From: Halorarum halophilum
Lineage (GTDB): Archaea > Halobacteriota > Halobacteria > Halobacteriales > Haloferacaceae
Length of the DNA: 64,000 nucleotides
NCBI RefSeq assembly: GCF_013401515.1
Contig: NZ_CP058529.1
Span: 2,170,001 to 2,234,000, forward strand
Reading direction: 5' to 3'
Shown: positions 1-64,000 of the stretch, piece after piece
Numbering within the stretch: position 1 is the first letter of the stretch
Layout of the letters: every line of letters begins with the position of its first letter
Notes under the pieces: generated by a model
What the model saw: the letters and a program-made list of their open reading frames with translations, nothing else
What the model was told of the DNA's origin: nothing
The model's database searches: none
Translations under genes and position numbers: made by a program

Positions 1-1
1 C

Positions 2-1675
2 GAAATCCACCGGAACCCCGTCCGCGCGGTCGCCCTCCTCTCCGTCCTCGCGCTCGCCCTTCGGCTCTGGGGCCTCGGCGCCCGCGCGATGCACTTCGAC
101 GAGGCCCGCGTCGGCTACTGGACGCTCAGGTACCTCGAGACCGGCGATCACGTCTACCGACCCATCGTCCACGGGCCGTTCCTCGAACTCGCGACCGCGC
201 CCCTCCTCGACGCCCTCGGGCCGACGGGGTTCGCCGTCCGCCTCCTCCCCGCGCTCCTCGGCGCGGCGCTCCCGCTCGCCGCCCTCGCGTTCCGCGGCGC
301 CCTGGACGACGCCGAGGTCGTCGCGCTCGCCGGGTTCCTCGCGCTCAACCCCCTGCTCCTGTTCTTCTCGCGGTTCTTCCGCGCGGACGTCCCCCTCGCC
401 GCCTTCGCCTTCGGCGCGTTCGCGCTTGCCCATCGAGCGCACCGGACCGGCAGCCGACGGGACCTCCTCGCGGCCGGGGTCCTCCTCGGTCTCGCGCTGA
501 CGACGAAGGAGAACGTCGTCGTCTACCTGCTCTGCGTCGCCGGCGCGGCCGCCGTCGGACTCGCGGTTCGATGGTGGTCCGACGGCGGCGACGGCGTCCG
601 CGACGCGGTCGGCCGACTCCGTCCGCTCGTCCCCGCGGCGGTCCCGGCACTCCTCGTCGCCGTCCTCGTCGCGTGGTTCTTCTACGTCCCCCGCGGCCAC
701 TCCCCCGGCCTCGACGACCTCGCGACGCGGCCGGTCGCGGTCCTCGCCGCCGGCACCGTCAGCGCGTGGGAGACGTTCGCCGGGAGCCTCTGGGCCGGGA
801 CCCACGACCAGCCGTACCTCCCGTTCCTCGGACACCTGCTCGGCAGCGTCGCCATCGGCGGTGCGGCGCTGTACGGGTGCGCGCTGCTCGGCCTCGCGGG
901 CGAACTCCGCCGCGCGTTCTCTCGACCCGTCGACGTCGCCAACTCCTGCCCGTCCGTCCGCCCCCTCGTCGTCGCCACGGCCGCCTGGGGGCTCGTCGCG
1001 CTCGCGGGCTACCCGGTCGCGGCTGACATCAAGGCGCCGTGGCTCGCCGTCCACGCGCTCGTCCCGCTCGCGGTCCCGGCGGCGGTCGGCGCGGTCGCAC
1101 TCGTCCGGCGCGGCCGGCGGTGGTGGACCGAGGGGGATCGCCTCGCCGCCGCCTCGCTCGCCTGCGTGGTGCTCCTCGTCGTCGGGCAGGCGGGGTTCGT
1201 CGCGTTGGCGACGTCCTACACCGAGCCGACGCCCCGGGTGAACCTCCTCGCGCAGGGGGCCCAGCCCGGCGACGACCTCGACCCGCTGGCGGCCGCCATC
1301 GGCGCGTCCGCGGACCGGGGCGGCGTGCTCTACTACGGCGAGCGGTTCTGGCTGCCGAACGAGTCGGTCGACGACGCACCGCCGGGCCCGGACGCGAACT
1401 GGCTCGGCTACTGGATCCGCCGGCTCCCGCTCCCGTGGTACACCGAGCGGGTCGGCGCCGAGACGTCGTACGCCCGCACCCCCGAGGACGTCCCGGACGA
1501 CCCGCCGCCGGTCGTGGTCGCCGCACCGGACGAGGCCGGGGAGGTCGCCCCGCTGCTCGACGGCTACGGACGGCGGTCGTACGACCTCGCGCTGTTCGGC
1601 AACCCGGTCGTCGTCTTCACCGACCCGACGCTGTACGACCTGGAGTCGAGCGACGCGAAGCGGGACGGTTCCTGA
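2..1675 (+). CDS. Agl23-like membrane glycosyltransferase-type protein (5' end outside window)
   Basis: The reading frame is open from base 2, so the true start lies upstream; the first in-window ATG (89) sits inside a conserved motif and is not the start. About 557 residues are visible. The N-terminal part has an HFDEARVGYWTLRY-type motif followed by many hydrophobic segments, as in the ArnT/PMT-like GT39 fold of haloarchaeal 'flippase activity-associated' Agl23 proteins. The C-terminal third is a soluble region rich in Asp and Pro that probably faces outside. Family membership is from memory of the motif. The Agl23 link to N-glycosylation lipid flipping is known only by association, so the exact reaction is unknown. 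It is not obviously co-transcribed with its right neighbour, which has its own promoter. Confidence 0.72.
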   Translation, partial: EIHRNPVRAVALLSVLALALRLWGLGARAMHFDEARVGYWTLRYLETGDHVYRPIVHGPFLELATAPLLDALGPTGFAVRLLPALLGAALPLAALAFRGALDDAEVVALAGFLALNPLLLFFSRFFRADVPLAAFAFGAFALAHRAHRTGSRRDLLAAGVLLGLALTTKENVVVYLLCVAGAAAVGLAVRWWSDGGDGVRDAVGRLRPLVPAAVPALLVAVLVAWFFYVPRGHSPGLDDLATRPVAVLAAGTVSAWETFAGSLWAGTHDQPYLPFLGHLLGSVAIGGAALYGCALLGLAGELRRAFSRPVDVANSCPSVRPLVVATAAWGLVALAGYPVAADIKAPWLAVHALVPLAVPAAVGAVALVRRGRRWWTEGDRLAAASLACVVLLVVGQAGFVALATSYTEPTPRVNLLAQGAQPGDDLDPLAAAIGASADRGGVLYYGERFWLPNESVDDAPPGPDANWLGYWIRRLPLPWYTERVGAETSYARTPEDVPDDPPPVVVAAPDEAGEVAPLLDGYGRRSYDLALFGNPVVVFTDPTLYDLESSDAKRDGS

Positions 1676-1838
1676 CATCCGCGAGATCGTGCGTGTTCGA
1701 GGGCGGGCTGACGATTGCAGACCGTACGTGTGGATCCTCGCTCGACGCGAACGACGACGCGAACGAGTTCGTCGCGTACGTACACGCCCGGGTGGGGAGG
1801 ATAGGCGTACACCGGCAGGTACTCGCGCGCTTCGACGT

Positions 1839-1846
1839 GCTTAAAC
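1839..1846 (+). promoter_or_regulatory. TATA-like box of the AAA ATPase gene
   Basis: GCTTAAAC lies 25 bases before the ATG at 1871, the spacing expected for a leaderless haloarchaeal transcript. This decides the start at 1871 rather than the ATG at 1862. Confidence 0.55.
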
Positions 1847-1870
1847 CGGCGCAACGGGAAGATGTGTGGG

Positions 1871-3286
1871 ATGAGTGACCCGGCAGTGGACGTGGTCGAA
1901 CTCCTCGTCACCGCACGCCGATACAGCGAGGACCGGGCCCTCGACGCCGACGACCTCCCGCCGCGGTACCGCCGCGTCTTCTGGAGCGAGGCAGCCGAGG
2001 ACGAGTCCGGGCCAGGCGGAGTGAACCGACCGCTTCACGTGACCGAACCGAACGCGACGACAGCGACGGGGGTGGAGCGACCCTGGGAGGCCGTCTCCGA
2101 CCTCCTGTTCACGCAGCGAACAGAATTCTCCGGCGAACTGGAGCTGACCCAGCCGGACATGACGACCGAGTGGCTACTCGAACGCGTGGACGACGACCGA
2201 CTCCTCTCGAACCCGGTGCTCGCGAAGATCGCCGAGGAGGCCGACGCCGGGTTCGACGTCACCCACGCGGAGGCTCGCGAGGAGAACCGGCCGATCCGCG
2301 CGGACCGCGTCTGGATCGACGCGCTCCTCGACGAGTACTTCGGCGATGACGACGAGGACGAGGACGGCGACGACATGCTCGATCTCGTCACGGTGAAGGC
2401 GCCCGAGGAGATCGAGATGACCCTCCAGGACCTCGTGCTCACCGAGGACCAGGAGGGCGAGATCCGCAAGCTAATGAAGGCCATCGAGCACCGCGAGTAC
2501 CTCGCGCAGATCGGCCTCCGCGAGATCGGCAAGCTCCTGTTCGTCGGCCCGCCCGGCACCGGCAAGACGACCGCCGCCCGGGCGCTCGCGCACGAACTCG
2601 GCCTCCCGTTCGTCGAGGTGAAGCTCTCGATGGTGACGAGCCAGTACCTCGGCGAGACGGCCAAGAACGTCGAGAAGACGTTCGAGGTCGCCAAGCGGCT
2701 CGCGCCGTGCATCCTCTTCATCGACGAGTTCGACTCCGTCGCGAAGACCCGCCGGAGCGACGAGCACGCGGCACTCAAGCGAGCGGTCAACACCCTCCTC
2801 AAGAGCATCGACGACATCTCGCTGGTCCGCGACGAGGTGCTGCTCATCTCGGCGACGAACCACCCCGACCAGCTCGATGCCGCCGCCTGGCGGCGCTTCG
2901 ACGAGATCGTTAACTTCCCGAAGCCGGACCGGCAGATGCGCTCGGACATCCTCGAGATCATCACGCGCCGGATGGAGATCGCGGAGTTCGACCCGCAGGA
3001 GGCCGCCGAGCGGACGGAGGGCCTGACGGGATCGGACCTCCGGATGGTGCTGCGGGAGGCCGTGCTCGAGGCCCTGACCGACGAGCGCATGTCCATCACC
3101 CAGGAGGACATCATGGACGCGGTCGAGGACTTCGAGGAGCGCGACAACCTGAAGAACATGGACATGATCGAGGGCGAGGGCGCCGAGGTGCCCGAGGTCG
3201 CGGGCGACGGCGGCGACGCGCACGACCACGACGACCACGACCACGATCACGACCACGGCACAGCCGACCACTCGCACGACGACTGA
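1871..3286 (+). CDS. AAA family ATPase with His/Asp-rich C-terminal tail
   Basis: A 471-residue cytoplasmic ATPase. Residues about 1-200 are an acidic N-terminal region without a recognised domain. Then comes a single AAA module with Walker A GPPGTGKTT (near residue 227), Walker B ILFIDEFD, a sensor-1 Asn in ISATNH and the arginine-containing AAAWRRFDE segment. It resembles the classical AAA (Cdc48/PAN/FtsH-like) clade found as stand-alone genes in haloarchaea. The last 25 or so residues are almost only His, Asp and Ala and could bind metal. ATG 1871 is preferred over ATG 1862 because of the promoter spacing. The substrate is unknown. Confidence 0.8.
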   Translation: MSDPAVDVVELLVTARRYSEDRALDADDLPPRYRRVFWSEAAEDESGPGGVNRPLHVTEPNATTATGVERPWEAVSDLLFTQRTEFSGELELTQPDMTTEWLLERVDDDRLLSNPVLAKIAEEADAGFDVTHAEAREENRPIRADRVWIDALLDEYFGDDDEDEDGDDMLDLVTVKAPEEIEMTLQDLVLTEDQEGEIRKLMKAIEHREYLAQIGLREIGKLLFVGPPGTGKTTAARALAHELGLPFVEVKLSMVTSQYLGETAKNVEKTFEVAKRLAPCILFIDEFDSVAKTRRSDEHAALKRAVNTLLKSIDDISLVRDEVLLISATNHPDQLDAAAWRRFDEIVNFPKPDRQMRSDILEIITRRMEIAEFDPQEAAERTEGLTGSDLRMVLREAVLEALTDERMSITQEDIMDAVEDFEERDNLKNMDMIEGEGAEVPEVAGDGGDAHDHDDHDHDHDHGTADHSHDD

Positions 3287-3422
3287 TCCGACTCTCGGGA
3301 GTCGATCCGAGACGCGACATCGGCGCGACGCGACCCGAACCGGCCCGGTGCCGGCTCGATTCCGTCGTCGACGACGCCTCCGATACCCCTTACTTCCCCG
3401 CCCACCTCCGCCCGCCTAGCGA

Positions 3423-4247
3423 ATGCGCGTCACCCTGCTCGGCACGGGCGATACGACCGGCACGCCGACCGTCGGGTGCGACTGCGACACCTGCCGGGCG
3501 GCCCGCGAGCGCGGCGTGGAGCGCTCGCGCTTCTCCGTCCACGTCGAGAACGAACGGACCGGCGAGTCGCTCCTCGTCGACTTCTCCCCCGACTTCCGCC
3601 GCCAGTTCCTCGACTCCGAGGTCCCCCTCCCCGACGCCGGCGTCGTCACCCACGTCCACTTCGACCACCTCGACGGCCTCGGGAACGCCTACCGCGTCTT
3701 CGACGAGTTACCGGTCTACGCCGCCGACGAGACCGACCCCCTGACCGACGAGTCGGTCGCGGGGACGATCCGCCGGAAGTACGACTACCTCGACCGCGTG
3801 ACCGTCCACGACGTCACCCCCCACGAACCGACGCGGATCTGCGGCCTCGACGTGACGCTCGTCCCGGTCGACCACCCGCCGCTCGTCTGCTACGGCGTCG
3901 CTGTCGAGGACCCCGAGACGGGGGCGAAGCTGTCGCTCTCGGGCGACACCAGCTACGACGTTCCCCCCGAATCGCGCGCCGCGCTGGCCGAACCCGACCT
4001 CCTGCTCGCGGACGGCATCGTCCCGGCGAGCCTCTGCGAGCGCCACCCGATCGGCGGGGCCGACCGCGGGCCGGACGGGGTCCCGCGGACGTTCGGCACG
4101 AAGCACATGACCCGCGAGGGGGCGCTCGCGCTGGCCGAGGACCTCGACGCGGCGGAGACCCGCGTCGTCCACGCGGCCCACTTCTATCCCGTCGAGGAGG
4201 CGTTCGAGGACCCGCTCGCGGTCGACGGCGAGGTGTACGACCTGTAG
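3423..4247 (+). CDS. MBL-fold metallohydrolase, PhnP-like
   Basis: A 274-residue metallo-beta-lactamase-fold hydrolase. The metal site motif HVHFDH is at residues 77-82, followed by later His/Asp ligands (SGDTSYD, AAHFYP). Near the N-terminus a Cys cluster (GCDCDTC, residues 18-24) matches the extra zinc site of the PhnP branch, whose best-known member is a cyclic phosphodiesterase of phosphonate breakdown. No other phosphonate gene is nearby, so the substrate is open; haloarchaea often carry such genes alone. It is transcribed in the same direction as its neighbours, with gaps of 136 and 75 bases. Confidence 0.82.
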   Translation: MRVTLLGTGDTTGTPTVGCDCDTCRAARERGVERSRFSVHVENERTGESLLVDFSPDFRRQFLDSEVPLPDAGVVTHVHFDHLDGLGNAYRVFDELPVYAADETDPLTDESVAGTIRRKYDYLDRVTVHDVTPHEPTRICGLDVTLVPVDHPPLVCYGVAVEDPETGAKLSLSGDTSYDVPPESRAALAEPDLLLADGIVPASLCERHPIGGADRGPDGVPRTFGTKHMTREGALALAEDLDAAETRVVHAAHFYPVEEAFEDPLAVDGEVYDL

Positions 4248-4322
4248 GGCACGTCGGGATCGGGAGCACACCCGGACCGACCAGTCGGAAAACACTTGCC
4301 GGAGTGCTCGGAGTACCCGCCA

Positions 4323-5669
4323 ATGCCTCGCACCTGCTCCCGGCGCCGGGCGCTGGCGGCCGTCGGCACCGCGCTGGTCGCCGGCTGTTCCCAGCCGGGC
4401 ACCCCTCCATCCGACTCCAGTAGCGGGTCGGATCGACCGACCGAAACGTCGACGTCGACGTCGACGCCCGTCCCCGAACCGGACGTCTCGTTCGACCCCG
4501 ACGACGACTGGCGGGCGCCGACCGACGCGCCCGCGACGAACGTCGAGACGAACGTGCTGGTCGAGAACCTGGAGATCCCCTGGGACGTCTCGGTCGCCGC
4601 GAACGGCGACCTGTTCATCACCGAGCGCGTCGGCCGGGTCACCCGGTTCAGCGCCGGCGAACTCGACGCGGTGCTCTCGCCCGCGGACGTCATCGGCGCC
4701 GGGTCGGTGCCGCCCGGCCACGACGAGCGCCCCTGGTGGGTCGACGGCGGCGAGGGCGGCACCCTCGGCGTCGCGGTCCACCCGAACTACCCCGACGTCG
4801 AACTCCTGTTCGTCTACTACACCGCGGCGGTCGAGGACGGCCCGGTGAACCGCATCTCGCGGTTCGACCTGTCGGCCGACGACCCCGGCGCGGCCGAGAC
4901 GGTCGTCGTCGACGGGATCCCCGCCTCGAACATCCACGACGGCGGCCGACTGACGTTCGGGCCGCGCGGGCGCCTGTGGGCGACCGTCGGCGACGCCGGC
5001 GAGGAGTCGCTGGCGGCCGACCCGTCGAGCCTCGCGGGGTCGATCCTCCGCGTCACCGTCGACGGCGAACCAGCGCCGGGCAACCCCGACCTGGGCGACC
5101 CCCGGGTGCTCACCTACGGCCACCGGAACCCGCAGGGACTGGCGTGGCTCCCGGACGGGACGGCCCTTGCCACCGAGCACGGTCCGTCGGGGAAGGACGA
5201 ACTCAACCGTCTCGAGGGCGGCGCGAACTACGGCTGGCCGGACGTCCGCACACCGGAGGAGTACCGGAACGCGGCGGACGTCCACCGGCCGCTGTTCAAC
5301 ACCCGCAACACGACGTGGGCGCCGACCGGCTGCCTGTTCTACACCGGCGACGCCGTCCCATCGTGGCGAAACCGGCTGCTGGTCGGCGGGCTCAGGAGCC
5401 AGCAGGTCGTCGTCGCCACGGTCACCCGCCCCGACGGCGACCCACCGCCGGTGGGCGACGGCCGACGCTTCGACGCCGACTGGCTCGACGACGCCTACAC
5501 CGTCACGGCGAACCCGGTGTTGCAGGACGAACTCGGGCGGGTCCGTCACGTCGAGCAGGGGCCCGACGGCGCGCTGTACGCCATCACCTCGAACCGCGAC
5601 GGCCGGGCGAACGAGCCGTTCCCCCGCGAGCGCGACGACGTGCTCGTCAGACTGGAGGTCACCTCGTGA
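4323..5669 (+). CDS. PQQ-dependent sugar dehydrogenase-like lipoprotein
   Basis: A 448-residue exported protein of the soluble glucose dehydrogenase (GSDH) six-blade propeller family. The N-terminus has an Arg pair, a hydrophobic stretch and a lipobox ending at Cys22, followed by a Ser/Thr linker, so it should be a membrane-anchored lipoprotein. Family motifs seen are IPWDVSVAANGDLFITE, GGTLGVAVHPNYP, GGRLTFGPRGRLWATVGDAG and YGHRNPQG. ATG 4323 is chosen over the upstream TTG at 4296 because it starts directly before the signal peptide. The stop codon overlaps the GTG start of the next secreted protein, so the two are probably translated together. Actual PQQ use is not shown by the sequence. 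Confidence 0.8.
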   Translation: MPRTCSRRRALAAVGTALVAGCSQPGTPPSDSSSGSDRPTETSTSTSTPVPEPDVSFDPDDDWRAPTDAPATNVETNVLVENLEIPWDVSVAANGDLFITERVGRVTRFSAGELDAVLSPADVIGAGSVPPGHDERPWWVDGGEGGTLGVAVHPNYPDVELLFVYYTAAVEDGPVNRISRFDLSADDPGAAETVVVDGIPASNIHDGGRLTFGPRGRLWATVGDAGEESLAADPSSLAGSILRVTVDGEPAPGNPDLGDPRVLTYGHRNPQGLAWLPDGTALATEHGPSGKDELNRLEGGANYGWPDVRTPEEYRNAADVHRPLFNTRNTTWAPTGCLFYTGDAVPSWRNRLLVGGLRSQQVVVATVTRPDGDPPPVGDGRRFDADWLDDAYTVTANPVLQDELGRVRHVEQGPDGALYAITSNRDGRANEPFPRERDDVLVRLEVTS

Positions 5670-7120
5670 CGGGTCGAGACGCTCGAACCGCCCTCGTCGC
5701 GGCCATCCTCGCCGTGTTGCTCACGGTCGGGCCGGCCTCCGCCGGGGTCGGTGCCGGAACGACCGACGCGGTCGGACCGGGGGCCGGGACGGCGGGCGCC
5801 GCTACGGCCGGGACGTACCCGGCGAAGATGGCCCAGACGCCGAACCCCTGCGTCGGGACGATCAGCCAGCGGCCGTCCGCAACGACGCTGGTCACCATCC
5901 AGGGCGCCCGCGGCGGCGGGAAGACCGCCTCGCTGATGCTCGGGGTCCGCCCGAACGGGTCGGTCGTCGGCGTCCACAACGACACCGCCGCTGGCCGGTG
6001 GTGGCAGTACGACGTGGACCCGATGCCGAACGGGGACCTGCTCGTGGCGACGACCGAACCCGGCATCTCCGTCGTCGAGCGAGTCGACCCGGCGACGGGC
6101 GAGCACGAGTCGGTCGAGCGCCTCGAGAACGTCGAGGACGCCCACGACGTCGACTACCTCGGCGACGGCGAGTACGTCACCGTGGACAAGGGCGACGGCC
6201 GCAACCGCGTCGTCGTCTACAACAGCACCAGCGAGGAGATGGTGTGGAAGTGGCGGTTCGACGAGTACGCCGACCGCTTCCCGCAGTCGGGCGGCGGCCC
6301 GTACGGTGAGGACTGGACCCACGTCAACGACGTGGACGAGATCGGCGACGGCGTCTTCCTGGTCTCGGTCCGCAACTTCGACCAGGTGATCGCCATCGAC
6401 CGCGGGACGAAGGAGGTGCTCTGGACGCTCGGCGAGGACGACGACTACGACGTCCTGAACGAGCAGCACAACCCGGACTACATCGAGGGCGAGAACGGCA
6501 CCGACACCGTGCTGGTCGCCGACAGCATGAACGACCGCGTGGTCGAGTACGCCCGCGAGGACGGCGAGTGGACCCGGACGTGGACCCTCCGCGGCGGCGG
6601 CCTGAGCGAGCCGCGCGACGCCGACCGCCTCCCGAACGGCAACACGCTGGTCACCGACCGCCGCGGCCACCGGGTCGTCGAGGTCACCCCGCGCGGCGAG
6701 GTCGTCTGGGAGTTCTACACGCCGTGGCAGCCGTACGACGCCGAACGCGTCGGCACCGACCGCGGTTCGGAGGGGCCGACGATGCGCCAGCTCCGCGCCG
6801 ACGGCACCCACCGGATGCAGGGGAGCGCCGGCTACGACACCGAACGGATCGAATCGTGCTACGCCTACCTCACCGGCTGGGACGGCGGGAGCCGACTCGT
6901 CCCCGACGACGAGCTGTGGGGGACCGCAGGAAACGGCACGCCCGGTTCGACCGACGGGAGCGTGGGGACGGCTGACGGGTCGACCGAGCCGACCCTGACG
7001 ACCGTCCCGCCCAGGTCCGGGCCGTTCTCGCCCGGTCGCCTCACGCCGCTCCTCGGGGTCGGCCTCGCGGCGGCGGTCGCGGCCGTCGTCGCCGGGTTCG
7101 TCGTCTGGCGGCGACGCTGA
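5666..7120 (+). CDS. Arylsulfotransferase (ASST)-like secreted propeller protein
   Basis: A 484-residue protein starting at a GTG that overlaps the previous stop by four bases. An N-terminal signal segment is followed by a beta-propeller with ASST-type repeats (VRPNGSVVGVHND, WTHVNDVDEIGDG, LNEQHNPDYI, DADRLPNGNTLVTDRRGHRVVEV). The tail is a Thr/Ser/Pro-rich linker, one hydrophobic helix and a terminal RRR, so it is anchored outside the membrane by its C-terminus. ASST enzymes move sulfate between aryl donors; haloarchaeal members are uncharacterised. Co-translation with the GSDH-like gene suggests a joint role at the cell surface. Confidence 0.75.
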   Translation: MTGRDARTALVAAILAVLLTVGPASAGVGAGTTDAVGPGAGTAGAATAGTYPAKMAQTPNPCVGTISQRPSATTLVTIQGARGGGKTASLMLGVRPNGSVVGVHNDTAAGRWWQYDVDPMPNGDLLVATTEPGISVVERVDPATGEHESVERLENVEDAHDVDYLGDGEYVTVDKGDGRNRVVVYNSTSEEMVWKWRFDEYADRFPQSGGGPYGEDWTHVNDVDEIGDGVFLVSVRNFDQVIAIDRGTKEVLWTLGEDDDYDVLNEQHNPDYIEGENGTDTVLVADSMNDRVVEYAREDGEWTRTWTLRGGGLSEPRDADRLPNGNTLVTDRRGHRVVEVTPRGEVVWEFYTPWQPYDAERVGTDRGSEGPTMRQLRADGTHRMQGSAGYDTERIESCYAYLTGWDGGSRLVPDDELWGTAGNGTPGSTDGSVGTADGSTEPTLTTVPPRSGPFSPGRLTPLLGVGLAAAVAAVVAGFVVWRRR

Positions 7121-7174
7121 CCCGCTCTGACAATATCAGGGTAGGTTCACCGCCGACGCGACGCCCTGCCGGAC

Positions 7175-8137
7175 TCAGTCGGAGAACCGGTCGAGCCCGC
7201 TCTGTCGCCGGGCGGTCCCGGCCGGGTCGCGCTCCCACGGCGTCGCCGCGTCTCTGAGCGCCGCGCGGTCGACCGCCAGCGCATCCCCGGCCTCGAACCC
7301 CGGGCAGTCCGGGCCGCAGGCCTCCGCGGGGTTGACGACGCGGTCGAAGTGCCCGCACTCGGGCCGCCCGTCCGCGGTCGCCAGACAGCGGGCGCAGTCC
7401 GGGAACTCGTAGGTCCGCCAGCCCTTGCCGTACGCCCGCTCGGCGATCCGACGGCGCTTTCGGGCCTTCGCCTCCGGGTCGACGAGCGCGACGTCGGTCC
7501 GGAGGGGTCGCTCGTCCACGACCTCGATTCCCGGTTCCGTCACGGGGAGTCGGCTCGCCTCGCGGAGGACCGTCCGCTCGCCCGAGTCAGGGTCGAACCG
7601 CCAGACGCCGACCTCCTGGGGGAGCCGGTTCAGGTGCGCGCCGGTGACGTGGCTCGCCGTCGCCAGCACCACCTCGTCGAGGAGGCCGAGCGAGACGTCG
7701 AACCTGAGCTGGCGTTCGAGGTCGCCCGGCCGGCCGAGGTCGGGTTTGTTCTCGATACCGACGAGCTTCCCGACCCAGTCGTCGGGGTAGCGGGCGGTCT
7801 GGCGGACGTACTCCCGGCCGCCCCGTCGCTCGCGCGAGAGGAAGCCGGACTCGACCGCGGCGTCGACCCGCTCGCGGGCGAGGTCGGGGTGGCCGTCGAA
7901 GGCGTCGCGCCAGTAGCGCGCCTCGCCGACGCCGACGTCGGCCTCGATGGCGGCGTGGGGGACGGCCCGGTCGGTGATACGCGCCCGGTCGGCGAACCCC
8001 GGGCCGGGTTCGATCCCGACCACGTCCATCACGCGGCTCCCCGGCGACGCGACGGCGGCTCCGAGCTGGCGGGCGAGCACCCAGTCCTCCTCCCGTTCGA
8101 GGTGGGCACACAGCGCCAGTTCGAAGCCGAACTCCAT
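7175..8137 (-). CDS. Haloarchaeal conserved protein (probable DUF5787)
   Basis: A 320-residue protein. The start at 8137 gives the typical opening MEFGFELALCAHLE; the longer open frame upstream is not protein-like. Conserved pieces are VMDVVGIEPGPGF near residue 40 and a C-terminal cluster of Cys and His (CARCLA, CGHFD, CGPDCPGFE) that probably binds zinc. From memory this matches DUF5787, known only in Halobacteria and without assigned function. It is convergent with the ASST-like gene and divergent from mutS. A nuclease-like fold is possible but not shown. Confidence 0.68.
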   Translation of the reverse strand: MEFGFELALCAHLEREEDWVLARQLGAAVASPGSRVMDVVGIEPGPGFADRARITDRAVPHAAIEADVGVGEARYWRDAFDGHPDLARERVDAAVESGFLSRERRGGREYVRQTARYPDDWVGKLVGIENKPDLGRPGDLERQLRFDVSLGLLDEVVLATASHVTGAHLNRLPQEVGVWRFDPDSGERTVLREASRLPVTEPGIEVVDERPLRTDVALVDPEAKARKRRRIAERAYGKGWRTYEFPDCARCLATADGRPECGHFDRVVNPAEACGPDCPGFEAGDALAVDRAALRDAATPWERDPAGTARRQSGLDRFSD

Positions 8138-8316
8138 TCTACCGCGTCGTCGGGGGTGCACGGAGAAAAGGGCCGCGTGTCCGGTGGAGGGTGGAGGGCC
8201 GACGCGCTCGTCGAACCGTCGACGCCCGCGACCGAACCGGCGGACACGACGACGAATCACCCGGCCCCCGACGGGAGGGCGAAACCCTTTCGCCCCTCCC
8301 CCGCCCCTCGACAACC

Positions 8317-10971
8317 ATGGTAACGGGCGCGCCGGCGAAGATGCTCGACCGCCGGGACGAACTCACGCCCATGTTGGCCCAGTACGTCGACCTCGCCGAG
8401 GAGTACGACGACGCCGTCCTCCTCTTCCGCGTCGGCGACTTCTACAAGGCGTTCTGCGAGACGGCCGACGAGGTCGCCCGGGTCTGCGAACTCACGCGGA
8501 TCGAGCGCGAGGACTCCACGGGTACCTACACCGCCTGCGGCATCCCCGTCGACAACGCCGCGAAGTACCTCGACCGCCTGCTCGACGCCGAGTACCGCCT
8601 CGCGGTCGCCGACCAGGTCGAGGACCCAGAGGAGACGAACGGGCTGGTCGACCGGGCGGTCACGCAGGTCATCACCCCCGGAACGGTCGTCGACGACGAA
8701 CTGCTCGCGACCGGGTCGAACACCTACGTCGCCTGCGTGGCCCGGGGGAGTACCGGCGACGCCGCCGAGGTGTGCGGCGACAGCGACGGCGAGTACGGCC
8801 TCGCCCACGTCGACGTCTCGACCGGCGAGTGCGCCGCCACGGCCGGGTCGCTCGCCGACGTGCAGGAGGAACTCGCGCGCATCGCCCCCGCGGAACTGCT
8901 GACCGGTCCGGACGTCGACGCCGGCGGGGACGACCTCGCGGACAGCGCGATGACCACCGAGTACGACCCGACCGTCTTCGAACCCGACGCGGCCCGCGAG
9001 CGCCTGACGGCCTACGCCGACCCGGAACGGTTCCGGCCGACCGCCGCGACCGCCGCTGGCGCGCTGCTCGCCTACGCCGAGTGGGCGCAGGGCGACGACG
9101 GCCCGCTCGGACACGTCAACCGGGTCCGATGGTACGACCCCCGGCGCAGCCTGCGGCTCGACGCGACCGCGCTCCGCGGGCTGGAGCTGTTCGAGACCCA
9201 CGCCGGCGGTGACGCGACGTTGTTCGACACGCTCGACGAGACGCGCTGCGCGCTCGGCCGCCGCCGACTCCGGGCGTGGCTCCGCCGCCCCCTCCTCGAC
9301 CGCGAGCGGGTCGAATCACGCCACGACGCGGTCGAGGCGTTCGCCGAGCAGACGCTCGTCCGCGAGGAGGTCAGGGACCTGCTCGGCGAGGCGTACGACC
9401 TGGAACGCCTCGTCGGGCGCGTCACCCGCGGACGGGCGGACGCACGGGACCTCCGGTCGCTCCACGCGACGCTCGAAGCCGTGCCCGAGATCCGCGACGC
9501 GCTGGCCGACGTCCCGGAACTCGCCGACCTCCGCGACTCGCTCGACGCGCTTGCCGACCTCCGGGAACGGATCGACGCCGCCATCGTTGAGGACCCGCCG
9601 ACGGACATCACCGACGGCGGTGTCGTCCGCGACGGCTTCGACGCCGACCTCGACGAGGTGCGCGGAACCGCCCGCGAAGGGCGCGAGTGGGTGGCGAACC
9701 TGGAGTCCGCGGAACGCGAGCGCACCGGCATCGACAACCTCGACGTCGGCTACAACCGAGTCCACGGCTACTACATCGAGGTGACGAACGGGCAACTGGA
9801 GAAGGTGCCCGACGACTACACCCGCCGACAGACGCTGAAGAACTCCGAGCGCTTCTACACGCCCGAGCTGAAGCGCCGCGAGGACGAGATCCTCGGCGCC
9901 GACGAGCGCGCCGACCGGCTGGAGTACGAGCTGTTCACCGAGGTCCGGGGCGACGTGGCTGCCGAAGCCGAGCGGATCCAGGGTCTCGCGGACGCCGTCG
10001 CCCGGGTGGACGCACTCGCCGCGCTCGCGACCGCCGCGGTCGAGCGGAACTACGCCCGCCCGGAACTGGGCGCCGAGGGCGTGTTCGTCGAAGGGGGCCG
10101 CCACCCCGTCGTCGAGCGCACCGAGCCGGAGTTCGTGCCGAACGACACCGACCTGCCGCGGGGCACCGTCGCGCTCGTCACCGGCCCGAACATGAGCGGG
10201 AAGTCGACGTACATGCGCCAGGTCGCGCTCTGCGTCGTGCTCGCGCAGGCCGGCTCGTTCGTGCCGGCCCAGTCGGCCCGGCTCCCGGTCGTCGACCGGG
10301 TGTTCACCCGCGTCGGCGCCAGCGACGACATCGCCGGCGGCGAGTCGACGTTCATGCGCGAGATGCGCGAGCTGACGGACATCCTCCACGACGCGACCGC
10401 CGACTCGCTGGTCGTCCTGGACGAGGTGGGTCGCGGAACCGCCACCACCGACGGCCGGGCCATCGCCCGCGCGGCCGTCGAATTCCTCCACGACGAACTC
10501 GGCTCGACCGCCCTGTTCGCGACCCACTACCACGACCTCACCGAACTCGCCGACGAGCGCGAGCGCGTCAGGAACCTCCACTTCGCGGCGACCCGCGAGG
10601 GCGGGGACGTGACGTTCCTCCATCGCGCGAAACCCGGCGCCGCAGCGGCCTCCTACGGCGTCGAGGTCGCCGAACTCGCCGGCGTACCTAACCCGGTCGT
10701 GGAGCGCGCGAGGGCGCTCGTAGCCGAGGAAGCCGACGCGGATGCGGAACCCGCCGACGAGGACCCCGGTTCCGACTCGGCACAGCGCACCCTCGACGAC
10801 CTCGGGGGCGCGGAGCGGGGGCGGTCGCGTGGCGCCGGAACCGTCGACCTGACCGACGCGGAGCGTGAGACGCTGGCGGCGCTCCGCGAGGTCGACGTCG
10901 CCGACACCACCCCGATGGAGGCGCTGAACCGCCTGAACGGGCTCCAGCGGCGGCTGGAGGAGGACGTCTGA
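8317..10971 (+). CDS. mutS: DNA mismatch repair protein MutS
   Basis: An 884-residue MutS1 protein that recognises mismatches and recruits MutL. The N-terminal mismatch-binding domain, connector, lever/clamp (YNRVHGYYIEV near residue 485) and ATPase (Walker A TGPNMSGKST near 623, LVVLDEVGRGT near 700, ATHYHDLTEL) are all present. ATG 8317 is the first start downstream of the promoter region; ATG 8341 is an alternative. Unusually, the Phe-X-Glu mismatch-contact motif reads Phe42-Tyr43-Lys44, with Lys in place of Glu. The mutL gene begins one base after the stop, so the two form an operon. Confidence 0.95.
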   Translation: MVTGAPAKMLDRRDELTPMLAQYVDLAEEYDDAVLLFRVGDFYKAFCETADEVARVCELTRIEREDSTGTYTACGIPVDNAAKYLDRLLDAEYRLAVADQVEDPEETNGLVDRAVTQVITPGTVVDDELLATGSNTYVACVARGSTGDAAEVCGDSDGEYGLAHVDVSTGECAATAGSLADVQEELARIAPAELLTGPDVDAGGDDLADSAMTTEYDPTVFEPDAARERLTAYADPERFRPTAATAAGALLAYAEWAQGDDGPLGHVNRVRWYDPRRSLRLDATALRGLELFETHAGGDATLFDTLDETRCALGRRRLRAWLRRPLLDRERVESRHDAVEAFAEQTLVREEVRDLLGEAYDLERLVGRVTRGRADARDLRSLHATLEAVPEIRDALADVPELADLRDSLDALADLRERIDAAIVEDPPTDITDGGVVRDGFDADLDEVRGTAREGREWVANLESAERERTGIDNLDVGYNRVHGYYIEVTNGQLEKVPDDYTRRQTLKNSERFYTPELKRREDEILGADERADRLEYELFTEVRGDVAAEAERIQGLADAVARVDALAALATAAVERNYARPELGAEGVFVEGGRHPVVERTEPEFVPNDTDLPRGTVALVTGPNMSGKSTYMRQVALCVVLAQAGSFVPAQSARLPVVDRVFTRVGASDDIAGGESTFMREMRELTDILHDATADSLVVLDEVGRGTATTDGRAIARAAVEFLHDELGSTALFATHYHDLTELADERERVRNLHFAATREGGDVTFLHRAKPGAAAASYGVEVAELAGVPNPVVERARALVAEEADADAEPADEDPGSDSAQRTLDDLGGAERGRSRGAGTVDLTDAERETLAALREVDVADTTPMEALNRLNGLQRRLEEDV

Positions 10972-10972
10972 G

Positions 10973-12655
10973 ATGGCCGGGAGCCGCGAGGCCGGCGTCC
11001 GCGAACTCGACCGGGCCACGGTCGAGCGCATCGCCGCCGGCGAGGTGATCACCCGACCGGCCCGCGTCGTCGCCGAACTGGTGGAGAACGCGCTTGACGC
11101 CGGCGCCGAACGGATCGACGTCGAGGTCGACGGCGACGGGACCGACCGCATCCGCGTCGCCGACGACGGATGCGGGATGAACAGGGAGGACGCCGCGCTC
11201 GCGGTCGAACCGCACACGACGAGCAAGATCAGGGACGCCGGTGATCTCGCGGCCGCGGACACCCTCGGTTTCCGGGGGGAGGCGCTCGCCAGCGTTGCGG
11301 ACGCGGGTACGCTGGAACTGACGACGAACGCGGACGACGACGAGATCGGCACCCGTGTCCGCGTCGCCGACGGGGAAACGGCCGTCGCGGACGCCGGCCG
11401 GGCGCGGGGGACCACCGTCGAGGTGACGGAGCTGTTCGCCGACAGGCCCGCGCGCCGGGAGTCGCTCGCCTCGCCAGCCAGGGAGTTCGGCCGCGTCTCC
11501 GAACTGCTGGCGGACTACGCGCTCGCCCGGCCGGACGTCGCGTTCTCGCTGACCCACGACGGCCGGGAGACGCTCCGGACGCCGGGCACGGGGACCACGG
11601 ACGCGCTGGTGGCCATCTACGACCGCGAGACCGCCGGGCACGCGACCGCGTTCGACCACCGGGCGGACCTCGAAACGGGGGCCGGATCGGAACCGATGGT
11701 GGGCTGGGAACTCCGGGCCGAGGGCGCGCTCGTCGCGCCGGCTGTCACGCGCTCGACCCGCGACCACGTCCACCTCGCGGTCAACGGCCGGCCGGTCGCG
11801 AACGAGGCGCTCCGCCGGGCGGTCGCGTCGGGCTACGGCACCCTCGTCCCGTCCGGTCGGGAGCCGGTCGCCGTCGTCCGCCTCTCGCTCCCCGCCGAGA
11901 CGGTGGACGCGAACGTCCACCCCGCGAAGGAACGCGTCGCGCTCCGCGATGGGAACACCGTCGCCGACGCGGTCGAGACCGGCGTCCGGGACGCGCTCAC
12001 CACGGCGGACCTCCGGCGCTCCGGCGAGGTGGCGATGGACCTCGACTCCTCGCTCGCGCCCGTGGAGGGCGCCGAGTCGGACTTCGCCGACGCGACCGTA
12101 ATCGGACAGTTCCGCGACCTCTACGTGCTGTGCGAGGCCGACGACGACCTGGTCGTGATCGACCAGCACGCCGCCCACGAGCGGGTGAACTTCGAGCGCC
12201 TGCGGGCCGCGCTGGCCGACGAGGCGGTCCCCTCGGCCGACCTGGACCCGGCCGCGACCGTCTCGCTCGACCCGGGCGCCGCCGCAGGGGTGGAGGAGCA
12301 CGCCGACGCGCTCCGCGACCTGGGGTTCGCGTTCGAACCCTTCGGCGGGAACACGTACCGCGTCGCGGCCGTCCCCGCGCCGCTGGGCCGGGTCGCCGAC
12401 GCGGACGCGCTGGGCGAGACGGCCGCGTCGCTCGCGCGGGGCGAGGCGGACCCGCGGGAGGCGGCGCTGGCCGACCTCGCGTGCCACCCGTCGCTTAAGG
12501 CCGGGGACGCGCTGGACCGTGAGACAGCTACCCGACTGGTCGAGCGACTCGGCGAGTGCGAGCAGCCCTACGCCTGCCCGCACGGCCGTCCGACGACCCT
12601 CACCGTCGAGGAGGCGACGCTGGCGTCCGGGTTCGAGCGCCCGACGCGCCGGTAG
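10973..12655 (+). CDS. mutL: DNA mismatch repair endonuclease MutL
   Basis: A 560-residue GHKL ATPase acting with MutS. N-terminal motifs are VELVENALDAGA, DDGCGM and LGFRGEAL. After a short acidic linker the C-terminal domain carries DQHAAHERVNFE from residue 397, an exact match to the endonuclease motif DQHA(X)2E(X)4E, plus ACHPSLKAGD near 503 and CPHGRPT near 537. It should therefore nick DNA, as MutL does in organisms without MutH. The gene starts one base after mutS, and its stop abuts the stop of the convergent zinc-ribbon gene with no spacer. Confidence 0.95.
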   Translation: MAGSREAGVRELDRATVERIAAGEVITRPARVVAELVENALDAGAERIDVEVDGDGTDRIRVADDGCGMNREDAALAVEPHTTSKIRDAGDLAAADTLGFRGEALASVADAGTLELTTNADDDEIGTRVRVADGETAVADAGRARGTTVEVTELFADRPARRESLASPAREFGRVSELLADYALARPDVAFSLTHDGRETLRTPGTGTTDALVAIYDRETAGHATAFDHRADLETGAGSEPMVGWELRAEGALVAPAVTRSTRDHVHLAVNGRPVANEALRRAVASGYGTLVPSGREPVAVVRLSLPAETVDANVHPAKERVALRDGNTVADAVETGVRDALTTADLRRSGEVAMDLDSSLAPVEGAESDFADATVIGQFRDLYVLCEADDDLVVIDQHAAHERVNFERLRAALADEAVPSADLDPAATVSLDPGAAAGVEEHADALRDLGFAFEPFGGNTYRVAAVPAPLGRVADADALGETAASLARGEADPREAALADLACHPSLKAGDALDRETATRLVERLGECEQPYACPHGRPTTLTVEEATLASGFERPTRR

Positions 12656-13090
12656 CTACCACTCCTTGCAGTCGGCGCAGACGTACTCGCCGTCCTGGCG
12701 CCACCGAGTCGTGGCGGTCTCGCCACACCCCGTACACTCGGCGCCGTCGGGCGACCAGCCGTAGGTCGGTTCGGCGGGGGCGACGGACTCCGGGGGGATC
12801 GGATCGTCCTCGTCGGATTCGGTTTCGATGCCGCCGGATTCGGCGGTTGAGTCGTCGTCCGGCGAGTCGGTGTCCGAGTCAGCGTTGGCCGGGGGTTCGG
12901 GGCTGGCGTCCGTTCCGGAGTCGGCCGGCGTTTCCGGGTCGGACGCCGATTCCGGCTCCCGGTCGGATTCCGCGGGAACGTCGTCCGGCTCGTCGGCGTC
13001 GTCGGCGGGGTCCTCGCGCTCCCCGGCGTCGAGAAAGTCGTCGAGCGAGTAGTCCCCCGTCACGGCCGAGAGGAGGGCGTCCGCGGACAT
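12656..13090 (-). CDS. Acidic haloarchaeal zinc-ribbon protein
   Basis: A 144-residue protein in three parts: a short conserved head (SLDDFLDAGE, residues 15-24), a middle of about 75 residues that is almost only Asp, Glu, Ser, Pro and Ala, and a C-terminal zinc ribbon with two CxxC pairs (CTGC and CADC) ending in KEW. I believe this is the DUF7573-type family but am not sure. The start at 13090 is the only one that keeps the conserved head without the unlikely upstream extension. It may be a DNA- or RNA-binding factor. Confidence 0.65.
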   Translation of the reverse strand: MSADALLSAVTGDYSLDDFLDAGEREDPADDADEPDDVPAESDREPESASDPETPADSGTDASPEPPANADSDTDSPDDDSTAESGGIETESDEDDPIPPESVAPAEPTYGWSPDGAECTGCGETATTRWRQDGEYVCADCKEW

Positions 13091-13198
13091 AACTCCGGCG
13101 CGATAGCTCGGGTGCGTCCGGGGTGTGTGACGGCGTCGACGGAACACCGGAAGCCGAACGAGCCGCGCCTCCTCGGCACGACGGAAGCGATAGGCGCG

Positions 13199-13205
13199 TT
13201 TTATT
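13199..13205 (+). promoter_or_regulatory. TATA-like box of the 13229 membrane protein gene
   Basis: The AT run TTTTATT lies 24 bases upstream of ATG 13229 in otherwise GC-rich DNA, pointing to a leaderless transcript. Confidence 0.5.
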
Positions 13206-13228
13206 CGTGCCGTCTCGATACGAGAGCT

Positions 13229-13678
13229 ATGGACGGGAGCGCGAAGTGGTCGGGCGTGATGGCGGCGGTCTGTACACTCGCGGCGGCGGCGGTCGCTCTC
13301 GTCCTCCTCGCCGTGCTCCCCCCGGAGCCGACCGGGTCCTCCCACCTGATGTACGGCCCGCAGGCGGTCGTCGCCGGTGGGGTGCTCGGCGGGGCGTTCT
13401 GGTGGGCGCTCGTCGAACGGCCGGGAAGACCGACCACCGGGCGGGCCATTCTGGCCGGGTTCCTCGTCGGCCTGCTCGCCCATCCGCTGATGTGGGCGTG
13501 GTACTTCGTCGTCGGACCGCTGTATCTCCCGGTCGAGCGGATGGGGCCGGCGGTAGCCGCGGGGACCGCCCTGAAGGTGTCGGTGGCCTCCGTCCTGTTC
13601 TTCGGCTGGCTCACGGTTCCGGTCGCGGTCGTCTGTGGGTGGGTCGTCGTGCGGTTCCGACGGCGCGCCCTCGAGTAG
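13229..13678 (+). CDS. Small polytopic membrane protein, unknown function
   Basis: A 149-residue protein with about four hydrophobic helices (residues about 8-30, 42-60, 72-95 and 112-140) and a short Arg-rich cytoplasmic end. I do not recognise a family. The start at 13229 follows a TATA-like box by 24 bases; an open frame continues upstream but without membrane character. Its neighbour downstream is another tiny membrane protein in the same direction. Confidence 0.6.
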   Translation: MDGSAKWSGVMAAVCTLAAAAVALVLLAVLPPEPTGSSHLMYGPQAVVAGGVLGGAFWWALVERPGRPTTGRAILAGFLVGLLAHPLMWAWYFVVGPLYLPVERMGPAVAAGTALKVSVASVLFFGWLTVPVAVVCGWVVVRFRRRALE

Positions 13679-13757
13679 GAGGGCGGGGATGCCCCGGCCC
13701 GGGAACGTGGCTGCACGAGTATCAACGCTCAAGCCCCGCCGGGAACAACGCCCGGAC

Positions 13758-13994
13758 ATGGTCTCGGTCATCGACTTCCTCGTGGAACTCGGCAACAGCA
13801 TCGTCGGCATGGCCCGCATCATCGGCCTCGAGGTCGCGCTCGGGGACCCGCTCTCGTTCGTCACGATACTCCTCGGCGCGCTGATCATGGCGTTCAGCGT
13901 CGGGCTCCTCGGCTACCTCGCGCTCGGCGCGCTCGGCCGGGAACTCGGCATCGTGACCCCGACGCCCCGCCGCAACCCGAGCGAGACGCGCTAG
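13758..13994 (+). CDS. Small membrane protein, unknown function
   Basis: A 78-residue protein with one or two hydrophobic segments: an amphipathic N-terminal helix, then a clear membrane helix at about residues 34-60. It ends in a basic, Pro-containing tail. It starts at ATG 13758 shortly downstream of the previous gene. It looks like the small single-helix proteins conserved in haloarchaea, but I cannot name a family. Confidence 0.6.
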   Translation: MVSVIDFLVELGNSIVGMARIIGLEVALGDPLSFVTILLGALIMAFSVGLLGYLALGALGRELGIVTPTPRRNPSETR

Positions 13995-14074
13995 CGGCAC
14001 TGAGCGGAGGTTCCGAACCGACGGAACGTCCGCAGCACCGAACCGACGGGACGCGTCGGATCGATCGAACCGGC

Positions 14075-15067
14075 CTACGGCGCCGCGTCCGCGGCCAGCC
14101 TGATCGCCTCTTCGAGGTTCGGCCCGAGCGGCGACCCGACGACGAGCGAGTCCGCGTGCGCCAGCACCGCGGCCATTCCCTCCTCCACCTCCTCGGGCGT
14201 CCCGGCGATGCAGAACGCCGCCAGCATCGCCGGCGTCACCGCCTCGAACGCCGTCGAGAACTCGCCGGCGGCGATGGCGTCGCCGATGCGGTCGGCGCGC
14301 TCGGGGTCGATTCCGTGTCGATCCAGCACCGGCGGCGGCGCGCCCGCGGCGATGTACGCGACCGGCGGACGGGCGGCCTCCTTCGCCGCCTCGCCGTCCT
14401 CGGCGACCGAGACGGCGGCGTAGGCCGCGAGGTCGAACCCGTCGGCGTCGACACCGTCCGAGCGGTCCGCCAGGCCCTCGGCCACGCGCTCGCGGGCCCA
14501 GGCGAGGTCGTCGGGATGCGAGCCGTTGAACAGCAGGCCGTCGGCGCGCTTTCCGGCCATCCGGCACATGTGCGGACCCTCGCCGCCGACGTAGACCGGG
14601 ATGTCGGCGCCCTGCGGCGGTTCGTAGTTCAGCCCCGCGTCGTCGGCCTCGAACGTGCTCCCGCCGTCGACGCGCTCGCCGGCCCAGAGCCGTCGCGCGA
14701 CCTCGAACGCCTCCAGTACGGGGCGGAGGCCGCGCTCGTCGGCGTGGCCGAGGTTCCGGAGCGAGGAGGGATCACCGGGTCCGACGCCGTAGACGGCGCG
14801 GCCGCCGGAGGCCTCGTCCAGCGTGGCGACCCGCGAGGCGAGGGTGACGGGATGCGTCTCGAGGGGGTTGACGACGCCCGGGCCGAGCCGGGCGTCGTCG
14901 GTCGCGGCCGCGAGTCGCGCGAGCGCCTGGAAGGCGTCCCGGTTGTTGTAGTGGTGGGAGACGAACACCGCGTCGAAGCCCGCCCCCTCGGCGGCCGCCC
15001 CGAGGTCGACGAGGCGGTCCACGGGGTGTTCTGGCGTGAGTTCGATCCCGAGCACCCCGTCACCCAT
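14075..15067 (-). CDS. mer: 5,10-methylenetetrahydromethanopterin reductase (F420-dependent), Mer-like
   Basis: A 330-residue luciferase-like (TIM barrel) F420-dependent enzyme. Mer converts methylene- to methyl-tetrahydromethanopterin using reduced F420; in haloarchaea the cofactor is probably a tetrahydrofolate. Motifs seen: GVLGIELTPEHP at the start, FVSHHYNNRDAF, GPGVVNPLETHPV, GVGPGDP and IPVYVGGEGPHMCRMAG. The length fits the family. Its start overlaps the end of cofE by eight bases, so cofactor synthesis and use are encoded together. Another F420-dependent oxidoreductase of the same fold cannot be excluded. Confidence 0.82.
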   Translation of the reverse strand: MGDGVLGIELTPEHPVDRLVDLGAAAEGAGFDAVFVSHHYNNRDAFQALARLAAATDDARLGPGVVNPLETHPVTLASRVATLDEASGGRAVYGVGPGDPSSLRNLGHADERGLRPVLEAFEVARRLWAGERVDGGSTFEADDAGLNYEPPQGADIPVYVGGEGPHMCRMAGKRADGLLFNGSHPDDLAWARERVAEGLADRSDGVDADGFDLAAYAAVSVAEDGEAAKEAARPPVAYIAAGAPPPVLDRHGIDPERADRIGDAIAAGEFSTAFEAVTPAMLAAFCIAGTPEEVEEGMAAVLAHADSLVVGSPLGPNLEEAIRLAADAAP

Positions 15068-15815
15068 CGAACTCCCACCCCCGGAGCGCCTGTCGGACGA
15101 AGTCGCCGCCCACGTCGCGGAAGAGCTCGTCGCTGCCGCCGTGCTCGCCCCACTCGAAGTCGCGGACGACGACGGCCGGCGTGCCACCGTCGCCCTCGCC
15201 GGCGACGAGGTTCGACGCGGCCGCGAGTTCGTCCACGACGCTCTCGACGGTGACGCCGAGCTCCCGGCCGTCGCGGTCGGTCTCGCCGCGCCAGTCGCGC
15301 GAGGCGTGCATCCCGGCCCAGCCGATGGCGACGCCGCGCTGGCCGTGACGGAACGGCCGGCCGCAGGTGTCGGTGACGACGACCCGGTCGACGGGCAGCC
15401 CCTCGCGGATTCGCTCGGCGGACTCGGAGGGGCGTTCCGGCAGGAGCAGCAGGTCGCCGTCGGGGACGTTCGAGCGGTCGATGCCCGCGTTGACGCCGAC
15501 GTGGCCGAACCGCGTCTCGGTGAGGAGGAACGGCGCCTCCATCAGCAGCTCCGTCGACTCCTCCAGCACGGCCTGGGCGAACCGGGGGTCCTTCTCCTCG
15601 CCGGAGATGGCGCCCAGCCGCGCGGCGATCTCCCGCGCTCGGGGGCCGGCCGGGAAGTCGCCGAGGTCGAACGTCCGCCCCTCGGCCTTCGAGACGACCG
15701 TGGAGGCGACACAGACCACGTCGTCCGCGCGGAGGTCGACCCGGTCGCGGACCATGGCGGCGAGGTCGTCCCCCTCCCGGATCTCGGGGAGGTCGGGGAC
15801 GGCGAACAGTTCCAT
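15060..15815 (-). CDS. cofE: Coenzyme F420-0:L-glutamate ligase CofE
   Basis: A 251-residue GTP-dependent ligase that adds the glutamate tail to F420. Typical segments are EGDDLAAMVRDRV, DVVCVASTVVSKAEGR, AISGEEKDPRFAQAVLEES, VNAGIDRSNVPDG, VVVTDTCGRPFRHGQ and GVAIGWAGM. Start 15815 is preferred to an ATG five codons upstream, as it gives the usual MELFAVPDLPEI beginning. It is the first gene of the cofE-mer unit and overlaps mer. Confidence 0.9.
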   Translation of the reverse strand: MELFAVPDLPEIREGDDLAAMVRDRVDLRADDVVCVASTVVSKAEGRTFDLGDFPAGPRAREIAARLGAISGEEKDPRFAQAVLEESTELLMEAPFLLTETRFGHVGVNAGIDRSNVPDGDLLLLPERPSESAERIREGLPVDRVVVTDTCGRPFRHGQRGVAIGWAGMHASRDWRGETDRDGRELGVTVESVVDELAAASNLVAGEGDGGTPAVVVRDFEWGEHGGSDELFRDVGGDFVRQALRGWEFDG

Positions 15816-15941
15816 ACGGGGCGGTCGCACGTCGGTGGCAAAAGGCCGCCGGTGGCGGTACCGCTCGCTAGGCTGGGGTCGCGCCCTCGACCGGGTTCGT
15901 CGAGGTTCCTCCTCGCGGAGTTTGGGACGAGTTGGGGGCCT

Positions 15942-17942
15942 CTAGTCCGTCGTTGCGTTGCCCTCGATGGCCGCCCTGCGGGCGATCGCGTCCTCGAAGA
16001 ACGAGTCGGGGAGGTCGTCGAAGTCACCGGCCTGGACCCGCCAGAGGTTGGCGTACAGCCCGTCCATCGCGAGCAGGTCGGCGTGCGTGCCCCGCTCGAC
16101 GACGCGTCCGCCCTCGAGGACGAGGATCTCGTCGGCGTCCTTCACCGTCGAGAGCCGGTGGGCGATGGCGATCGTCGTGCGGTCGGCCGCGACCTCGCGG
16201 AGGCTGCGCTGGATGATGGCCTCCGTCTCGGTGTCGACGTGGCTCGTCGCCTCGTCGAGCACGAGGATCGCGGGGTCCTTGAGGAACGCCCTCGCGAGCG
16301 CGATCCGCTGGCGCTGACCCCCGGAGAGGCGGACCCCGCGTTCCCCCACGACGGTGTCGTACCCGTCGGGGAGGTTCTCGACGAACTCGTGGGCCGCCGC
16401 CCGGCGCGCGGCCGCCTCCACCGCCGCGTCGGTGGCGTCGAAGGTGCCGTAGGCGATGTTCTCCCGGATCGTCCCGTAGAACAGGAACGGCTCCTGGGAG
16501 ACGTAGCCGACGGCCCGACGCAGGCTCTCCAGCGAGAGGTCGCGCACGTCGTGGCCGTCGACGCGCACGGTTCCCTCGCCGGCGTCGTAGAGGCGCACGA
16601 GGAGCTTCACGAGCGTGGACTTCCCGCTCCCCGTCGGGCCGACCACGCCGAGGGTGTCACCGGCCGGGATCGTGAACGAGACGTCCCGGAGGACCGGGTC
16701 GACCGACTCGCCGGCGTCGTCGGGGTCGTCCCGGAGGACCGACTCGTCCCCGAGGAACGACTCACCGGGATCGCCGGCGTCGTCGTAGCCGAAGGTTACC
16801 CCCTCGTAGTCGACGCGGCCGGTCACCTCAGCCAGCGCGACCGGATCGGCCCGCTCCCGAACCGACCGATCGGCGTTGAGCAGGCCGTAGACCCGTTCGC
16901 TGGACGCCTTGGCCAGCTGGTAGCTGTTGACGATCTGGCCGAACTGCGCGAGCGGCCAGATGAACTGCTGGGTGTACAGCATGAACGTGACGAACTCGCC
17001 GGGGGAGACGGTCCCCCTGAAGAACCACGGCGGCCCGTTCAGCACCCAGAACGCCCCGACCGCGAACGTCAGCGCGAAGCTCAGCCCGGAGAGGACGGAC
17101 AGCCCCGGGAAGAACGTGATCCGCGTCGTGATGGCGTCCCAGTTGGTGTCGAGGTACGACCGGGAGGCGTCCCGGACTCGACCGACCTCGTGCGCCTCCG
17201 CGCCCTCGGTCTTGATGACCTCGATGCCGCCCACGTTGTTCTCCAGTCTGGCGTTCAGGGCGCCGACGCTCTCGCGCATCCTGGCGTACTTCGGCTGGAC
17301 GCGTCGGACGAACAGGAGGGTGAAGACGCCCAGTACCGGCACCGCGGCAAGCGAGACGAGCGCCAGCCAGGGGTTCAGGACGGTCATCACCAGACCGACG
17401 CCGACCAACAGCGCGAGCAACCGCAACGCCGAACTCAGGCCGTCGGTCAGGAAGGACTCCAGCTGGTTCACGTCGTTGTTCAACACCGAGAGGAGCTCCC
17501 CGGTCCTGGACTGGTCGAAGAACGCGCGGTCCTGGAGCTGGAGTCGCTCGTACGTGTCGACCCGGAGCGCGTGCTGGATGTTCTGGGCGAACTTGTTCCA
17601 CCCGTAGCTCTGGAGCCACGACCCGGCGGCCCCCACGAGCGTCGCGGTCACGAGGAGCGCGACGGCGAACCAGAGCTGACCCGCCGGAGTCCCCGGGATC
17701 AGCCCGTCGGGAACCAGCGGGAGGCGGAACGGTCGCGTCCCCAGCAGCACGGCGTCGATCGCGAGCCCCAGCACGAGCGCCGGCACGAGGCCGAGCGCGC
17801 GCGAGAACAGCGCCATCACCGTCCCGAGTACCGCGTCGCCGACGTTCTCCCGACCGTACTCCGCGTAGATGCGCCACATCGATCCGCCGTCCGACGTGAA
17901 GGCGCTCCCGCCCGCCCCGTCGTCCGTCACGTCAGCTCTCAC
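15942..17942 (-). CDS. ABC exporter, fused permease and ATPase
   Basis: A 666-residue half-transporter of the MsbA/LmrA type. The N-terminal half holds six membrane helices and the typical coupling segments (SRTGELLSVLNNDVNQLE). The ATPase has Walker A GPTGSGKST (near residue 432), signature LSGGQRQRIALA, Walker B ILVLDEATSHVD and the AIAHRLSTV switch. The GTG at 17942 opens the full frame; ATG 17879 (21 codons in) is an alternative. A TATA-like CATATAGG at 17989-17996 would place the transcript start near 17964, where an out-of-frame 10-codon ATG frame overlaps the GTG start. The substrate is unknown. Confidence 0.88.
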   Translation of the reverse strand: MRADVTDDGAGGSAFTSDGGSMWRIYAEYGRENVGDAVLGTVMALFSRALGLVPALVLGLAIDAVLLGTRPFRLPLVPDGLIPGTPAGQLWFAVALLVTATLVGAAGSWLQSYGWNKFAQNIQHALRVDTYERLQLQDRAFFDQSRTGELLSVLNNDVNQLESFLTDGLSSALRLLALLVGVGLVMTVLNPWLALVSLAAVPVLGVFTLLFVRRVQPKYARMRESVGALNARLENNVGGIEVIKTEGAEAHEVGRVRDASRSYLDTNWDAITTRITFFPGLSVLSGLSFALTFAVGAFWVLNGPPWFFRGTVSPGEFVTFMLYTQQFIWPLAQFGQIVNSYQLAKASSERVYGLLNADRSVRERADPVALAEVTGRVDYEGVTFGYDDAGDPGESFLGDESVLRDDPDDAGESVDPVLRDVSFTIPAGDTLGVVGPTGSGKSTLVKLLVRLYDAGEGTVRVDGHDVRDLSLESLRRAVGYVSQEPFLFYGTIRENIAYGTFDATDAAVEAAARRAAAHEFVENLPDGYDTVVGERGVRLSGGQRQRIALARAFLKDPAILVLDEATSHVDTETEAIIQRSLREVAADRTTIAIAHRLSTVKDADEILVLEGGRVVERGTHADLLAMDGLYANLWRVQAGDFDDLPDSFFEDAIARRAAIEGNATTD

Positions 17943-18116
17943 CGGTCCGCACGTCGGTCGTCATTCCGCACCTTCTAGGGGCGTCGACCCTATATGCCGA
18001 GTGGTCGTCCGGCCCGGATTCGGGGAGTTCTGTCGCCCCGCATCGGCCGACGAGGACTCCATCCCGACACAACCGTTATCGTTCGGGAGCCGAATTTTCC
18101 TGCCAGGTGTGCACGC

Positions 18117-18713
18117 ATGACTGGTAAGAAGATACTCGAGATCGCCGGCGACTTCGTCGAGGACTACGAGGTCATGGTCCCATACCAGGCGCTGCAGATG
18201 GCGGGCCACGAGGTCCACGCGGTGGCCCCGGAGAAGGGTGAGGGCGAATCGGTGAAGACGGCCGTCCACGACTTCCGCGGCGACCAGACGTACCTGGAGA
18301 CCCGTGGCCACGACTTCGCGCTGGACGCCGCCATCGAGGACGTCGACCCCGCGGACTACGACGCGCTGGTCGTCCCCGGCGGCCGCGCGCCCGAGTACCT
18401 GCGGACGTACGACTCGGTCCTGGAGACGGTCCGGCACTTCTTCGAGGAGGACAAGCCGGTCGCGGCGCTGTGTCACGGCCCGCAGATCCTCGCCGCCGCC
18501 GGGGTGCTGGAGGGGCGCGAGATGACGTCGTACCCCGCCGTGCGCGCGGAGGTGGAGAACGCCGGCTGCTCGTGGGTCGACGGCGTCGTCACCGACGGGA
18601 ACCTCGTCACCGGCCAGGCGTGGCCCGACCATCCGGAGTGGCTCGCCGAGTTCCTCGACGTGCTTGGCACGACGATCGAACACGAGTCCGCGGCCGCCGC
18701 GGCCGACGACTAA
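18117..18713 (+). CDS. DJ-1/PfpI family protein
   Basis: A 198-residue class I glutamine amidotransferase-like protein. The nucleophile elbow AALCHGPQ puts the reactive Cys at 119 next to His120, with the acidic partner likely in AGDFVEDYE near residue 16-18. Members act as proteases, deglycases or chaperones (PfpI, YhbO, Hsp31); this one lacks clues to the substrate. ATG 18117 is chosen because MTGKKILEIAGD is the typical beginning; the frame upstream is not protein-like. Confidence 0.87.
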   Translation: MTGKKILEIAGDFVEDYEVMVPYQALQMAGHEVHAVAPEKGEGESVKTAVHDFRGDQTYLETRGHDFALDAAIEDVDPADYDALVVPGGRAPEYLRTYDSVLETVRHFFEEDKPVAALCHGPQILAAAGVLEGREMTSYPAVRAEVENAGCSWVDGVVTDGNLVTGQAWPDHPEWLAEFLDVLGTTIEHESAAAAADD

Positions 18714-18846
18714 TCGACCGGGCGGTCCCGGATTCGACCAGTTCGACCAGTTCGTCGCTCCGGACGAGCGCGAGGGGCGAGCCAGCGCGATCAGTTCAAA
18801 AACGGTGCGGTAGCTTCCGTTCAGTCGGCCTAGACGGGTAGAAACC

Positions 18847-18854
18847 AATATACC
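18847..18854 (+). promoter_or_regulatory. TATA-like box of the beta-propeller lipoprotein pair
   Basis: AATATACC lies about 22-25 bases before ATG 18876, the first gene of a two-gene unit. Confidence 0.5.
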
Positions 18855-18875
18855 ACCCTGTGACGAGCACCTGCT

Positions 18876-20138
18876 ATGCCCTCCAGACGCGCCGTCCTCG
18901 CAGCCGGTGCCGTCGCCCTCTCGACGGGACTCGCCGGCTGTAACGAAGCACCACCGCCCGAATCGACGTTCGACGCGTCACCCACGCACTGGCCGACCGC
19001 CGGGTACGACCCCGCCGCGACGGGACACGCTCCGGCCGGTCCCGAAAGCCCGAGCGTCGAGTGGACTGTCTCCCGGCAGTCGACGGACCCCCCGCTATAC
19101 GGCTACCTGAGCACCCCGGTCGTCGCCGATGGCTCGGTGTACGTCGCCTGCCTCGCGACACGATTCTTCGATCCGGAGGAGGACAGTGGCCAGGTAGTGG
19201 CGATCGACGCTGCGAGCGGGACGGTAGCCTGGCAGTATGTGATTCCGAACGGGCTCACCGGGGGGCCCGCGATTGCAGGGGACGTGGTCGTGGTCGGCGG
19301 TCGCGACGGGGCGCTGTACGCCGTAGCGGACGGGGACCGGACGTGGACCGTGGCGCTCGGCGGGCAGGTGGGTACGCCGACGGTGTACGGAAACCGGATC
19401 TACGTCGCCGATAGCCGGGGGAACCTGCACGCGGTCGCCACCGACGGTACGAAGCACTGGACGGTCGACCGCACCGGCCTCGTTCCACCGCTGTTCGACG
19501 ATCCGGACCCCCTCGCGATCGGGACGCCGGCCGCCGACGAGTCGGGCGTCTACGTGGCCGTCGAGACGAACGACGGCGGCGCACTCCTCCTCGCGTACGA
19601 CCACGGCGGTTCGCGCCGCTGGCGGTACGAACTCGACGGGCCGTACGGGTCCCGTCCGCACGGCCCGGCCGTCGGCGACGACACCGTCTACGCGACCGTC
19701 GGCGGCACGGTCCACGCCGTCGACGCGGCCAGCGGGGACCGTCGGTGGCGGTTCGTCACCGGCGCCGAGACAGCGGGGCCACCGACGACCGACGGCGACC
19801 GCGTGTACGTCGCCGCGAAGAACCTGTACGCGCTCGACGCCGCGGACGGCACCGAACGCTGGCGCGTCGTGAACGAGGCTCCGATCCGCGACCGGGACGC
19901 GCAGAAGCTCCCGTATCTGGCCCGGCCACCCGTCGCCGACGGGCGGGTGTACCTGCGCACCGGGGCGTTCGACGCGACCGACGGGACGCGCCGCTGGGGG
20001 GACGACGCGGACGACTGGAACGTCGACGGCAACTACTTCCCCGACCTGTACGGTCCCCGTCCCATCGCCCAACCGGTCGTCACGGGGGATGCGGTGTTCC
20101 TCAGCCACACACACCACGGGGTGCGGAAGCTCGCATGA
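18876..20138 (+). CDS. PQQ-like (BamB-type) beta-propeller lipoprotein
   Basis: A 420-residue exported lipoprotein: Arg pair, hydrophobic h-region and lipobox LAGC with Cys22. The mature part is built of repeats of the type GSVYVACL...VVAIDAASGTVAWQY and GALYAVADGDRTWTV, i.e. a PQQ-enzyme-like eight-blade propeller as in BamB. No quinoprotein active-site residues are recognisable, so a binding or scaffold role is more likely than catalysis. It overlaps the next gene by four bases (ATGA). A paralogue follows directly, which suggests tandem duplication. Confidence 0.82.
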   Translation: MPSRRAVLAAGAVALSTGLAGCNEAPPPESTFDASPTHWPTAGYDPAATGHAPAGPESPSVEWTVSRQSTDPPLYGYLSTPVVADGSVYVACLATRFFDPEEDSGQVVAIDAASGTVAWQYVIPNGLTGGPAIAGDVVVVGGRDGALYAVADGDRTWTVALGGQVGTPTVYGNRIYVADSRGNLHAVATDGTKHWTVDRTGLVPPLFDDPDPLAIGTPAADESGVYVAVETNDGGALLLAYDHGGSRRWRYELDGPYGSRPHGPAVGDDTVYATVGGTVHAVDAASGDRRWRFVTGAETAGPPTTDGDRVYVAAKNLYALDAADGTERWRVVNEAPIRDRDAQKLPYLARPPVADGRVYLRTGAFDATDGTRRWGDDADDWNVDGNYFPDLYGPRPIAQPVVTGDAVFLSHTHHGVRKLA

Positions 20139-21352
20139 CCGAGTACCCGTCCCGCCGGCGGCTGCTCGCGGCCCTCGGCACGGCGGCAGGGGTCGGCACG
20201 GCCGGCTGTTCGACGCTCGTGGACTACTCCCCGGATCCCTTCGACGGGAGCGATGACTGCCCGCCGTACGACCCGGTGGAGACGACCACGACGACCTGGC
20301 CCGGGACGTTCGGCGGCCCGGCCGGTACGGCGACGGTCGCCGCGGAGGCCGTCCCCGACGGCGATCTCACGTTCGACTGGAGCGTGCCGATCGAGACCTT
20401 CATGGGATACCACGTGCCGATCGTCGACGGGGACGCCGTCTACGTGCACGATCTGGACGCGAGCCTGTTCTCGGTCGCCGCCGACAGCGGCGAGGAACGC
20501 TGGCGTCTCGAGATGGAGGGTCCGGGACCCGCACCGGCCGTCGGTGACGGGCGGCTGGTCGTCGCCACGGAGACCGGCATCGAGGCGGTCGACGCGGCGA
20601 CGGGCGCCCGCGAGTGGACCGCGGCCGAGCCGGCAGCAGGTATCTTCGATGCGCCGCCCGTCATCGCGAACGGGACGGTCTACGTGGCGGGCGGCGTCGG
20701 CGTCCGCGCGTTCGATCTCGCGGACGGGAAACTCCGGTGGCACGTTCCGACCGGCCTGCGCATGACGTCGCCGCCCGCGGTCGTCGACGGGACGCTCTAC
20801 GTCGCCGGCGACGATACCTACGTCCGCACGCTCGCGACGGACGACGGCAGCGAGCGCTGGCGTCACAAGACGACGGCCCGGATCGAGTGCAACGTGGCGG
20901 TCGCGGCGGGGACCGTGTACACGGGAACCGAGGCGGGCGCCGTGATCGCCCTCGACGCTGCCTCGGGGGCCGAACGCTGGCGGTTCCAGCTCCCGGTCGG
21001 GGAGACCGAGCGGCAACAGCGGCCACGGACCGTCGCCACGGACGGGAGCCGTACGTACGTCACCACCGACACGACCCTGTACGTGCTCGGTGCGGCGACG
21101 GGCGAGCCCTGCTGGCGGACACGGTCGTACTCGGGGAGCTACGCGAGCGGGATCGCCATCGGCGACGGGAAGGTGTACGTACCGGTAGACAGCGACGTCC
21201 GGGAGGGATGGGGAGCGGTGTTCGACGCCGCCACCGGCGAGCGGGGACAGGCGTTCGCAAGCGGACGCGACCGGAGCTTCGAGATGGGCCCCAGCCTCGC
21301 CGAGGGGGCCATCTACGGGACCGGGAACGGCGGCCTCCGCAAGTTCTCCTGA
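20135..21352 (+). CDS. PQQ-like beta-propeller lipoprotein, paralogue of the preceding gene
   Basis: A 405-residue lipoprotein: RRR motif, hydrophobic segment and lipobox TAGC with Cys25, then a Thr-rich stretch and propeller repeats (AVYVHDLDASLFSVAADSGEERWRL, GTVYVAGGVGVRAFDLADGKLRW and similar). It starts at an ATG overlapping the stop of its paralogue, so the two are made together. Function unknown; many haloarchaea carry several such outer-surface propellers. Confidence 0.82.
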   Translation: MTEYPSRRRLLAALGTAAGVGTAGCSTLVDYSPDPFDGSDDCPPYDPVETTTTTWPGTFGGPAGTATVAAEAVPDGDLTFDWSVPIETFMGYHVPIVDGDAVYVHDLDASLFSVAADSGEERWRLEMEGPGPAPAVGDGRLVVATETGIEAVDAATGAREWTAAEPAAGIFDAPPVIANGTVYVAGGVGVRAFDLADGKLRWHVPTGLRMTSPPAVVDGTLYVAGDDTYVRTLATDDGSERWRHKTTARIECNVAVAAGTVYTGTEAGAVIALDAASGAERWRFQLPVGETERQQRPRTVATDGSRTYVTTDTTLYVLGAATGEPCWRTRSYSGSYASGIAIGDGKVYVPVDSDVREGWGAVFDAATGERGQAFASGRDRSFEMGPSLAEGAIYGTGNGGLRKFS

Positions 21353-21410
21353 ACCGCCGCCCGGTTGGCGCGTCCTCGATCGACTCCAGTTCGTCGTCGA
21401 TGGGAGACGA

Positions 21411-22415
21411 CTACTCCCCGGAAGCGAACCAGAGAGTGAACTGGAAGTACCGGTCGCCGTACAGGAGGAATCGACGCTGGCGACCCGACTCGACGCCGGC
21501 GTCCTTCTCGACGTTGCCGTCGAGGTAGGGCCATCGGTTGAGCCTCTTCAGCACCGACCGGAACGCGTCCGAGAACGGGTGTGACTCCCGGTACGAGTCG
21601 TTCATCGCCCGCCGAAGGACGTCGCGTTCCCCCAAAGAGAGGTCGTCACGGTCGATTCGCGCGTCGAGGAGCGACGCTCGGAGGATCGTCTCCAGTTCCG
21701 CCTCGGACTCGGCGACCGGGTCGACGTCGGCCCGGTAGATCGCCTCGTGGAACGTCTCCTCGGTAACCTCGACCTCGTAGATGGTTCCCCGATGTTCGAC
21801 GTGTGACGGACCCGACTCGTCGAGGAGGTCGCTGGCCGCGATCGCCTCCTCGTCGCGATACACGTAGCCGTCGCGCTCGACGAGGTCCCACGGAACGCCG
21901 CCGACGTTCCCCCGCGCTCTGGCGGCGAAGTGCGCGATCCGGATCGCTCGCCGATCGACGTCCGGGAGCGCCGACCTGGCGACGTGGTCGGGGACGCTCT
22001 CCGGGTCGTCCTGGTCGCCGACCTCGTACAGTCGGAGGACGGGGTGGCCCACCGTCTCCTCGCCCACGACGTGCGAATCGAGGTGGTAGTACGTCCCGTT
22101 CCGGCGCGCGTACATCGGCTCGTCGTCCCCACGGGCGGGAAAGGGGGAGCGGTGCTGCGTCGTGAACGTCGATCCGTTGAGCGTCGCGTCGAACGCCCGT
22201 TCGTCCCACGGCGGACGGGTCTCGGAGAGGTCGGTGACGTACCGCTCGCGGAGCGATCCCTCGAGCGAGGACAGCGACAGAACGAGTTGTCGGGACGAGT
22301 CGTCCGTCTCGGTCGGGAGGGCCTGCGAACAACCACCGAACGTGGCCGCCGCGAACAGCCCGCCGACGGTCAGCACTCGTCGGCGGATGGGATCTCTGGA
22401 GGGCATCGGGGACAT
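21411..22415 (-). CDS. Predicted lipoprotein, unknown function
   Basis: A 334-residue protein with an N-terminal RRR, hydrophobic stretch and a lipobox-like GGC (Cys29), so probably exported and lipid-anchored. The mature part is mixed alpha/beta, rich in charged residues, without a family I recognise; it contains NGTYYHLD and GTIYEVEVTEETFHEAI segments and ends in LLYGDRYFQFTLWFASGE. Start 22415 or ATG 22406 are both possible. It is convergent with the propeller pair. Confidence 0.65.
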   Translation of the reverse strand: MSPMPSRDPIRRRVLTVGGLFAAATFGGCSQALPTETDDSSRQLVLSLSSLEGSLRERYVTDLSETRPPWDERAFDATLNGSTFTTQHRSPFPARGDDEPMYARRNGTYYHLDSHVVGEETVGHPVLRLYEVGDQDDPESVPDHVARSALPDVDRRAIRIAHFAARARGNVGGVPWDLVERDGYVYRDEEAIAASDLLDESGPSHVEHRGTIYEVEVTEETFHEAIYRADVDPVAESEAELETILRASLLDARIDRDDLSLGERDVLRRAMNDSYRESHPFSDAFRSVLKRLNRWPYLDGNVEKDAGVESGRQRRFLLYGDRYFQFTLWFASGE

Positions 22416-22894
22416 CTCGTTCAGGAGTTGACAAAACCGTTCTCGTTCGGGAGTCCACCGTCACCGGTCGTCCGTGGACCGATGGCTACGCCACTGCGTC
22501 GGACAGCGGCGCGAGGACGAGGAACGCCGGTTACGGAGAACGTGAGGTTCCATCGCCGTCAGGAACGGGGGCGGAAGGGTGCCAGGTCCGCCCCCGCCGT
22601 CGCTCGTTTTCCCCTGCTTTCCCTCAGATGACCCCGGACGACGGGCGACCCGACCATGCCATCGATGACCATCGATTTTTCTTTTCGGGCAGCCGTGAGC
22701 ACACGGGACATCAGGTGTGCTCCTTTAATTCTTAATTTTCGTTCGGTATTAATCCCCCCCATGTGACAGTCGCTTCTGTTTCGGCGGTTGGACCACCCCC
22801 TCTCCGTATGTGCGACTGGCGGTGACGGGGGGCGCTGCTCGACGGGCCGACGGTCGCCACACCCTTCGTACTGCCCGCGGTATGACCGGCCACC
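22416..22894. other. Intergenic region with an AT-rich promoter-like island
   Basis: About 480 bases between a minus-strand and a plus-strand gene. The centre (22725-22760) is very AT-rich for this genome and contains TATA-like sequence in both directions. On the minus strand it precedes a 50-codon frame (22711 down to 22559) with an AAAGGAG-type ribosome site; the encoded peptide is basic, unlike normal haloarchaeal proteins, so I do not call it a gene. On the plus strand it could serve the Nudix fusion with a leader of about 115 bases. No RNA gene is recognisable. Confidence 0.4.
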
Positions 22895-24115
22895 ATGGCG
22901 AACGTCGTCACCGCCTTCCTCCGGAACCGGGGGGAGGTGCTGCTCGTCCGCCGGAGCGACGCCGTCGGTACCTATCGCGGGCGCTGGGGCGGCGTCTCGG
23001 GGTACGTCGAGGGCGACACCGACGACCCGGTCGAGGAAGCGTACCGGGAGGTCGAGGAGGAGGTCGGAATCGGTCCGGAGGCCCTCACCTTCGTCCGCGC
23101 CGGGGACACGGTTCGGGTCGACGACGAGGAGGGGGAGTTCACCGTCCACCCGCTCCTGTTCGACTGCGCGACGCGCGAAGTGACGCCGAACGAGGAACTC
23201 GCCGCCCACGAGTGGGTGCCGGCGACCGCGATGTTGGAACGGGAGACGGTGCCGAAGCTCTGGGGCGCGTACCGCGCGGTCGGCCCGACCGTCGAGTCGG
23301 TCCGGGACGACGACGTCCACGGCTCGGCGACCATCTCGGTCCGCGCGCTGGAGACCCTCCGCGACGAGGCGGCCGTCGCGGCGTCCTGGGACGCCGTGGC
23401 TGCGACGGCCCGCGACCTTCGGGACGCCAGGCCGGGGATGGCGGCGGTGGGGAACCGGGTGAGCCGCGTGCTGGCCGAGGCCGACCGACGTCCGGAGGCG
23501 GTTCGCGAGCGCGCGATCGAGGCCGTCGCGGATGCCGTGGACGCGGACGACCGCGCTGCTGCTACGGCGGCCGCGCTCCTCGACGGTCCGGTGCTCACGC
23601 TGTCGCGCTCGGGGACGGTCGCGGCCGCGCTCGCTGACCACGACGGGCCGGTTCTCGTCGCCGAGTCGATCCCCGGCGGCGAGGGACGCGAGGTGGCGGC
23701 GGAGCTGGCGGCCGGGGCCGACCGGACGGTGACCCTGCTCCCGGACGCCGCGGTCGCGTCGGCCGTCGCAGAACGCGACGTCGCCGCGACGCTCGTCGGC
23801 GCCGACACGGTGCTGCCCGACGGCGACGTCGCGAACAAGGTCGGGACGCGGGGCCTGGCGCTCGCCGCGGCCTACGAGGGGGTTCCCGTCTACGCGGTCG
23901 CCGCCCGGGACAAGGTCGCCGGCGAGGGCGGGTTCCGTCCCGAATCGACCACGTACGAGGTTCCCGAGGGAGTCGACGCGTACGCGCCCCTGTTCGACCG
24001 GACGCCCGCCGACCTGGTCACGGTCGTCACCGAGGACGGGCCGCTGGACGCCGACGCGGTGCACGACGTGGCCGCGGAACACCGCGTCCTGGCCGAGTGG
24101 GACGAGGGGGACTGA
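22895..24115 (+). CDS. Nudix hydrolase fused to an eIF2B-like (ribose-bisphosphate isomerase-type) domain
   Basis: A 406-residue two-domain protein. Residues about 1-135 are a Nudix domain with the box at 36-59 (GYVEGDTD...REVEEEVGIG). Residues about 150-400 are an IF-2B/eIF2B-alpha-like domain with LSRSGTVAAALA, SIPGGEGREVA and the hallmark GADTVLPDGDVANKVGT near residue 302. Archaeal eIF2B-like proteins include ribose-1,5-bisphosphate isomerase of the nucleoside degradation pathway, whereas Nudix domains cut nucleoside diphosphate derivatives. Together they suggest salvage of a phosphosugar, but the substrate is not known. The start is an ATG immediately followed by the Nudix beta strand. 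Confidence 0.8.
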   Translation: MANVVTAFLRNRGEVLLVRRSDAVGTYRGRWGGVSGYVEGDTDDPVEEAYREVEEEVGIGPEALTFVRAGDTVRVDDEEGEFTVHPLLFDCATREVTPNEELAAHEWVPATAMLERETVPKLWGAYRAVGPTVESVRDDDVHGSATISVRALETLRDEAAVAASWDAVAATARDLRDARPGMAAVGNRVSRVLAEADRRPEAVRERAIEAVADAVDADDRAAATAAALLDGPVLTLSRSGTVAAALADHDGPVLVAESIPGGEGREVAAELAAGADRTVTLLPDAAVASAVAERDVAATLVGADTVLPDGDVANKVGTRGLALAAAYEGVPVYAVAARDKVAGEGGFRPESTTYEVPEGVDAYAPLFDRTPADLVTVVTEDGPLDADAVHDVAAEHRVLAEWDEGD

Positions 24116-24134
24116 CGGGCGGTCGGCGGGGTCG

Positions 24135-24151
24135 TATACAGTATCCGTATC
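24135..24151. promoter_or_regulatory. Cluster operator A (TAYAC-N7-GTRTA, one mismatch) upstream of doeA
   Basis: TATAC at 24135-24139 and GTATC at 24147-24151, seven bases apart; only the last base departs from the palindrome seen at four other promoters of the cluster. A third half-site, TACAC, lies at 24157-24161. The site is just upstream of the AT-rich box (24163-24173) and about 60 bases before the doeA start, a position more typical of activation. Confidence 0.55.
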
Positions 24152-24212
24152 CGATATACACGAAAAAACTTTTCACTCGCGTGCGCGACGTTCACACCCG
24201 AGAACCACTACC

Positions 24213-25391
24213 ATGCCAGGGGATATCTTCGAGCCGAGCGAGTACGAACGGCGGATCGAGCGGACGCGGGAGCGGATGCGCGATCGGGACCTCGACGCCA
24301 TCGTCGTCTCCGACCCGGCGAACATGAACTACCTCGCCGGCTACGACGGCTGGTCGTTCTACGTCCACCAGGCGGTCGTCCTCACGGCCGACGGCGACGA
24401 GCCGGTGTGGGTCGGCCGCGAGATGGACGCGAACGGCGCGCGCGCGACGACCTGGCTCTCCGAGGAGAACATCAGGTCGTACAGCGACGACCACGTCCAC
24501 TCCCCGCACGACCTCCACCCGATGGACTTCCTCGCGGACGTGCTGGCGGACCTCGACGTCGACGGCGGCCGGATCGGGCTGGAGATGGACGCGTACTACT
24601 TCACGGCGAAGTCCTACACACGGCTCGGGTCGAACCTCCCGAACGCCGAGTTCGAGGACACGACCCTGCTCGTGAACTGGGTCCGGGTGAGGAAGTCCAA
24701 GCGGGAACTCGCATACATGCGCGAGGCCGCCCGGATCTCGGAGGAGGCGATGCTCGCCGGCCTGGACGCCATCGAGGCCGGGGTCCCGGAGTACGAGGCC
24801 GCCGCTGCCATCTACGACGCGCTCATCACCGGCACCGACGAGTACGGCGGCGACTACCCGTCGATCGTCCCGCTGATGCCCTCCGGGGACCACACGGGGA
24901 CGCCCCACCTCACGTGGACCGACCGGGAGTTCGAGGACGGCGACCCGGTGATCATCGAACTCTCGGGCTGTCGGCACCGCTACCACTCCCCGCTCGCGCG
25001 GACGACGTTCGTCGGCGACCCACCCTCGGAGATCGAGCACACCGCCGACGTCGTCGTCGAGGGGCTCGAGGCCGCCCTCGACGCCGCGGAACCGGGCGTC
25101 ACCTGCGAGGCCGTCGAGAAGGCGTGGCGCGACACCATCGCCCAGTACGACATCGAGAAGGAGGACCGCATCGGCTACTCGATGGGACTCGGCTACCCGC
25201 CGGACTGGGGCGAGCACACCGCCAGCATCCGGCCGGGCGACGAGACGGTGCTGGCCGAGGACATGACGTTCCACATGATCCCCGGCATCTGGGGCGACGA
25301 CTTCGGCGTCGAGATCAGCGAGACGTTCCACGTCACCGCCGACGGCGCCGAGGCGCTGGCCGACTTCCCCCGCCGGTTGTTCACGGCGTAG
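24213..25391 (+). CDS. doeA: Ectoine hydrolase DoeA/EutD-like (M24 fold)
   Basis: A 392-residue cytoplasmic enzyme of the creatinase/aminopeptidase-P fold. Ectoine hydrolase opens the ectoine ring to N-acetyl-2,4-diaminobutyrate. In metal-dependent M24 peptidases two Asp residues bind metal (a DxG...SDxTR pattern); here these positions read IIELSG (Glu249) and RYHSPLARTTFVG (Pro260), the replacement I remember in Halomonas DoeA. Also shared from memory: NYLAGYDGWSFYVHQ (39-53), WVGREMDANGA (66-76), HPMDFLADVL, GGDYPSIVPL and YPPDWGEHTASIRPGDE (328-344). Its promoter carries the operator shared by the cluster, and neighbours supply later steps. An Xaa-Pro dipeptidase is the alternative, made unlikely by the lost ligands. 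Confidence 0.85.
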   Translation: MPGDIFEPSEYERRIERTRERMRDRDLDAIVVSDPANMNYLAGYDGWSFYVHQAVVLTADGDEPVWVGREMDANGARATTWLSEENIRSYSDDHVHSPHDLHPMDFLADVLADLDVDGGRIGLEMDAYYFTAKSYTRLGSNLPNAEFEDTTLLVNWVRVRKSKRELAYMREAARISEEAMLAGLDAIEAGVPEYEAAAAIYDALITGTDEYGGDYPSIVPLMPSGDHTGTPHLTWTDREFEDGDPVIIELSGCRHRYHSPLARTTFVGDPPSEIEHTADVVVEGLEAALDAAEPGVTCEAVEKAWRDTIAQYDIEKEDRIGYSMGLGYPPDWGEHTASIRPGDETVLAEDMTFHMIPGIWGDDFGVEISETFHVTADGAEALADFPRRLFTA

Positions 25392-25454
25392 CTCGGAACG
25401 GTCGTCCCGACGGATTCCGACCGGCCGTGCCGATACCGCCGGGGACGAACGGAC

Positions 25455-26684
25455 CTAGACGTCCCCGTTGACGATCGCCGCGACGCGTTCGTACTCGAAC
25501 AGGCGACCGGTCCCCTCCGAGAGGGTCTCGAGGCCGTTCCACTCGCCGAACGTGTCCGGGTAGAACTGCTTCGCGGCCACCTCGGTCTGGAACAGGTTGA
25601 CGATCGGCCCCTGGTACGACGTGCCGCCCCGATAGAGCCGGTCGTTCTGGACCGCGGTCAGCTGCTGTCCGAGTGGGTCCTCGCGCATCCGCTGCATCCG
25701 GCGTTCGAACTCCCCGGTCGAGACGTGGGAGAACCCGTACTGGAAGAGGAGCGCGTCGGGGTCGACCTCGAGGAGCTTCTCGTAGTCCCACTCCCCGTAG
25801 CTCGCGTCGATGTGGTCGTCGAACGCGCCCCGCATCCCGAGGTCGCGGTACTGCTTGTGCCCGTTGCCGTCGTGGACCGGGTAGGCGTAGAACGCCCCGT
25901 TCTCGAAGTCCGAGTTGATCGAGAGGAGTCCGACGGTGGGCCGCTCCTCCGCCGGCGGGAGTTCCGATTTGATCGTCGAGCGCATATCCTCGTGGACCCG
26001 TGCGAGCGCCTCGTACCGCTCCCGTTCGTCGAACACCTGGGCGATCCTCCCGAACGCGTCGTACAGCGAGTAGTAGGCATAGTCGTGCCAGTCCTCGCCG
26101 CGGCGACGGATCGAGTTCCCGATGATCGGCCCGACGTTCGTCCGGATGTCCTCGTAGTCGGACTCCTCCCAGCCGTCCGCGAGGCGGCTGATGAAGTTCG
26201 GGTCCATCAGGTGGACGTCGCAGTCCATCTCGTAGAACGCCTCCTTGTCGAGGCCGCCGCCGGCGAAGAGCTGCGGGACGTCGTCGAAGGAGACGTCGAC
26301 GCCGGGCAGGTGATCGTAGAACGCCGTCGGCCAGTTCTCCGTGAAGACGAGTCCGCTGATCCCGTCGAGTTGGCCGAGCGCGACGGCCATGTCGCCGTAG
26401 GTGCTGAAGTACGCCATCCACGTTTCGGGCGTCTCTTCGAAGGAAACCTCGCCCATCGGCTCCATCGTGACGGAGAAGGGGTCACGCTCGTCGGCGGCGG
26501 AATCGGCGGACGACTGTTCCCCCGCGCTCGTCGACGGATCCCCCGTTCCCGTCCCCGTCGGTTCGGACTCCGACCCGGTATCACCCGTACAGCCGGCGAG
26601 CACCGTTCCGCCGAGCAGCGCGCCGCCGTACTTCACGTACTCGCGCCGCGTGGGTGCCTCGCGTTCCTGAATGTCCCGCGCCAT
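25455..26684 (-). CDS. Iron-siderophore/cobalamin-type ABC substrate-binding lipoprotein
   Basis: A 409-residue exported protein: twin Arg (RR at 13-14), hydrophobic stretch and lipobox LAGC (Cys32), followed by a Ser/Thr/Glu linker. The mature part is a class III periplasmic-binding fold (FhuD/BtuF type: VSFEETPETWMAYFSTYGDMAVALG, ASYGEWDYEKLLEVDPDALLF, YRGGTSYQGPIVNLFQTEVAAKQFYP). No permease or ATPase is nearby. A perfect TTTAGG/CCTAAA palindrome sits directly before the start codon, consistent with iron control by a DtxR-type repressor. It interrupts the ectoine cluster and may be unrelated to it. Confidence 0.8.
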   Translation of the reverse strand: MARDIQEREAPTRREYVKYGGALLGGTVLAGCTGDTGSESEPTGTGTGDPSTSAGEQSSADSAADERDPFSVTMEPMGEVSFEETPETWMAYFSTYGDMAVALGQLDGISGLVFTENWPTAFYDHLPGVDVSFDDVPQLFAGGGLDKEAFYEMDCDVHLMDPNFISRLADGWEESDYEDIRTNVGPIIGNSIRRRGEDWHDYAYYSLYDAFGRIAQVFDERERYEALARVHEDMRSTIKSELPPAEERPTVGLLSINSDFENGAFYAYPVHDGNGHKQYRDLGMRGAFDDHIDASYGEWDYEKLLEVDPDALLFQYGFSHVSTGEFERRMQRMREDPLGQQLTAVQNDRLYRGGTSYQGPIVNLFQTEVAAKQFYPDTFGEWNGLETLSEGTGRLFEYERVAAIVNGDV

Positions 26685-26686
26685 GG

Positions 26687-26702
26687 TTTAGGTGTGCCTA
26701 AA
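26687..26702. promoter_or_regulatory. Putative DtxR-family (iron) operator TTTAGG-N4-CCTAAA
   Basis: A perfect inverted repeat with a four-base spacer, ending two bases before the ATG of the minus-strand siderophore-binding gene. TTAGG...CCTAA arms are characteristic of DtxR/IdeR/SirR-type iron repressor sites. A leaderless transcript would have this site right on its start point, so repressor binding should block it. Confidence 0.65.
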
Positions 26703-26762
26703 GGAAGCAAAGCTCTTGCGGAGTTCTCCAACCAGAATCGGGACGGCGACCCGCCGGATCGC

Positions 26763-27752
26763 TCAGTCGGCGCCGGGGTCGAGGACGACGTTGCGGAGCT
26801 CCCCGTCCCCGTCCAGCGCGGCCACGTTGTCGGCGACGATGTCCGCGAGACGGTCCCAGTGCTTCGGCGTGTGACCGCCGGTGTGTGGCGTGATGAGGCA
26901 GTTCTCGAGGTCCCACAGCGGGTGGTCGTTGGGGAGCGGCTCCGGCTCCGTGACGTCGAGCGCCGCGCCGCGGATCTTGTTCGACTGGAGCGCGGCCACG
27001 AGCGCGTCGGTGTCGACGATTCCGCCGCGGGCGGCGTTGACGAGGACGGCGTGCGGCGGCAGCGTCGCGAACTCGGCCTCCCCGACGAGCCCCCGGGTGA
27101 GGTCGTTGAGCGGGCAGGCGAGCACGACGTAGTCGCTGCGGGCGAACGCGTCGTGGATGGCGTCCTCGTCGAAGCCGACCACCTCGTCGGTCGGACCCCC
27201 CTTCTCGGGCGTGTAGCGGACGCCGATCGTCTCCACATCGAACCCCGCGAGCCGCCGGACGACCGCCTGCCCGATGGAGCCGAGACCGACGACCGTGACG
27301 GTGCTGTCGGTGAACTCGTGGGACTGGAAGTGGCGCCACTCCCCGTTCGCCTTCCGGCGCCACCCTTCGTGGAGCCGGCGGGCGAACACGAGCATGTTGC
27401 CGATGGACTGCTCCGCGATGCCCGGTGCGTGGATGCCGCCGGCGTTCGTGACGACGACGCCGCGCTCGGCCAGCGCGTCCGTCGGGAGGTGGTCGGTCCC
27501 GGCGAACGTGCAGGCGAACAGCTCCAGCCGGTCGGCCCGGGAGAGCCCCTCCTCGTCGATCCCGATCCCGGTGACGACCCGCGCGTTCCGGACGAGTTCC
27601 CGCTCGGCGCGGGGCGTCCGAGCGAGTTCGACCGTCCGCTCCGGCAGTCGCTCGCGGAGCTCCTCGGCGTACGACTCCATCGACAGGCCCTCCGTCCCCT
27701 CGCGGAGGACGAGGACGTCCGGCCCTTCGGCCGTGGTTGACTGGTCGGGCAT
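26763..27752 (-). CDS. D-2-hydroxyacid dehydrogenase (NAD-dependent)
   Basis: A 329-residue member of the D-isomer-specific 2-hydroxyacid dehydrogenase family, which interconverts 2-oxo and 2-hydroxy acids. The nucleotide motif GLGSIG is at 156-161; catalytic residues are Arg242 (NAARGGIVD), Glu271 (TEPEPLP) and His290 (TPHTGGHT). It is divergent from the first M20 gene across a 123-base gap that holds operator B, so it belongs to the regulated cluster. A plausible role is reduction of a 2-oxo acid produced by the lyase or transaminases nearby; the substrate cannot be read from the sequence. Confidence 0.85.
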   Translation of the reverse strand: MPDQSTTAEGPDVLVLREGTEGLSMESYAEELRERLPERTVELARTPRAERELVRNARVVTGIGIDEEGLSRADRLELFACTFAGTDHLPTDALAERGVVVTNAGGIHAPGIAEQSIGNMLVFARRLHEGWRRKANGEWRHFQSHEFTDSTVTVVGLGSIGQAVVRRLAGFDVETIGVRYTPEKGGPTDEVVGFDEDAIHDAFARSDYVVLACPLNDLTRGLVGEAEFATLPPHAVLVNAARGGIVDTDALVAALQSNKIRGAALDVTEPEPLPNDHPLWDLENCLITPHTGGHTPKHWDRLADIVADNVAALDGDGELRNVVLDPGAD

Positions 27753-27813
27753 AGTTGGCTCGGCGTCCCGTCGACGCGTACCGGGCGTTCGGGGGGACCC
27801 GACTTATCCTTTT

Positions 27814-27842
27814 GTGTATTCCGCATACACGGGAACTGTGTA
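27814..27842. promoter_or_regulatory. Cluster operator B: three half-sites 12 bases apart in a divergent promoter
   Basis: GTGTA (27814-27818), TACAC (27826-27830) and GTGTA (27838-27842) are each separated by seven bases. The right pair gives a perfect TACAC-N7-GTGTA palindrome directly upstream of the TATA-like CAATTAAG (27843-27850) of the M20 gene. On the other strand AAAAGGATAAGT (27813-27802) is the likely TATA box of the dehydrogenase gene, so one site can serve both. Confidence 0.7.
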
Positions 27843-27875
27843 CAATTAAGGTCGTGGGGCGTGTCATGGGCTCCC

Positions 27876-29156
27876 ATGACGGCACGACTCCGCGACCGAC
27901 TCACCCCGCTGCGCCGCGACCTGCACCGCCACCCGGAACCGGCGTGGCGCGAGTTCTACACGACCCACCGGCTCGTCGAGGAGCTCCGCGCGATCGACCC
28001 CGACGGGATCGCCGTCGGGCATGAAGCGTACGATCCGGCGGACCGGATGGCGGTCCCCGACGACGAGGAGTTCGGCCCGTGGGTGGAGCGGGCGCGCGAG
28101 CGCGGCGCCGACGCCGACCTCCTCGACCGGATGGCGGGCGGCAACACCGGCGCCGTCGCGTGGCTCGACCGCGGCGAGGGGCCAACGGTCGGGCTCCGCG
28201 TCGACATCGACGGCCTGTTCATCGAGGAGTCGACGGACGACGAACACCACCCCGTCGCCGAGGGGTTCCGCTCGGAGATCGAGGGCACGATGCACGCCTG
28301 CGGCCACGACGCGCACATGACGTGGGGGCTCGCCGTCCTCGAGGCGATCCGCGACAGCGACTTCTCGGGCACGTTCCGCGTGTTCTTCCAACCGGCGGAG
28401 GAGGAGAGCGGCGGCGGCAACCCGATGGCCGAGAGCGGGTTCGCCGAGGACCTCGACTACCTCCTCGCGGTCCACGTCGGCCTCGACCACCCGACGGGGC
28501 GGGTCGTCGCTGGCATCGAGAAGCCGCTGGCGATGGCCCACTTCGACGTGACCTTCGAGGGGACCTCCGCCCACGCCGGGAAGGCGCCCAACGAGGGTGA
28601 CAACGCGATGCAGGCGCTCGGCACCGCCATCACGAACGTCTACGGCATTCCGCGTCACGCGGACGGGATGACCCGCGTCAACGTCGGGACGGCCGAGGCC
28701 GGCACCGCGAGCAACGTCGTCGCGGAACGGGCCCGCGTGGCGGCGGAGGCGCGCGGCGAGACGACCGAGCTCATGGAGACGATGAAGCGGGAGTTCCGCC
28801 GACGGGTCCGGGCTGCGGCCGAGATGCACGGCTGCGAGGTGGACGTCGACGTCGTCAGCGAGTCGCCGCGCGCCGACAGCGACCCGGAACTGGTCGACCT
28901 CGTCGCCGACGTCGCCCGCGACGTTCGGGGCGTCGAGGAGGTCGTTCCCACGGCCGACTTCGGCGCGAGCGAGGACGCCACGTTCCTGATGCGTCGAGTC
29001 CAGGAGAACGGCGGACTGGCGTCGTACCTGATCGTGGGCACGGACCACCCGACGAGCCACCACACGCCGACGTTCGACGTCGACGAGCGCAGCCTCGAGA
29101 TCGGCGTCGACGTGCTCACCGACGCCGTCCTAGAACTCTCCGAACGGGGGCCATGA
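27876..29156 (+). CDS. M20 family amidohydrolase (candidate N-acetyl-diaminobutyrate deacetylase, copy 1)
   Basis: A 426-residue zinc hydrolase of the M20D/AbgA-like branch. Metal ligands are in HACGHDAHM (His140, Cys142, His144) and FQPAEEES (Glu175, Glu176); the dimerisation domain contains SAHAGKAPNEGDNAMQAL and the C-terminus HHTPTFDVDE. In ectoine breakdown the product of DoeA must be deacetylated; bacterial DoeB is an AstE-type enzyme, but M20-type deacetylases (sometimes called DoeB2) also exist, and I infer that role here. ATG 27876 fits a TATA box 26-33 bases upstream; a GTG five codons earlier is possible. It overlaps the next gene by four bases. Confidence 0.75.
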   Translation: MTARLRDRLTPLRRDLHRHPEPAWREFYTTHRLVEELRAIDPDGIAVGHEAYDPADRMAVPDDEEFGPWVERARERGADADLLDRMAGGNTGAVAWLDRGEGPTVGLRVDIDGLFIEESTDDEHHPVAEGFRSEIEGTMHACGHDAHMTWGLAVLEAIRDSDFSGTFRVFFQPAEEESGGGNPMAESGFAEDLDYLLAVHVGLDHPTGRVVAGIEKPLAMAHFDVTFEGTSAHAGKAPNEGDNAMQALGTAITNVYGIPRHADGMTRVNVGTAEAGTASNVVAERARVAAEARGETTELMETMKREFRRRVRAAAEMHGCEVDVDVVSESPRADSDPELVDLVADVARDVRGVEEVVPTADFGASEDATFLMRRVQENGGLASYLIVGTDHPTSHHTPTFDVDERSLEIGVDVLTDAVLELSERGP

Positions 29157-30532
29157 GCGAGGAACCGTCCGTCGGCGGGGACGCCGGAAGTGACCATACC
29201 GACCGGGAACCCGGGGACGGCGTGGGCATCACGGACGGGGCCGGAGACAGCGCGGACGCCTCGGAGCGGGACGTCGACCGGACGGCCGAGGACGTCGTCT
29301 CCCTCGCCGACGTCCGGGCGGCCCGCGACCGCCTCGCGGACGTCGTCCACCGGACGCCGCTGGACACCTCGCGGACCCTCGCCCGGCTGAGCGGCGCCGC
29401 GTCCGTCGGGCTGAAGCTGGAGAACACGCAGCGGACGGGGTCGTTCAAGATCCGCGGCGCGTACAACCGGATGGCGGAGCTGTCGGCCGACGAGCGGGCC
29501 GAGGGCGTGATCGCGGCGAGCGCCGGCAACCACGCTCAGGGCGTCGCGCTCGCCGGTCGTCTGCTCGACGTCGACGCCACGATCGTCGTCCCGGAGGTGA
29601 CGCCCGCGGCGAAGATCGAGGCGACCCGCGGCTACGGCGCCGAGGTCGTCGTCGAGGGCGACATCTACGAGCGGTCCTACGAGCGTGCGCTCGAACTCGC
29701 TGAGGAGACGGGCCGGACGTTCGTCCACCCGTTCGACGACGAGGCGGTGATCGCCGGCCAGGGGACCGTCGGGCTCGAACTCGCCGAACAGTACCCCGAC
29801 CTCGACGCGGTGCTCGTCCCCATCGGCGGCGGCGGGCTCATCTCGGGGGTGGCGACGGCGATGGCGACGCTCCCGGACGACGTCCGCGTCGTCGGCGTCC
29901 AGCCCGAGGGAGCGCTCCACGCGAAACCGTCGCTGGCGGAGGGCCGCATCCACGAGCTGTCGGACGTCGACACCGTCGCCGAGGGCATCGCCGACACGCG
30001 ACTGCTCGGGGCGACGTTCGCGGTCGTCCGCGAGCGCGTCGACGAGGTGGTCGGCGTCACCGACCGGGAGCTGGGGGTCGCGGTGACGCTGCTGGCCGAG
30101 CGAGCCAAGACCGTCGCCGAAAGCGCCGGCGCCGCCGGGGTCGCGGCGCTGCTGTCCGACGAACTCGACGTGGGAGGCGAGCACGTCGGGGTCGTCGTCT
30201 CCGGCGGGAACGTGAACCTCACCGAGCACGCCGAACTCGCCCGGACCGGGCTCGGGGAACTCGGTCGGTACGCGGAGGCCCGGCTGGCGGTCGACGGCTG
30301 GCCGACCGCCGTCGCCGACGTGGTCGAGACGGTCGAATCCGAGGGCGCCGAACTCGACGCGCTCGAACGCGCCCGCCGTGGTGCCGACGACGAGCCGAAC
30401 CGCGTGCCCGTGACAGTCGGCATCGAGGGGAGCGGCCGCGAGCACCTCGACGGCGTGCTCGCGGCGCTCGACGAACTGGACGACGTCGAGGTCACGGGCG
30501 CCGGCGGTCGCGTCGGTTCCGGCGGTTCGTAG
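29153..30532 (+). CDS. Threonine ammonia-lyase-like PLP enzyme (EutB-like)
   Basis: A 459-residue fold-type II PLP enzyme. The PLP lysine is Lys99 (GSFKIRGAYN), the phosphate loop is near 224 (PIGGGGLISG), and a C-terminal segment (VPVTVGIEGSGREHLDGVLAALDEL) looks like an ACT-type regulatory domain. The first 45 or so residues are an acidic extension. Threonine ammonia-lyase makes 2-oxobutyrate, but the bacterial ectoine clusters contain a similar protein, EutB. The four-base overlap with the M20 gene and the shared operator B favour a role in the cluster. Biosynthetic IlvA is the alternative. Confidence 0.75.
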   Translation: MSEEPSVGGDAGSDHTDREPGDGVGITDGAGDSADASERDVDRTAEDVVSLADVRAARDRLADVVHRTPLDTSRTLARLSGAASVGLKLENTQRTGSFKIRGAYNRMAELSADERAEGVIAASAGNHAQGVALAGRLLDVDATIVVPEVTPAAKIEATRGYGAEVVVEGDIYERSYERALELAEETGRTFVHPFDDEAVIAGQGTVGLELAEQYPDLDAVLVPIGGGGLISGVATAMATLPDDVRVVGVQPEGALHAKPSLAEGRIHELSDVDTVAEGIADTRLLGATFAVVRERVDEVVGVTDRELGVAVTLLAERAKTVAESAGAAGVAALLSDELDVGGEHVGVVVSGGNVNLTEHAELARTGLGELGRYAEARLAVDGWPTAVADVVETVESEGAELDALERARRGADDEPNRVPVTVGIEGSGREHLDGVLAALDELDDVEVTGAGGRVGSGGS

Positions 30533-30559
30533 AAGAGCGGGCAGCGGCGTCGTCCGGTT

Positions 30560-31921
30560 TTAGACCGCTTTCGGCGTGGTTTCGACGTCCCCGATCGCCT
30601 CGCAGAAGATGCCGACGCCGAGTTCGATCTCCCGTTCGGTCGAGTCGAGGGGCGGGAGCAGCCGGATGGTCTTCCGCCCGCAGCCGAGGGTCAGCAGGCC
30701 GCGCCGCAGCGCCGCCTCGACGACTACGTCCCTGCGGTCGGCCGTGTCGAACTCGACGGCGAGCATCAGGCCCTTGCCGCGCACGTCGACGACGCCGTCC
30801 GGGGCGTCGTCGCGGAGCAGCTCCTTCGCCTGCCGACCGCGCGTGGTGGCGTTCTCGAGCAGGTCGTACTCCTCGATCGCCTCCAGGGTGAGCGCGCCCA
30901 TCGCCGACGCGAGCAGGTCGCCGCCGCCGAACGTGGAGCCGAGGCGGTTCTTCTCGGCCGGGAACAGCTCCTCCCGCGAGATGGTCGCGCCGACGCGCAG
31001 TGCCTTCGCCGCCGAGATGACGTCCGGCTCGATGTCGTAGTGGTCCGAGGCCCACAGCTTCCCGGTGCGACCGATGCCGGACTGGATCTCGTCGACGACG
31101 AGCGGGATGTCGTACTCGTCGCTGACCGCGCCAACCTCGGCCGCGAACGACTCGCTCGGGAAGCGGTAGCCGCCGACGCCCTGGATCGGTTCGAGGACGA
31201 TGAACGCCACCTCCTCGGGGTCGACGTGGCCGCCCTCGGGCGCGAGCGCGCCCCGGAGCTGAGAGGTCCCGCCGGCGAAGAACCCGCAGTCGCAGGCCTC
31301 GGGGTCGCAGGTCCGGTCCGAGCAGAACGGGACGGTCCTGATCCCCGCGATCTCCGGGTAGTGGCGGGTGTAGACGTCCTTCGAGCGCGTAAGCGACAGC
31401 GCGCCGAGCGTCCGACCGTGGAACGAGCCGTCGAAGGTGTAGCCGTACTTCGCGGCCGGCCGGTTGTCGTGGGCGACCTTCATCGCGTTCTCGATCGCCT
31501 CGGCGCCGGAGTTCGAGAGGAAGACGGTGTCCAGCCCGTAGTGGTCGGACACCTCAGTCAGCTTCTCCATCAGGTGGCTCGACCCGGGGACGGCCGACTC
31601 CTCGGGCGTCGGGCCGGCGCCGAAGTACATGTCCTGGCCGGCGATCTTCATCGGCTCGACGAGGTCGAACTCGGCCAGCGGGTCGAGGACCTTCTCGTTG
31701 TTGTAGCCGAGCGGCGCCGCGCCGATGTGGCAGGTGAAATCCAGCAGGACGTTGCCGTCGACGTCGGTGACGAACGGGCCGTCCGCCTCGGCGGTCACGT
31801 CCCAGACGAACTCGTGGGAGTACTCGCTCGGCGCGGCGTGTTCCCCGTGGAACTCGACCCACGCCTCGGCGTTCGGGCCGGGGAGGGCGTCCGTGTCGGG
31901 TTCCGCTGTCCCCCTATCCAT
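30560..31921 (-). CDS. Class III aminotransferase (cluster copy 1)
   Basis: A 453-residue PLP aminotransferase of the GABA/ornithine/diaminobutyrate group. Motifs: FLSNSGAEAIENAMKVA (134-150), FDGSFHGRTLGALSLT, VVDEIQSGIGRTG and PLP lysine Lys306 (SAAKALRVG). A four-Cys insertion (Cys200, 205, 210, 212) could hold a metal. ATG 31921 is chosen because its T forms part of operator C and a TATA-like box lies 25-32 bases upstream; an earlier frame start at 31963 lies inside the promoter. In the model it would remove the second amino group of diaminobutyrate or act on a downstream amine. GABA transaminase is an alternative. Confidence 0.82.
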   Translation of the reverse strand: MDRGTAEPDTDALPGPNAEAWVEFHGEHAAPSEYSHEFVWDVTAEADGPFVTDVDGNVLLDFTCHIGAAPLGYNNEKVLDPLAEFDLVEPMKIAGQDMYFGAGPTPEESAVPGSSHLMEKLTEVSDHYGLDTVFLSNSGAEAIENAMKVAHDNRPAAKYGYTFDGSFHGRTLGALSLTRSKDVYTRHYPEIAGIRTVPFCSDRTCDPEACDCGFFAGGTSQLRGALAPEGGHVDPEEVAFIVLEPIQGVGGYRFPSESFAAEVGAVSDEYDIPLVVDEIQSGIGRTGKLWASDHYDIEPDVISAAKALRVGATISREELFPAEKNRLGSTFGGGDLLASAMGALTLEAIEEYDLLENATTRGRQAKELLRDDAPDGVVDVRGKGLMLAVEFDTADRRDVVVEAALRRGLLTLGCGRKTIRLLPPLDSTEREIELGVGIFCEAIGDVETTPKAV

Positions 31922-31937
31922 ACACAGTTTATGTGTA
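31921..31937. promoter_or_regulatory. Cluster operator C (perfect TACAC-N7-GTGTA) at the start of the class III aminotransferase gene
   Basis: TACAC (31921-31925), seven bases, GTGTA (31933-31937); the arms extend to six bases (TACACA/TGTGTA). Its first base is the T of the minus-strand start codon, and the likely TATA box (CATTAAAAG read on plus, 31945-31953) lies just beyond it. The site therefore covers the transcription start point, a repressing position. Confidence 0.75.
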
Positions 31938-32088
31938 CTACGTACATTAAAAGTTGTTATCAACCGGCAGTCGGGGCGGTCGCCGGGCGGTCGGAGCGGG
32001 GAACGTTCTCCGAACGGGAGGAGCGGTCAGTGCGTCGGACCCGACGAGGGAGGAGGGGAGGGTCGGTCGGGACCGGCCCGAATCGGCG

Positions 32089-33750
32089 TCAGTCGTCGTC
32101 GGTCGTCTCGGTCGGCTCGGGGGGCTCCGTCCCGCCCGGGGAGGTATCCGGCCGCGAGCCGAAGATCCAGGCGTTCTCCCGGAGCAGCACCCTGCCGTAC
32201 TCGGAGCTGAACTCCCTGACGAGCCCGAGCAGGGCGAACAGGCAGACGAACGCGAACGGGCCACCGGTGATGATGGCGGCCGACTGGAGCGCCGAGGTGC
32301 CGCCGAGCGTCATGAGGATGGCGGCGAACATCCCCAGCACGACGCCCCAGAACACCCGGTTGATGCTCGAGGGGCGCGCCTTGCCGCCGGTCGTCATCAT
32401 CGACACCGCGAGCGTCGAGGAGTCCGCGGAGGTGATGAAGAACGTCGTCACCAGCAGCATGAACGCCAGCATGAACACCGTCCCGAACGGGAACGCCTCG
32501 AAGAGGATGAACCCGGACGCCTCCGCACCGGGACCGCCGTCGGCCAACACCGCGCTGAAGTCGGCGACGCCGGTGTGCTGGTAGAAGACGGCCGTCCCGC
32601 CGACGAACGTGAACCACGGGATCGTCGCCGCCGACGTGGCGCCGATGCCGGTGAACGCGACCTCGCGGACGGTCCGGCCCTTCGAGATGCGGGCGATGAA
32701 CAGGCCCGCGAACGGCGACCACGAGAGCGCCCACGCCCAGTAGAAGACGGTCCACGCGTTCGCCCAGCCCGTCCCGCCCTCGACGCCCGCACCGGTGAAC
32801 AGGCTCATCGAGACGAAGTCGGTGATCATGCCGCCGAACGCCTGCGTCCCCAGCAGGACGAGGAAGACGGTCGGCCCCACGACGAACGTCGCCGTCATGA
32901 GGATCACGAACATGACCATGTTGAAGTTCGAGAGCCGGCGGATGCCCCGGTTCACCCCGAGCACCATCGAGACGGTGAACAGCAACGTCATCGTCGTGAC
33001 GACGAGGATGATGCCGGTGGTCCCCAGGTCGATGCCCCACTGGTAGTTCAGGCCGCTGATGAACTGGCTCCCGATGAACCCCAGCGACGTCGCCACGCCG
33101 CCGATGGTCGCGAAGACGGCGACGATGTCGACGACCTTCGCGACGGGGCCGTCGAGGTTGTCCCGCCCGATGAGCGGCGTGAGCGCCGAGGAGACGCGGA
33201 GGGGGACGTTCTCGTAGTTGTAGGTGAAGTAGCCGATGGCGATCCCCATGATGGTGAACACGGCCAGTTGGGGGAGCGCCCAGTGGAAGATGGTCTGCTG
33301 GACGGCGATGACCATCGCCTCGCTCGTCCCTGCCTGGACGTCGAACAGCGGCGAGGGGTTGTCGTAGTAGAACAGCGCTTCAGTCGGTCCCCAGAAGACG
33401 ACGCCGGCCGCGAAGCCGGCCGAGTACAGCATGGCGAAGAAGGAGAAGAAGCTGTACTCGGGCGGGTCGTCGCCGAGCGTGATGTTCCCCCACGGGCCGA
33501 CGATGAGGAACAGGAGGAACAGCACGACGAGGAAGACGATGAGCAGCAGCGCCCAGTTGAGGTACGTGAGCATCGCGTCGTTGGCGACGCTGATCCACTC
33601 CACCACGAGTTCGGGCGCGAGGAAGTACAGCAGGATGAGCCCGACCGTCAGCCCCGCGCCGAAGACGAAGACGATGGGATCGAGCTCCTCGCGGAACTGC
33701 TCCACCGCACCCCGGTCCCCACCGGTGCGCGGCTCGCCGCCGTCGCTCAT
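32089..33750 (-). CDS. BCCT family osmolyte transporter
   Basis: A 553-residue membrane transporter of the betaine/choline/carnitine/ectoine family, with about 12 membrane helices between residues 25 and 510. The family signature region FYWAWALSWSPFAGLFIARI with the following SKGRTVRE is near residue 335, and GFAAGVVFWGPTEALFYY corresponds to the Gly-rich unwound helix TM3. Charged tails are on both sides. Some BCCT proteins import ectoine (EctT, BetP and others), so uptake of the cluster substrate is likely; glycine betaine is the alternative. It has an apparent leader of about 110 bases carrying operator E upstream of its TATA box and palindrome H at the presumed start site. Confidence 0.88.
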   Translation of the reverse strand: MSDGGEPRTGGDRGAVEQFREELDPIVFVFGAGLTVGLILLYFLAPELVVEWISVANDAMLTYLNWALLLIVFLVVLFLLFLIVGPWGNITLGDDPPEYSFFSFFAMLYSAGFAAGVVFWGPTEALFYYDNPSPLFDVQAGTSEAMVIAVQQTIFHWALPQLAVFTIMGIAIGYFTYNYENVPLRVSSALTPLIGRDNLDGPVAKVVDIVAVFATIGGVATSLGFIGSQFISGLNYQWGIDLGTTGIILVVTTMTLLFTVSMVLGVNRGIRRLSNFNMVMFVILMTATFVVGPTVFLVLLGTQAFGGMITDFVSMSLFTGAGVEGGTGWANAWTVFYWAWALSWSPFAGLFIARISKGRTVREVAFTGIGATSAATIPWFTFVGGTAVFYQHTGVADFSAVLADGGPGAEASGFILFEAFPFGTVFMLAFMLLVTTFFITSADSSTLAVSMMTTGGKARPSSINRVFWGVVLGMFAAILMTLGGTSALQSAAIITGGPFAFVCLFALLGLVREFSSEYGRVLLRENAWIFGSRPDTSPGGTEPPEPTETTDDD

Positions 33751-33850
33751 GGGGTTCTCACCCCGATCGGAGGGTCCCGGACGTTCGTAGAGCGCGCCTC
33801 CCGATCACCACACGCTCCTCCCGTCACCCGTCTGCACGCCGTGCTGACTG

Positions 33851-33862
33851 GTGGCATACCAC
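33851..33862. promoter_or_regulatory. Palindrome H (GTGGCATACCAC) at the presumed BCCT transcription start
   Basis: GTGG and CCAC arms around CATA, about 20-25 bases downstream of the BCCT TATA box. It matches palindrome G before the second M20 gene at 10 of 12 positions, giving GTGRCATAYCAC. Confidence 0.4.
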
Positions 33863-33909
33863 ACCGATAGATAGAATCCATGATAAATGTTTCTTTTTCG
33901 TACCCACCA

Positions 33910-33926
33910 TATACAGAAAGCGTATA
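33910..33926. promoter_or_regulatory. Cluster operator E (perfect TATAC-N7-GTATA) upstream of the BCCT gene
   Basis: TATAC (33910-33914) and GTATA (33922-33926) with seven bases between. The site is about 20 bases upstream of the BCCT TATA-like box and 160 bases before its start codon. Confidence 0.65.
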
Positions 33927-34165
33927 CAATCTGGTCACCCACCCGACCACGTCCGCGACCCCACGAGTCGGGGGATTCCGGGGGGCTCTAACCTGTGCTC
34001 GTGAATCTAGTGGGATGGCCGTCTATCGGAATAAATGCTCCCGGCGTGGGCACCGACGGGCGTCGATGGACGGGTCACGCACGACGCCGAGTACTTGCGC
34101 TGGTCGGACCGGCGAGACGAAGAAGAGACGATGGAATCGCGAACCCGACGAGGGCCGAACCGGCG

Positions 34166-34813
34166 TCAGTTGGTGAGCTCGTCGAGCTTCGCCTCGCGGG
34201 CCTCGGCGCTCTCGTCCACGTTCCGGAGGAACTCGTCGACGCTCTCCTTGATCTCCTCGCGGGCCGCGGCGGGGGAGAACTCCTCGGACATGGTGAGCAG
34301 CCGGACGAACGCCCGGAGTTCCGTGTCCGTGATCTGTGCGAACTCGCCGTTCTCCAGCTTCTCGACCACCTCGTCGACGTCGATCTGGCCGACCGGGTCG
34401 ACGTTGAACTCGACGTTGACCATGCGGTAGTCGGAGCCGGCGAGCTGCTGTTCGGCCTTGCCGACGCCCTCGGAGAGCATGTCCTTGAACGGCGTGTAGT
34501 AGCCCATCGTGCCGAGGTGGAGGAACGCCAGCATGTCGGTGATGCCCTGCGTGTACGCCTCCCGGTCCTCGTCGTCGGGATCGAACACGGTGTTGCGGTC
34601 GCGCTCCTCGAGGTACTCGAAGAGGATGCTGAAATCGAGGATCGCGTTCCGGACCCGGCGCCGGATGCGGTTCCGCTTCTGCTTCTTCGAGTGCTCGGTG
34701 TAGTCGGTCTTCCGTCCGAGCAGGAAGTCGCGGTCGGAGGGCGTGAGGATCCCGCGGGGCCGGTCGGCGTCGGCCGCCGTCTCCAGCGAGTCGGGGACGT
34801 CGTCGGTCGTCAT
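34166..34813 (-). CDS. Haloarchaeal protein of unknown function, candidate cluster regulator
   Basis: A 215-residue protein. Residues about 20-60 form a conserved, unusually basic block for this proteome (RGILTPSDRDFLLG, then KKQKRNRIRRRVRNAILDF), followed by LFEYLEERDRNTVFD. I remember this block from many uncharacterised haloarchaeal proteins but cannot name the family, and no classical helix-turn-helix is obvious. Operator D overlaps its start codon exactly as operator C does at the aminotransferase, which suggests that it controls its own synthesis. It lies between transporter and catabolic genes, and no other regulator is present. A regulatory role is inference. Start 34813 has a TATA-like box (GATTAACG on plus, 34838-34845). 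Confidence 0.6.
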   Translation of the reverse strand: MTTDDVPDSLETAADADRPRGILTPSDRDFLLGRKTDYTEHSKKQKRNRIRRRVRNAILDFSILFEYLEERDRNTVFDPDDEDREAYTQGITDMLAFLHLGTMGYYTPFKDMLSEGVGKAEQQLAGSDYRMVNVEFNVDPVGQIDVDEVVEKLENGEFAQITDTELRAFVRLLTMSEEFSPAAAREEIKESVDEFLRNVDESAEAREAKLDELTN

Positions 34814-34829
34814 ACACGGTTTACGTGTA
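34813..34829. promoter_or_regulatory. Cluster operator D (perfect TACAC-N7-GTGTA) at the start of the candidate regulator gene
   Basis: TACAC (34813-34817), seven bases, GTGTA (34825-34829), with six-base arms TACACG/CGTGTA. The spacer GGTTTAC resembles that of operator C. As there, the first base belongs to the start codon and the TATA-like box follows directly, so binding should block initiation. Confidence 0.75.
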
Positions 34830-35047
34830 CTGGCGGGATTAACGCTTGTGGTCGGGGAAACCGAGCGGCCGTCGGGAAGGGGGAGAAGACGGCGCTAACC
34901 GCCGTCTCCGCGCGTTTCGCTCCCCTGAATCGATCGGCGTTCCGACCTAGACGGCCGTCGAATCCGGCCCGGCGTACACAGTTTTCGCTATGGACACTAC
35001 TTCCCGACGGCTACGTGCGTGCTCGACGAACAGGGGATTCCGAGCCG

Positions 35048-36337
35048 CTACGCTCCGGGTCTGCGGCGGCCGGTCTCGACGACCGCGTCGGTGAGCACGT
35101 CGACGCCGATGCCGAGGCACCGCTCGTCCACGTCGAACGTCGGCGTGTGGTGGTTCGTCGGGTGGTCCGTCCCGACGATGACGTAGGAAGCGAGGCCGCT
35201 GTTCCCCTGGACGTGCTCCATCAGGAACGTGGCGTCCTCGCTCGCGCCGAACTCGACCGTCGAAACGACCTCCTCGACGGCGTCGTGGTTCCTCGCGACG
35301 TGGCCGATCAGGTCGCGGAGCCGGGGGTCGCTGTCGACGCGTGGGGATTCGCTGATGACCCTGGGCGTGACGTCGCAGTCGTGCATCTCGGCGGCGGAGT
35401 AGAGGACCCGCTCGAGTTCGGTCCGCGCGTACTCCATCAGCGCCATCGTCTCGCCCCGCACCTCGCCGTGGAGCGTGATCTCCTCGGCGATCACGTTGCT
35501 CGCGATCCCCCCCTCGATCCGGCCGAGGTTCACCCGCGTCATCCCGTCGGCGTGCCGGGGGATCGCGTAGGCGTTCTGGATCGCGGTGGCCACCGCCTGC
35601 ATCGCGTTCGCGCCCTCGTTGGGCGCCTTGCCGGCGTGCGCGCTCGCACCCTCGAACGTCGCGGTGAGGTGGGCCATCGCCAGCGGCTTCTCCACCCCGG
35701 CGACGATGGTCCCCGTGGGGGTGTCGAGGCCGACGTGGAACCCGAGCAGGTAGTCGACGTCGTCGACGTGGCCGCTCTCGGTCATCGGCTTCCCGCCCCC
35801 CGAGATCTCCTCGGCGGGCTGGAAGAAGACGCGGAACGTCCCCGAGAAGTCGCTCTCCTTCACCGCCTCGATCGTGCCGAGCGCGATCGCGAGGTGGGCG
35901 TCGTGGCCGCAGGCGTGCATGTAGCCGTCGTGCTCGGAGACGAACCCCTCGTCGGCCGGGCGGTGTCCCGGTTCGTCGGACTCCTGGAGGGAGATGGCGT
36001 CGAGGTCGACGCGGAGCCCGACCGTCGGCCCCTCGCCCCGTTCCAGGGTGGCGACGACGCCGGTGTGGCCCGCGGCGGTCAGTTCGAGGACGTCCTCCCG
36101 TGCGCCGGCCGCCCGCGCGCGCTCGTGCCAGAACGCCAGTTCTGACTCGTCGGGGACCGCCATCCGGTGATCCGTCGAGAGCGCCTCCCGGCCGACGGCG
36201 ATTCGGTCGACCCCGAGCCGTTCGAGCTCCTCGACGACGCGGCTCGTCGTCCGGAACTCGCACCACCCGGGCTCGGGATACCGGTGGAACTCCCGCCGGA
36301 GTTGCGGCAGGCGGCTCCGAATATCGTGAGAAAGCAT
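35048..36337 (-). CDS. M20 family amidohydrolase (candidate N-acetyl-diaminobutyrate deacetylase, copy 2)
   Basis: A 429-residue paralogue of the M20 gene at 27876, alike over its whole length. Metal-site motif HACGHDAHL (His141, Cys143, His145), FQPAEEIS, SAHAGKAPNEGANAMQAV and HHTPTFDVDE are conserved. Start 36337 is supported by CTTAAG (36363-36368) 26 bases upstream and by palindrome G in between. Two copies in one cluster may mean different acyl isomers (N-alpha and N-gamma acetyl-diaminobutyrate, or the hydroxy form), or simply duplication. A general aminoacylase is the alternative. Confidence 0.78.
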   Translation of the reverse strand: MLSHDIRSRLPQLRREFHRYPEPGWCEFRTTSRVVEELERLGVDRIAVGREALSTDHRMAVPDESELAFWHERARAAGAREDVLELTAAGHTGVVATLERGEGPTVGLRVDLDAISLQESDEPGHRPADEGFVSEHDGYMHACGHDAHLAIALGTIEAVKESDFSGTFRVFFQPAEEISGGGKPMTESGHVDDVDYLLGFHVGLDTPTGTIVAGVEKPLAMAHLTATFEGASAHAGKAPNEGANAMQAVATAIQNAYAIPRHADGMTRVNLGRIEGGIASNVIAEEITLHGEVRGETMALMEYARTELERVLYSAAEMHDCDVTPRVISESPRVDSDPRLRDLIGHVARNHDAVEEVVSTVEFGASEDATFLMEHVQGNSGLASYVIVGTDHPTNHHTPTFDVDERCLGIGVDVLTDAVVETGRRRPGA

Positions 36338-36343
36338 ACCACG

Positions 36344-36355
36344 GTGATATGTCAC
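36344..36355. promoter_or_regulatory. Palindrome G (GTGATATGTCAC) between TATA box and start of the second M20 gene
   Basis: Perfect GTGA/TCAC arms around four bases, seven bases upstream of the minus-strand ATG (36337) and downstream of the CTTAAG box at 36363-36368. Read on the minus strand it is nearly the same as palindrome H. Confidence 0.45.
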
Positions 36356-36458
36356 GCCGCACCTTAAGCGTACGCAGTCGTCGCGTGCGGTGGACGCGAA
36401 GACGGCTGAGGGACACCCGGCGACGATCCCATCGCCACTCGACGAACCGACTCGAACC

Positions 36459-36842
36459 CTACCCGAGGTGGGCGACCGCGTCCATCTCGACGTCGACGTC
36501 CTCGGGGAGTCGCGACACCTCGACGCAGACCCGGGCGGGCGGATCCTCGCCGAATCGGGCGGCGTAGGCCTCGTTGACGCGGTCGTAGTCGTCGAGGTCG
36601 GTCAGGTAGACGGTCACCTTCACGACGTCGTCCAGCCCGTCGCCGCCAGCCGCCTCGACGACCGCGGCGACGTTGTCGAGGACCTGCTCCGTCCGGTCAC
36701 CGACGTCGCCCTCGACGGGCTCGTCCGTCGCCGGGTCGACCGGGCCGTAGCCGGAGACGTACAGCGTGTCGCCGGCGCGAACGCCCTGCGAGTAGGGGTT
36801 GTCGGTGCAGGGTGCGCCGTCCGTGACGACCGGGTCGGTCAT
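36459..36842 (-). CDS. ridA: RidA family enamine/imine deaminase
   Basis: A 127-residue protein of the YjgF/YER057c/UK114 family, which hydrolyses reactive imines and enamines released by PLP enzymes. Family features: [59 protein letters not shown] and the substrate-binding Arg in [13 protein letters not shown]. It starts inside the last codons of the diaminobutyrate-type transaminase (four-base overlap), so the two are co-translated. This fits protection against by-products of the transaminases and the lyase in this cluster. Confidence 0.9.
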
Positions 36843-38221
36843 CGTGCCGTCGCGGCCTCCGCGGTGACCTGTTCGATCGCGTCCGCGACGACGTCCATCG
36901 CCGTCTCGGCGAGCTCCTCGGTCAGCACGAGCGGCGGGAGGAGCCTGAGGACGTTGCCGTGGCGGCCGGCCGTCCACACGAGGACGCCGCGCTCGAAGCA
37001 GTACTGCTGGATGGCGTCGACGACCTCGCCGTTCGGGTCGCCGTTCTCGTCGCGGAACTCGGCGCCGACGAACAGCCCCCGGCCGCGCACCTCCGCCAGG
37101 CGGTCCGTTCCCTCGCCGGCCTCTCGGAGCCGGTCGCGGATGGACGAGCCCAGTTCGCGCGCGTGCGCCAGGAGGTCGTGGTCCTGGATGTACTCGATGG
37201 CGCGGGTACCCGCCCGCATGCCGACGACGTGGCCCCGGTACGTGCCGGCGTGATCTCCCGAGCCCCACGTGTCGAGGTCCTCGTGGTACATCGTCGCCGA
37301 CAGGGGGAACCCGACGCCGCCGAGCGCCTTCGCGGACGTCATGGCGTCGGGCGTGACGCCGGCCCAGTCGCTGGCCCACCACTCGCCCGTCCGGCCCAGG
37401 CCGCTCTGGATCTCGTCGAACACGAGCGGCACGTCGTTGTCGTCGGCGATGTCGCGGAGCCCCCGGAGGAACCCCTCCGGCGGCGTGATCACGCCGCCCT
37501 CGCCCTGGATCGGCTCGACGAAGATGCCAGCCGGGTTCGCGAGCCCGCCGTACGGGTCCTCGATGATCGCCTGCACCTCCTCGAGCGCGTGGTCGACGGA
37601 CTCCTCGGGGGTCTTCCCCTGCCGGAGGGGATTCGGGTACGGCGCGTGGACGACGTCGCCGAGCAGCGGCGTGTACGCCTCCTTGAACCCCGTGTTCGAG
37701 GTGAGGCTCATCGCGCCGGTCGTCGCGCCGTGGTAGGCGCCGCGGAAGGCGACGAGGCCGTCGCCGCCCGTGTTGTACTTCGCGAGCTTGATCGACGCCT
37801 CGATCGCGTCGCTCCCGGTCGGGCCGCCGAACACGACCCGGTTCTGCCCCTGCAACCCGGCCGGTGCGATCTCGTCCAGCTTCTCGATCAGTTCGAGGCG
37901 GGCCTCGGTGGGGAAGTCGACGGTGTGGACGAGCTTGTCCGCCTGCTCGTGGACCGCCTCCAGGACGTACGGGTTGGCGTGGCCGACGTTGAGCACGCCG
38001 ATGCCGGCGAACAGGTCGATGTACGTGTTGCCGTCGGCGTCGCGGACGGTCGCCCCCTTCCCCTCCTCGAACGCGATGGGGATGTCCTCGGGGTAGGCGA
38101 CCGCGCTGCTGTCGATCTCGCGCTGTCTCGCCAGCAGGTCCCGGGAGTTCGGCCCCGGCACGTCGCCGACGTCCGGTGCGTCCTCGAAGTGCAGCTCCTC
38201 GATCGGCGGTCCGGCTGTCAT
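36839..38221 (-). CDS. Diaminobutyrate-2-oxoglutarate transaminase-like aminotransferase (DoeD role)
   Basis: A 460-residue class III PLP enzyme. The segment [18 protein letters not shown] (131-148) is the signature I associate with EctB/Dat/DoeD diaminobutyrate transaminases (FxGPTGxDAxEAxxK). Others: [28 protein letters not shown] and PLP lysine Lys298 ([10 protein letters not shown]). In ectoine catabolism it would turn diaminobutyrate into aspartate semialdehyde. Start 38221 is set by a TATA box at 38243-38249; ATG 38233 is an alternative. RidA follows with a four-base overlap. A biosynthetic EctB is less likely, as no ectA or ectC is present. Confidence 0.82.
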
Positions 38222-38951
38222 GTGTGGTGGCATGAAGAACGAGGATAAATAATTTGTCCACGAATACCATACAGGTCGTACACAATAGTCGTTTTCGAGT
38301 TGGCGAGGGGGGTGCGGCGTGGACATCCGTCACTCGTCGAGTGCCGCGCCCCGTCGAGTGGGCGGTCGGCATCGAGACGGTCGGGAACGAGACTGTCGGC
38401 ACTCGGGGGAGTTCCTCGAAAGTGGAACGAGACCGGCCAGCATGTTCACCTGGCGGTCATCGTCCACCCAAGCTAAGGCGATCACCGGTGGATGCCGGGC
38501 CGCCATCGACTGCTAGCCTGTACCACGGAATAACTCTTGTGTCGGCCGGGAGTGCGACGGGACGACTGCGTCCGCCGCACCTGGTCCGGATTCGACACGT
38601 CTGTCGTGAGCGTCGACTGGGAGGAGGTGAGGGTGTCGCGGTCACTCTTCTGGACGAGACGCGTGCGTTACGGTCGGAGGCGAAAAACGCCGGGCCGTGT
38701 CGAGCCGCCGAACCGGCGTTCGGGTCTCGATCGACGCCGATGTCTGTGGGTTCTCGGAGGGCTGCGCGATCAGCCCTACGCGGAGGTATTAGCACAACTA
38801 GATAAATCCTCTGACGGACGATCGAACGGCCGACACCCGTTCGGCGGCGGTTCCGTCGCTTCGACCCCCGGCCGATAGTCGCTCGAGGAGACGTCGTCGT
38901 GAACGGACGTCGGCCCGAACAGGTAACTAACCACGGAGCTACGTCCGTCGC
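38222..38951. other. Intergenic region right of the catabolic cluster
   Basis: About 730 bases. The left end holds the promoter of the transaminase gene (TATA-like GGATAAATAATTT on plus, 38243-38255) and a weak relative of the cluster operator (TACAC at 38279-38283 with a degenerate partner at 38267-38271). The rest contains only frames with no protein-like composition; I see no gene or RNA in it. Confidence 0.45.
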
Positions 38952-39533
38952 ATGGTCGACGTGAGCGGCCACTTCGGGATGGCGCTGCTGTTCGCCGCGC
39001 CGGCGTGGATCGTCTGGGGACGACGGGGCGCGCTCGGGTTCACGGCGTTCACGCTGACGACGGCGATGTTGCCGGACGTCGATCTGGTGCTCGAGGCGTT
39101 CCTCCCGGTCGTCCACCACGGCGTGACCCACACGGTCCTGTTCGTCGCGCTGGTGAGCCTCGTCTTCGGCGCCGTCGCGGCGCACTGGCTCACCGATCGA
39201 TTCAACGACCATCCGTGGATCAGGAGCACCGCCATCTCCAGGGAGACGGTTTTCGTCTTCGCCACGGGAGGGCTGCTCACCGGCGGAATCAGCCACCTCT
39301 TCGCGGACGTGCTCTCGGCGCCGGACATCGCGGCGCCGCTCTCGCCGTTCTGGCCGATCTATCCGGAACCGGTGATCGTCGACGCCATCTACTACGGGTC
39401 GCCGATCTGGAACTTCGGGCTGCTCGCCGTCGCGTCCTCGATCCACTTCGTGCTCGCGCGCTACGAGAGCTACCCGCTCGACACGCGCTACCGGATCGGA
39501 GGCCGGACCGAGTCCGGGAAGCCGCCGTCGTAG
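38952..39533 (+). CDS. Membrane-bound metal-dependent hydrolase, YdjM/DUF457-like
   Basis: A 193-residue membrane protein with about four helices. Conserved polar residues sit where this family has them: HFGMALLFAAP, LTTAMLPDVDLVLE, HHGVTHTVLF and GGISHLFADVLSA, i.e. His and Asp pairs near the membrane face that are thought to bind metal. The reaction is unknown. It starts at ATG 38952 after the long intergenic region, near the left border of the island flanked by direct repeats. Confidence 0.75.
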   Translation: MVDVSGHFGMALLFAAPAWIVWGRRGALGFTAFTLTTAMLPDVDLVLEAFLPVVHHGVTHTVLFVALVSLVFGAVAAHWLTDRFNDHPWIRSTAISRETVFVFATGGLLTGGISHLFADVLSAPDIAAPLSPFWPIYPEPVIVDAIYYGSPIWNFGLLAVASSIHFVLARYESYPLDTRYRIGGRTESGKPPS

Positions 39534-39645
39534 CGACTTCGCGCGGGTGACGTGTTCATCGGGAGGAGACGGAGCCGTGGAGAGATGTTTATAGGCCCCG
39601 AACGGGAACCCTTTCGTGGTGGCGATGACGAACGTTACCCCCGCC

Positions 39646-39686
39646 GAGCCCCTTGTGACGAAGGCTTTCAACTGAGCCACCACATC
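39646..39686 (+). repeat. Direct repeat, left copy (41 bases)
   Basis: Matches 41982-42022 at 39 of 41 positions. Read on the plus strand the repeat contains the codons EPLVTKAFN followed by TGA in both copies, so it looks like a duplicated 3' end of a small reading frame plus 11 bases. In this copy an ATG at 39625 after a TATA-like TTTATAGG (39588-39595) opens a 16-codon frame ending in it. Confidence 0.75.
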
Positions 39687-39777
39687 ACTTCCCGTATCAG
39701 AACCATCTCGGAACGTTCGAGTGACCACACCGGCGAGCGACCACACAATTATCCGGATCGCTCTCCTACTGGAAGGG

Positions 39778-40110
39778 ATGGCAGATGACAAACAGGGCCG
39801 AGACGACCAAGCGGACGACGAAAAGCGGCGCCAGCAAGAGCGGATGCAGGAGGAGGCGCGTACCCGCGCCGATGAACCCGAACCGATGCGCGGCGACCCC
39901 GGTGAGCGGCTCGGTGACCTCGATGACGAGCTCGAAACCCACGACTATCCGACCACGACGGACGAACTGGTCGAGGCCTACGGCGACTACGAGATCGAAA
40001 CCCAGGGTGGGGAGGAATCCCTCGAGGAAGTGCTCGCCCCGACTGACAACCAGACGTACGACTCCGCCGACGACGTTCGCAGCCGGGTACTGGGACTACT
40101 CCATCGCTGA
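39778..40110 (+). CDS. Haloarchaeal small acidic protein (probable DUF5789)
   Basis: A 110-residue, very acidic protein. The opening MADDKQGRDDQADDEKRRQQ is a charged helix; the C-terminal half holds the conserved segment YPTTTDELVEAYGDYEIETQGGEESLEEVLAP and YDSADDVRSRVLGLL. From memory this is DUF5789, found only in haloarchaea, function unknown. Start 39778 lies 25 bases after the TATA-like AATTATCC (39747-39754). It lies inside the repeat-flanked island but is of a type common on chromosomes. Confidence 0.72.
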   Translation: MADDKQGRDDQADDEKRRQQERMQEEARTRADEPEPMRGDPGERLGDLDDELETHDYPTTTDELVEAYGDYEIETQGGEESLEEVLAPTDNQTYDSADDVRSRVLGLLHR

Positions 40111-40351
40111 CGAACACGTCCCAATTACCCGGTCTAGCAATTGAGGAACCTCTGACTCTGGGACGTATATCCTCTGTACGTAGCTTTCGAACAGTCTCGG
40201 AGCTCCCTGTAACGTTCACATGGGCTAATATGAACCAACCGCTCAGTAGAATTGCGTATATCCCGCACCAGATACCGTTCATCGTCCTGATTTCATAGCG
40301 AATGACAACTGCAGAAAGTACTTATCACCCACTTGAATACCGGAGAGTAGA

Positions 40352-40750
40352 ATGTCTCTGGAGATTTCACGTCGTTCTGTCTTCTCCCTGCTGGGGGCCA
40401 CAGCGACGGTCTTTGTGAGTGGCTGCTTTGGCTCGGCGTACGACCCTCCACCCGGAAGCCTGACGCTGAGTAACCACCACGACCAGAGCCATACGGTGAC
40501 GGTCACTGTGACGACAGACGGGGAGACGCGGAGCGAGGAGTTCACCATTCGTGCGGGAAAGAGCCGGACGATAGAGGGGTACATCTCCCAAGCGGGAACG
40601 CACACTGTGGTCATTGAGGCCGACACTGGAGACACCCATGAGATGGAGGTCGAAACGACAATCAGGGCGAATGGGCTGGCAGGCCAGGCATTCAGCGTCT
40701 CCGTGATGGAGGACGGAGACCTCATCACTAGTGCCGGGATATACGACTGA
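40352..40750 (+). CDS. Small predicted lipoprotein
   Basis: A 132-residue exported protein: RR at 7-8, hydrophobic segment and lipobox SGC (Cys25). The mature part is a single beta-rich domain (SNHHDQSHTVTVTVTTDGETRSEEFTIRAGKS...) like the small immunoglobulin-like lipoproteins frequent in haloarchaea. A TATA-like ACTTATCAC (near 40318-40326) lies about 26 bases upstream. Function unknown. Base composition is less GC-rich than the surrounding genome. Confidence 0.68.
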   Translation: MSLEISRRSVFSLLGATATVFVSGCFGSAYDPPPGSLTLSNHHDQSHTVTVTVTTDGETRSEEFTIRAGKSRTIEGYISQAGTHTVVIEADTGDTHEMEVETTIRANGLAGQAFSVSVMEDGDLITSAGIYD

Positions 40751-41009
40751 ACTACTGCCTCTCACAGTTAGTCCTACACCTTACGTAGTGTTCGAACGAT
40801 GTTGGAGACGCTCGTGTTTTTCACGGCACTCCATCAAGATCAGCCGATACGTGAAGCCGTGAACTGAACATCGACGCGAGCGACGTCCGTATCGCATATT
40901 CAGCGTGGTTTCAACTCGAAACGGTAGTGAATCCACGTATACAACAACGAGGGCACAACGTGGGACTATGATTATGACTTCATTCGACGTGTAGTAGGGC
41001 GGATCACTA

Positions 41010-41795
41010 ATGTCATCGTCCGAAAATAACAGAGCAAACGGACCGTCGGAACGGTATTTCTCGGCCGTTGGGGCCGGCGCGGCGATCTTAGGCCTCGTGA
41101 CCTATGTAATATCAGCTTTATTACATCCGTGGACACCGCCGCACGAGACGCAGGCTGCCTTCGCGGATTATGCGGTCGAATCGACGTGGGCGCTCTACCA
41201 CCTAGGAGAGCTCCTTGGAATCCTGCTGATGTGTACCGCTATCCTAGCCCTGACGTGGCGACTCCGCAGAGGTGTTGCCGGAGTGTGGGCGACTCTTGGT
41301 GGCGCTGCGATGGTGGTCTGTGCAGGTGTCTACGCCGTCTTCATCGCGGTAGACGGTGTCGCTCTCGGAATCCTGGTCGATCGCTGGGCAGAGGCAGGAC
41401 CGGAACAACAGGAACTCATGTTCGAGACCGCCTTCGCCGTTCGACAGATCGAAGGCGGACTCTTCAGCATCCAGTGGCTGATGTTCGGCATCGCAGCCGG
41501 ACTCTTCGCGGGAGCGTTCTTCGCCAGTGCCGAGACACCGTTTCGACTCGGATGGCTGAGTGGCATGGGCTGGCTGAGCGTGGTCGCCAGTCTCGGAGCA
41601 CTCTCCTTTGGAGTTGTCCAGGCGCAAACCGGATACTCCGACCTGTCGATGGCCTTCCAAACCGAATTATATTTTGGCGTGGTTTGGGTCGTCGCCGTCG
41701 GGCTATTTCTCTACCGGCACCCGGTACACGTCGATACGCTCGATGAGGTCTCCCACCGAGAGGACGACGAGCAACGGCACGACCCGGCTAGCTGA
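41010..41795 (+). CDS. Polytopic membrane protein, unknown function
   Basis: A 261-residue protein with six or seven predicted helices (for example residues 20-42, 62-82, 92-115, 150-175, 182-205 and 215-237) and a charged C-terminal tail. I do not recognise a family; DUF4386-like membrane proteins have a similar layout. The coding sequence uses more A/T-ending codons than its neighbours outside the repeats, in line with a different origin for the island. Confidence 0.62.
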   Translation: MSSSENNRANGPSERYFSAVGAGAAILGLVTYVISALLHPWTPPHETQAAFADYAVESTWALYHLGELLGILLMCTAILALTWRLRRGVAGVWATLGGAAMVVCAGVYAVFIAVDGVALGILVDRWAEAGPEQQELMFETAFAVRQIEGGLFSIQWLMFGIAAGLFAGAFFASAETPFRLGWLSGMGWLSVVASLGALSFGVVQAQTGYSDLSMAFQTELYFGVVWVVAVGLFLYRHPVHVDTLDEVSHREDDEQRHDPAS

Positions 41796-41981
41796 AGGCG
41801 TCGAAATTGCAGTGAGAGGATTCGGAATGCTCCTCACGAAAATAGAGTCGAGAGATTCCCGGTTTCAACTCGGGCCGTTCCACCGCTCACCTGTACTTAG
41901 CGACTCCCGCTACACCTGTTCGTCTCACTCGTTGTGATTTCCAGCAATCGATCCAGTAGTAGCTCGCGTGTCTGCCCTGGA

Positions 41982-42022
41982 GAGCCGCTTGTGACGAAGG
42001 CATTCAACTGAGCCACCACATC
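41982..42022 (+). repeat. Direct repeat, right copy (41 bases)
   Basis: Matches 39646-39686 at 39 of 41 positions, same orientation. Here too the plus-strand reading gives EPLVTKAFN and a TGA stop. The two copies enclose about 2.3 kb of AT-richer DNA with three genes. Confidence 0.75.
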
Positions 42023-42218
42023 GAAGCCGTTCTACTCACCTCTCTCCCCAGTCGACCGACCGTTTCTCGGACCACGGACTGAACTTCGTCCACCTGACCT
42101 CGCCTCCACAATCCGCCGGTATCGCACATCGGTATGGTCCGGTTCCATCGTGGTCCGGTACGTACTCGACGCCATCCGACGCCGATCCGTCGGCATCGGT
42201 TTCCAACCCGCAAAATCG

Positions 42219-42224
42219 CTTAAG
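42219..42224 (+). promoter_or_regulatory. TATA-like box of the Tat peptide gene
   Basis: CTTAAG lies 25 bases upstream of ATG 42250, preceded by an A-rich purine stretch typical of the BRE; leaderless transcript expected. Confidence 0.5.
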
Positions 42225-42249
42225 CGCGTAGGGTCGGCCTACCGAGTCG

Positions 42250-42546
42250 ATGGCGAACTACGACGCCACCGACGGGGTCGAGTACGGTCAGCTTATCCAC
42301 CGACGAGGGTTCCTGAAACTCCTCGGGGCGGCCGGCGTCGCGGTGGCCGGGGACGTCGCGAGCGGTTCGGCGTCCCCGTCGGCCGGGTTCGGGTACGGAG
42401 GGGTGCGGACGACCGATTCCTGGACGCCGCCCGCGAGGGATTCGGCGGACGAGGACGATATCGACGGCCGGTCGGCACCCCCGCACGCCCCCGTCCCGGA
42501 CGACGACGCCAGCCAGGGGTACGGAGAGTTCTGGTACGGTGGCTGA
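42250..42546 (+). CDS. Small Tat-exported Gly/Tyr-containing protein
   Basis: A 98-residue protein with a Tat signal (HRRGFLKLLGAAGVAVAG, residues 17-34). The mature part of about 60 residues is acidic, disordered-looking, and framed by GYGG near residue 50 and GYGEFWYGG at the very end. I do not recognise a family. It ends 33 bases before the beta-helix gene and is probably in one transcript with it, so the two products may work together at the cell surface. Confidence 0.6.
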   Translation: MANYDATDGVEYGQLIHRRGFLKLLGAAGVAVAGDVASGSASPSAGFGYGGVRTTDSWTPPARDSADEDDIDGRSAPPHAPVPDDDASQGYGEFWYGG

Positions 42547-42579
42547 CGTCGCGATCTTCGAACATTTCATGATTCAACG

Positions 42580-44055
42580 ATGACGAGAAACCACGACTAC
42601 GAGACGCCCTCCGAGGGAACGACCGACTGGCACGTCCCGCTGAACGCGAACTTCGAGCGGATGGACACCGACGTCGAACTCCGCGACGTCGAATCGAAAC
42701 TCGGCGACTACGTCCCCAAACCGGGCGCCAAGTTCCTCGCGACCGACACGGAGAACGTGTTCCTCGGCGACGGCGAGCAGTGGAATCGACTCGCCTCGGC
42801 CGGCCGCCACCCCTCGTTCGAGGCGGTCGACGTGACCGGCGGGTTCACCGACCCCGCCGGCGTGACACACTCCGGCGAACTCGCGGAGAAGAGCGACCTC
42901 GCCTGGGGTCGCGGGAGGGCGAGTATCGGCTACCCCCGCCCGAACGACGGTCTGGCCGGAGTCGCCGAGGCGGTCGGGTCGAACCGGACCGTCGTGCTCG
43001 AACCCGGCGGGACGTACGCCGGTTCCGAGACGATCACCGTCGATCCCGGCCAGGGGGACGCCGTGATCGACGCCCGGGGTGCGATCCTCGACTACACCGG
43101 GACGGGCGTCTGCGTCGATGTGCTGGAGAACGCCACCGATGGGGCCGCCGGACGGGTCCGCTGGGTCGGCGGCGAGTTCCGGGGGCCAGGCCAGGGTACC
43201 GGCACCGCGTTCCGCGTCACCGACTCGTCCGCACACGACCTCTCGCCCGACCGCGTCGGCGTCGGGAAGGACAACGGGTGGCAACGCGCGTTCTACCTCC
43301 GCGTCGTCGACCACCGGACGGAGGCCAACGCCATCCACGACGTCCTCGGGATCGAGAACTGCGACCGCTGGGTCCTCTTCCACGGGCCGAGCGACACGGA
43401 CGGCGACGGGGCCGGGTCGTTCCGGTTCACCCGCGTCGAGAACCTCGTGGGCGACGTCGACGGGACGCCGGCCATCGAGACTACGGCCGACACGAACCCG
43501 TACAACTCGACGTTCGCCCACCTCACCGGGTCCGTGAACGTCCAGGACGGACGGTTGCTCCACGTCGCCGGGGGGTGGGCGTCGTCCGAGATCTACGACC
43601 TGTTCGCCGAGGCCGGCGACGCGAACTCGGGGTGCGTGATGGACTTCGGACCGGTCTCCAGGACCCCGATGGCGATCCACTCGATCGAGGGGGGCGGGAG
43701 CATCGACGGCGTCGACGGCGCCGTCGCCGGTCAGCGCGGGATCGAACTCCGCGGGTCCCTCGCGGCGGACGGGTGGAGTCTGCGGAACGTCGGCGATCAG
43801 CGGTTGACGATCGGCGGTGACGGGGACGCCGCGACGTTCGACGGGAACTCCGGCGTGTTCGAGTTCCGGCAGGACGGGAGCACGACGACCGCGTTGCGCC
43901 CGGACCAGACCGTCATCCCCGAGCGCGACCTGACCGGCGTCGACCCGGAGTCGGGCGCGATCGCCAAACACGACGGGAGCGGTTCACCGAGCGAGTCGCT
44001 GTGCTTCGAGCAGGCCGGGTCGTGGTACAACGTCGTCGACGGATCGACGTTCTGA
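42580..44055 (+). CDS. Right-handed beta-helix (pectin-lyase-like) protein
   Basis: A 491-residue protein. The N-terminus (YETPSEGTTDWHVPLNANFERMD, then KFLATDTENVFLGDGEQWNRL) resembles the head of tail-fibre or appendage proteins with trimmed beta repeats. Residues about 125-400 alternate short beta strands and turns (VVLEPGGTYAGSETITVDPGQGDAVIDARGA...), as in the parallel beta-helix of polysaccharide lyases and tailspikes. No signal peptide is visible, yet the upstream partner is a Tat protein. Catalytic residues cannot be assigned. Possible roles are polysaccharide binding, adhesion or a domesticated viral spike. Confidence 0.65.
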   Translation: MTRNHDYETPSEGTTDWHVPLNANFERMDTDVELRDVESKLGDYVPKPGAKFLATDTENVFLGDGEQWNRLASAGRHPSFEAVDVTGGFTDPAGVTHSGELAEKSDLAWGRGRASIGYPRPNDGLAGVAEAVGSNRTVVLEPGGTYAGSETITVDPGQGDAVIDARGAILDYTGTGVCVDVLENATDGAAGRVRWVGGEFRGPGQGTGTAFRVTDSSAHDLSPDRVGVGKDNGWQRAFYLRVVDHRTEANAIHDVLGIENCDRWVLFHGPSDTDGDGAGSFRFTRVENLVGDVDGTPAIETTADTNPYNSTFAHLTGSVNVQDGRLLHVAGGWASSEIYDLFAEAGDANSGCVMDFGPVSRTPMAIHSIEGGGSIDGVDGAVAGQRGIELRGSLAADGWSLRNVGDQRLTIGGDGDAATFDGNSGVFEFRQDGSTTTALRPDQTVIPERDLTGVDPESGAIAKHDGSGSPSESLCFEQAGSWYNVVDGSTF

Positions 44056-44140
44056 CGGGGACGGGCGAGCGGAGTCCTCGGTCCGCGGCGTAGTCGCCAC
44101 CCCCCGGCTCAGTCGTCGGGTTCCGACTCGGCGCTCCGAC

Positions 44141-45361
44141 TCAATCGCGGGACTCCTCCTCCCGTTCGCCGAGGTGCGCGCGCAGGGTGTCCACGTCCTT
44201 GTTGCCGGCGCCGGTGTTGAGCAGGACGACCGTGTCGTCCGGCCCGAACTCCCCCCGCTCGGCGAGTTCGAAGGCGCCCGAGACGGCCGCGGCGGGGGTG
44301 GCGCCGACCTCCAGGCCCTCGGTCCGGGCGACCTCGATGGCGGCGTCGAGGATTGCCCGGTCGCTCGTCGCGACCGCGCCGCCGTCGCTCTCGGCGAGGG
44401 CCTCCAGGATCAGCGGCGAGGCGCCGGGGTCGGGGACGGCGATGCCGTTGCAGGCGGTCGTGATGTCGATCCACGCCTCGTGGACCTCGGTCCCCTCCTC
44501 CCAGGCGCGGACGACCGGCGCGCAGCCCTCGGCCTGCGCGGCGTACATCCCCGGCAGCCCCTCGGAGAGCCCGAGCTCCTCGAACTCCTTGGCGGCCTTG
44601 TGCATCCCGACGAGGCCGACGCCGCCGCCGGTCGGGTAGACGACCGCGTCGGGCGTCTCCCAGCCCAGTTGCTCGATGGTCTCGTGGGCCATCGTCTTCT
44701 TGCCGTCGTGGCGGTACGGCGTGACGAACGTCTTGGTGGAGTACCAGCCCGCGCGGTCGCCCTCCGCACCCTCGGCCATCGCGGCGGCGTACTCGGAACC
44801 GGCGTCGGTGATCTCTCCCTTCGCGACCCGGAGGTCGCCGCCGTGGACCTCCGTCATCGCCTTCTGGGTGAACCCCGCCCTGTCGGGGAGGAACACGTGC
44901 GCGTCCATCCCGGCGCGGGCGGCGTAGGCGGCCGCGGACTGGCCCGCGTTGCCGGCGCTGTTGAGCGCGATCTCCCGGGCGCCGTGCTCGCTCGCGGCGG
45001 TCATCGCGGCGGTCTGTCCGCGGTCCTTGAACGTCCCCGTCGGGTTCCGGCCCTCGTCCTTGAGGTACACCGCGCCGACGCCCATCCGGTCGGCGAGCGT
45101 CGGGCACTCGACCAGCGGGGTCGCCCCCTCGTCGAGCGACACGGCCGCCTCGCGGGGGAACGGGAGCAGTTCCTCGTAGCGCCACATCGAGTCGAAACGG
45201 CGGGTCTCGATCGCCTCGCGCGTGAGGTCGACGCGGTCGAGGTCGTACTCGGGGTCGAGCATGCCCCCGCAATCCGGACAGCCGTGTGTCGTCGTCTCCG
45301 GGTCGTGGAGCGCCTCGCAGTCCACGCAGCGGAGGCCGACGAACGCCTCGGTGGTTCGCAT
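44141..45361 (-). CDS. thrC: Threonine synthase
   Basis: A 406-residue PLP enzyme converting O-phosphohomoserine to threonine. An N-terminal zinc ribbon (Cys12, Cys15, Cys28, Cys31) is typical of archaeal ThrC. The PLP lysine is Lys112 (NPTGTFKDRG); LNSAGNAGQSAAAYAARAG and YPTGGGVGLVGM are the asparagine loop and phosphate loop. Its length fits. It stands alone, with more than 200 bases to the gene on its right. Confidence 0.88.
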   Translation of the reverse strand: MRTTEAFVGLRCVDCEALHDPETTTHGCPDCGGMLDPEYDLDRVDLTREAIETRRFDSMWRYEELLPFPREAAVSLDEGATPLVECPTLADRMGVGAVYLKDEGRNPTGTFKDRGQTAAMTAASEHGAREIALNSAGNAGQSAAAYAARAGMDAHVFLPDRAGFTQKAMTEVHGGDLRVAKGEITDAGSEYAAAMAEGAEGDRAGWYSTKTFVTPYRHDGKKTMAHETIEQLGWETPDAVVYPTGGGVGLVGMHKAAKEFEELGLSEGLPGMYAAQAEGCAPVVRAWEEGTEVHEAWIDITTACNGIAVPDPGASPLILEALAESDGGAVATSDRAILDAAIEVARTEGLEVGATPAAAVSGAFELAERGEFGPDDTVVLLNTGAGNKDVDTLRAHLGEREEESRD

Positions 45362-45597
45362 GGGCGAGGGTTGGCCGGCCGGGACTAACCGCTTTGCGCC
45401 TCCGGTCCTGGTGTCCGGGAACGAGGGTGTTCCCTGGAGTGGTAGGCGGTACTCGTAGCTTCTCGTGCCTGGAGGTAGTGCTCGTCCTCCTCACAACCGC
45501 GGTTGCGGCGCAAAAGCCCGAGACGGCGAGCGAACGCGACGGATACGGACGCTCCCTCGAACGGCTTCCCGACCTCGAACCACTCCCCGAAGACGAG

Positions 45598-47793
45598 CTA
45601 GTCCGCGGTGTTCCCGTCCGCCTCCGAGTCCGCGTCCGCGGTCGGCGCGGCGTCCAGCGCCCACTCGTCCGAACCCAGGAGCGACGCGGGAACGCTCACC
45701 GACTCCCCGTCCAGCCCCTCTGCGTACTCGAACGTGTACGTCGGCGGCTCGTACTCCGCGGGCGACACCAGCGGTTCGTTCTTCCGGAAGCGCCGCGCGG
45801 CGAGCAGCACCGGCGTCCGGCCGGCCGCTTTGCCCGGCACCTCGCGGATCTCGTCGATCCGGTACCACTGCGGCAGGCGCTCGCGGAGCTTCTCCCCGAA
45901 CCGGGTGTCGCGGAAGCGACCCGAGACGACCGCCGAGAGCGTCCCGTTCTCGGCGAGCCAGTCGCGGGCGCGCTCGACGTACAGCGCGGAGGTGTCGTAG
46001 GTGTAGTACGCCGTGTCGTACTCGGCGTACGCCTCCGCGGCGGGCCCTTCCGCGATGTTGCGGCGGAGCCGCGCCGGGAACCGGCCGACGACGTACGCGA
46101 AGTCCTCGCGGTCGAGGGGGTCGGCCGCGCGCGCCTCGCCTGGCGCGCCGAGCGTCGTCTGCGCGTCCGGGCGCACGAGCGGGTCCGTAAGGTGTATCTG
46201 GAGGGGGTCGAGCGTGAACTCGGACTCCTCCCAGCGCGCCTCCCGGTAGTCGTCGAACAGGCGGAGGAGCAGGCGCGTCTCGGTCACGCGGCACGCCAGC
46301 GGGTCCGGCGTGGCGCCGACGAGTCGCCCCTGGATCGCCCGCAGGCGCTCGCGCGGGTCACCGTCCGACGCGGCGTGCGGCCGACGCAGGCGGTCCGCGG
46401 TCGCGAGGAGGTATCGCCCGTCGCCGACCGCCGGGTCGAGCAACGCGCCCTTGTCCGCCGGGAACGCGATCCGGTCGAGGACCGCGTCGGGGAGCGGGTC
46501 CCCCGCGTCGACCTCGATTCCGGGGAGGTCGAGCACGTCGAGCAGGCGGTCGTAGGCGAGCGCCGCGCGCCCGCCGTCGACGTCGAACGCGAAGTGGTCG
46601 AGGTACCAGAGGACCCGCGAGAACGCCTCGACGACCGCGTCGTGCTCCAGCGCCCAGTCGCACAGCGGCGGCGCCCGGCGGTCGTAGAGGTCCGCGAACG
46701 ACTCGCGGGCCACGAGCAGCAGGTCGCCGGCGTCGCGTTCGACGCCGAACTCCTCGGCGAACGACTCGAACCGCTCGACCGCGTCGCCGGTCAGCGTCTC
46801 GTCGCGGAGGTCCATCCCCTCGGCGACGCGGACGACGAACGCCTCCTCGAGCAGCGAGAACGCGGCGACCCGGACGAACGCCCGTTCGTTCTCCGAGGGC
46901 GTGAATCCGGTGCGGTTTGCACCGCGAACCCAGGAGCCGTAGGCGGCCCGGAGGTCGCTGACGGCCTCGCCCTCGCGCCGGTGCTCCAAGAGGCGCAGGC
47001 GGGCGGGCGCGGCCCCCGTGTCGTCGCCCGGTCCCCGGAGCGCGGCGTCGACCGCGGACTCGAGGGCCGTCTCGCGGTCCTCGTAGGCGTCGGTGCGCCC
47101 GCGGACGTCCGCGAACGCCTCCTCGACGGCCGGGACGAGCACGTCGGTCACGCAGTCGCGGAGCGTGCCGACGAGCGTGCCCAGCCCGTCGTCGTCCGCG
47201 ACCGAGTGGCGGCCGGGCGCGTCGAACTCCTCGTAGCGCTCGGCGGCTGACAGTTCGGCCGGCCGGAGCGCCGTCAGTTTCGCGACCGCGAGTTGCTGGC
47301 CCGGGCGGAGGGTCTGCGAGAGCCGACCGCGCCGGCCGGCCGCGACGACCCGGTCCAGCGGGACGTCCGTGTGGACGGTCGCGGCGACGCCGTGGTGCGT
47401 GACCGCGTCGGCGTCCTCGGCCTCGGCCGCCTCCGCCGCCGACACGCGCTCGTAGGCCACGAGGCGGTCGGTGCTGGCGGCGACGACGAACTGCACGTAC
47501 GGCTCGCCGCCCGCCGCGGCGAAGGCTGCGTCGACGGCCGCGTCGACGTCGCCGCCCCGACCGACGGCCGCGAGCGTCGCGGCGACGTTGCCCGCGTCGT
47601 CGCGGAACCGCGCGACCGCCCGGTTCCGAACGTAGCTCGATTCGTCGTAGCCGAGGACGCCGGCGAACAGGTGCTCGCACAGCGCGGCGGCGACTGTCTC
47701 TGCCGTGGCGGACGGTCCGAGCCCCGACTCGATCCGGTCGCACGCCTCGACGACCCGTTCAACGAAGCCCTGACCGTATGCTCCCTGTGACAT
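45598..47793 (-). CDS. Degenerate Eco57I-type N6-adenine methyltransferase-like protein
   Basis: A 731-residue protein whose C-terminal half follows the layout of Type IIG/PglX N6-adenine methyltransferases: motif I appears as LLDPAVGDGRYLL (near residue 451; usual DPACGSGxFL), and the region ALYVERARDWLAENGTLSAVVSGRFRDTRFGEKLRERL matches the segment after motif IV. The catalytic motif IV, normally NPPY, reads VVGRFPA near residue 568, so methyl transfer is unlikely. The N-terminal half is helical without a nuclease motif that I can see. No partner restriction or BREX genes are nearby. It may bind DNA or regulate. Confidence 0.6.
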   Translation of the reverse strand: MSQGAYGQGFVERVVEACDRIESGLGPSATAETVAAALCEHLFAGVLGYDESSYVRNRAVARFRDDAGNVAATLAAVGRGGDVDAAVDAAFAAAGGEPYVQFVVAASTDRLVAYERVSAAEAAEAEDADAVTHHGVAATVHTDVPLDRVVAAGRRGRLSQTLRPGQQLAVAKLTALRPAELSAAERYEEFDAPGRHSVADDDGLGTLVGTLRDCVTDVLVPAVEEAFADVRGRTDAYEDRETALESAVDAALRGPGDDTGAAPARLRLLEHRREGEAVSDLRAAYGSWVRGANRTGFTPSENERAFVRVAAFSLLEEAFVVRVAEGMDLRDETLTGDAVERFESFAEEFGVERDAGDLLLVARESFADLYDRRAPPLCDWALEHDAVVEAFSRVLWYLDHFAFDVDGGRAALAYDRLLDVLDLPGIEVDAGDPLPDAVLDRIAFPADKGALLDPAVGDGRYLLATADRLRRPHAASDGDPRERLRAIQGRLVGATPDPLACRVTETRLLLRLFDDYREARWEESEFTLDPLQIHLTDPLVRPDAQTTLGAPGEARAADPLDREDFAYVVGRFPARLRRNIAEGPAAEAYAEYDTAYYTYDTSALYVERARDWLAENGTLSAVVSGRFRDTRFGEKLRERLPQWYRIDEIREVPGKAAGRTPVLLAARRFRKNEPLVSPAEYEPPTYTFEYAEGLDGESVSVPASLLGSDEWALDAAPTADADSEADGNTAD

Positions 47794-48238
47794 GACACAC
47801 CAGGTGAATCTACTCCTGCTCCTCCCCGGAGGTACCTAAACCTGTCTCCCCGGAATCGCAATACTGAGAGTTGTCTTGCGTGCGTCCGCCCCTCGGCTGA
47901 CGGATTCCGACGGTGTCGCGTCGGTCGTGACGGCTGTCGAACTGCTTCGGGCACTCGACGGAATCTGACATCGGGGCTGTCCGGTCCGATCGGACCGTCG
48001 GCGATGGGTCCCGCTGCGATGGTTCTGACGGTGACAAAACATATACCTTCGTGTAGAGCTGAGTATGGTACCTTCGGACTACTCGACCGATGAACGATTC
48101 CAGCCCATCCCCCCCTGACAGCGACGCCACGCGACGGTCCCCCGCCCGTTCCGGCGGCAGAGTTAGGTCCGGCCGGCCCGTGACGCCCGGTGTGAACGAC
48201 GCCCAGACGCTCGCGGTCCGGGTGGGATCGGAAGTCGC
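47794..48238. other. Intergenic region upstream of the MoxR operon
   Basis: About 445 bases. A strong TATA-like ACATATACC (48039-48047) would start transcription near 48070. Downstream an ATG at 48090 opens a 50-codon frame whose TGA overlaps the moxR-type ATG (ATGA, 48239-48242); an ATG at 48065 opens a 17-codon frame. Neither peptide resembles a known protein. No RNA gene is seen. Confidence 0.45.
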
Positions 48239-49198
48239 ATGAGCGACGTCGACGCCGACCTCGAGGGTCGAACGGCCCTCCCGGTCGAAGAGGCAGCCGC
48301 GCTCGTCGACCGGGTGACCGACAACGTGCAGCGCGTCATCGTCGGCAACGACGCCGCAGTCGAGCACATCCTCGTCGGCCTGCTGGCACGCGGCCACCTC
48401 CTCCTGGAGGACGTGCCCGGAGTCGGGAAGACGATGCTCGCGCGCTCGCTCGCGCGATCGATCGACTGCGAGTTCCGCCGCGTGCAGTTCACCCCCGACC
48501 TCCTCCCGTCGGACGTCACCGGGGTGAACGTGTTCAACCAGAAGACGAGCGAGTTCGAGTTCCAGCCCGGCCCCGTGTTCGCGAACGTGGTGCTCGGCGA
48601 CGAGATCAACCGCGCGCCGCCGAAGACGCAGTCGGCGCTGCTCGAGGCGATGGAGGAGCGGCAGGTGACCGTCGACGGCGTCACCCGGGAGCTCCCCGAC
48701 CCCTTCACCGTCATCGCGACCCAGAACGACGTGGAGCCGGGACGGACGTACGAGCTCCCCATCGCCGAGATCGACCGCTTCGTGAAGAAGCTCCGGCTCG
48801 GCTACCCGGAGGCGGCCGACGAGGCGGAGATGCTCTCGCGGACGGCCGGCGAGCACCCCATCGAGTCGCTCGACGCGGTGGCGACCGTCGAGGACGTCCG
48901 CCGCGCACGCGACACGGTGAGCCAGGTCGAGGTGAGCGAGCCCGTCCGCGAGTACGTCACGGGGCTCGCGCGCTACACCCGCGAGAACGCCCAGCTCGGC
49001 GTGAGCCCGCGCGGCAGCATCGCGCTCGTCAGGGCCTCGCAGGCGCGTGCGGTCATCGACGGCCGCGACTACGTGATCCCCGACGACGTCCAGACCGAGG
49101 TCCCCTCCGTGTTCGCCCACCGCATCCGCCCGCGGACGGGCAGCGAGACCGGCGCCGACGTGGTGACGGACGCGCTCGACGCGGTGCCGGTGGAGTGA
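48239..49198 (+). CDS. MoxR family AAA ATPase
   Basis: A 319-residue AAA ATPase of the MoxR branch, acting as a chaperone for maturation of partner complexes. Walker A is EDVPGVGKTM (58-67 region), followed by FTPDLLPSDVTGVNVFNQ, Walker B NVVLGDEINRAPPKTQSALLEAMEE and the sensor segment VIATQNDVEPGRTYELPIAEIDRF. It heads a set of three genes (MoxR, DUF58, transglutaminase) found together in many bacteria and archaea. The next gene starts four bases after its stop. Confidence 0.9.
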   Translation: MSDVDADLEGRTALPVEEAAALVDRVTDNVQRVIVGNDAAVEHILVGLLARGHLLLEDVPGVGKTMLARSLARSIDCEFRRVQFTPDLLPSDVTGVNVFNQKTSEFEFQPGPVFANVVLGDEINRAPPKTQSALLEAMEERQVTVDGVTRELPDPFTVIATQNDVEPGRTYELPIAEIDRFVKKLRLGYPEAADEAEMLSRTAGEHPIESLDAVATVEDVRRARDTVSQVEVSEPVREYVTGLARYTRENAQLGVSPRGSIALVRASQARAVIDGRDYVIPDDVQTEVPSVFAHRIRPRTGSETGADVVTDALDAVPVE

Positions 49199-49202
49199 GC
49201 CG

Positions 49203-50258
49203 ATGCGGCTGACGCGACGCGGGTGGGTCGTGGTCGCCGTCGTCGCGCTCGCCGCGGCATCGGCGGGGCTGTTCGGCCCCCGGGCGCTCAACGCGGTCGT
49301 CATCCCGGGGCTGGTCGCGCTCGGAGCCGGCTACCTGCAGCTCAGGCGGTTCGAGGCACCACGGGCCGCCCGCGAGACGCCGCCCGACGCCCACGTCGGC
49401 CACGAGGGGACCGTCCGGCTCTACTTCGGCGACCCCGACGGAACCCGCCCGGACCCCGAGGAGGGCCTCTCGCGCCCGTTCGCCGGCAGGGTCCGCGAGT
49501 CGGTGGGCGACGGGCTCGCCGCCGAGGAGACGTCCTTCGAGACGGTCGTCGGCGGCGACCCGGTCGAGTACGAGGTCCAGTACGGGGCTCGGGGCCGCCA
49601 CGCGCTCGGCCCCGCGAGCATCACCGCCCGGGACCTGCTCGGCCTCCTCGAGATCGACGTGGCGACGAGCGAGACCGCCGGCGTGCTCGTCTACCCCCGC
49701 GTCCACGCCATCGCCGGGTGGGCGCGCCGCGACCTCCGGGCGCTCCACGAGACGGGTGTCCACGAGGAGCGCCGCGAGTTCGACCGCCTCCGCGAGTACG
49801 ACCGGGGCGACTCCCTGCGCGACATCCACTGGAAGTCCACCGCCAAGCGCGAGGACCTCATCGTGAAGGAGTTCGCCGCCGAGGCGGAGACGGAGGCCGT
49901 CTCGGTCGCGGCGGGCGCGGCCTCGGCGACGGAAGCGTCCGACCGGATGGCCGAGGCCGCCGCGAGCATCGCGCTCGCGCTCGTCGAGGACGGCGTCCCC
50001 GTCGACCTCGTCCTGCCGGACGGCACCGTGTCGGCCGGTCCGGACCGCGGGAGCCAGGTGCGCCTGCTCGAACGGCTGGCGCTCGTCGGTCCCGGCCGGG
50101 TCGCCACCGAGGAGGCCGACATCACCATCTACGGCCGGGCGGACGGCGTCGAGGTCGCCGTCGGCGGCGAGGCGGTCGACTTCGAGGAGTACGTCGGCTC
50201 CTACCGACCGACCTACGGCGTCACGCGCGGCGCGGAGCGCCGGGAGGTCGAGGCGTGA
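49203..50258 (+). CDS. DUF58 domain protein (MoxR partner)
   Basis: A 351-residue protein with two N-terminal membrane helices (residues about 8-45), a beta-rich extracytoplasmic part and the DUF58 core REFDRLREYDRGDSLRDIHWKSTAKREDLIVKEF (near residues 195-228), which resembles a von Willebrand A-like fold. It works with MoxR, probably in surface protein or complex maturation. Its stop codon is overlapped by the first of three tiny GTG-started frames leading to the transglutaminase gene. Confidence 0.87.
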   Translation: MRLTRRGWVVVAVVALAAASAGLFGPRALNAVVIPGLVALGAGYLQLRRFEAPRAARETPPDAHVGHEGTVRLYFGDPDGTRPDPEEGLSRPFAGRVRESVGDGLAAEETSFETVVGGDPVEYEVQYGARGRHALGPASITARDLLGLLEIDVATSETAGVLVYPRVHAIAGWARRDLRALHETGVHEERREFDRLREYDRGDSLRDIHWKSTAKREDLIVKEFAAEAETEAVSVAAGAASATEASDRMAEAAASIALALVEDGVPVDLVLPDGTVSAGPDRGSQVRLLERLALVGPGRVATEEADITIYGRADGVEVAVGGEAVDFEEYVGSYRPTYGVTRGAERREVEA

Positions 50259-50290
50259 CGGGCACTCGACACGGGAGGTGGCTCACGTGA
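50255..50290 (+). CDS. Mini reading frame 1 of a coupled relay (11 codons)
   Basis: GTG 50255 overlaps the DUF58 stop as GTGA, and its own TGA (50288-50290) overlaps the next GTG. Eleven sense codons. Whether the peptide has a function is unknown; the GTGA overlaps suggest it serves ribosome re-initiation. Confidence 0.35.
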   Translation: MTGTRHGRWLT

Positions 50291-50343
50291 GCACGGTCGT
50301 TCCGCTCCCTGCCCACACTCACCACCAGGGGTGGCTCGCGTGA
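50287..50343 (+). CDS. Mini reading frame 2 of a coupled relay (18 codons)
   Basis: GTG 50287 follows a strong ribosome site GGAGGTG (50274-50280) by six bases. Eighteen sense codons (His-rich in the second half); its TGA (50341-50343) overlaps the GTG of frame 3. Confidence 0.35.
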   Translation: MSTVVPLPAHTHHQGWLA

Positions 50344-50399
50344 GCTACCTCACGCGCTTCGCGTGCTCGGAACTCACGAGCGGAGGTGTCCGCTCGTGA
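50340..50399 (+). CDS. Mini reading frame 3 of a coupled relay (19 codons)
   Basis: GTG 50340 follows AGGGGTG (50327-50333) by six bases. Nineteen sense codons; its TGA (50397-50399) overlaps the GTG start of the transglutaminase gene. Confidence 0.35.
   Translation: MSYLTRFACSELTSGGVRS
50382..50388 (+). promoter_or_regulatory. Shine-Dalgarno site GGAGGTG of the transglutaminase gene
   Basis: GGAGGTG lies seven bases before GTG 50396. It fixes the start at 50396 instead of the GTG at 50363, and is unusual in a genome where most first genes seem leaderless. Confidence 0.7.
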
Positions 50400-52699
50400 G
50401 CGGGGGAACGGACGGCCTCCGCTCGATGCGAAGCGGCGGGCGCGAACCCGAGTATGCCCGACGCGGCGCGGAGACTGAACACGACTCCTGGACGTCGATC
50501 CGGCGCCTGCCGGCGCTCGGCGTCGCGCTCGCCGTGGTGGCGTTCCTCTCGGCGTTCCACCACATCCTCGACGTCGTCGGCGGCGTCGAGTTCCTGGTCC
50601 TCGAGGTGCTCGTGACGGCCCTGCTCGCCGTCTGGTTCGCGGGGTTCCTGCGCGAGCGCACCGCGGTCGCGCTGACGGCCGTCGGGCTGGCGATCGCGCT
50701 GATCGCGTACTTCTACTCGGTTCCCCAGAGCGCCCGGTCGCTGTTCACCGCGTCTCGGGTCGCATCGGACGTGCTGGCGCTGCTCACGGGGCTGTCCGTG
50801 CTCCGCCTGCTGAACGTCGGCGCGTGGGCGCTGCTGCTCGCGCCGGCGCCGACGTTCCTCGCGGTGTACCTCGCGGCGCGCGAGCGGTACGTGTGGGCCG
50901 CCGGGGTCGCGGGGCTCACGACCGGCTTCTTCGTCCTGACGGGCGACGTGGGGCCGGCGGCCGCGGTCGCCTGCGCGGCCGGCATCACGATCGCGGTCGG
51001 GTTCGCCGGACTGGCGGCCGCGGGTCGACGCGGCGCCCTCGCCCAGCTCGACACTGTCACCGTCATCGTCGCCGCGATGGTCGTGCTCACCTCGGTCGTC
51101 ACCGTCGTCCCGGGGAGCGCGAACAACCCCGTCCTCCCCGGCGGCGAGAGCCCGTCCGTCGAGTCGAGCGTGGTGTCCAACAGCGACCGCGTCGCCGTCC
51201 TGGGGAGCATCGAACTCTCACCCGCCGTCCGGTTCGTCGTGGAGTCGGACCGCCCGGAGTACTGGCGCGTCGGCTCCTACGACCGCTACACCGGGCAGGG
51301 ATGGGTGCGTACAGGGGACACGAGCCCCTACAGCGAGGGCAGCCTCGATGACCCCCCGGGCGAGTCGGACTCGCTCAGACAGGAGGTGACCGCCCGCTCG
51401 ACGCTCGACGCGATGCCGGCGGCGTGGAAGCCCACGTCCGTCAGCGGGGCGGTGTCGGACACGGCCCAGGTGACCGAGCACGACGGCCTGCGGCCCGGCA
51501 CGTCGCTCCTCGCGAACGACAGCTACGTCGTGGAGAGCGAGGTGCCCAACGCGACCGACGGCCAGCTCCGCCGCGCCGGCACCAACTACCCCGACGAGGT
51601 CGCCTCGCGATACACGCAGCTCCCCAGCAGCACGCCCGACCGCGTCGACGAGCGGACCCGCGAGGTCGTCTCCGAGTCCGGCGCGAACAACCCCTACGAC
51701 GCGGCCGTCGCCGTCGAGGAGTACCTCGAGGCGAACAAGGACTACTCGCTGGACGTGCCGCCACCGAGCGGCGACACGGCCGACCGCTTCCTGTTCGAGA
51801 TGGACGAGGGCTACTGCGTCTACTATGCGACGACGATGGTTGCGATGCTCCGGACGCAGGGCATCCCCGCCCGGTTCGTCACGGGCTACACGTCCGGCCA
51901 GCGCGTCGACGAGGACGAGTGGGTCGTCCGCGGCCTCGACTCGCACGCATGGGTCGAGGTGTACTTCCCCGGCCACGGCTGGATCCGCTTCGATCCGACG
52001 CCGAGCGACCCGCGGGAGTCGGCCGAGACCGAGCGCGTCGAGGCCGCCCGGACCGAGGGCGACGAGAACGTCGACTCGGACGGCTCGGAGAACGGCACCT
52101 ACGAGACGCCCACGCCGACGCCGAGCGAGACGCCCACCCCGAGCGAGAACGGCACCGCGGCGACGCCCGACCCCGGCGAGGTCCGCGGCCCCGGCGGCGG
52201 GCTCGGCAACGCAACGTTCGGGACGCCGAGGGGCGGCGTGCCCGGGTCGGGGGCCGCGACGACGAACGCTACCGACACCGAGGAGGACGAGGGCGGGTGG
52301 GCGCCGACCCGTCGCGACGGGGTGCTCGGCGTCGCCCTGTTCGTCGGCCTCGTCGCCGGCGCCCGCAGGCTCGGGATCACCGAGCGCGCGTACCGCGTCG
52401 TGTGGCTGCTCTATCAGCCGCGACGGGACCCCGACGCGGACGCGGTGCGCGCGTTCCGCCGCCTCGAGTACCTCGGCGCCGTGGCGTACAGACCGCGCCG
52501 GGCCGGCGAGACGCCGCGGGAGTACCTCGACGCGCTCGCCGCCCACGGCTTCGACGAGCGCGTCGGTTCGGTGGGGCGCGCGTACGAACACGCCCGGTAC
52601 GGCGGCGGCGCGAGCGACGGGGAGGCGGACGACGCGGTCGACACGACTGACGCGCTCGTGCGCCGCTACGCCCCGGTGCTCCGCCGGTTCGCCTCCTGA
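50396..52699 (+). CDS. Transglutaminase-like membrane protein with C-terminal DUF4129
   Basis: A 767-residue membrane protein, third gene of the MoxR-DUF58 set. Residues about 35-260 hold six or seven membrane helices; then comes an exported transglutaminase domain with catalytic Cys474 (GYCVYYATTMVAML), His517 (DSHAWVEVYFPGHGW) and Asp533 (RFDPTP). A Thr/Pro/Glu linker and one more membrane helix (near residue 640) lead to a DUF4129 cytoplasmic tail (FRRLEYLGAVAYRPRRAGETPREYL). It probably acts as a protease or cross-linking enzyme at the cell surface. Its start is preceded by a ribosome site and the relay of mini frames. Confidence 0.87.
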   Translation: MSGGTDGLRSMRSGGREPEYARRGAETEHDSWTSIRRLPALGVALAVVAFLSAFHHILDVVGGVEFLVLEVLVTALLAVWFAGFLRERTAVALTAVGLAIALIAYFYSVPQSARSLFTASRVASDVLALLTGLSVLRLLNVGAWALLLAPAPTFLAVYLAARERYVWAAGVAGLTTGFFVLTGDVGPAAAVACAAGITIAVGFAGLAAAGRRGALAQLDTVTVIVAAMVVLTSVVTVVPGSANNPVLPGGESPSVESSVVSNSDRVAVLGSIELSPAVRFVVESDRPEYWRVGSYDRYTGQGWVRTGDTSPYSEGSLDDPPGESDSLRQEVTARSTLDAMPAAWKPTSVSGAVSDTAQVTEHDGLRPGTSLLANDSYVVESEVPNATDGQLRRAGTNYPDEVASRYTQLPSSTPDRVDERTREVVSESGANNPYDAAVAVEEYLEANKDYSLDVPPPSGDTADRFLFEMDEGYCVYYATTMVAMLRTQGIPARFVTGYTSGQRVDEDEWVVRGLDSHAWVEVYFPGHGWIRFDPTPSDPRESAETERVEAARTEGDENVDSDGSENGTYETPTPTPSETPTPSENGTAATPDPGEVRGPGGGLGNATFGTPRGGVPGSGAATTNATDTEEDEGGWAPTRRDGVLGVALFVGLVAGARRLGITERAYRVVWLLYQPRRDPDADAVRAFRRLEYLGAVAYRPRRAGETPREYLDALAAHGFDERVGSVGRAYEHARYGGGASDGEADDAVDTTDALVRRYAPVLRRFAS

Positions 52700-52762
52700 C
52701 CGGGACGGAACGGAACCCGCCGATTCGGGCCTCCTCGGGCCGGGAACCGGGCTACCCGACAC

Positions 52763-52772
52763 TGTTTAATAT
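52763..52772 (+). promoter_or_regulatory. TATA-like box of the aIF1 gene
   Basis: TGTTTAATAT, about 26-35 bases upstream of ATG 52798, in a short AT-rich patch; leaderless or near-leaderless transcript expected. Confidence 0.5.
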
Positions 52773-52785
52773 GGTGGTCCTGTAG

Positions 52786-53091
<306 letters not shown>

Positions 53092-53235
53092 CCGGTACCT
53101 GAACACCCGCCCGTCGAGCGTCTTCTTTCGAACGACACCGTCCGCCAGCGGACGCGCCGCCCCCCGTTCCGCCGACGTCCGGTCTGCGTTCCGTCGAGGA
53201 ACGTATTTCCGACGCGGAGCCGAACCCGTCGACGA

Positions 53236-55377
53236 ATGCGTCCCTGGACTCCCGTCCTCGTCGCCCTCCTCGTCCTCTCGACCGTCGCGCCGGCGGCCGG
53301 TGCCACCGCGCCCGTCGGCCCCGCCTCCCCGCCCGGGTCGACCACGTCGTCGACGGCGTCGACCGATCTCGCGAACGCGACGGTCGTCGACGGGGCGGAC
53401 GCCACCGCCGCCACCCGCGAGATCCGCCTCGATTCGACGCTGGAACTGACGCCCGACCGGCCGGGCGAGATCGACGTCACGCTCCGGTTCACCGTCCCCG
53501 AGGAGGTCTCGTCGCTCTCGACCACCCTCTCGCCGAGCGCCGAGGTCGTCTCCACGTCCGGCTTCTCCGCGGGGGAGGGGACGAACCGGTACGAGTGGGA
53601 CGAGCGGACCGAGGCGCCGACGCTCACCTACCGGATCCCGGCCAACCGAACGACCGAAACCGTGCGGTTCGCCGGCGACGCGGGGGCGACGAACCGAACC
53701 GGCGTCCCGAGAGCGGGTCCTGCGAAGTCGGTCGACGCGACGGGAGCCCAGTCCGCCGGCTACCTGTTCGTCGACACCGGCCCCTGGGCGCTCGTGGGGA
53801 CGCCGAACCCCGGCGTCCAGTGGCGCTATCGGGGCGACGCGCTCTCGCTGAACCGGACGACGACCGTCGCCGGCGAGGGCGCGGCCGGCGACCGGATGGC
53901 GTTCCTCGGGAGCCAGAAGACCCACACCAGACGGGCGAACGGCCAGACGTTCCGGCTCGTCGTCCCAAAGGCGGCCGACATGGCCGAGGACCCCGAGACG
54001 GTGCTGGACTCGCTGGCGGACGTCTCGGGATCACTCCGGGTGGGCGACCGCGACGAGACTGTGTTCCTGATCGCCGCGCCCGCGGGACCGAACTGGGGTG
54101 TCCGCGGGCTCCAGACGGGCGACGCGGACGCCTGGGTCGGGGCCGAGGAGCGGCTGGACACGCCGCAGAACGCCTGGATCCACGAGTACGTCCACATGAG
54201 ACAGGGGTTCGAGACGACGACCTCGGCGAGGTGGGTCGTCGAGGGGAGCGCCGACTACTACGCGGCGCTGTTCACGCTCCGACAGGAACGGATTGGCTTC
54301 TCCGAGTTCGCCGCCGACCTGGCGCGCGGGCACCGGGACCCGTACGCCGACGCGGTGCTCACGGAGCCGGGGACGTGGGGGACCGAACACGGCGCGGGAG
54401 CGCAGTACGTGAAGGGGTCGCTCGTGACGGGCGAACTCGACCGCCGCACCCGCCTCGCGACCGACGGCGGCGGGACGTTCGGCTCGGTGCTCGCGCGGCT
54501 GAACGCCCGGTCCGAGCCGGTGACGAGCGAGATGTTCCTGAACGCCGTCGAGGAGGTGGGCGGCGACGGGGTCGCTGATACTGCGGACAGGTACACCCAA
54601 ACTTCGTCGGTGCCCGAGATGTGGTCGCAGCCCGACCACGACGAGGCGTTCGGGGAGCTCCCGGCCCGCGTCGCGTTCACCCCGCCCGACGCCGCGGTCG
54701 TGAGCGGGCCGTACCGGAACGGGACCCGCGCCGCGCCGCTGTCGCTCGCGACCGGCGAGACGCTGACCCTCCGGACGGCGGCCGAGAACGTCGGCGGCGC
54801 GACCGGCGAGTACCTGCTCACGCTCCGGGTCGACGGCGAGCCGGCGGCCGAGGCGACCGGTCGGCTCGACCCCGGCGAGCGGACGAACGTCTCGGTCTCG
54901 CACACCTTCGAGCAACCGGGGACGTACACGGTGTCTGTCGCGGGGCGGAGCTATCGGGTCGAGGTGCACGAACCGGCCGACCCGTCGGTCGTCTCGGTCC
55001 GGGCGAACCGGACGACGGTCGGGACGAACGAGACGGTCAGGGTGACCGCGACGGTGTCCAACGACGCGGCGGTGCCGGCCGGGGGCGAGGTGCCGGTGGT
55101 CGTCGACGGCGAGCGCGTCCGGACCGAGGCGGTCCGGCTGGCGCCGAACGCGACGCGGGAGCTGTCAGTCCTCGTCCGGTTCTCGGAACCCGGCGAGCAC
55201 CGCGTCTCGTTCGACGACGAGGGCACGACCGTGACCGTGCGGGGCGACGGTGTCGTCGGAACCGACGTGACGATGCCCGGATTCGGGGCGGCAACTGCGC
55301 TCGGGGCGCTCGGTTCGGTCGCTGTACTCGGGGCGGTGCTGTCGGCGCTGTCGGGGCGACGACGGCGAGATCGATAG
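53236..55377 (+). CDS. Secreted gluzincin-like metalloprotease with PGF-type C-terminal anchor
   Basis: A 713-residue exported protein. It has a signal peptide, a beta-rich N-terminal domain as in M1 enzymes, then HEYVH (His316, Glu317, His320) followed by Glu336 in VVEGSADYYA. The zinc ligands are separated by 15 residues, fewer than the 18 of M1 aminopeptidases, so the subfamily is uncertain. Residues about 500-680 contain CARDB-like beta domains. The C-terminus has PGFG near residue 681, a hydrophobic helix and RRRRDR, the layout of PGF-CTERM proteins processed by archaeosortase ArtA. It is probably attached to the surface; the substrate is unknown. Confidence 0.75.
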   Translation: MRPWTPVLVALLVLSTVAPAAGATAPVGPASPPGSTTSSTASTDLANATVVDGADATAATREIRLDSTLELTPDRPGEIDVTLRFTVPEEVSSLSTTLSPSAEVVSTSGFSAGEGTNRYEWDERTEAPTLTYRIPANRTTETVRFAGDAGATNRTGVPRAGPAKSVDATGAQSAGYLFVDTGPWALVGTPNPGVQWRYRGDALSLNRTTTVAGEGAAGDRMAFLGSQKTHTRRANGQTFRLVVPKAADMAEDPETVLDSLADVSGSLRVGDRDETVFLIAAPAGPNWGVRGLQTGDADAWVGAEERLDTPQNAWIHEYVHMRQGFETTTSARWVVEGSADYYAALFTLRQERIGFSEFAADLARGHRDPYADAVLTEPGTWGTEHGAGAQYVKGSLVTGELDRRTRLATDGGGTFGSVLARLNARSEPVTSEMFLNAVEEVGGDGVADTADRYTQTSSVPEMWSQPDHDEAFGELPARVAFTPPDAAVVSGPYRNGTRAAPLSLATGETLTLRTAAENVGGATGEYLLTLRVDGEPAAEATGRLDPGERTNVSVSHTFEQPGTYTVSVAGRSYRVEVHEPADPSVVSVRANRTTVGTNETVRVTATVSNDAAVPAGGEVPVVVDGERVRTEAVRLAPNATRELSVLVRFSEPGEHRVSFDDEGTTVTVRGDGVVGTDVTMPGFGAATALGALGSVAVLGAVLSALSGRRRRDR

Positions 55378-55433
55378 GGGAAGGAGACGACGCCAGTCGG
55401 GAAAGGGGAGACGAGTCGCGCTAGCGGTCGCGG

Positions 55434-55793
55434 TCAGAACGGCGACTGCGGTCCCTCGTCGGCCTCGCCCTCGGGGGCGTCGGTCTCGAGGTCGCCCTCC
55501 CACTCGGTGAGGCCGCCGGCCATGCTCTCGACGGTGGCGTCGGCGGTGCCCTCGAAGGACTTGATGAGCCGCGCGGCCTGCACGCTGGCCTTGCCGTGCG
55601 GGCAGACAGTGACGATGCGCTCGGCGCCGCTGAGCCCCTCGACGCGGTCGGGGAGTTCCTGGAACGGGACGTTCTCTGAGTCCGGGATGTGTCCCCCCGC
55701 GAACGCCCGCGGGGACCTGATGTCCACCACGCGCACGTCCGCCCCGTCCTCGAGGAGTTCCTCGACGTCGGTCGGGGAGAGTTCGCCGTCCAT
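55434..55793 (-). CDS. Rhodanese-like sulfurtransferase
   Basis: A 119-residue single-domain rhodanese. DVRVVDIRSPRAFAGGHIPDSENVP is the typical front part, and the active-site loop VTVCPHGKASVQ puts the sulfur-carrying Cys at 64. Start 55793 gives MDGELSPTDVEELL, the usual opening; the long upstream extension is not protein-like. It ends with an acidic tail. It may deliver sulfur for cofactor or tRNA modification. Confidence 0.88.
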   Translation of the reverse strand: MDGELSPTDVEELLEDGADVRVVDIRSPRAFAGGHIPDSENVPFQELPDRVEGLSGAERIVTVCPHGKASVQAARLIKSFEGTADATVESMAGGLTEWEGDLETDAPEGEADEGPQSPF

Positions 55794-55890
55794 GGGCGTG
55801 TGAAGTCGGCCGGGGAGGAAAAGTACGTCGCCGAGTACGTTGGAGCCCAATCGGCTCGTTCCGATGAAGGACGCACGGTCAGCGCATTCT

Positions 55891-55949
55891 TGCGGGTGGC
55901 GCGCGTGACTGCGAGCCCGGAGGGCGAGCACTCGCGCGCGAGGGATGAG
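55891..55949. repeat. Dispersed hairpin element, copy 1
   Basis: About 59 bases that match 60948-61007 closely. Outer arms GCGCGCG/CGCGCGC enclose an inner hairpin GCCC-GGA-GGGC, and the element ends in GAGGGATGAG. It lies in the spacer between two minus-strand genes. Confidence 0.6.
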
Positions 55950-56089
55950 AAGCACAGCGAGCGTCAGCGAGCGAGCATCGCAGTCGGCTGGGGAGGCCGG
56001 TGGTGTCTCGTCACGCCAAGCAGTTGTCCACCACTACTCCCTAACCGAAGCGACGACGTACCTACCCGAACCTCGACGACACCGGGAAT

Positions 56090-56752
56090 TCAGAGAAGAT
56101 CTTCCTCGCTCGCCAGCAATACGCCCTCTATAGTAGCGTCGTTCGTCGACCCCTCCCGCGCCACCTCGACCGCCTCCGCCACCGGCACCGACCGCGGCGT
56201 CAGGAACTCGTTGTCGTCGAGCGACTGCTCGGCCGGCGTCAGGTCCTCGGCGAACACGAACGCCCGGCGGTGGCGCAACAGCCCCGTGCAGCACCACACC
56301 TCCTGCAGGAGCGCGGTGCTCCCTGCCTGGAACCCGGTTTCCTCCTGGAGTTCGCGCTCCGCGGCGGCCGTGTACGACTCGCCGGCCTCGACGATGCCGG
56401 CCGGGAGTTCGAGCTGCGTCCGCCGGATCGTCGGCCGGTACTGCTCGACGAACAGCAACTGATCGTCGGCGCGGGCGACGACGACGACCGCGCTGGCGAG
56501 TTCGGCCCAGTAGTAGCGCTTCCGGGAACCGTTCGGCTGTTCGACGAGGTCGTAGCCGGCGGTCACCCAGCCCGTCTCGTACTCCACGGCGCTCTCGACG
56601 ACCGGCCACTCGGGCTCGCCGGGCCAGGAGTGTCGTCGGCCGTCGTCGAACGCCGGCGGTTCGGTGGGATCGCGGTCGTTGGTCGGATCACTGTCGCCGG
56701 ACCCGTCGGTGTCTTCGGTCGGGTCGCGGTCGTCGGTCGGGTCGTCGCTCAT
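56090..56752 (-). CDS. Nudix hydrolase (ADP-ribose pyrophosphatase-like)
   Basis: A 220-residue protein. Residues 1-40 are a disordered acidic tail with repeated PTDDRDPTE-like blocks. The Nudix domain has LLFVEQYRPTIRRTQLELPAG (99-119) and a full Nudix box at 119-141 (GIVEAGES...REL.EETGF). The proline-containing strand before the box is usual for ADP-ribose/ADP-sugar pyrophosphatases. It overlaps the upstream membrane-anchored gene by four bases. Confidence 0.85.
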   Translation of the reverse strand: MSDDPTDDRDPTEDTDGSGDSDPTNDRDPTEPPAFDDGRRHSWPGEPEWPVVESAVEYETGWVTAGYDLVEQPNGSRKRYYWAELASAVVVVARADDQLLFVEQYRPTIRRTQLELPAGIVEAGESYTAAAERELQEETGFQAGSTALLQEVWCCTGLLRHRRAFVFAEDLTPAEQSLDDNEFLTPRSVPVAEAVEVAREGSTNDATIEGVLLASEEDLL

Positions 56753-57132
56753 TCCTGGATCACCTCGATGCGGTATCTAGTCCCCTCGTACGTCACGAAC
56801 GCGGCGTCCTCTGTCGTCGCGCCAGCCGGCGCGAACTCCCGGAGCGACTGGAGTTCGTCGAACGGCGAGTTCGTGAACGCCTCCTTGAGTCCCCACGGCC
56901 CGCGCCGGTAGGCCGACGACCGGCCGTCGTCGCTCGCCAGCGCCTCGAACAGGTACGGGTACTGCTGCTGCGAGAAGTTGCCCACGTCGAGCGCCGGGCC
57001 GTCGTCCGCCTCGTTCGCGGCGAGGTAGTACGGGTCCCCCGCGGCGAGGAACTGCGGGAGCGCCCCCAGCGCCAGCAGCGCGACGACGACGCCGACGAGG
57101 AGGAGGAGCCCGTTCCGGGCGATGGGTCGCAT
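56749..57132 (-). CDS. Membrane-anchored haloarchaeal protein, unknown function
   Basis: A 127-residue protein with one N-terminal membrane helix (residues 8-27), then a soluble outside part (YYLAANEADDGPALDVGNFSQQQYPYLFEAL, FTNSPFDELQSLREFAP, AFVTYEGTRYRIEVIQE). The pattern is conserved in haloarchaea as far as I recall, but no function is known. ATG 57132 is the first start with a following membrane helix. It is translationally coupled to the Nudix gene. Confidence 0.7.
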   Translation of the reverse strand: MRPIARNGLLLLVGVVVALLALGALPQFLAAGDPYYLAANEADDGPALDVGNFSQQQYPYLFEALASDDGRSSAYRRGPWGLKEAFTNSPFDELQSLREFAPAGATTEDAAFVTYEGTRYRIEVIQE

Positions 57133-57163
57133 ACGTCGGCTTCGGCGGGCCGTCGCAAACCGG

Positions 57164-57712
57164 TTACGCCTCGCGGTCGTCGGTCCCGGACTGTTCGTCG
57201 TCGCCCTCGCGTTCGTCCTCGAGGCCGTCCGCGTCGGTTCCGTCCCCCCCGTCCTCGACGGTCCCGTTCTCCCCGTCATCGCCCGTCGAGACGTGTTCGC
57301 GGTACACCCGACCGAACGCCCGACGGCGGAGCGTCCCCAGCGCGGCCTCCCGCTCCTCGTGGAACGTCGCCGCGACAGCCACGCCGCCCTCGCCGGCGAA
57401 CGGCACCGGGTGCCAGACGACCCGCTCGACGTTCTCGCTGCCGGCGACGTCCGACTCGTACTCGGGGTGTGAGTCGAGCCACTCCTCGAACTCCTCGCTC
57501 GTGCCGACGTGCACGCGGAGGAGCGAGGCGAACAGCGCGTCCCGGACCGTCTCGATCACCTCGCGGGTGACGCGTTCGCCGTACTCCTCGCGGTCGAACT
57601 CCATCGCCTTCGCGGCCTCGCGGACGGCGACTTTCGCCGCCGGCACGAGCTCGTCGTACTCCTCCCGCGCCTCGTCCGGCGTCTCGGGCGCCAGCGTCCC
57701 CTCGGTGTCCAT
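57164..57712 (-). CDS. Haloarchaeal conserved protein (probable DUF5809)
   Basis: A 182-residue acidic protein. Conserved core: GTLAPETPDEAREEYDELVPAAK at the start, KAMEFDREEYGERVT, HVGTSEEFEEWLDSHPEYE and VERVVWHPVPFAG. The last 50 residues are a disordered Asp/Glu/Gly tail. From memory this is DUF5809. It is next to the DUF5810 gene, a pairing that recurs in haloarchaea. Function unknown. Confidence 0.72.
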   Translation of the reverse strand: MDTEGTLAPETPDEAREEYDELVPAAKVAVREAAKAMEFDREEYGERVTREVIETVRDALFASLLRVHVGTSEEFEEWLDSHPEYESDVAGSENVERVVWHPVPFAGEGGVAVAATFHEEREAALGTLRRRAFGRVYREHVSTGDDGENGTVEDGGDGTDADGLEDEREGDDEQSGTDDREA

Positions 57713-57735
57713 GTCCGGCTAGGCGGACGGCCGAA

Positions 57736-58245
57736 TCAAGAGTCGTTCCCTTCGGCGGCGTCCTCGTCCGGTTCGGCGTCGGATTCGGTGTCCGCCTCGT
57801 CGTCCGTCTCCCCTCCCCGGTCCTCCCCCTCCTCCTCGTCCAGTCCGTACATCTCCTCGGTCAGTTCCTGCGCGTCCTGGAGCACCGACTCGACAGCCTC
57901 GTCCGCGACGCCCTGCGCCATCCCCTCGAACCCCCCGGTGCCCGCACCGGCCGGTCCCCGGCCGCCCGGAGCGCCCTGGTCGAAGTCGGGGGCGCTCCCG
58001 TGGTCGTGACCGTGGCCGCCCCCTCCGGTGGTGTCCTCGAACACCTCGTCGTACTCCGTCTCCTCGGCGTGGTCGGTGACGCGGTCCGCGAGTTCGGCGG
58101 GCGTCTCCCCGCCCCAGCCGGGGACGTGCTCGTCGAGCCACGCCTCGTGTTCGTCCTCCCGGAGCATCGCCGTGAACGCGAGGTGGTTCGCGAGGTGCTC
58201 GCCGTCCTGCTGGGGGACATCGCAGACCGGACAGGCGTATCCCAT
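57736..58245 (-). CDS. Haloarchaeal zinc-finger protein (probable DUF5810)
   Basis: A 169-residue protein opening with a C2H2-like finger (CPVC...HLANHLAFTAML), then DEHEAWLDEHVPGWGGETPAELADRVTDHA, a Gly/His-rich linker, a helix (DEAVESVLQDAQELTEEMYG) and an acidic tail. From memory DUF5810. Start 58245 puts the finger at residue 5. It is 23 bases upstream of the DUF5809 gene in the same direction, so the pair is an operon. Confidence 0.75.
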   Translation of the reverse strand: MGYACPVCDVPQQDGEHLANHLAFTAMLREDEHEAWLDEHVPGWGGETPAELADRVTDHAEETEYDEVFEDTTGGGGHGHDHGSAPDFDQGAPGGRGPAGAGTGGFEGMAQGVADEAVESVLQDAQELTEEMYGLDEEEGEDRGGETDDEADTESDAEPDEDAAEGNDS

Positions 58246-58373
58246 GCTCACGGCTGCGGGCGCGAGGGGGATAACGCCTGTCGTCTCGTGGAGGGGCTGC
58301 GGGGGTGGAGACAGTCGAGGGCGACGCAATCGGGACGACGGGCGGGCGTCCGGCGGCGGTCGAACCCGCCGGG

Positions 58374-58381
58374 ATTTAAGG
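58374..58381 (+). promoter_or_regulatory. TATA-like box of the UspA gene
   Basis: ATTTAAGG lies 25 bases upstream of ATG 58406; leaderless transcript expected. Confidence 0.55.
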
Positions 58382-58405
58382 CGCGAACGGGCGTTACGGC
58401 GCACG

Positions 58406-58852
58406 ATGTTCGACACCATCGTCGTCGCCACGGACGGCTCCGAGAGCGTCGGGCGGGCGGTGGACGTGGCGCTCGACCTCGCGGAGAAGTTCGACGCGGC
58501 GGTCCACGCGCTGTACGTCGTCGACGCCAGCGAGGTCGACTCCTCGCCCGACGCGGTGCGCGAGGACATGCGCCACGCCCTCCAGGAGCGCGGCGGCGAG
58601 GCCATCGTCGGCGTCCAGAAGCGGGCCAAGCGCGACGTGACCGCCGTCGTCCGCGAGGGACGACCCGCCAACGAGATCTCCGAGTACGCCCGCGAGATCG
58701 ACGCCGACCTCGTCGCGACCGGCACGCGCGGCCGACACGGCGAGAACCGGTTCCTCATCGGCAGCGTCGCCGAGCGCGTCGTCCGTACCTGTCCGACGCC
58801 GGTGCTGACGGTCCGGCAACTGGAGGGCGGCGACGCGGCGGACGCGGCCTGA
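58406..58852 (+). CDS. Universal stress protein, UspA family
   Basis: A 148-residue single-domain Usp. It has the ATP-binding type motif GTRGRHGENRFLIGSVAERVV followed by TCPTPVLTV, and the opening MFDTIVVATDGSESV. Such proteins help survival under stress. ATG 58406 is supported by the TATA box 25 bases upstream. It is divergent from the DUF5810/DUF5809 pair. Confidence 0.92.
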   Translation: MFDTIVVATDGSESVGRAVDVALDLAEKFDAAVHALYVVDASEVDSSPDAVREDMRHALQERGGEAIVGVQKRAKRDVTAVVREGRPANEISEYAREIDADLVATGTRGRHGENRFLIGSVAERVVRTCPTPVLTVRQLEGGDAADAA

Positions 58853-58919
58853 TCGAGCGACCGAACCGGACCGGCGGGGCTAACGCCGGTGTTTTCTTCC
58901 CCGGACGTGGACGAGTGGT

Positions 58920-60179
58920 ATGGACGACGCACTCATCGACACGGACTCCCTCTCGCTGGAGCGCAAGTCGAAGCTCCCCGGCAAGGGGTTCTTCTACCCC
59001 GACTCGCTGGACGAGGATCGCCAGGAGGAGCGCGCGAAGGAGGCGCTCGAGGGCGCCGAGGTCGTGGTCATCACCGACTCGGACGCCGACGGCCTCGGCT
59101 GCGTCGCGCTGATCCGCGAGGCGTACGACGCCGCGCTCGACGTCGCGCCGTTCGAGGAGCGCCTGCGCGAACGCCTCGCCGGGGAGGACGACGGCGACGA
59201 CGCGACGGCCGACGACGACGCCGTGGATGAGGGAGAATCCACGGAGGCCGAGGAGGACGAGGAGTTCGAGGAGTCCCCCGTCGCGCTACTCCCCTCGGGC
59301 CCCCACTCCTTCGAGGAGGACCTGGAGTACGCCGCCGAGTACCTCGAACCCGACGCGGACGTGTTCGTCTGCGACATCGCCCCGGACGCGTTCGAGTACG
59401 TCGAGGAGGACCTCCGGACGGTCGTGCGGCGCGCGGACGAGGTGCGGTGGTTCGACCACCACCAGTGGGACGAGGAACTCGCCGAATCCGTCCGGGCGCT
59501 GGGGATCGACCTCGTCGTCGGCGACAGCGAGGAGGAGTGCTCGACGGACGTGACGCTCCGCTCGCTCGACTACGACTTCCCGGAGCGGTTCGCCGAACTC
59601 GCGGCGGTCACGCGGGACCACGACCTCTGGCTGAAGGCCGACGAGCGCAGCGACGACGTCGCCGACTACGCCTACTGGACCGACGCCGAGGAGTACGCCG
59701 CCGTCGTCGGCGCCTACGGCGTCGACCTCCCGCCGGCCGTCGAGGAGTACATCACCGAGCGCCGCGTCGAGAAGGAACTGCTCATCGAGAAGGCGGTCGG
59801 GCGGGCCGACGAGCACGAGGTCGGCGACTGGTCGGTCGGCGTCACCTACGGCCGCTGCTCGCAGAACGAGGTCGCTGAGACGCTCCGCCAGCAGGGGATG
59901 GACGCCGCGGTGATCGTAAAACCCGCCGGCAGCGTCTCGGTCCGCGGCTCGGAGGGGTTCCGCCGGTGCCACGAGGTCGCCGGCGCGGTGGGCGGCGGCG
60001 GGCACCCGCAGGCCGCCGGCTGCAAGCCGGACATCTACGACGACATGCTGGACTACGCGCACCACTGGACGACGGAGGGTCGCGCGACCAAGCGCGTGCT
60101 CCTCCGGGAGTTCGAGCGCCTCGCCGAGGAGGAGGCCGAACACCGGGAGGCGATTGACGACGGCGACGCGGCGGAGTAA
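58920..60179 (+). CDS. DHH family phosphoesterase (RecJ/GdpP-like)
   Basis: A 419-residue cytoplasmic phosphoesterase. DHH motifs: ITDSDADGLG (51-60), CDIAP, WFDHHQWD near 178, and the DHHA1-type substrate loop AVGGGGHPQAAGC near 360. An acidic insertion (residues about 85-120) separates the first motifs. Archaeal members include RecJ-like nucleases linked to the replisome and cyclic dinucleotide or oligonucleotide phosphodiesterases; I cannot choose between them. Confidence 0.87.
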   Translation: MDDALIDTDSLSLERKSKLPGKGFFYPDSLDEDRQEERAKEALEGAEVVVITDSDADGLGCVALIREAYDAALDVAPFEERLRERLAGEDDGDDATADDDAVDEGESTEAEEDEEFEESPVALLPSGPHSFEEDLEYAAEYLEPDADVFVCDIAPDAFEYVEEDLRTVVRRADEVRWFDHHQWDEELAESVRALGIDLVVGDSEEECSTDVTLRSLDYDFPERFAELAAVTRDHDLWLKADERSDDVADYAYWTDAEEYAAVVGAYGVDLPPAVEEYITERRVEKELLIEKAVGRADEHEVGDWSVGVTYGRCSQNEVAETLRQQGMDAAVIVKPAGSVSVRGSEGFRRCHEVAGAVGGGGHPQAAGCKPDIYDDMLDYAHHWTTEGRATKRVLLREFERLAEEEAEHREAIDDGDAAE

Positions 60180-60210
60180 CCGGTCGGTTCGGTCGGCTTC
60201 GGGTTCCCGT

Positions 60211-60242
60211 TCGAGGCCTCGCTATCGCTCGACCTCGCGCTC
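60211..60242 (+). repeat. 32-base direct repeat, copy 1 (intergenic)
   Basis: Identical to 60284-60315 at 31 of 32 positions. It lies just outside the 3' end of the DUF5807-type gene and repeats its last codons on the minus strand. Confidence 0.6.
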
Positions 60243-60283
60243 TCCTCGAGATGGCGGTTCGCCCAAGAGCTCCCCGCCGTTCA

Positions 60284-60315
60284 TCGAGGCCTCGCTATCG
60301 CTCGGCCTCGCGCTC
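60284..60315 (+). repeat. 32-base direct repeat, copy 2 (3' end of the DUF5807-type gene)
   Basis: Contains the last six codons and the stop of the minus-strand gene at 60295-60741. The distance to copy 1 is 73 bases. Confidence 0.6.
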
Positions 60316-60741
60316 CCCCATCACCCACTTCCGGGAGAAGTTCGTCCCGCACGCGCAGTGGGCGTACGCGTGCATCACGTCGCCCTCCTCGTATAGTCCG
60401 CCGACGCCCTCGTTCTGCTCCTCGGCGAAGGCGAACACGAACTCGACCTCGTGCTCCTCGTCGGGTTTCTCGTCCCGTGCCGGACAATCGCCGCCGCCGA
60501 GGTTCGGGTCGATCGGCCCCTCCTCGTCCATCGCTCGGCGGGCGAAGTCCATCGGGTCCATGCCGGTGCCGGAGGCGAACGCCTTGCGCCCCTCGTCGCC
60601 GGGGACGACGAGAACGACGCCGTCCTCCACGGCCTCGCCCATGTTGGCGATCTTCCCCTGCGAGTCGAGGAACTCGTGCGTGAGGAAGATGGCGACGTCG
60701 TCGAGTCGCTCGCCCGCGAGGAACTCGTCGAGTTTGCTCAT
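60295..60741 (-). CDS. Haloarchaeal conserved protein (probable DUF5807)
   Basis: A 148-residue protein. Conserved parts: MSKLDEFLAGERLDDVAIFLTHEFLDSQG, VVLVVPGDEGRKAFASGTGMDPMDFARRAM, HEVEFVFAFAEEQNEGVGGLY and the Cys motif YAHCACGTNFS. From memory DUF5807, function unknown. The last residues (EREAER) lie in a 32-base repeat that recurs right after the stop. Confidence 0.75.
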   Translation of the reverse strand: MSKLDEFLAGERLDDVAIFLTHEFLDSQGKIANMGEAVEDGVVLVVPGDEGRKAFASGTGMDPMDFARRAMDEEGPIDPNLGGGDCPARDEKPDEEHEVEFVFAFAEEQNEGVGGLYEEGDVMHAYAHCACGTNFSRKWVMGEREAER

Positions 60742-61270
60742 ACACCGAGTGGCGGGTGTAGGGATAAAAGAGCTGTTCGTCGGAATCCCGTCCGGTCATG
60801 TGTGGGTCGGCCGTCTACGGGACTGCAGAGACCTCGAAAGCCCCACTTTGGGAAGGTCGGCCGAGCGTCGCGAGCCGCCTACCGAGTGTGCACGTAGTCG
60901 GTAGTCCGCAGTGACGGTCGCCCCGGAAGTTCGGTCGAGCGTGTTCTGGCGGATGGCGCGCGTGACGGCGAGCCCGAAGGGCGTAGCCGACGCGCGCGAG
61001 GGATGAGCATCGCAGCGCGACTGCAGGGAGCGCGAGAAGCGCAAGAGGCTGGGGAGGGAGAGGTCGCGGTGCGGTCGGGTCGGACTGAAAGGGGCCGCGG
61101 CGGTCGGCGAATGCGCGACTGTCAAGCACCACAGCGACCGGAGGGAGCGAGAAGCGCAGCAGTCGCACCGAGTCGAGCGTCGCGGGAGCTTTCTGGCCGA
61201 TCGTCACCCCGTTACCAGCAGTTGAACCGCTCTACTCCAGACGACACCGCCGCACACAGCAACGAAGGAA
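60742..61270. other. Repeat-bearing intergenic region
   Basis: About 530 bases, GC-rich, no protein-like frame. It contains the second hairpin element (60948-61007) and further short inverted sequences such as GCCCC...GGG near 60840-60860. It may carry a small RNA, but no promoter of convincing quality is visible. Confidence 0.4.
60948..61007. repeat. Dispersed hairpin element, copy 2
   Basis: GCGCGCGT pairs with ACGCGCGC (eight bases) around an inner GCCC-GAA-GGGC hairpin, followed by GAGGGATGAG. Close match to 55891-55949; the inner loop differs (GAA against GGA) while the stem is kept. Confidence 0.6.
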
Positions 61271-61705
61271 CTACTCGTCGCCCAGCAGCGAATCCGCGAT
61301 GTTCTGCAGGCTCTCGTTCGGCCGCCCGGTCACCTCGTACACGACGCGCTCGCCGGGCACCCGGACGCCGTAGAGATACCCGGGGTCCACCTCGTCGAAC
61401 TCGACCGCGTCGTCCGCCTCGCGGTCGTGTTCGCGGCACCACTCGACGAGCCGGTTCTCTCCGTCGCCGGGCTGACGCGCCAGCCGCCGGTTGTCGTACG
61501 CCCCGCGGATCAGGCGACCGCTTGCGTCGCCCTCGACCCGGGCGTGGCGTGACTCGCCGTCGAGCACGAGCCGGATCTCGTCGCCCGCCTCGAGGTCCGC
61601 CTCGTCGGGGACGCGGAGACACGGGAGGCGGGTTCCCCCCGAACGCGCGAGGTGGGCGCGGAGGGAGGTGACGGCCGCGGCGTCGCTGGCGACTCTGTCG
61701 GACAT
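61271..61705 (-). CDS. Haloarchaeal conserved protein (possibly DUF7112)
   Basis: A 144-residue protein. Conserved parts: GGTRLPCLRVPDEADLEAGDEIRLVLDGESRHARV, IRGAYDNRRLAR, GENRLVEW and YLYGVRVPGERVVYEV. It looks like a small beta-barrel domain. I associate it with DUF7112 but am unsure. It begins 15 bases after the S6e stop, so it is probably in one operon with the ribosomal protein gene. Confidence 0.65.
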   Translation of the reverse strand: MSDRVASDAAAVTSLRAHLARSGGTRLPCLRVPDEADLEAGDEIRLVLDGESRHARVEGDASGRLIRGAYDNRRLARQPGDGENRLVEWCREHDREADDAVEFDEVDPGYLYGVRVPGERVVYEVTGRPNESLQNIADSLLGDE

Positions 61706-61721
61706 GGGAGCGAAGAAGGCG

Positions 61722-62336
61722 TTACTCCTCGTCGTCCTCGGCTTCCTCGTCCGATTCGGCCGCTTCTTCCGCGGCTTCGTCTTCCTCCTCGTCCGCCTCG
61801 TCTTCGGCTTCCGCTTCTTCCTCCTCGTCGGCTTCGTCGGCCTCGTCGGCCTCCTCAGCCTCCTGGGATTCCTCGGATTCCTCGGCCTCGTCCACGTCCT
61901 CCTCCTCGACCGCGTCGGCCTCTTCGACGTCCTCCTCGACCGCGTCGGCCTCTTCGACGTCCTCCTCGACCTCCTCGGCGCCGCCCTCGAACGTGCCGTC
62001 GACGAGGTGGGCGTTGATCTGGACGGTCTCCTCGGAGACCTGGCGGCCGCGGACGGTGACGCGCTTGCGCTCGCCGTCGCGGGACGGCTCGTAGCCGACG
62101 CCGCCGTCGAGGAGCAGTTCCTTCAGGGCCGCGCCGGGCACGTCCTCGCGCATCGGCCGGCCGGCCTTGTCAGACCCGCCGGTGAGTTCGAGCGTCATGC
62201 CGTCGGCGTCGACGACCGTGCCGTCGACCTCGTCGCCGATGTCGAGCCCGAGAAATCGGTTCGCGTCCTGTCCGTCCACGTCGAACTGCCGGGTGTCGCC
62301 GGCCGAGTCGCCGACGACGACTTTGAATTCAGCCAT
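61722..62336 (-). CDS. rps6e: Ribosomal protein S6e with a long acidic tail
   Basis: A 204-residue protein. Residues 1-130 are the S6e domain ([86 protein letters not shown]). The last 70 or so residues are almost only Glu, Asp and Ala, with a duplicated ten-residue block encoded by a perfect 30-base tandem repeat (61901-61960). Archaeal S6e usually ends near residue 125-140, so the tail is extra. The start follows the common MAEFKVV opening. Confidence 0.93.
61901..61960 (+). repeat. Perfect 30-base tandem repeat inside rps6e
   Basis: 61901-61930 is repeated without change at 61931-61960, and ten more bases of a third unit follow. It encodes the ten-residue block [10 protein letters not shown] twice in the acidic tail of S6e. 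Confidence 0.85.
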
Positions 62337-62470
62337 TACGGGAACGAACTCGGCGGTTGGAGAAAAGAGCGTCGAAAGCGAGGCCGAGCGAGAGGAAGCG
62401 GTGGGGCCGTGAGAACGACCCGACGAGGCCGGCGGGTCCACCGGCCAGAACCGTCAAGCTGCCTGCACCG

Positions 62471-63295
62471 TCAGGCCGCCTGCGCCGGAACCGCCTGCGG
62501 CGCGCCGCGGTAAGTGCCGACGCCGACCTCCTCCTCGCCGTCCGCGGCGATCCAGCCGGGTCCGTCGCCCACTACGACGGTCCGGGTGGATTGCCGGAAC
62601 AAGGTCCCCGTCCAGCCGCCGGCGAACCACTCGTTGTACCCCTCGTACGTGACGAGCACGTCGAGGGTCGCGTTCGCCGGCGCGTCGTACGAGAGGTACA
62701 TCCAGGAGCCGAACCGGCGGCAGGCCTGCCCCTCCGTCGTCGGACCGTCGCAGGGCGTCTCCGTCGCGTTCAGGCGCGGCTGGAGCGTCGGCTCGTTCCC
62801 GACTGGCGACCGGGTGTCGATCGGCTCCTCGCTCGCCCACTCGACCGACACCAGGTAGTAGTCGAGCGACCGGATCGGCGTTCCCGTCGGCGTCTCGCCC
62901 CGTGTCGGCGTCCCCGCGCCGGGTTCGAGGCTTCGCGGCGGCTGCCGTTCGTAGTACGTCGGCGCCAGTTCTGGGAACGAGAGCGCGAGCATCGGGCCGG
63001 CGCTCGTGTCCTCCACTGCGAACGACCACCCGGGCGGCGCGTCCGTCACGCCGGGCGATCCGCCGACGAGCGCGTCGCCGGCAGGGCTGCTCCCGTTCTC
63101 GACCGGCAGCGGGAGGTAGAGCGTGACGTTCGTGAGCGTCTCGTCCGGTTGGATGTACGTCCGGTACTCGTACGTGTGGGTGTACGAGTCAGGGATCGGC
63201 CGCGTGAACTGGTAGAAGCCGACCGCGACGACACCGACGAGGAGGACGAGCACGACGGCGACCGCGACCAGGGCGATCTCGAGGCGACGGTCCAT
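62471..63295 (-). CDS. Membrane-anchored exported protein, unknown function
   Basis: A 274-residue protein with one N-terminal membrane helix (residues about 8-30) and a beta-rich exported part with FYQFTRPIPDSYTHTYEYRTYIQPDETLTNVTLYLPLP, a Cys pair (TPCDGP and GQACRRF) and DVLVTYEGYNEWFAGGW. No family recognised. ATG 63295 starts directly before the membrane helix; a frame start five codons upstream is possible. Confidence 0.65.
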   Translation of the reverse strand: MDRRLEIALVAVAVVLVLLVGVVAVGFYQFTRPIPDSYTHTYEYRTYIQPDETLTNVTLYLPLPVENGSSPAGDALVGGSPGVTDAPPGWSFAVEDTSAGPMLALSFPELAPTYYERQPPRSLEPGAGTPTRGETPTGTPIRSLDYYLVSVEWASEEPIDTRSPVGNEPTLQPRLNATETPCDGPTTEGQACRRFGSWMYLSYDAPANATLDVLVTYEGYNEWFAGGWTGTLFRQSTRTVVVGDGPGWIAADGEEEVGVGTYRGAPQAVPAQAA

Positions 63296-63368
63296 CGACG
63301 GCACGGACACGGGGGAGCAGCAAAAAGGCGGTCGTCGCGGAAGGGTGACGGACCGCCCGACGGGGCGG

Positions 63369-64000
63369 TCAGTCGAGTCGGACCGGATCGGCCGCCGGTC
63401 GGATCGAGACCCGGACCTTGTCGCCGACGGCGAACGCGGGGTCGCCGCTCTCGGGACGGGTTACCAACTTGGCGCCCCACGCCGGGCCGCGGGACGCGAA
63501 CAGCGAGAGCCCGGTGACCCGCTCGCCGTTCGCCAGCACGGCCACGTCGCCCCACGCGACGTCCCGACCCGTCGCAGTGCCGACGCGTTCGCCCAGCAGT
63601 TCGACCGTCGCCGGTCCCGCCCCCTCTGGCGACCCGAACAGCCCGCCGGCGCCGTAGTGGGCCAGCCCGCCGTCCAGGGGTGTACCCGCGTCGGACGCCA
63701 GCGCGGCGTAGCCGTCGCCGGGGTGGGCCGGCGAATCCAGGAGCGCGTAGCTGTCGCCCGTCTCGACGACCGTCCCCGTCCCGTCCCAGTCGAGCGGACG
63801 GACGGGCACGTCCACGTCGATCGGGAGCGACCCGGAGGCGCGGTAGGGGTTCCGGTCGGCGTCGCGGAACTCGAGGTGGACGTGGTCGTCGACCCAGCGG
63901 CCGAAGAACCCGGAGCGGACCATCCGGCCCAGCGAGTCGCCGACTGCGACCCGGTCGCCCGGTTCGACGGTGGGGTCGACGTGGAGGATTCGGGCCACGT
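63369..64000 (-). CDS. M23-like domain protein (5' end outside window)
   Basis: About 210 residues are visible; the frame is open at the window edge, so the gene starts beyond it. The segment VDPTVEPGDRVAVGDSLGRMVRSGFFGRWVDDHVHLEFRD matches the lysostaphin-type M23 core, with the HVHLEFR motif, but haloarchaea lack murein, so it is probably a non-peptidase or lipoyl-like relative. The C-terminal part holds beta-rich segments (WGDVAVLANGERVTGLSLF, GAKLVTRPESGDPAFAVGDKVRVSIRP). Confidence 0.6.
   Translation of the reverse strand, partial: VARILHVDPTVEPGDRVAVGDSLGRMVRSGFFGRWVDDHVHLEFRDADRNPYRASGSLPIDVDVPVRPLDWDGTGTVVETGDSYALLDSPAHPGDGYAALASDAGTPLDGGLAHYGAGGLFGSPEGAGPATVELLGERVGTATGRDVAWGDVAVLANGERVTGLSLFASRGPAWGAKLVTRPESGDPAFAVGDKVRVSIRPAADPVRLD

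Follow-up and report, generated by a model that had tools for sequence, protein, structure and literature searches.

Gene organization of the locus

The window, which is the whole 64-kb stretch of DNA that was analyzed, carried a putative ectoine/hydroxyectoine degradation cluster. A DoeA/EutD-like ectoine hydrolase of the M24 family (24213..25391, plus strand) matched TIGR02993 best (E 2e-142), with a score of 475 bits that lay below the equivalog cut-off of 613. The other genes encoded a D-2-hydroxyacid dehydrogenase (HADH; 26763..27752, minus strand), an M20 amidohydrolase with a presumptive DoeB-like role (M20a; 27861..29156, plus strand), and a threonine ammonia-lyase family enzyme (29153..30532, plus strand). 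The best NCBIfam match of this last enzyme was threonine ammonia-lyase, with the EutB model under its cut-off, and it may serve an EutB-like role. The minus strand also carried class III aminotransferase AT1 (30560..31963; the real start is probably near 31919), a BCCT family transporter (32089..33750), a second M20 amidohydrolase (M20b; 35048..36355), a RidA-type enamine/imine deaminase (36459..36836), and class III aminotransferase AT2 (36839..38326; the real start is probably downstream of 38326). Inside the cluster, positions 25455-26684 encoded a lipoprotein-like product that by eye resembled an iron/siderophore ABC substrate-binding protein and had no NCBIfam match. In 2026, Halobacteria were described as having putative clusters for ectoine catabolism, which include aminopeptidase, aminotransferase, and BCCT genes and were termed provisional (PMC13188858). 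With DoeA under its equivalog cut-off and the archaeal clusters themselves provisional, the degradation of ectoine by this pathway is a putative assignment.

Among the cluster genes tested, a single one was without an enzymatic or transport reading, as the sequence-only reading had stated. This gene, here called REG, occupied positions 34166-34813 on the minus strand, began with ATG, and encoded 215 residues in the ORF reading of the window; the gene and its product with a basic block proved real. The basic block KKQKRNRIRRRVRN (residues 43-56; 34646..34687, minus strand) was invariant at almost every position among 57 orthologues and formed the first half of a predicted long helix. Residues 43-48 varied among paralogue subfamilies, and R49, I50, R51, and R53 were constant. 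REG was annotated as a 'hypothetical protein', and Pfam and NCBIfam held no model for its family, which agreed with the earlier description of the family as uncharacterized. PHROGs contained no family matching REG, a PDB profile search returned chance-level matches only, and no second family member was found in its own genome. At E <= 1 in Pfam and NCBIfam, REG matched neither an AsnC-type HTH or RAM domain nor a GntR-type winged helix or aminotransferase-like PLP domain. At the sequence level there was no above-cut-off match to winged-helix, HTH, or RHH proteins (TrmB and other Pfam/NCBIfam DNA-binding families), and the fold-level models were weak. The identities rnpA, Cas1, and integrase were rejected for REG, with HMM scores all far under cut-off.

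Structure prediction returned a poor AF2 model of full-length REG (57 orthologues, pLDDT 48). The model of the N-terminal domain (residues 17-134) reached a pLDDT of 67 overall and of 72-90 across most of its first 50 residues, and consisted of a short helix, a loop, and then a 36-residue helix, of which the basic block was the first half. When the REG models were compared with PDB and viral models by Foldseek, no significant match was found, and deepening of the alignment through viral contigs gave one distant relative only. The DNA-binding fold that had been looked for did not emerge: a basic helix was predicted, in a domain model of low-to-medium confidence, and no solved structure matched it.

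An inverted repeat recurs in the promoters of the cluster

A perfect inverted repeat, TACACG-gttta-CGTGTA (6-N5-6; 34813..34829), lay across the REG start codon, with one end on the A of the ATG, which bore out the palindrome reported there. A TATA-like GTTAAT (34838..34843, minus strand), assigned by its position, covered roughly -30 to -25 relative to the A of the ATG. The palindrome by itself was unremarkable, since the window contained 58 perfect 6-N5-6 inverted repeats; we rejected a lone palindrome as evidence and took recurrence as what counts. The consensus TAYAC-N7-GTRTA, to which the site at the REG start was a perfect match, occurred four times in the window (27826, 31921, 33910, and 34813), where order-1 Markov sequences would lead one to expect 0.005 copies. 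The whole 4.28-Mb genome had seven copies. Four were within 7 kb of the cluster, all in promoters, and the remaining three lay within coding sequence. Besides the one at REG, the putative operator dyads were located over the true AT1 ATG (31921..31937; the ATG is on the 31917-31919 side), between the divergent D-2-hydroxyacid dehydrogenase and M20 amidohydrolase genes (27826..27842), and upstream of the BCCT gene (TATACAGAAAGCGTATA, 33910..33926), where the match to the consensus was again perfect and the dyad was upstream of a TATA-like element. A weak site at AT2 (38279) was left out of the dyad count.

REG and the dyad are linked to the cluster across Halobacteria

We scanned 391 genomes of the class Halobacteria for orthologues at a threshold of E <= 1e-60. 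A REG orthologue was present in 134 of the 391, and every one of these 134 also had DoeA; no genome carried REG without DoeA, and 10 of the 144 DoeA-bearing genomes were devoid of REG. In 78 loci fetched by similarity, a REG orthologue (68-87% identity) stood amid the cluster genes in nearly all, in several gene orders. No other recurrent recognizable regulator was seen in the cluster when ORFs of at least 70 codons were judged by eye in these 78 loci. Beyond the known set, any further gene recurred in at most 21 of 78 loci, and the recurrent extra genes were by eye a proline dehydrogenase, a DUF502-like membrane protein, and a glutamate dehydrogenase. The most diverged orthologue (L109, 53% identity) kept the basic block, with one dyad at AT1 and another at its own start. 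In Haladaptatus pallidirubidus, one chromosome apparently carried the cluster region twice (L096 and L097), with gene order and identities the same in both. A metagenome-assembled orthologue (L051:10001-10222) ended in a stop after 73 codons, perhaps through an assembly error. In five loci of several Halorubrum and Halobellus (L079-L082 and L084), REG was accompanied by AT2 and M20b only, with no consensus dyad nearby; the rest of the cluster lay elsewhere in these genomes, with DoeA on other contigs in such genomes.

Across the 1.55 Mb of locus DNA, TACAC-N7-GTGTA was matched exactly 54 times, compared with at most two for each half-site permutation and 0-6 for other spacings. Dyads matching at least 9 of 10 positions were found at 63 of 66 AT1 promoters, 32 of 50 M20a promoters (where the dyad is common to the divergent dehydrogenase promoter), and 30 of 69 BCCT promoters. 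AT2, M20b, RidA, and EutB were rejected as targets, with such sites at only 5/58, 7/56, 0/45, and 0/42, respectively. The AT1 promoter consisted of a TATA-like element (TTTTAATG) followed by the dyad, which began at -16 and ended on the A of the ATG.

The AT1 dyad also followed the presence of REG. Scored over 10 positions, it reached 8-10 in all 66 clusters with REG, and 3, 3, 6, 6, 6, 9, and 9 in seven clusters without it; the dyad was therefore lost in five of the seven, and two (L141 and L143) kept a 9/10 dyad. One contig-edge case with DoeA and without REG (L139) kept the M20a dyad, and REG may simply be unassembled there. Exact TAYACRNNNNNTGTGTATG occurred in 109 of 134 genomes with both genes, in none of the 10 with DoeA only, and in 11 of 247 with neither (Fisher p 2e-7 for both genes versus DoeA only, a value not corrected for phylogeny). 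Within one genus, the AT1 promoter read ttaataacgccaTACACgatttctGTGTATG in a cluster with REG (L222) and ttaataaccataTTCGCgatttctGCCTATG in a cluster without it (L142), with L145 alike; compared with L222, both dyad arms were lost in L142 and L145, whereas the TATA-like element and spacer were retained.

Autoregulation of REG, which the sequence-only reading had taken as apparent, stood in part. In the promoter count, 19 of 79 REG starts had a dyad of at least 9/10. A consensus dyad at the gene's own start was present in the window and in about 17 of 77 orthologues (15 perfect and two at 9/10). Since this dyad was degenerate in most Natrialbaceae and Halorubrum orthologues, autoregulation is not general, and in those species REG would control the cluster without self-control or with a weaker form of it.

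Paralogue subfamilies carry start-codon dyads of the same geometry

Members of the wider family were detected in 258 of the 391 genomes, about two thirds, so that the family is as widespread as had been proposed. Relatives of about 40% identity had the N-terminal domain (RGILTPADRxFL...RIRxRV) in common with REG, but not the C-terminal part. We scanned the regions near family start codons for dyads in 795-901 position/width combinations. For REG-type starts, the strongest signal came from a dyad of width 17 whose end was the A of the ATG. Subfamily S2 (27 sequences) had TAATC-N7-GATTA at the REG-type position over its own start, with 4.93 of 5 pairs formed, among sequences that are mutually related. 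S3 (five sequences) peaked at the same start-codon position, and S4 (20 sequences) at the same centre, with outer TA/TA invariant. The dyad centre was thus roughly 8 bases ahead of the A in the gene's own ATG in the window, S2, S3, and S4, and the comparison of neighborhoods for matching palindromes, suggested earlier as a check, turned up start-codon dyads of one geometry. S5 and the others, a small remaining set, had no start-codon dyad in the scan. In each of eight 14-kb S2 loci, the S2 start was the sole place with a perfect TAATC-N7-GATTA. None of 61 annotated control gene starts had four or more dyad pairs, and REG's own dyad was absent from the paralogue genes in loci L110-L125. Covariation at the inner positions of S4 was unsupported, as 18487 of 20000 shuffles reached the observed value. 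These patterns are most simply read as binding of family members to their own start regions, with the outer TA in common and the inner bases specific to each subfamily.

Several family members were observed in other settings. In Natrialbaceae (L117 and L119-L125), an S2 paralogue was oriented divergently to the gene for an MMPL-family membrane protein, with a leucyl-tRNA-synthetase-like gene close by, and the sole dyad nearby was at its own start. Plasmids of 14-18 kb from Haladaptatus salinisoli (L151 and L152) encoded distant members annotated as hypothetical proteins. On a viral contig (L126:5989-6312), beside HNH-like and virion-type genes, a short protein comprised little beyond the family N-terminal domain, which suggests that this domain is a separate module.

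Proposed mechanism and alternatives

The proposal of REG as a candidate regulator gained strong comparative support from features that can be read directly in the sequence, namely linkage to the cluster, dyads in its promoters, dyad loss in most REG-less clusters, and the shared geometry of the paralogue start-codon dyads. From these patterns we infer DNA binding, dimerization, the sign of regulation, and a ligand. We put a probability of roughly 0.7 on REG being a dedicated transcription regulator of the putative ectoine/hydroxyectoine catabolic cluster that would bind TAYAC-N7-GTRTA as a dimer. Points that weigh against this reading are the poor fold models, the degenerate own-start dyad of most Natrialbaceae and Halorubrum orthologues, the two 9/10 AT1 dyads in clusters without REG, the M20a dyad of L139, the five REG loci with no consensus dyad nearby, the lack of covariation in S4, and an association of REG with the dyad that is not corrected for phylogeny. 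DNA would be bound through the N-terminal domain (roughly residues 17-80), which contains the long basic helix and with which the subfamilies would read different inner half-site bases in an unchanged geometry. In the AT1 and REG promoters, which are apparently leaderless, the dyad takes up the space that follows the TATA element, from -16 up to the A of the ATG; because of this placement, binding is expected to block RNA polymerase and cause repression. At M20a/HADH, the TATA region of the divergent promoter adjoins or overlaps the dyad, and polymerase would likewise be hindered. REG in this genome is thus probably a repressor of ectoine catabolism. Repression might be lifted, through the variable C-terminal part, by an intermediate of the pathway; alpha-ADABA or DABA would be conceivable, in analogy to bacterial EnuR.

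The sign of regulation need not be the same at every site, since the dyad upstream of the TATA element at BCCT makes activation possible there as well. Archaeal activator sites are usually upstream of the TATA element, and REG might be an activator or dual regulator that recruits basal factors at BCCT and merely tunes the other promoters. We consider this unlikely, for the best conserved dyad, that of AT1, and the dyad of REG itself both lie downstream of the TATA element and reach the start codon, where a bound protein would hinder polymerase. It is quite improbable, in our estimate, that the dyad is read by a protein encoded elsewhere, such as an Lrp/AsnC or TrmB protein, and that REG is a co-regulator or serves the cluster in some other way. 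Such a separate reader would fit the lack of a recognizable DNA-binding domain in REG, the near-complete AT1 dyads of the two REG-less clusters, and the absence of dyads near REG in the five Halorubrum and Halobellus loci. However, the dyad tracks REG across genera and is lost with it inside one genus, no other recognizable regulator gene recurs in the cluster, and the different dyads that REG paralogues carry in the same frame over their own genes are left unexplained by a separate reader. Finally, although the A of the ATG falls within the dyad at AT1 and at the family starts, a core promoter or translation feature with no operator function is very hard to reconcile with the 61 dyad-free control starts, the M20a and BCCT dyads apart from a start codon, the mere seven sites in 4.28 Mb, and the way in which the dyad's presence follows that of REG.

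With REG as the reader of the dyad, its relatives likely form a new family of haloarchaeal transcription factors. We give an even chance to a broader and joint proposal, that this large family without a profile model is a new transcription factor class with a DNA-binding domain unlike known ones, that it reads a common frame of about TANNC-N7-GNNTA over its members' own start codons, and that from one subfamily to the next the inner bases alone change, in step with a short variable stretch beside the conserved RIRxR helix. An unnamed family that occurs in roughly two thirds of the searched haloarchaeal genomes would become a set of testable transcription factors with predicted operators, and the paired subfamily proteins and half-sites would offer a recognition code testable by simple swaps.

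Comparison with known systems

Haloarchaeal winged-helix regulators such as those of the TrmB family control metabolism and use inverted-repeat operators near the TATA element or the start. REG resembles them in its proposed part in haloarchaeal metabolic regulation, but has no sequence match to them. In bacteria, ectoine catabolism is repressed by EnuR, a MocR/GabR-type protein that responds to alpha-ADABA, is released from DNA by it or by hydroxy-alpha-ADABA, and combines an N-terminal DNA reading head with an aminotransferase-like PLP domain (PMC8739950). As with REG, the EnuR gene is tied to an ectoine catabolic cluster; repression is likewise predicted for REG, and an ectoine-derived inducer is plausible. 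Unlike EnuR, REG has 215 residues and no PLP domain, and it matches neither EnuR domain, so that EnuR is a functional analogue of REG and no relative. The AsnC/Lrp-type regulator of bacterial ectoine clusters (asnC), as given in the accessible part of PMC13188858, is similarly small and encoded in an ectoine cluster, but is unlike REG in sequence: neither Pfam nor NCBIfam gave REG an AsnC/Lrp match at E <= 1. The halobacterial clusters in the same part of that paper are like the one described here in having EutD/DoeA with aminopeptidase, aminotransferase, and BCCT genes. For these archaeal clusters the accessible text named no regulator or operator, whereas REG and its dyads are proposed here; REG is a candidate to fill the place of the regulator that these newly proposed clusters of archaeal ectoine catabolism have lacked.
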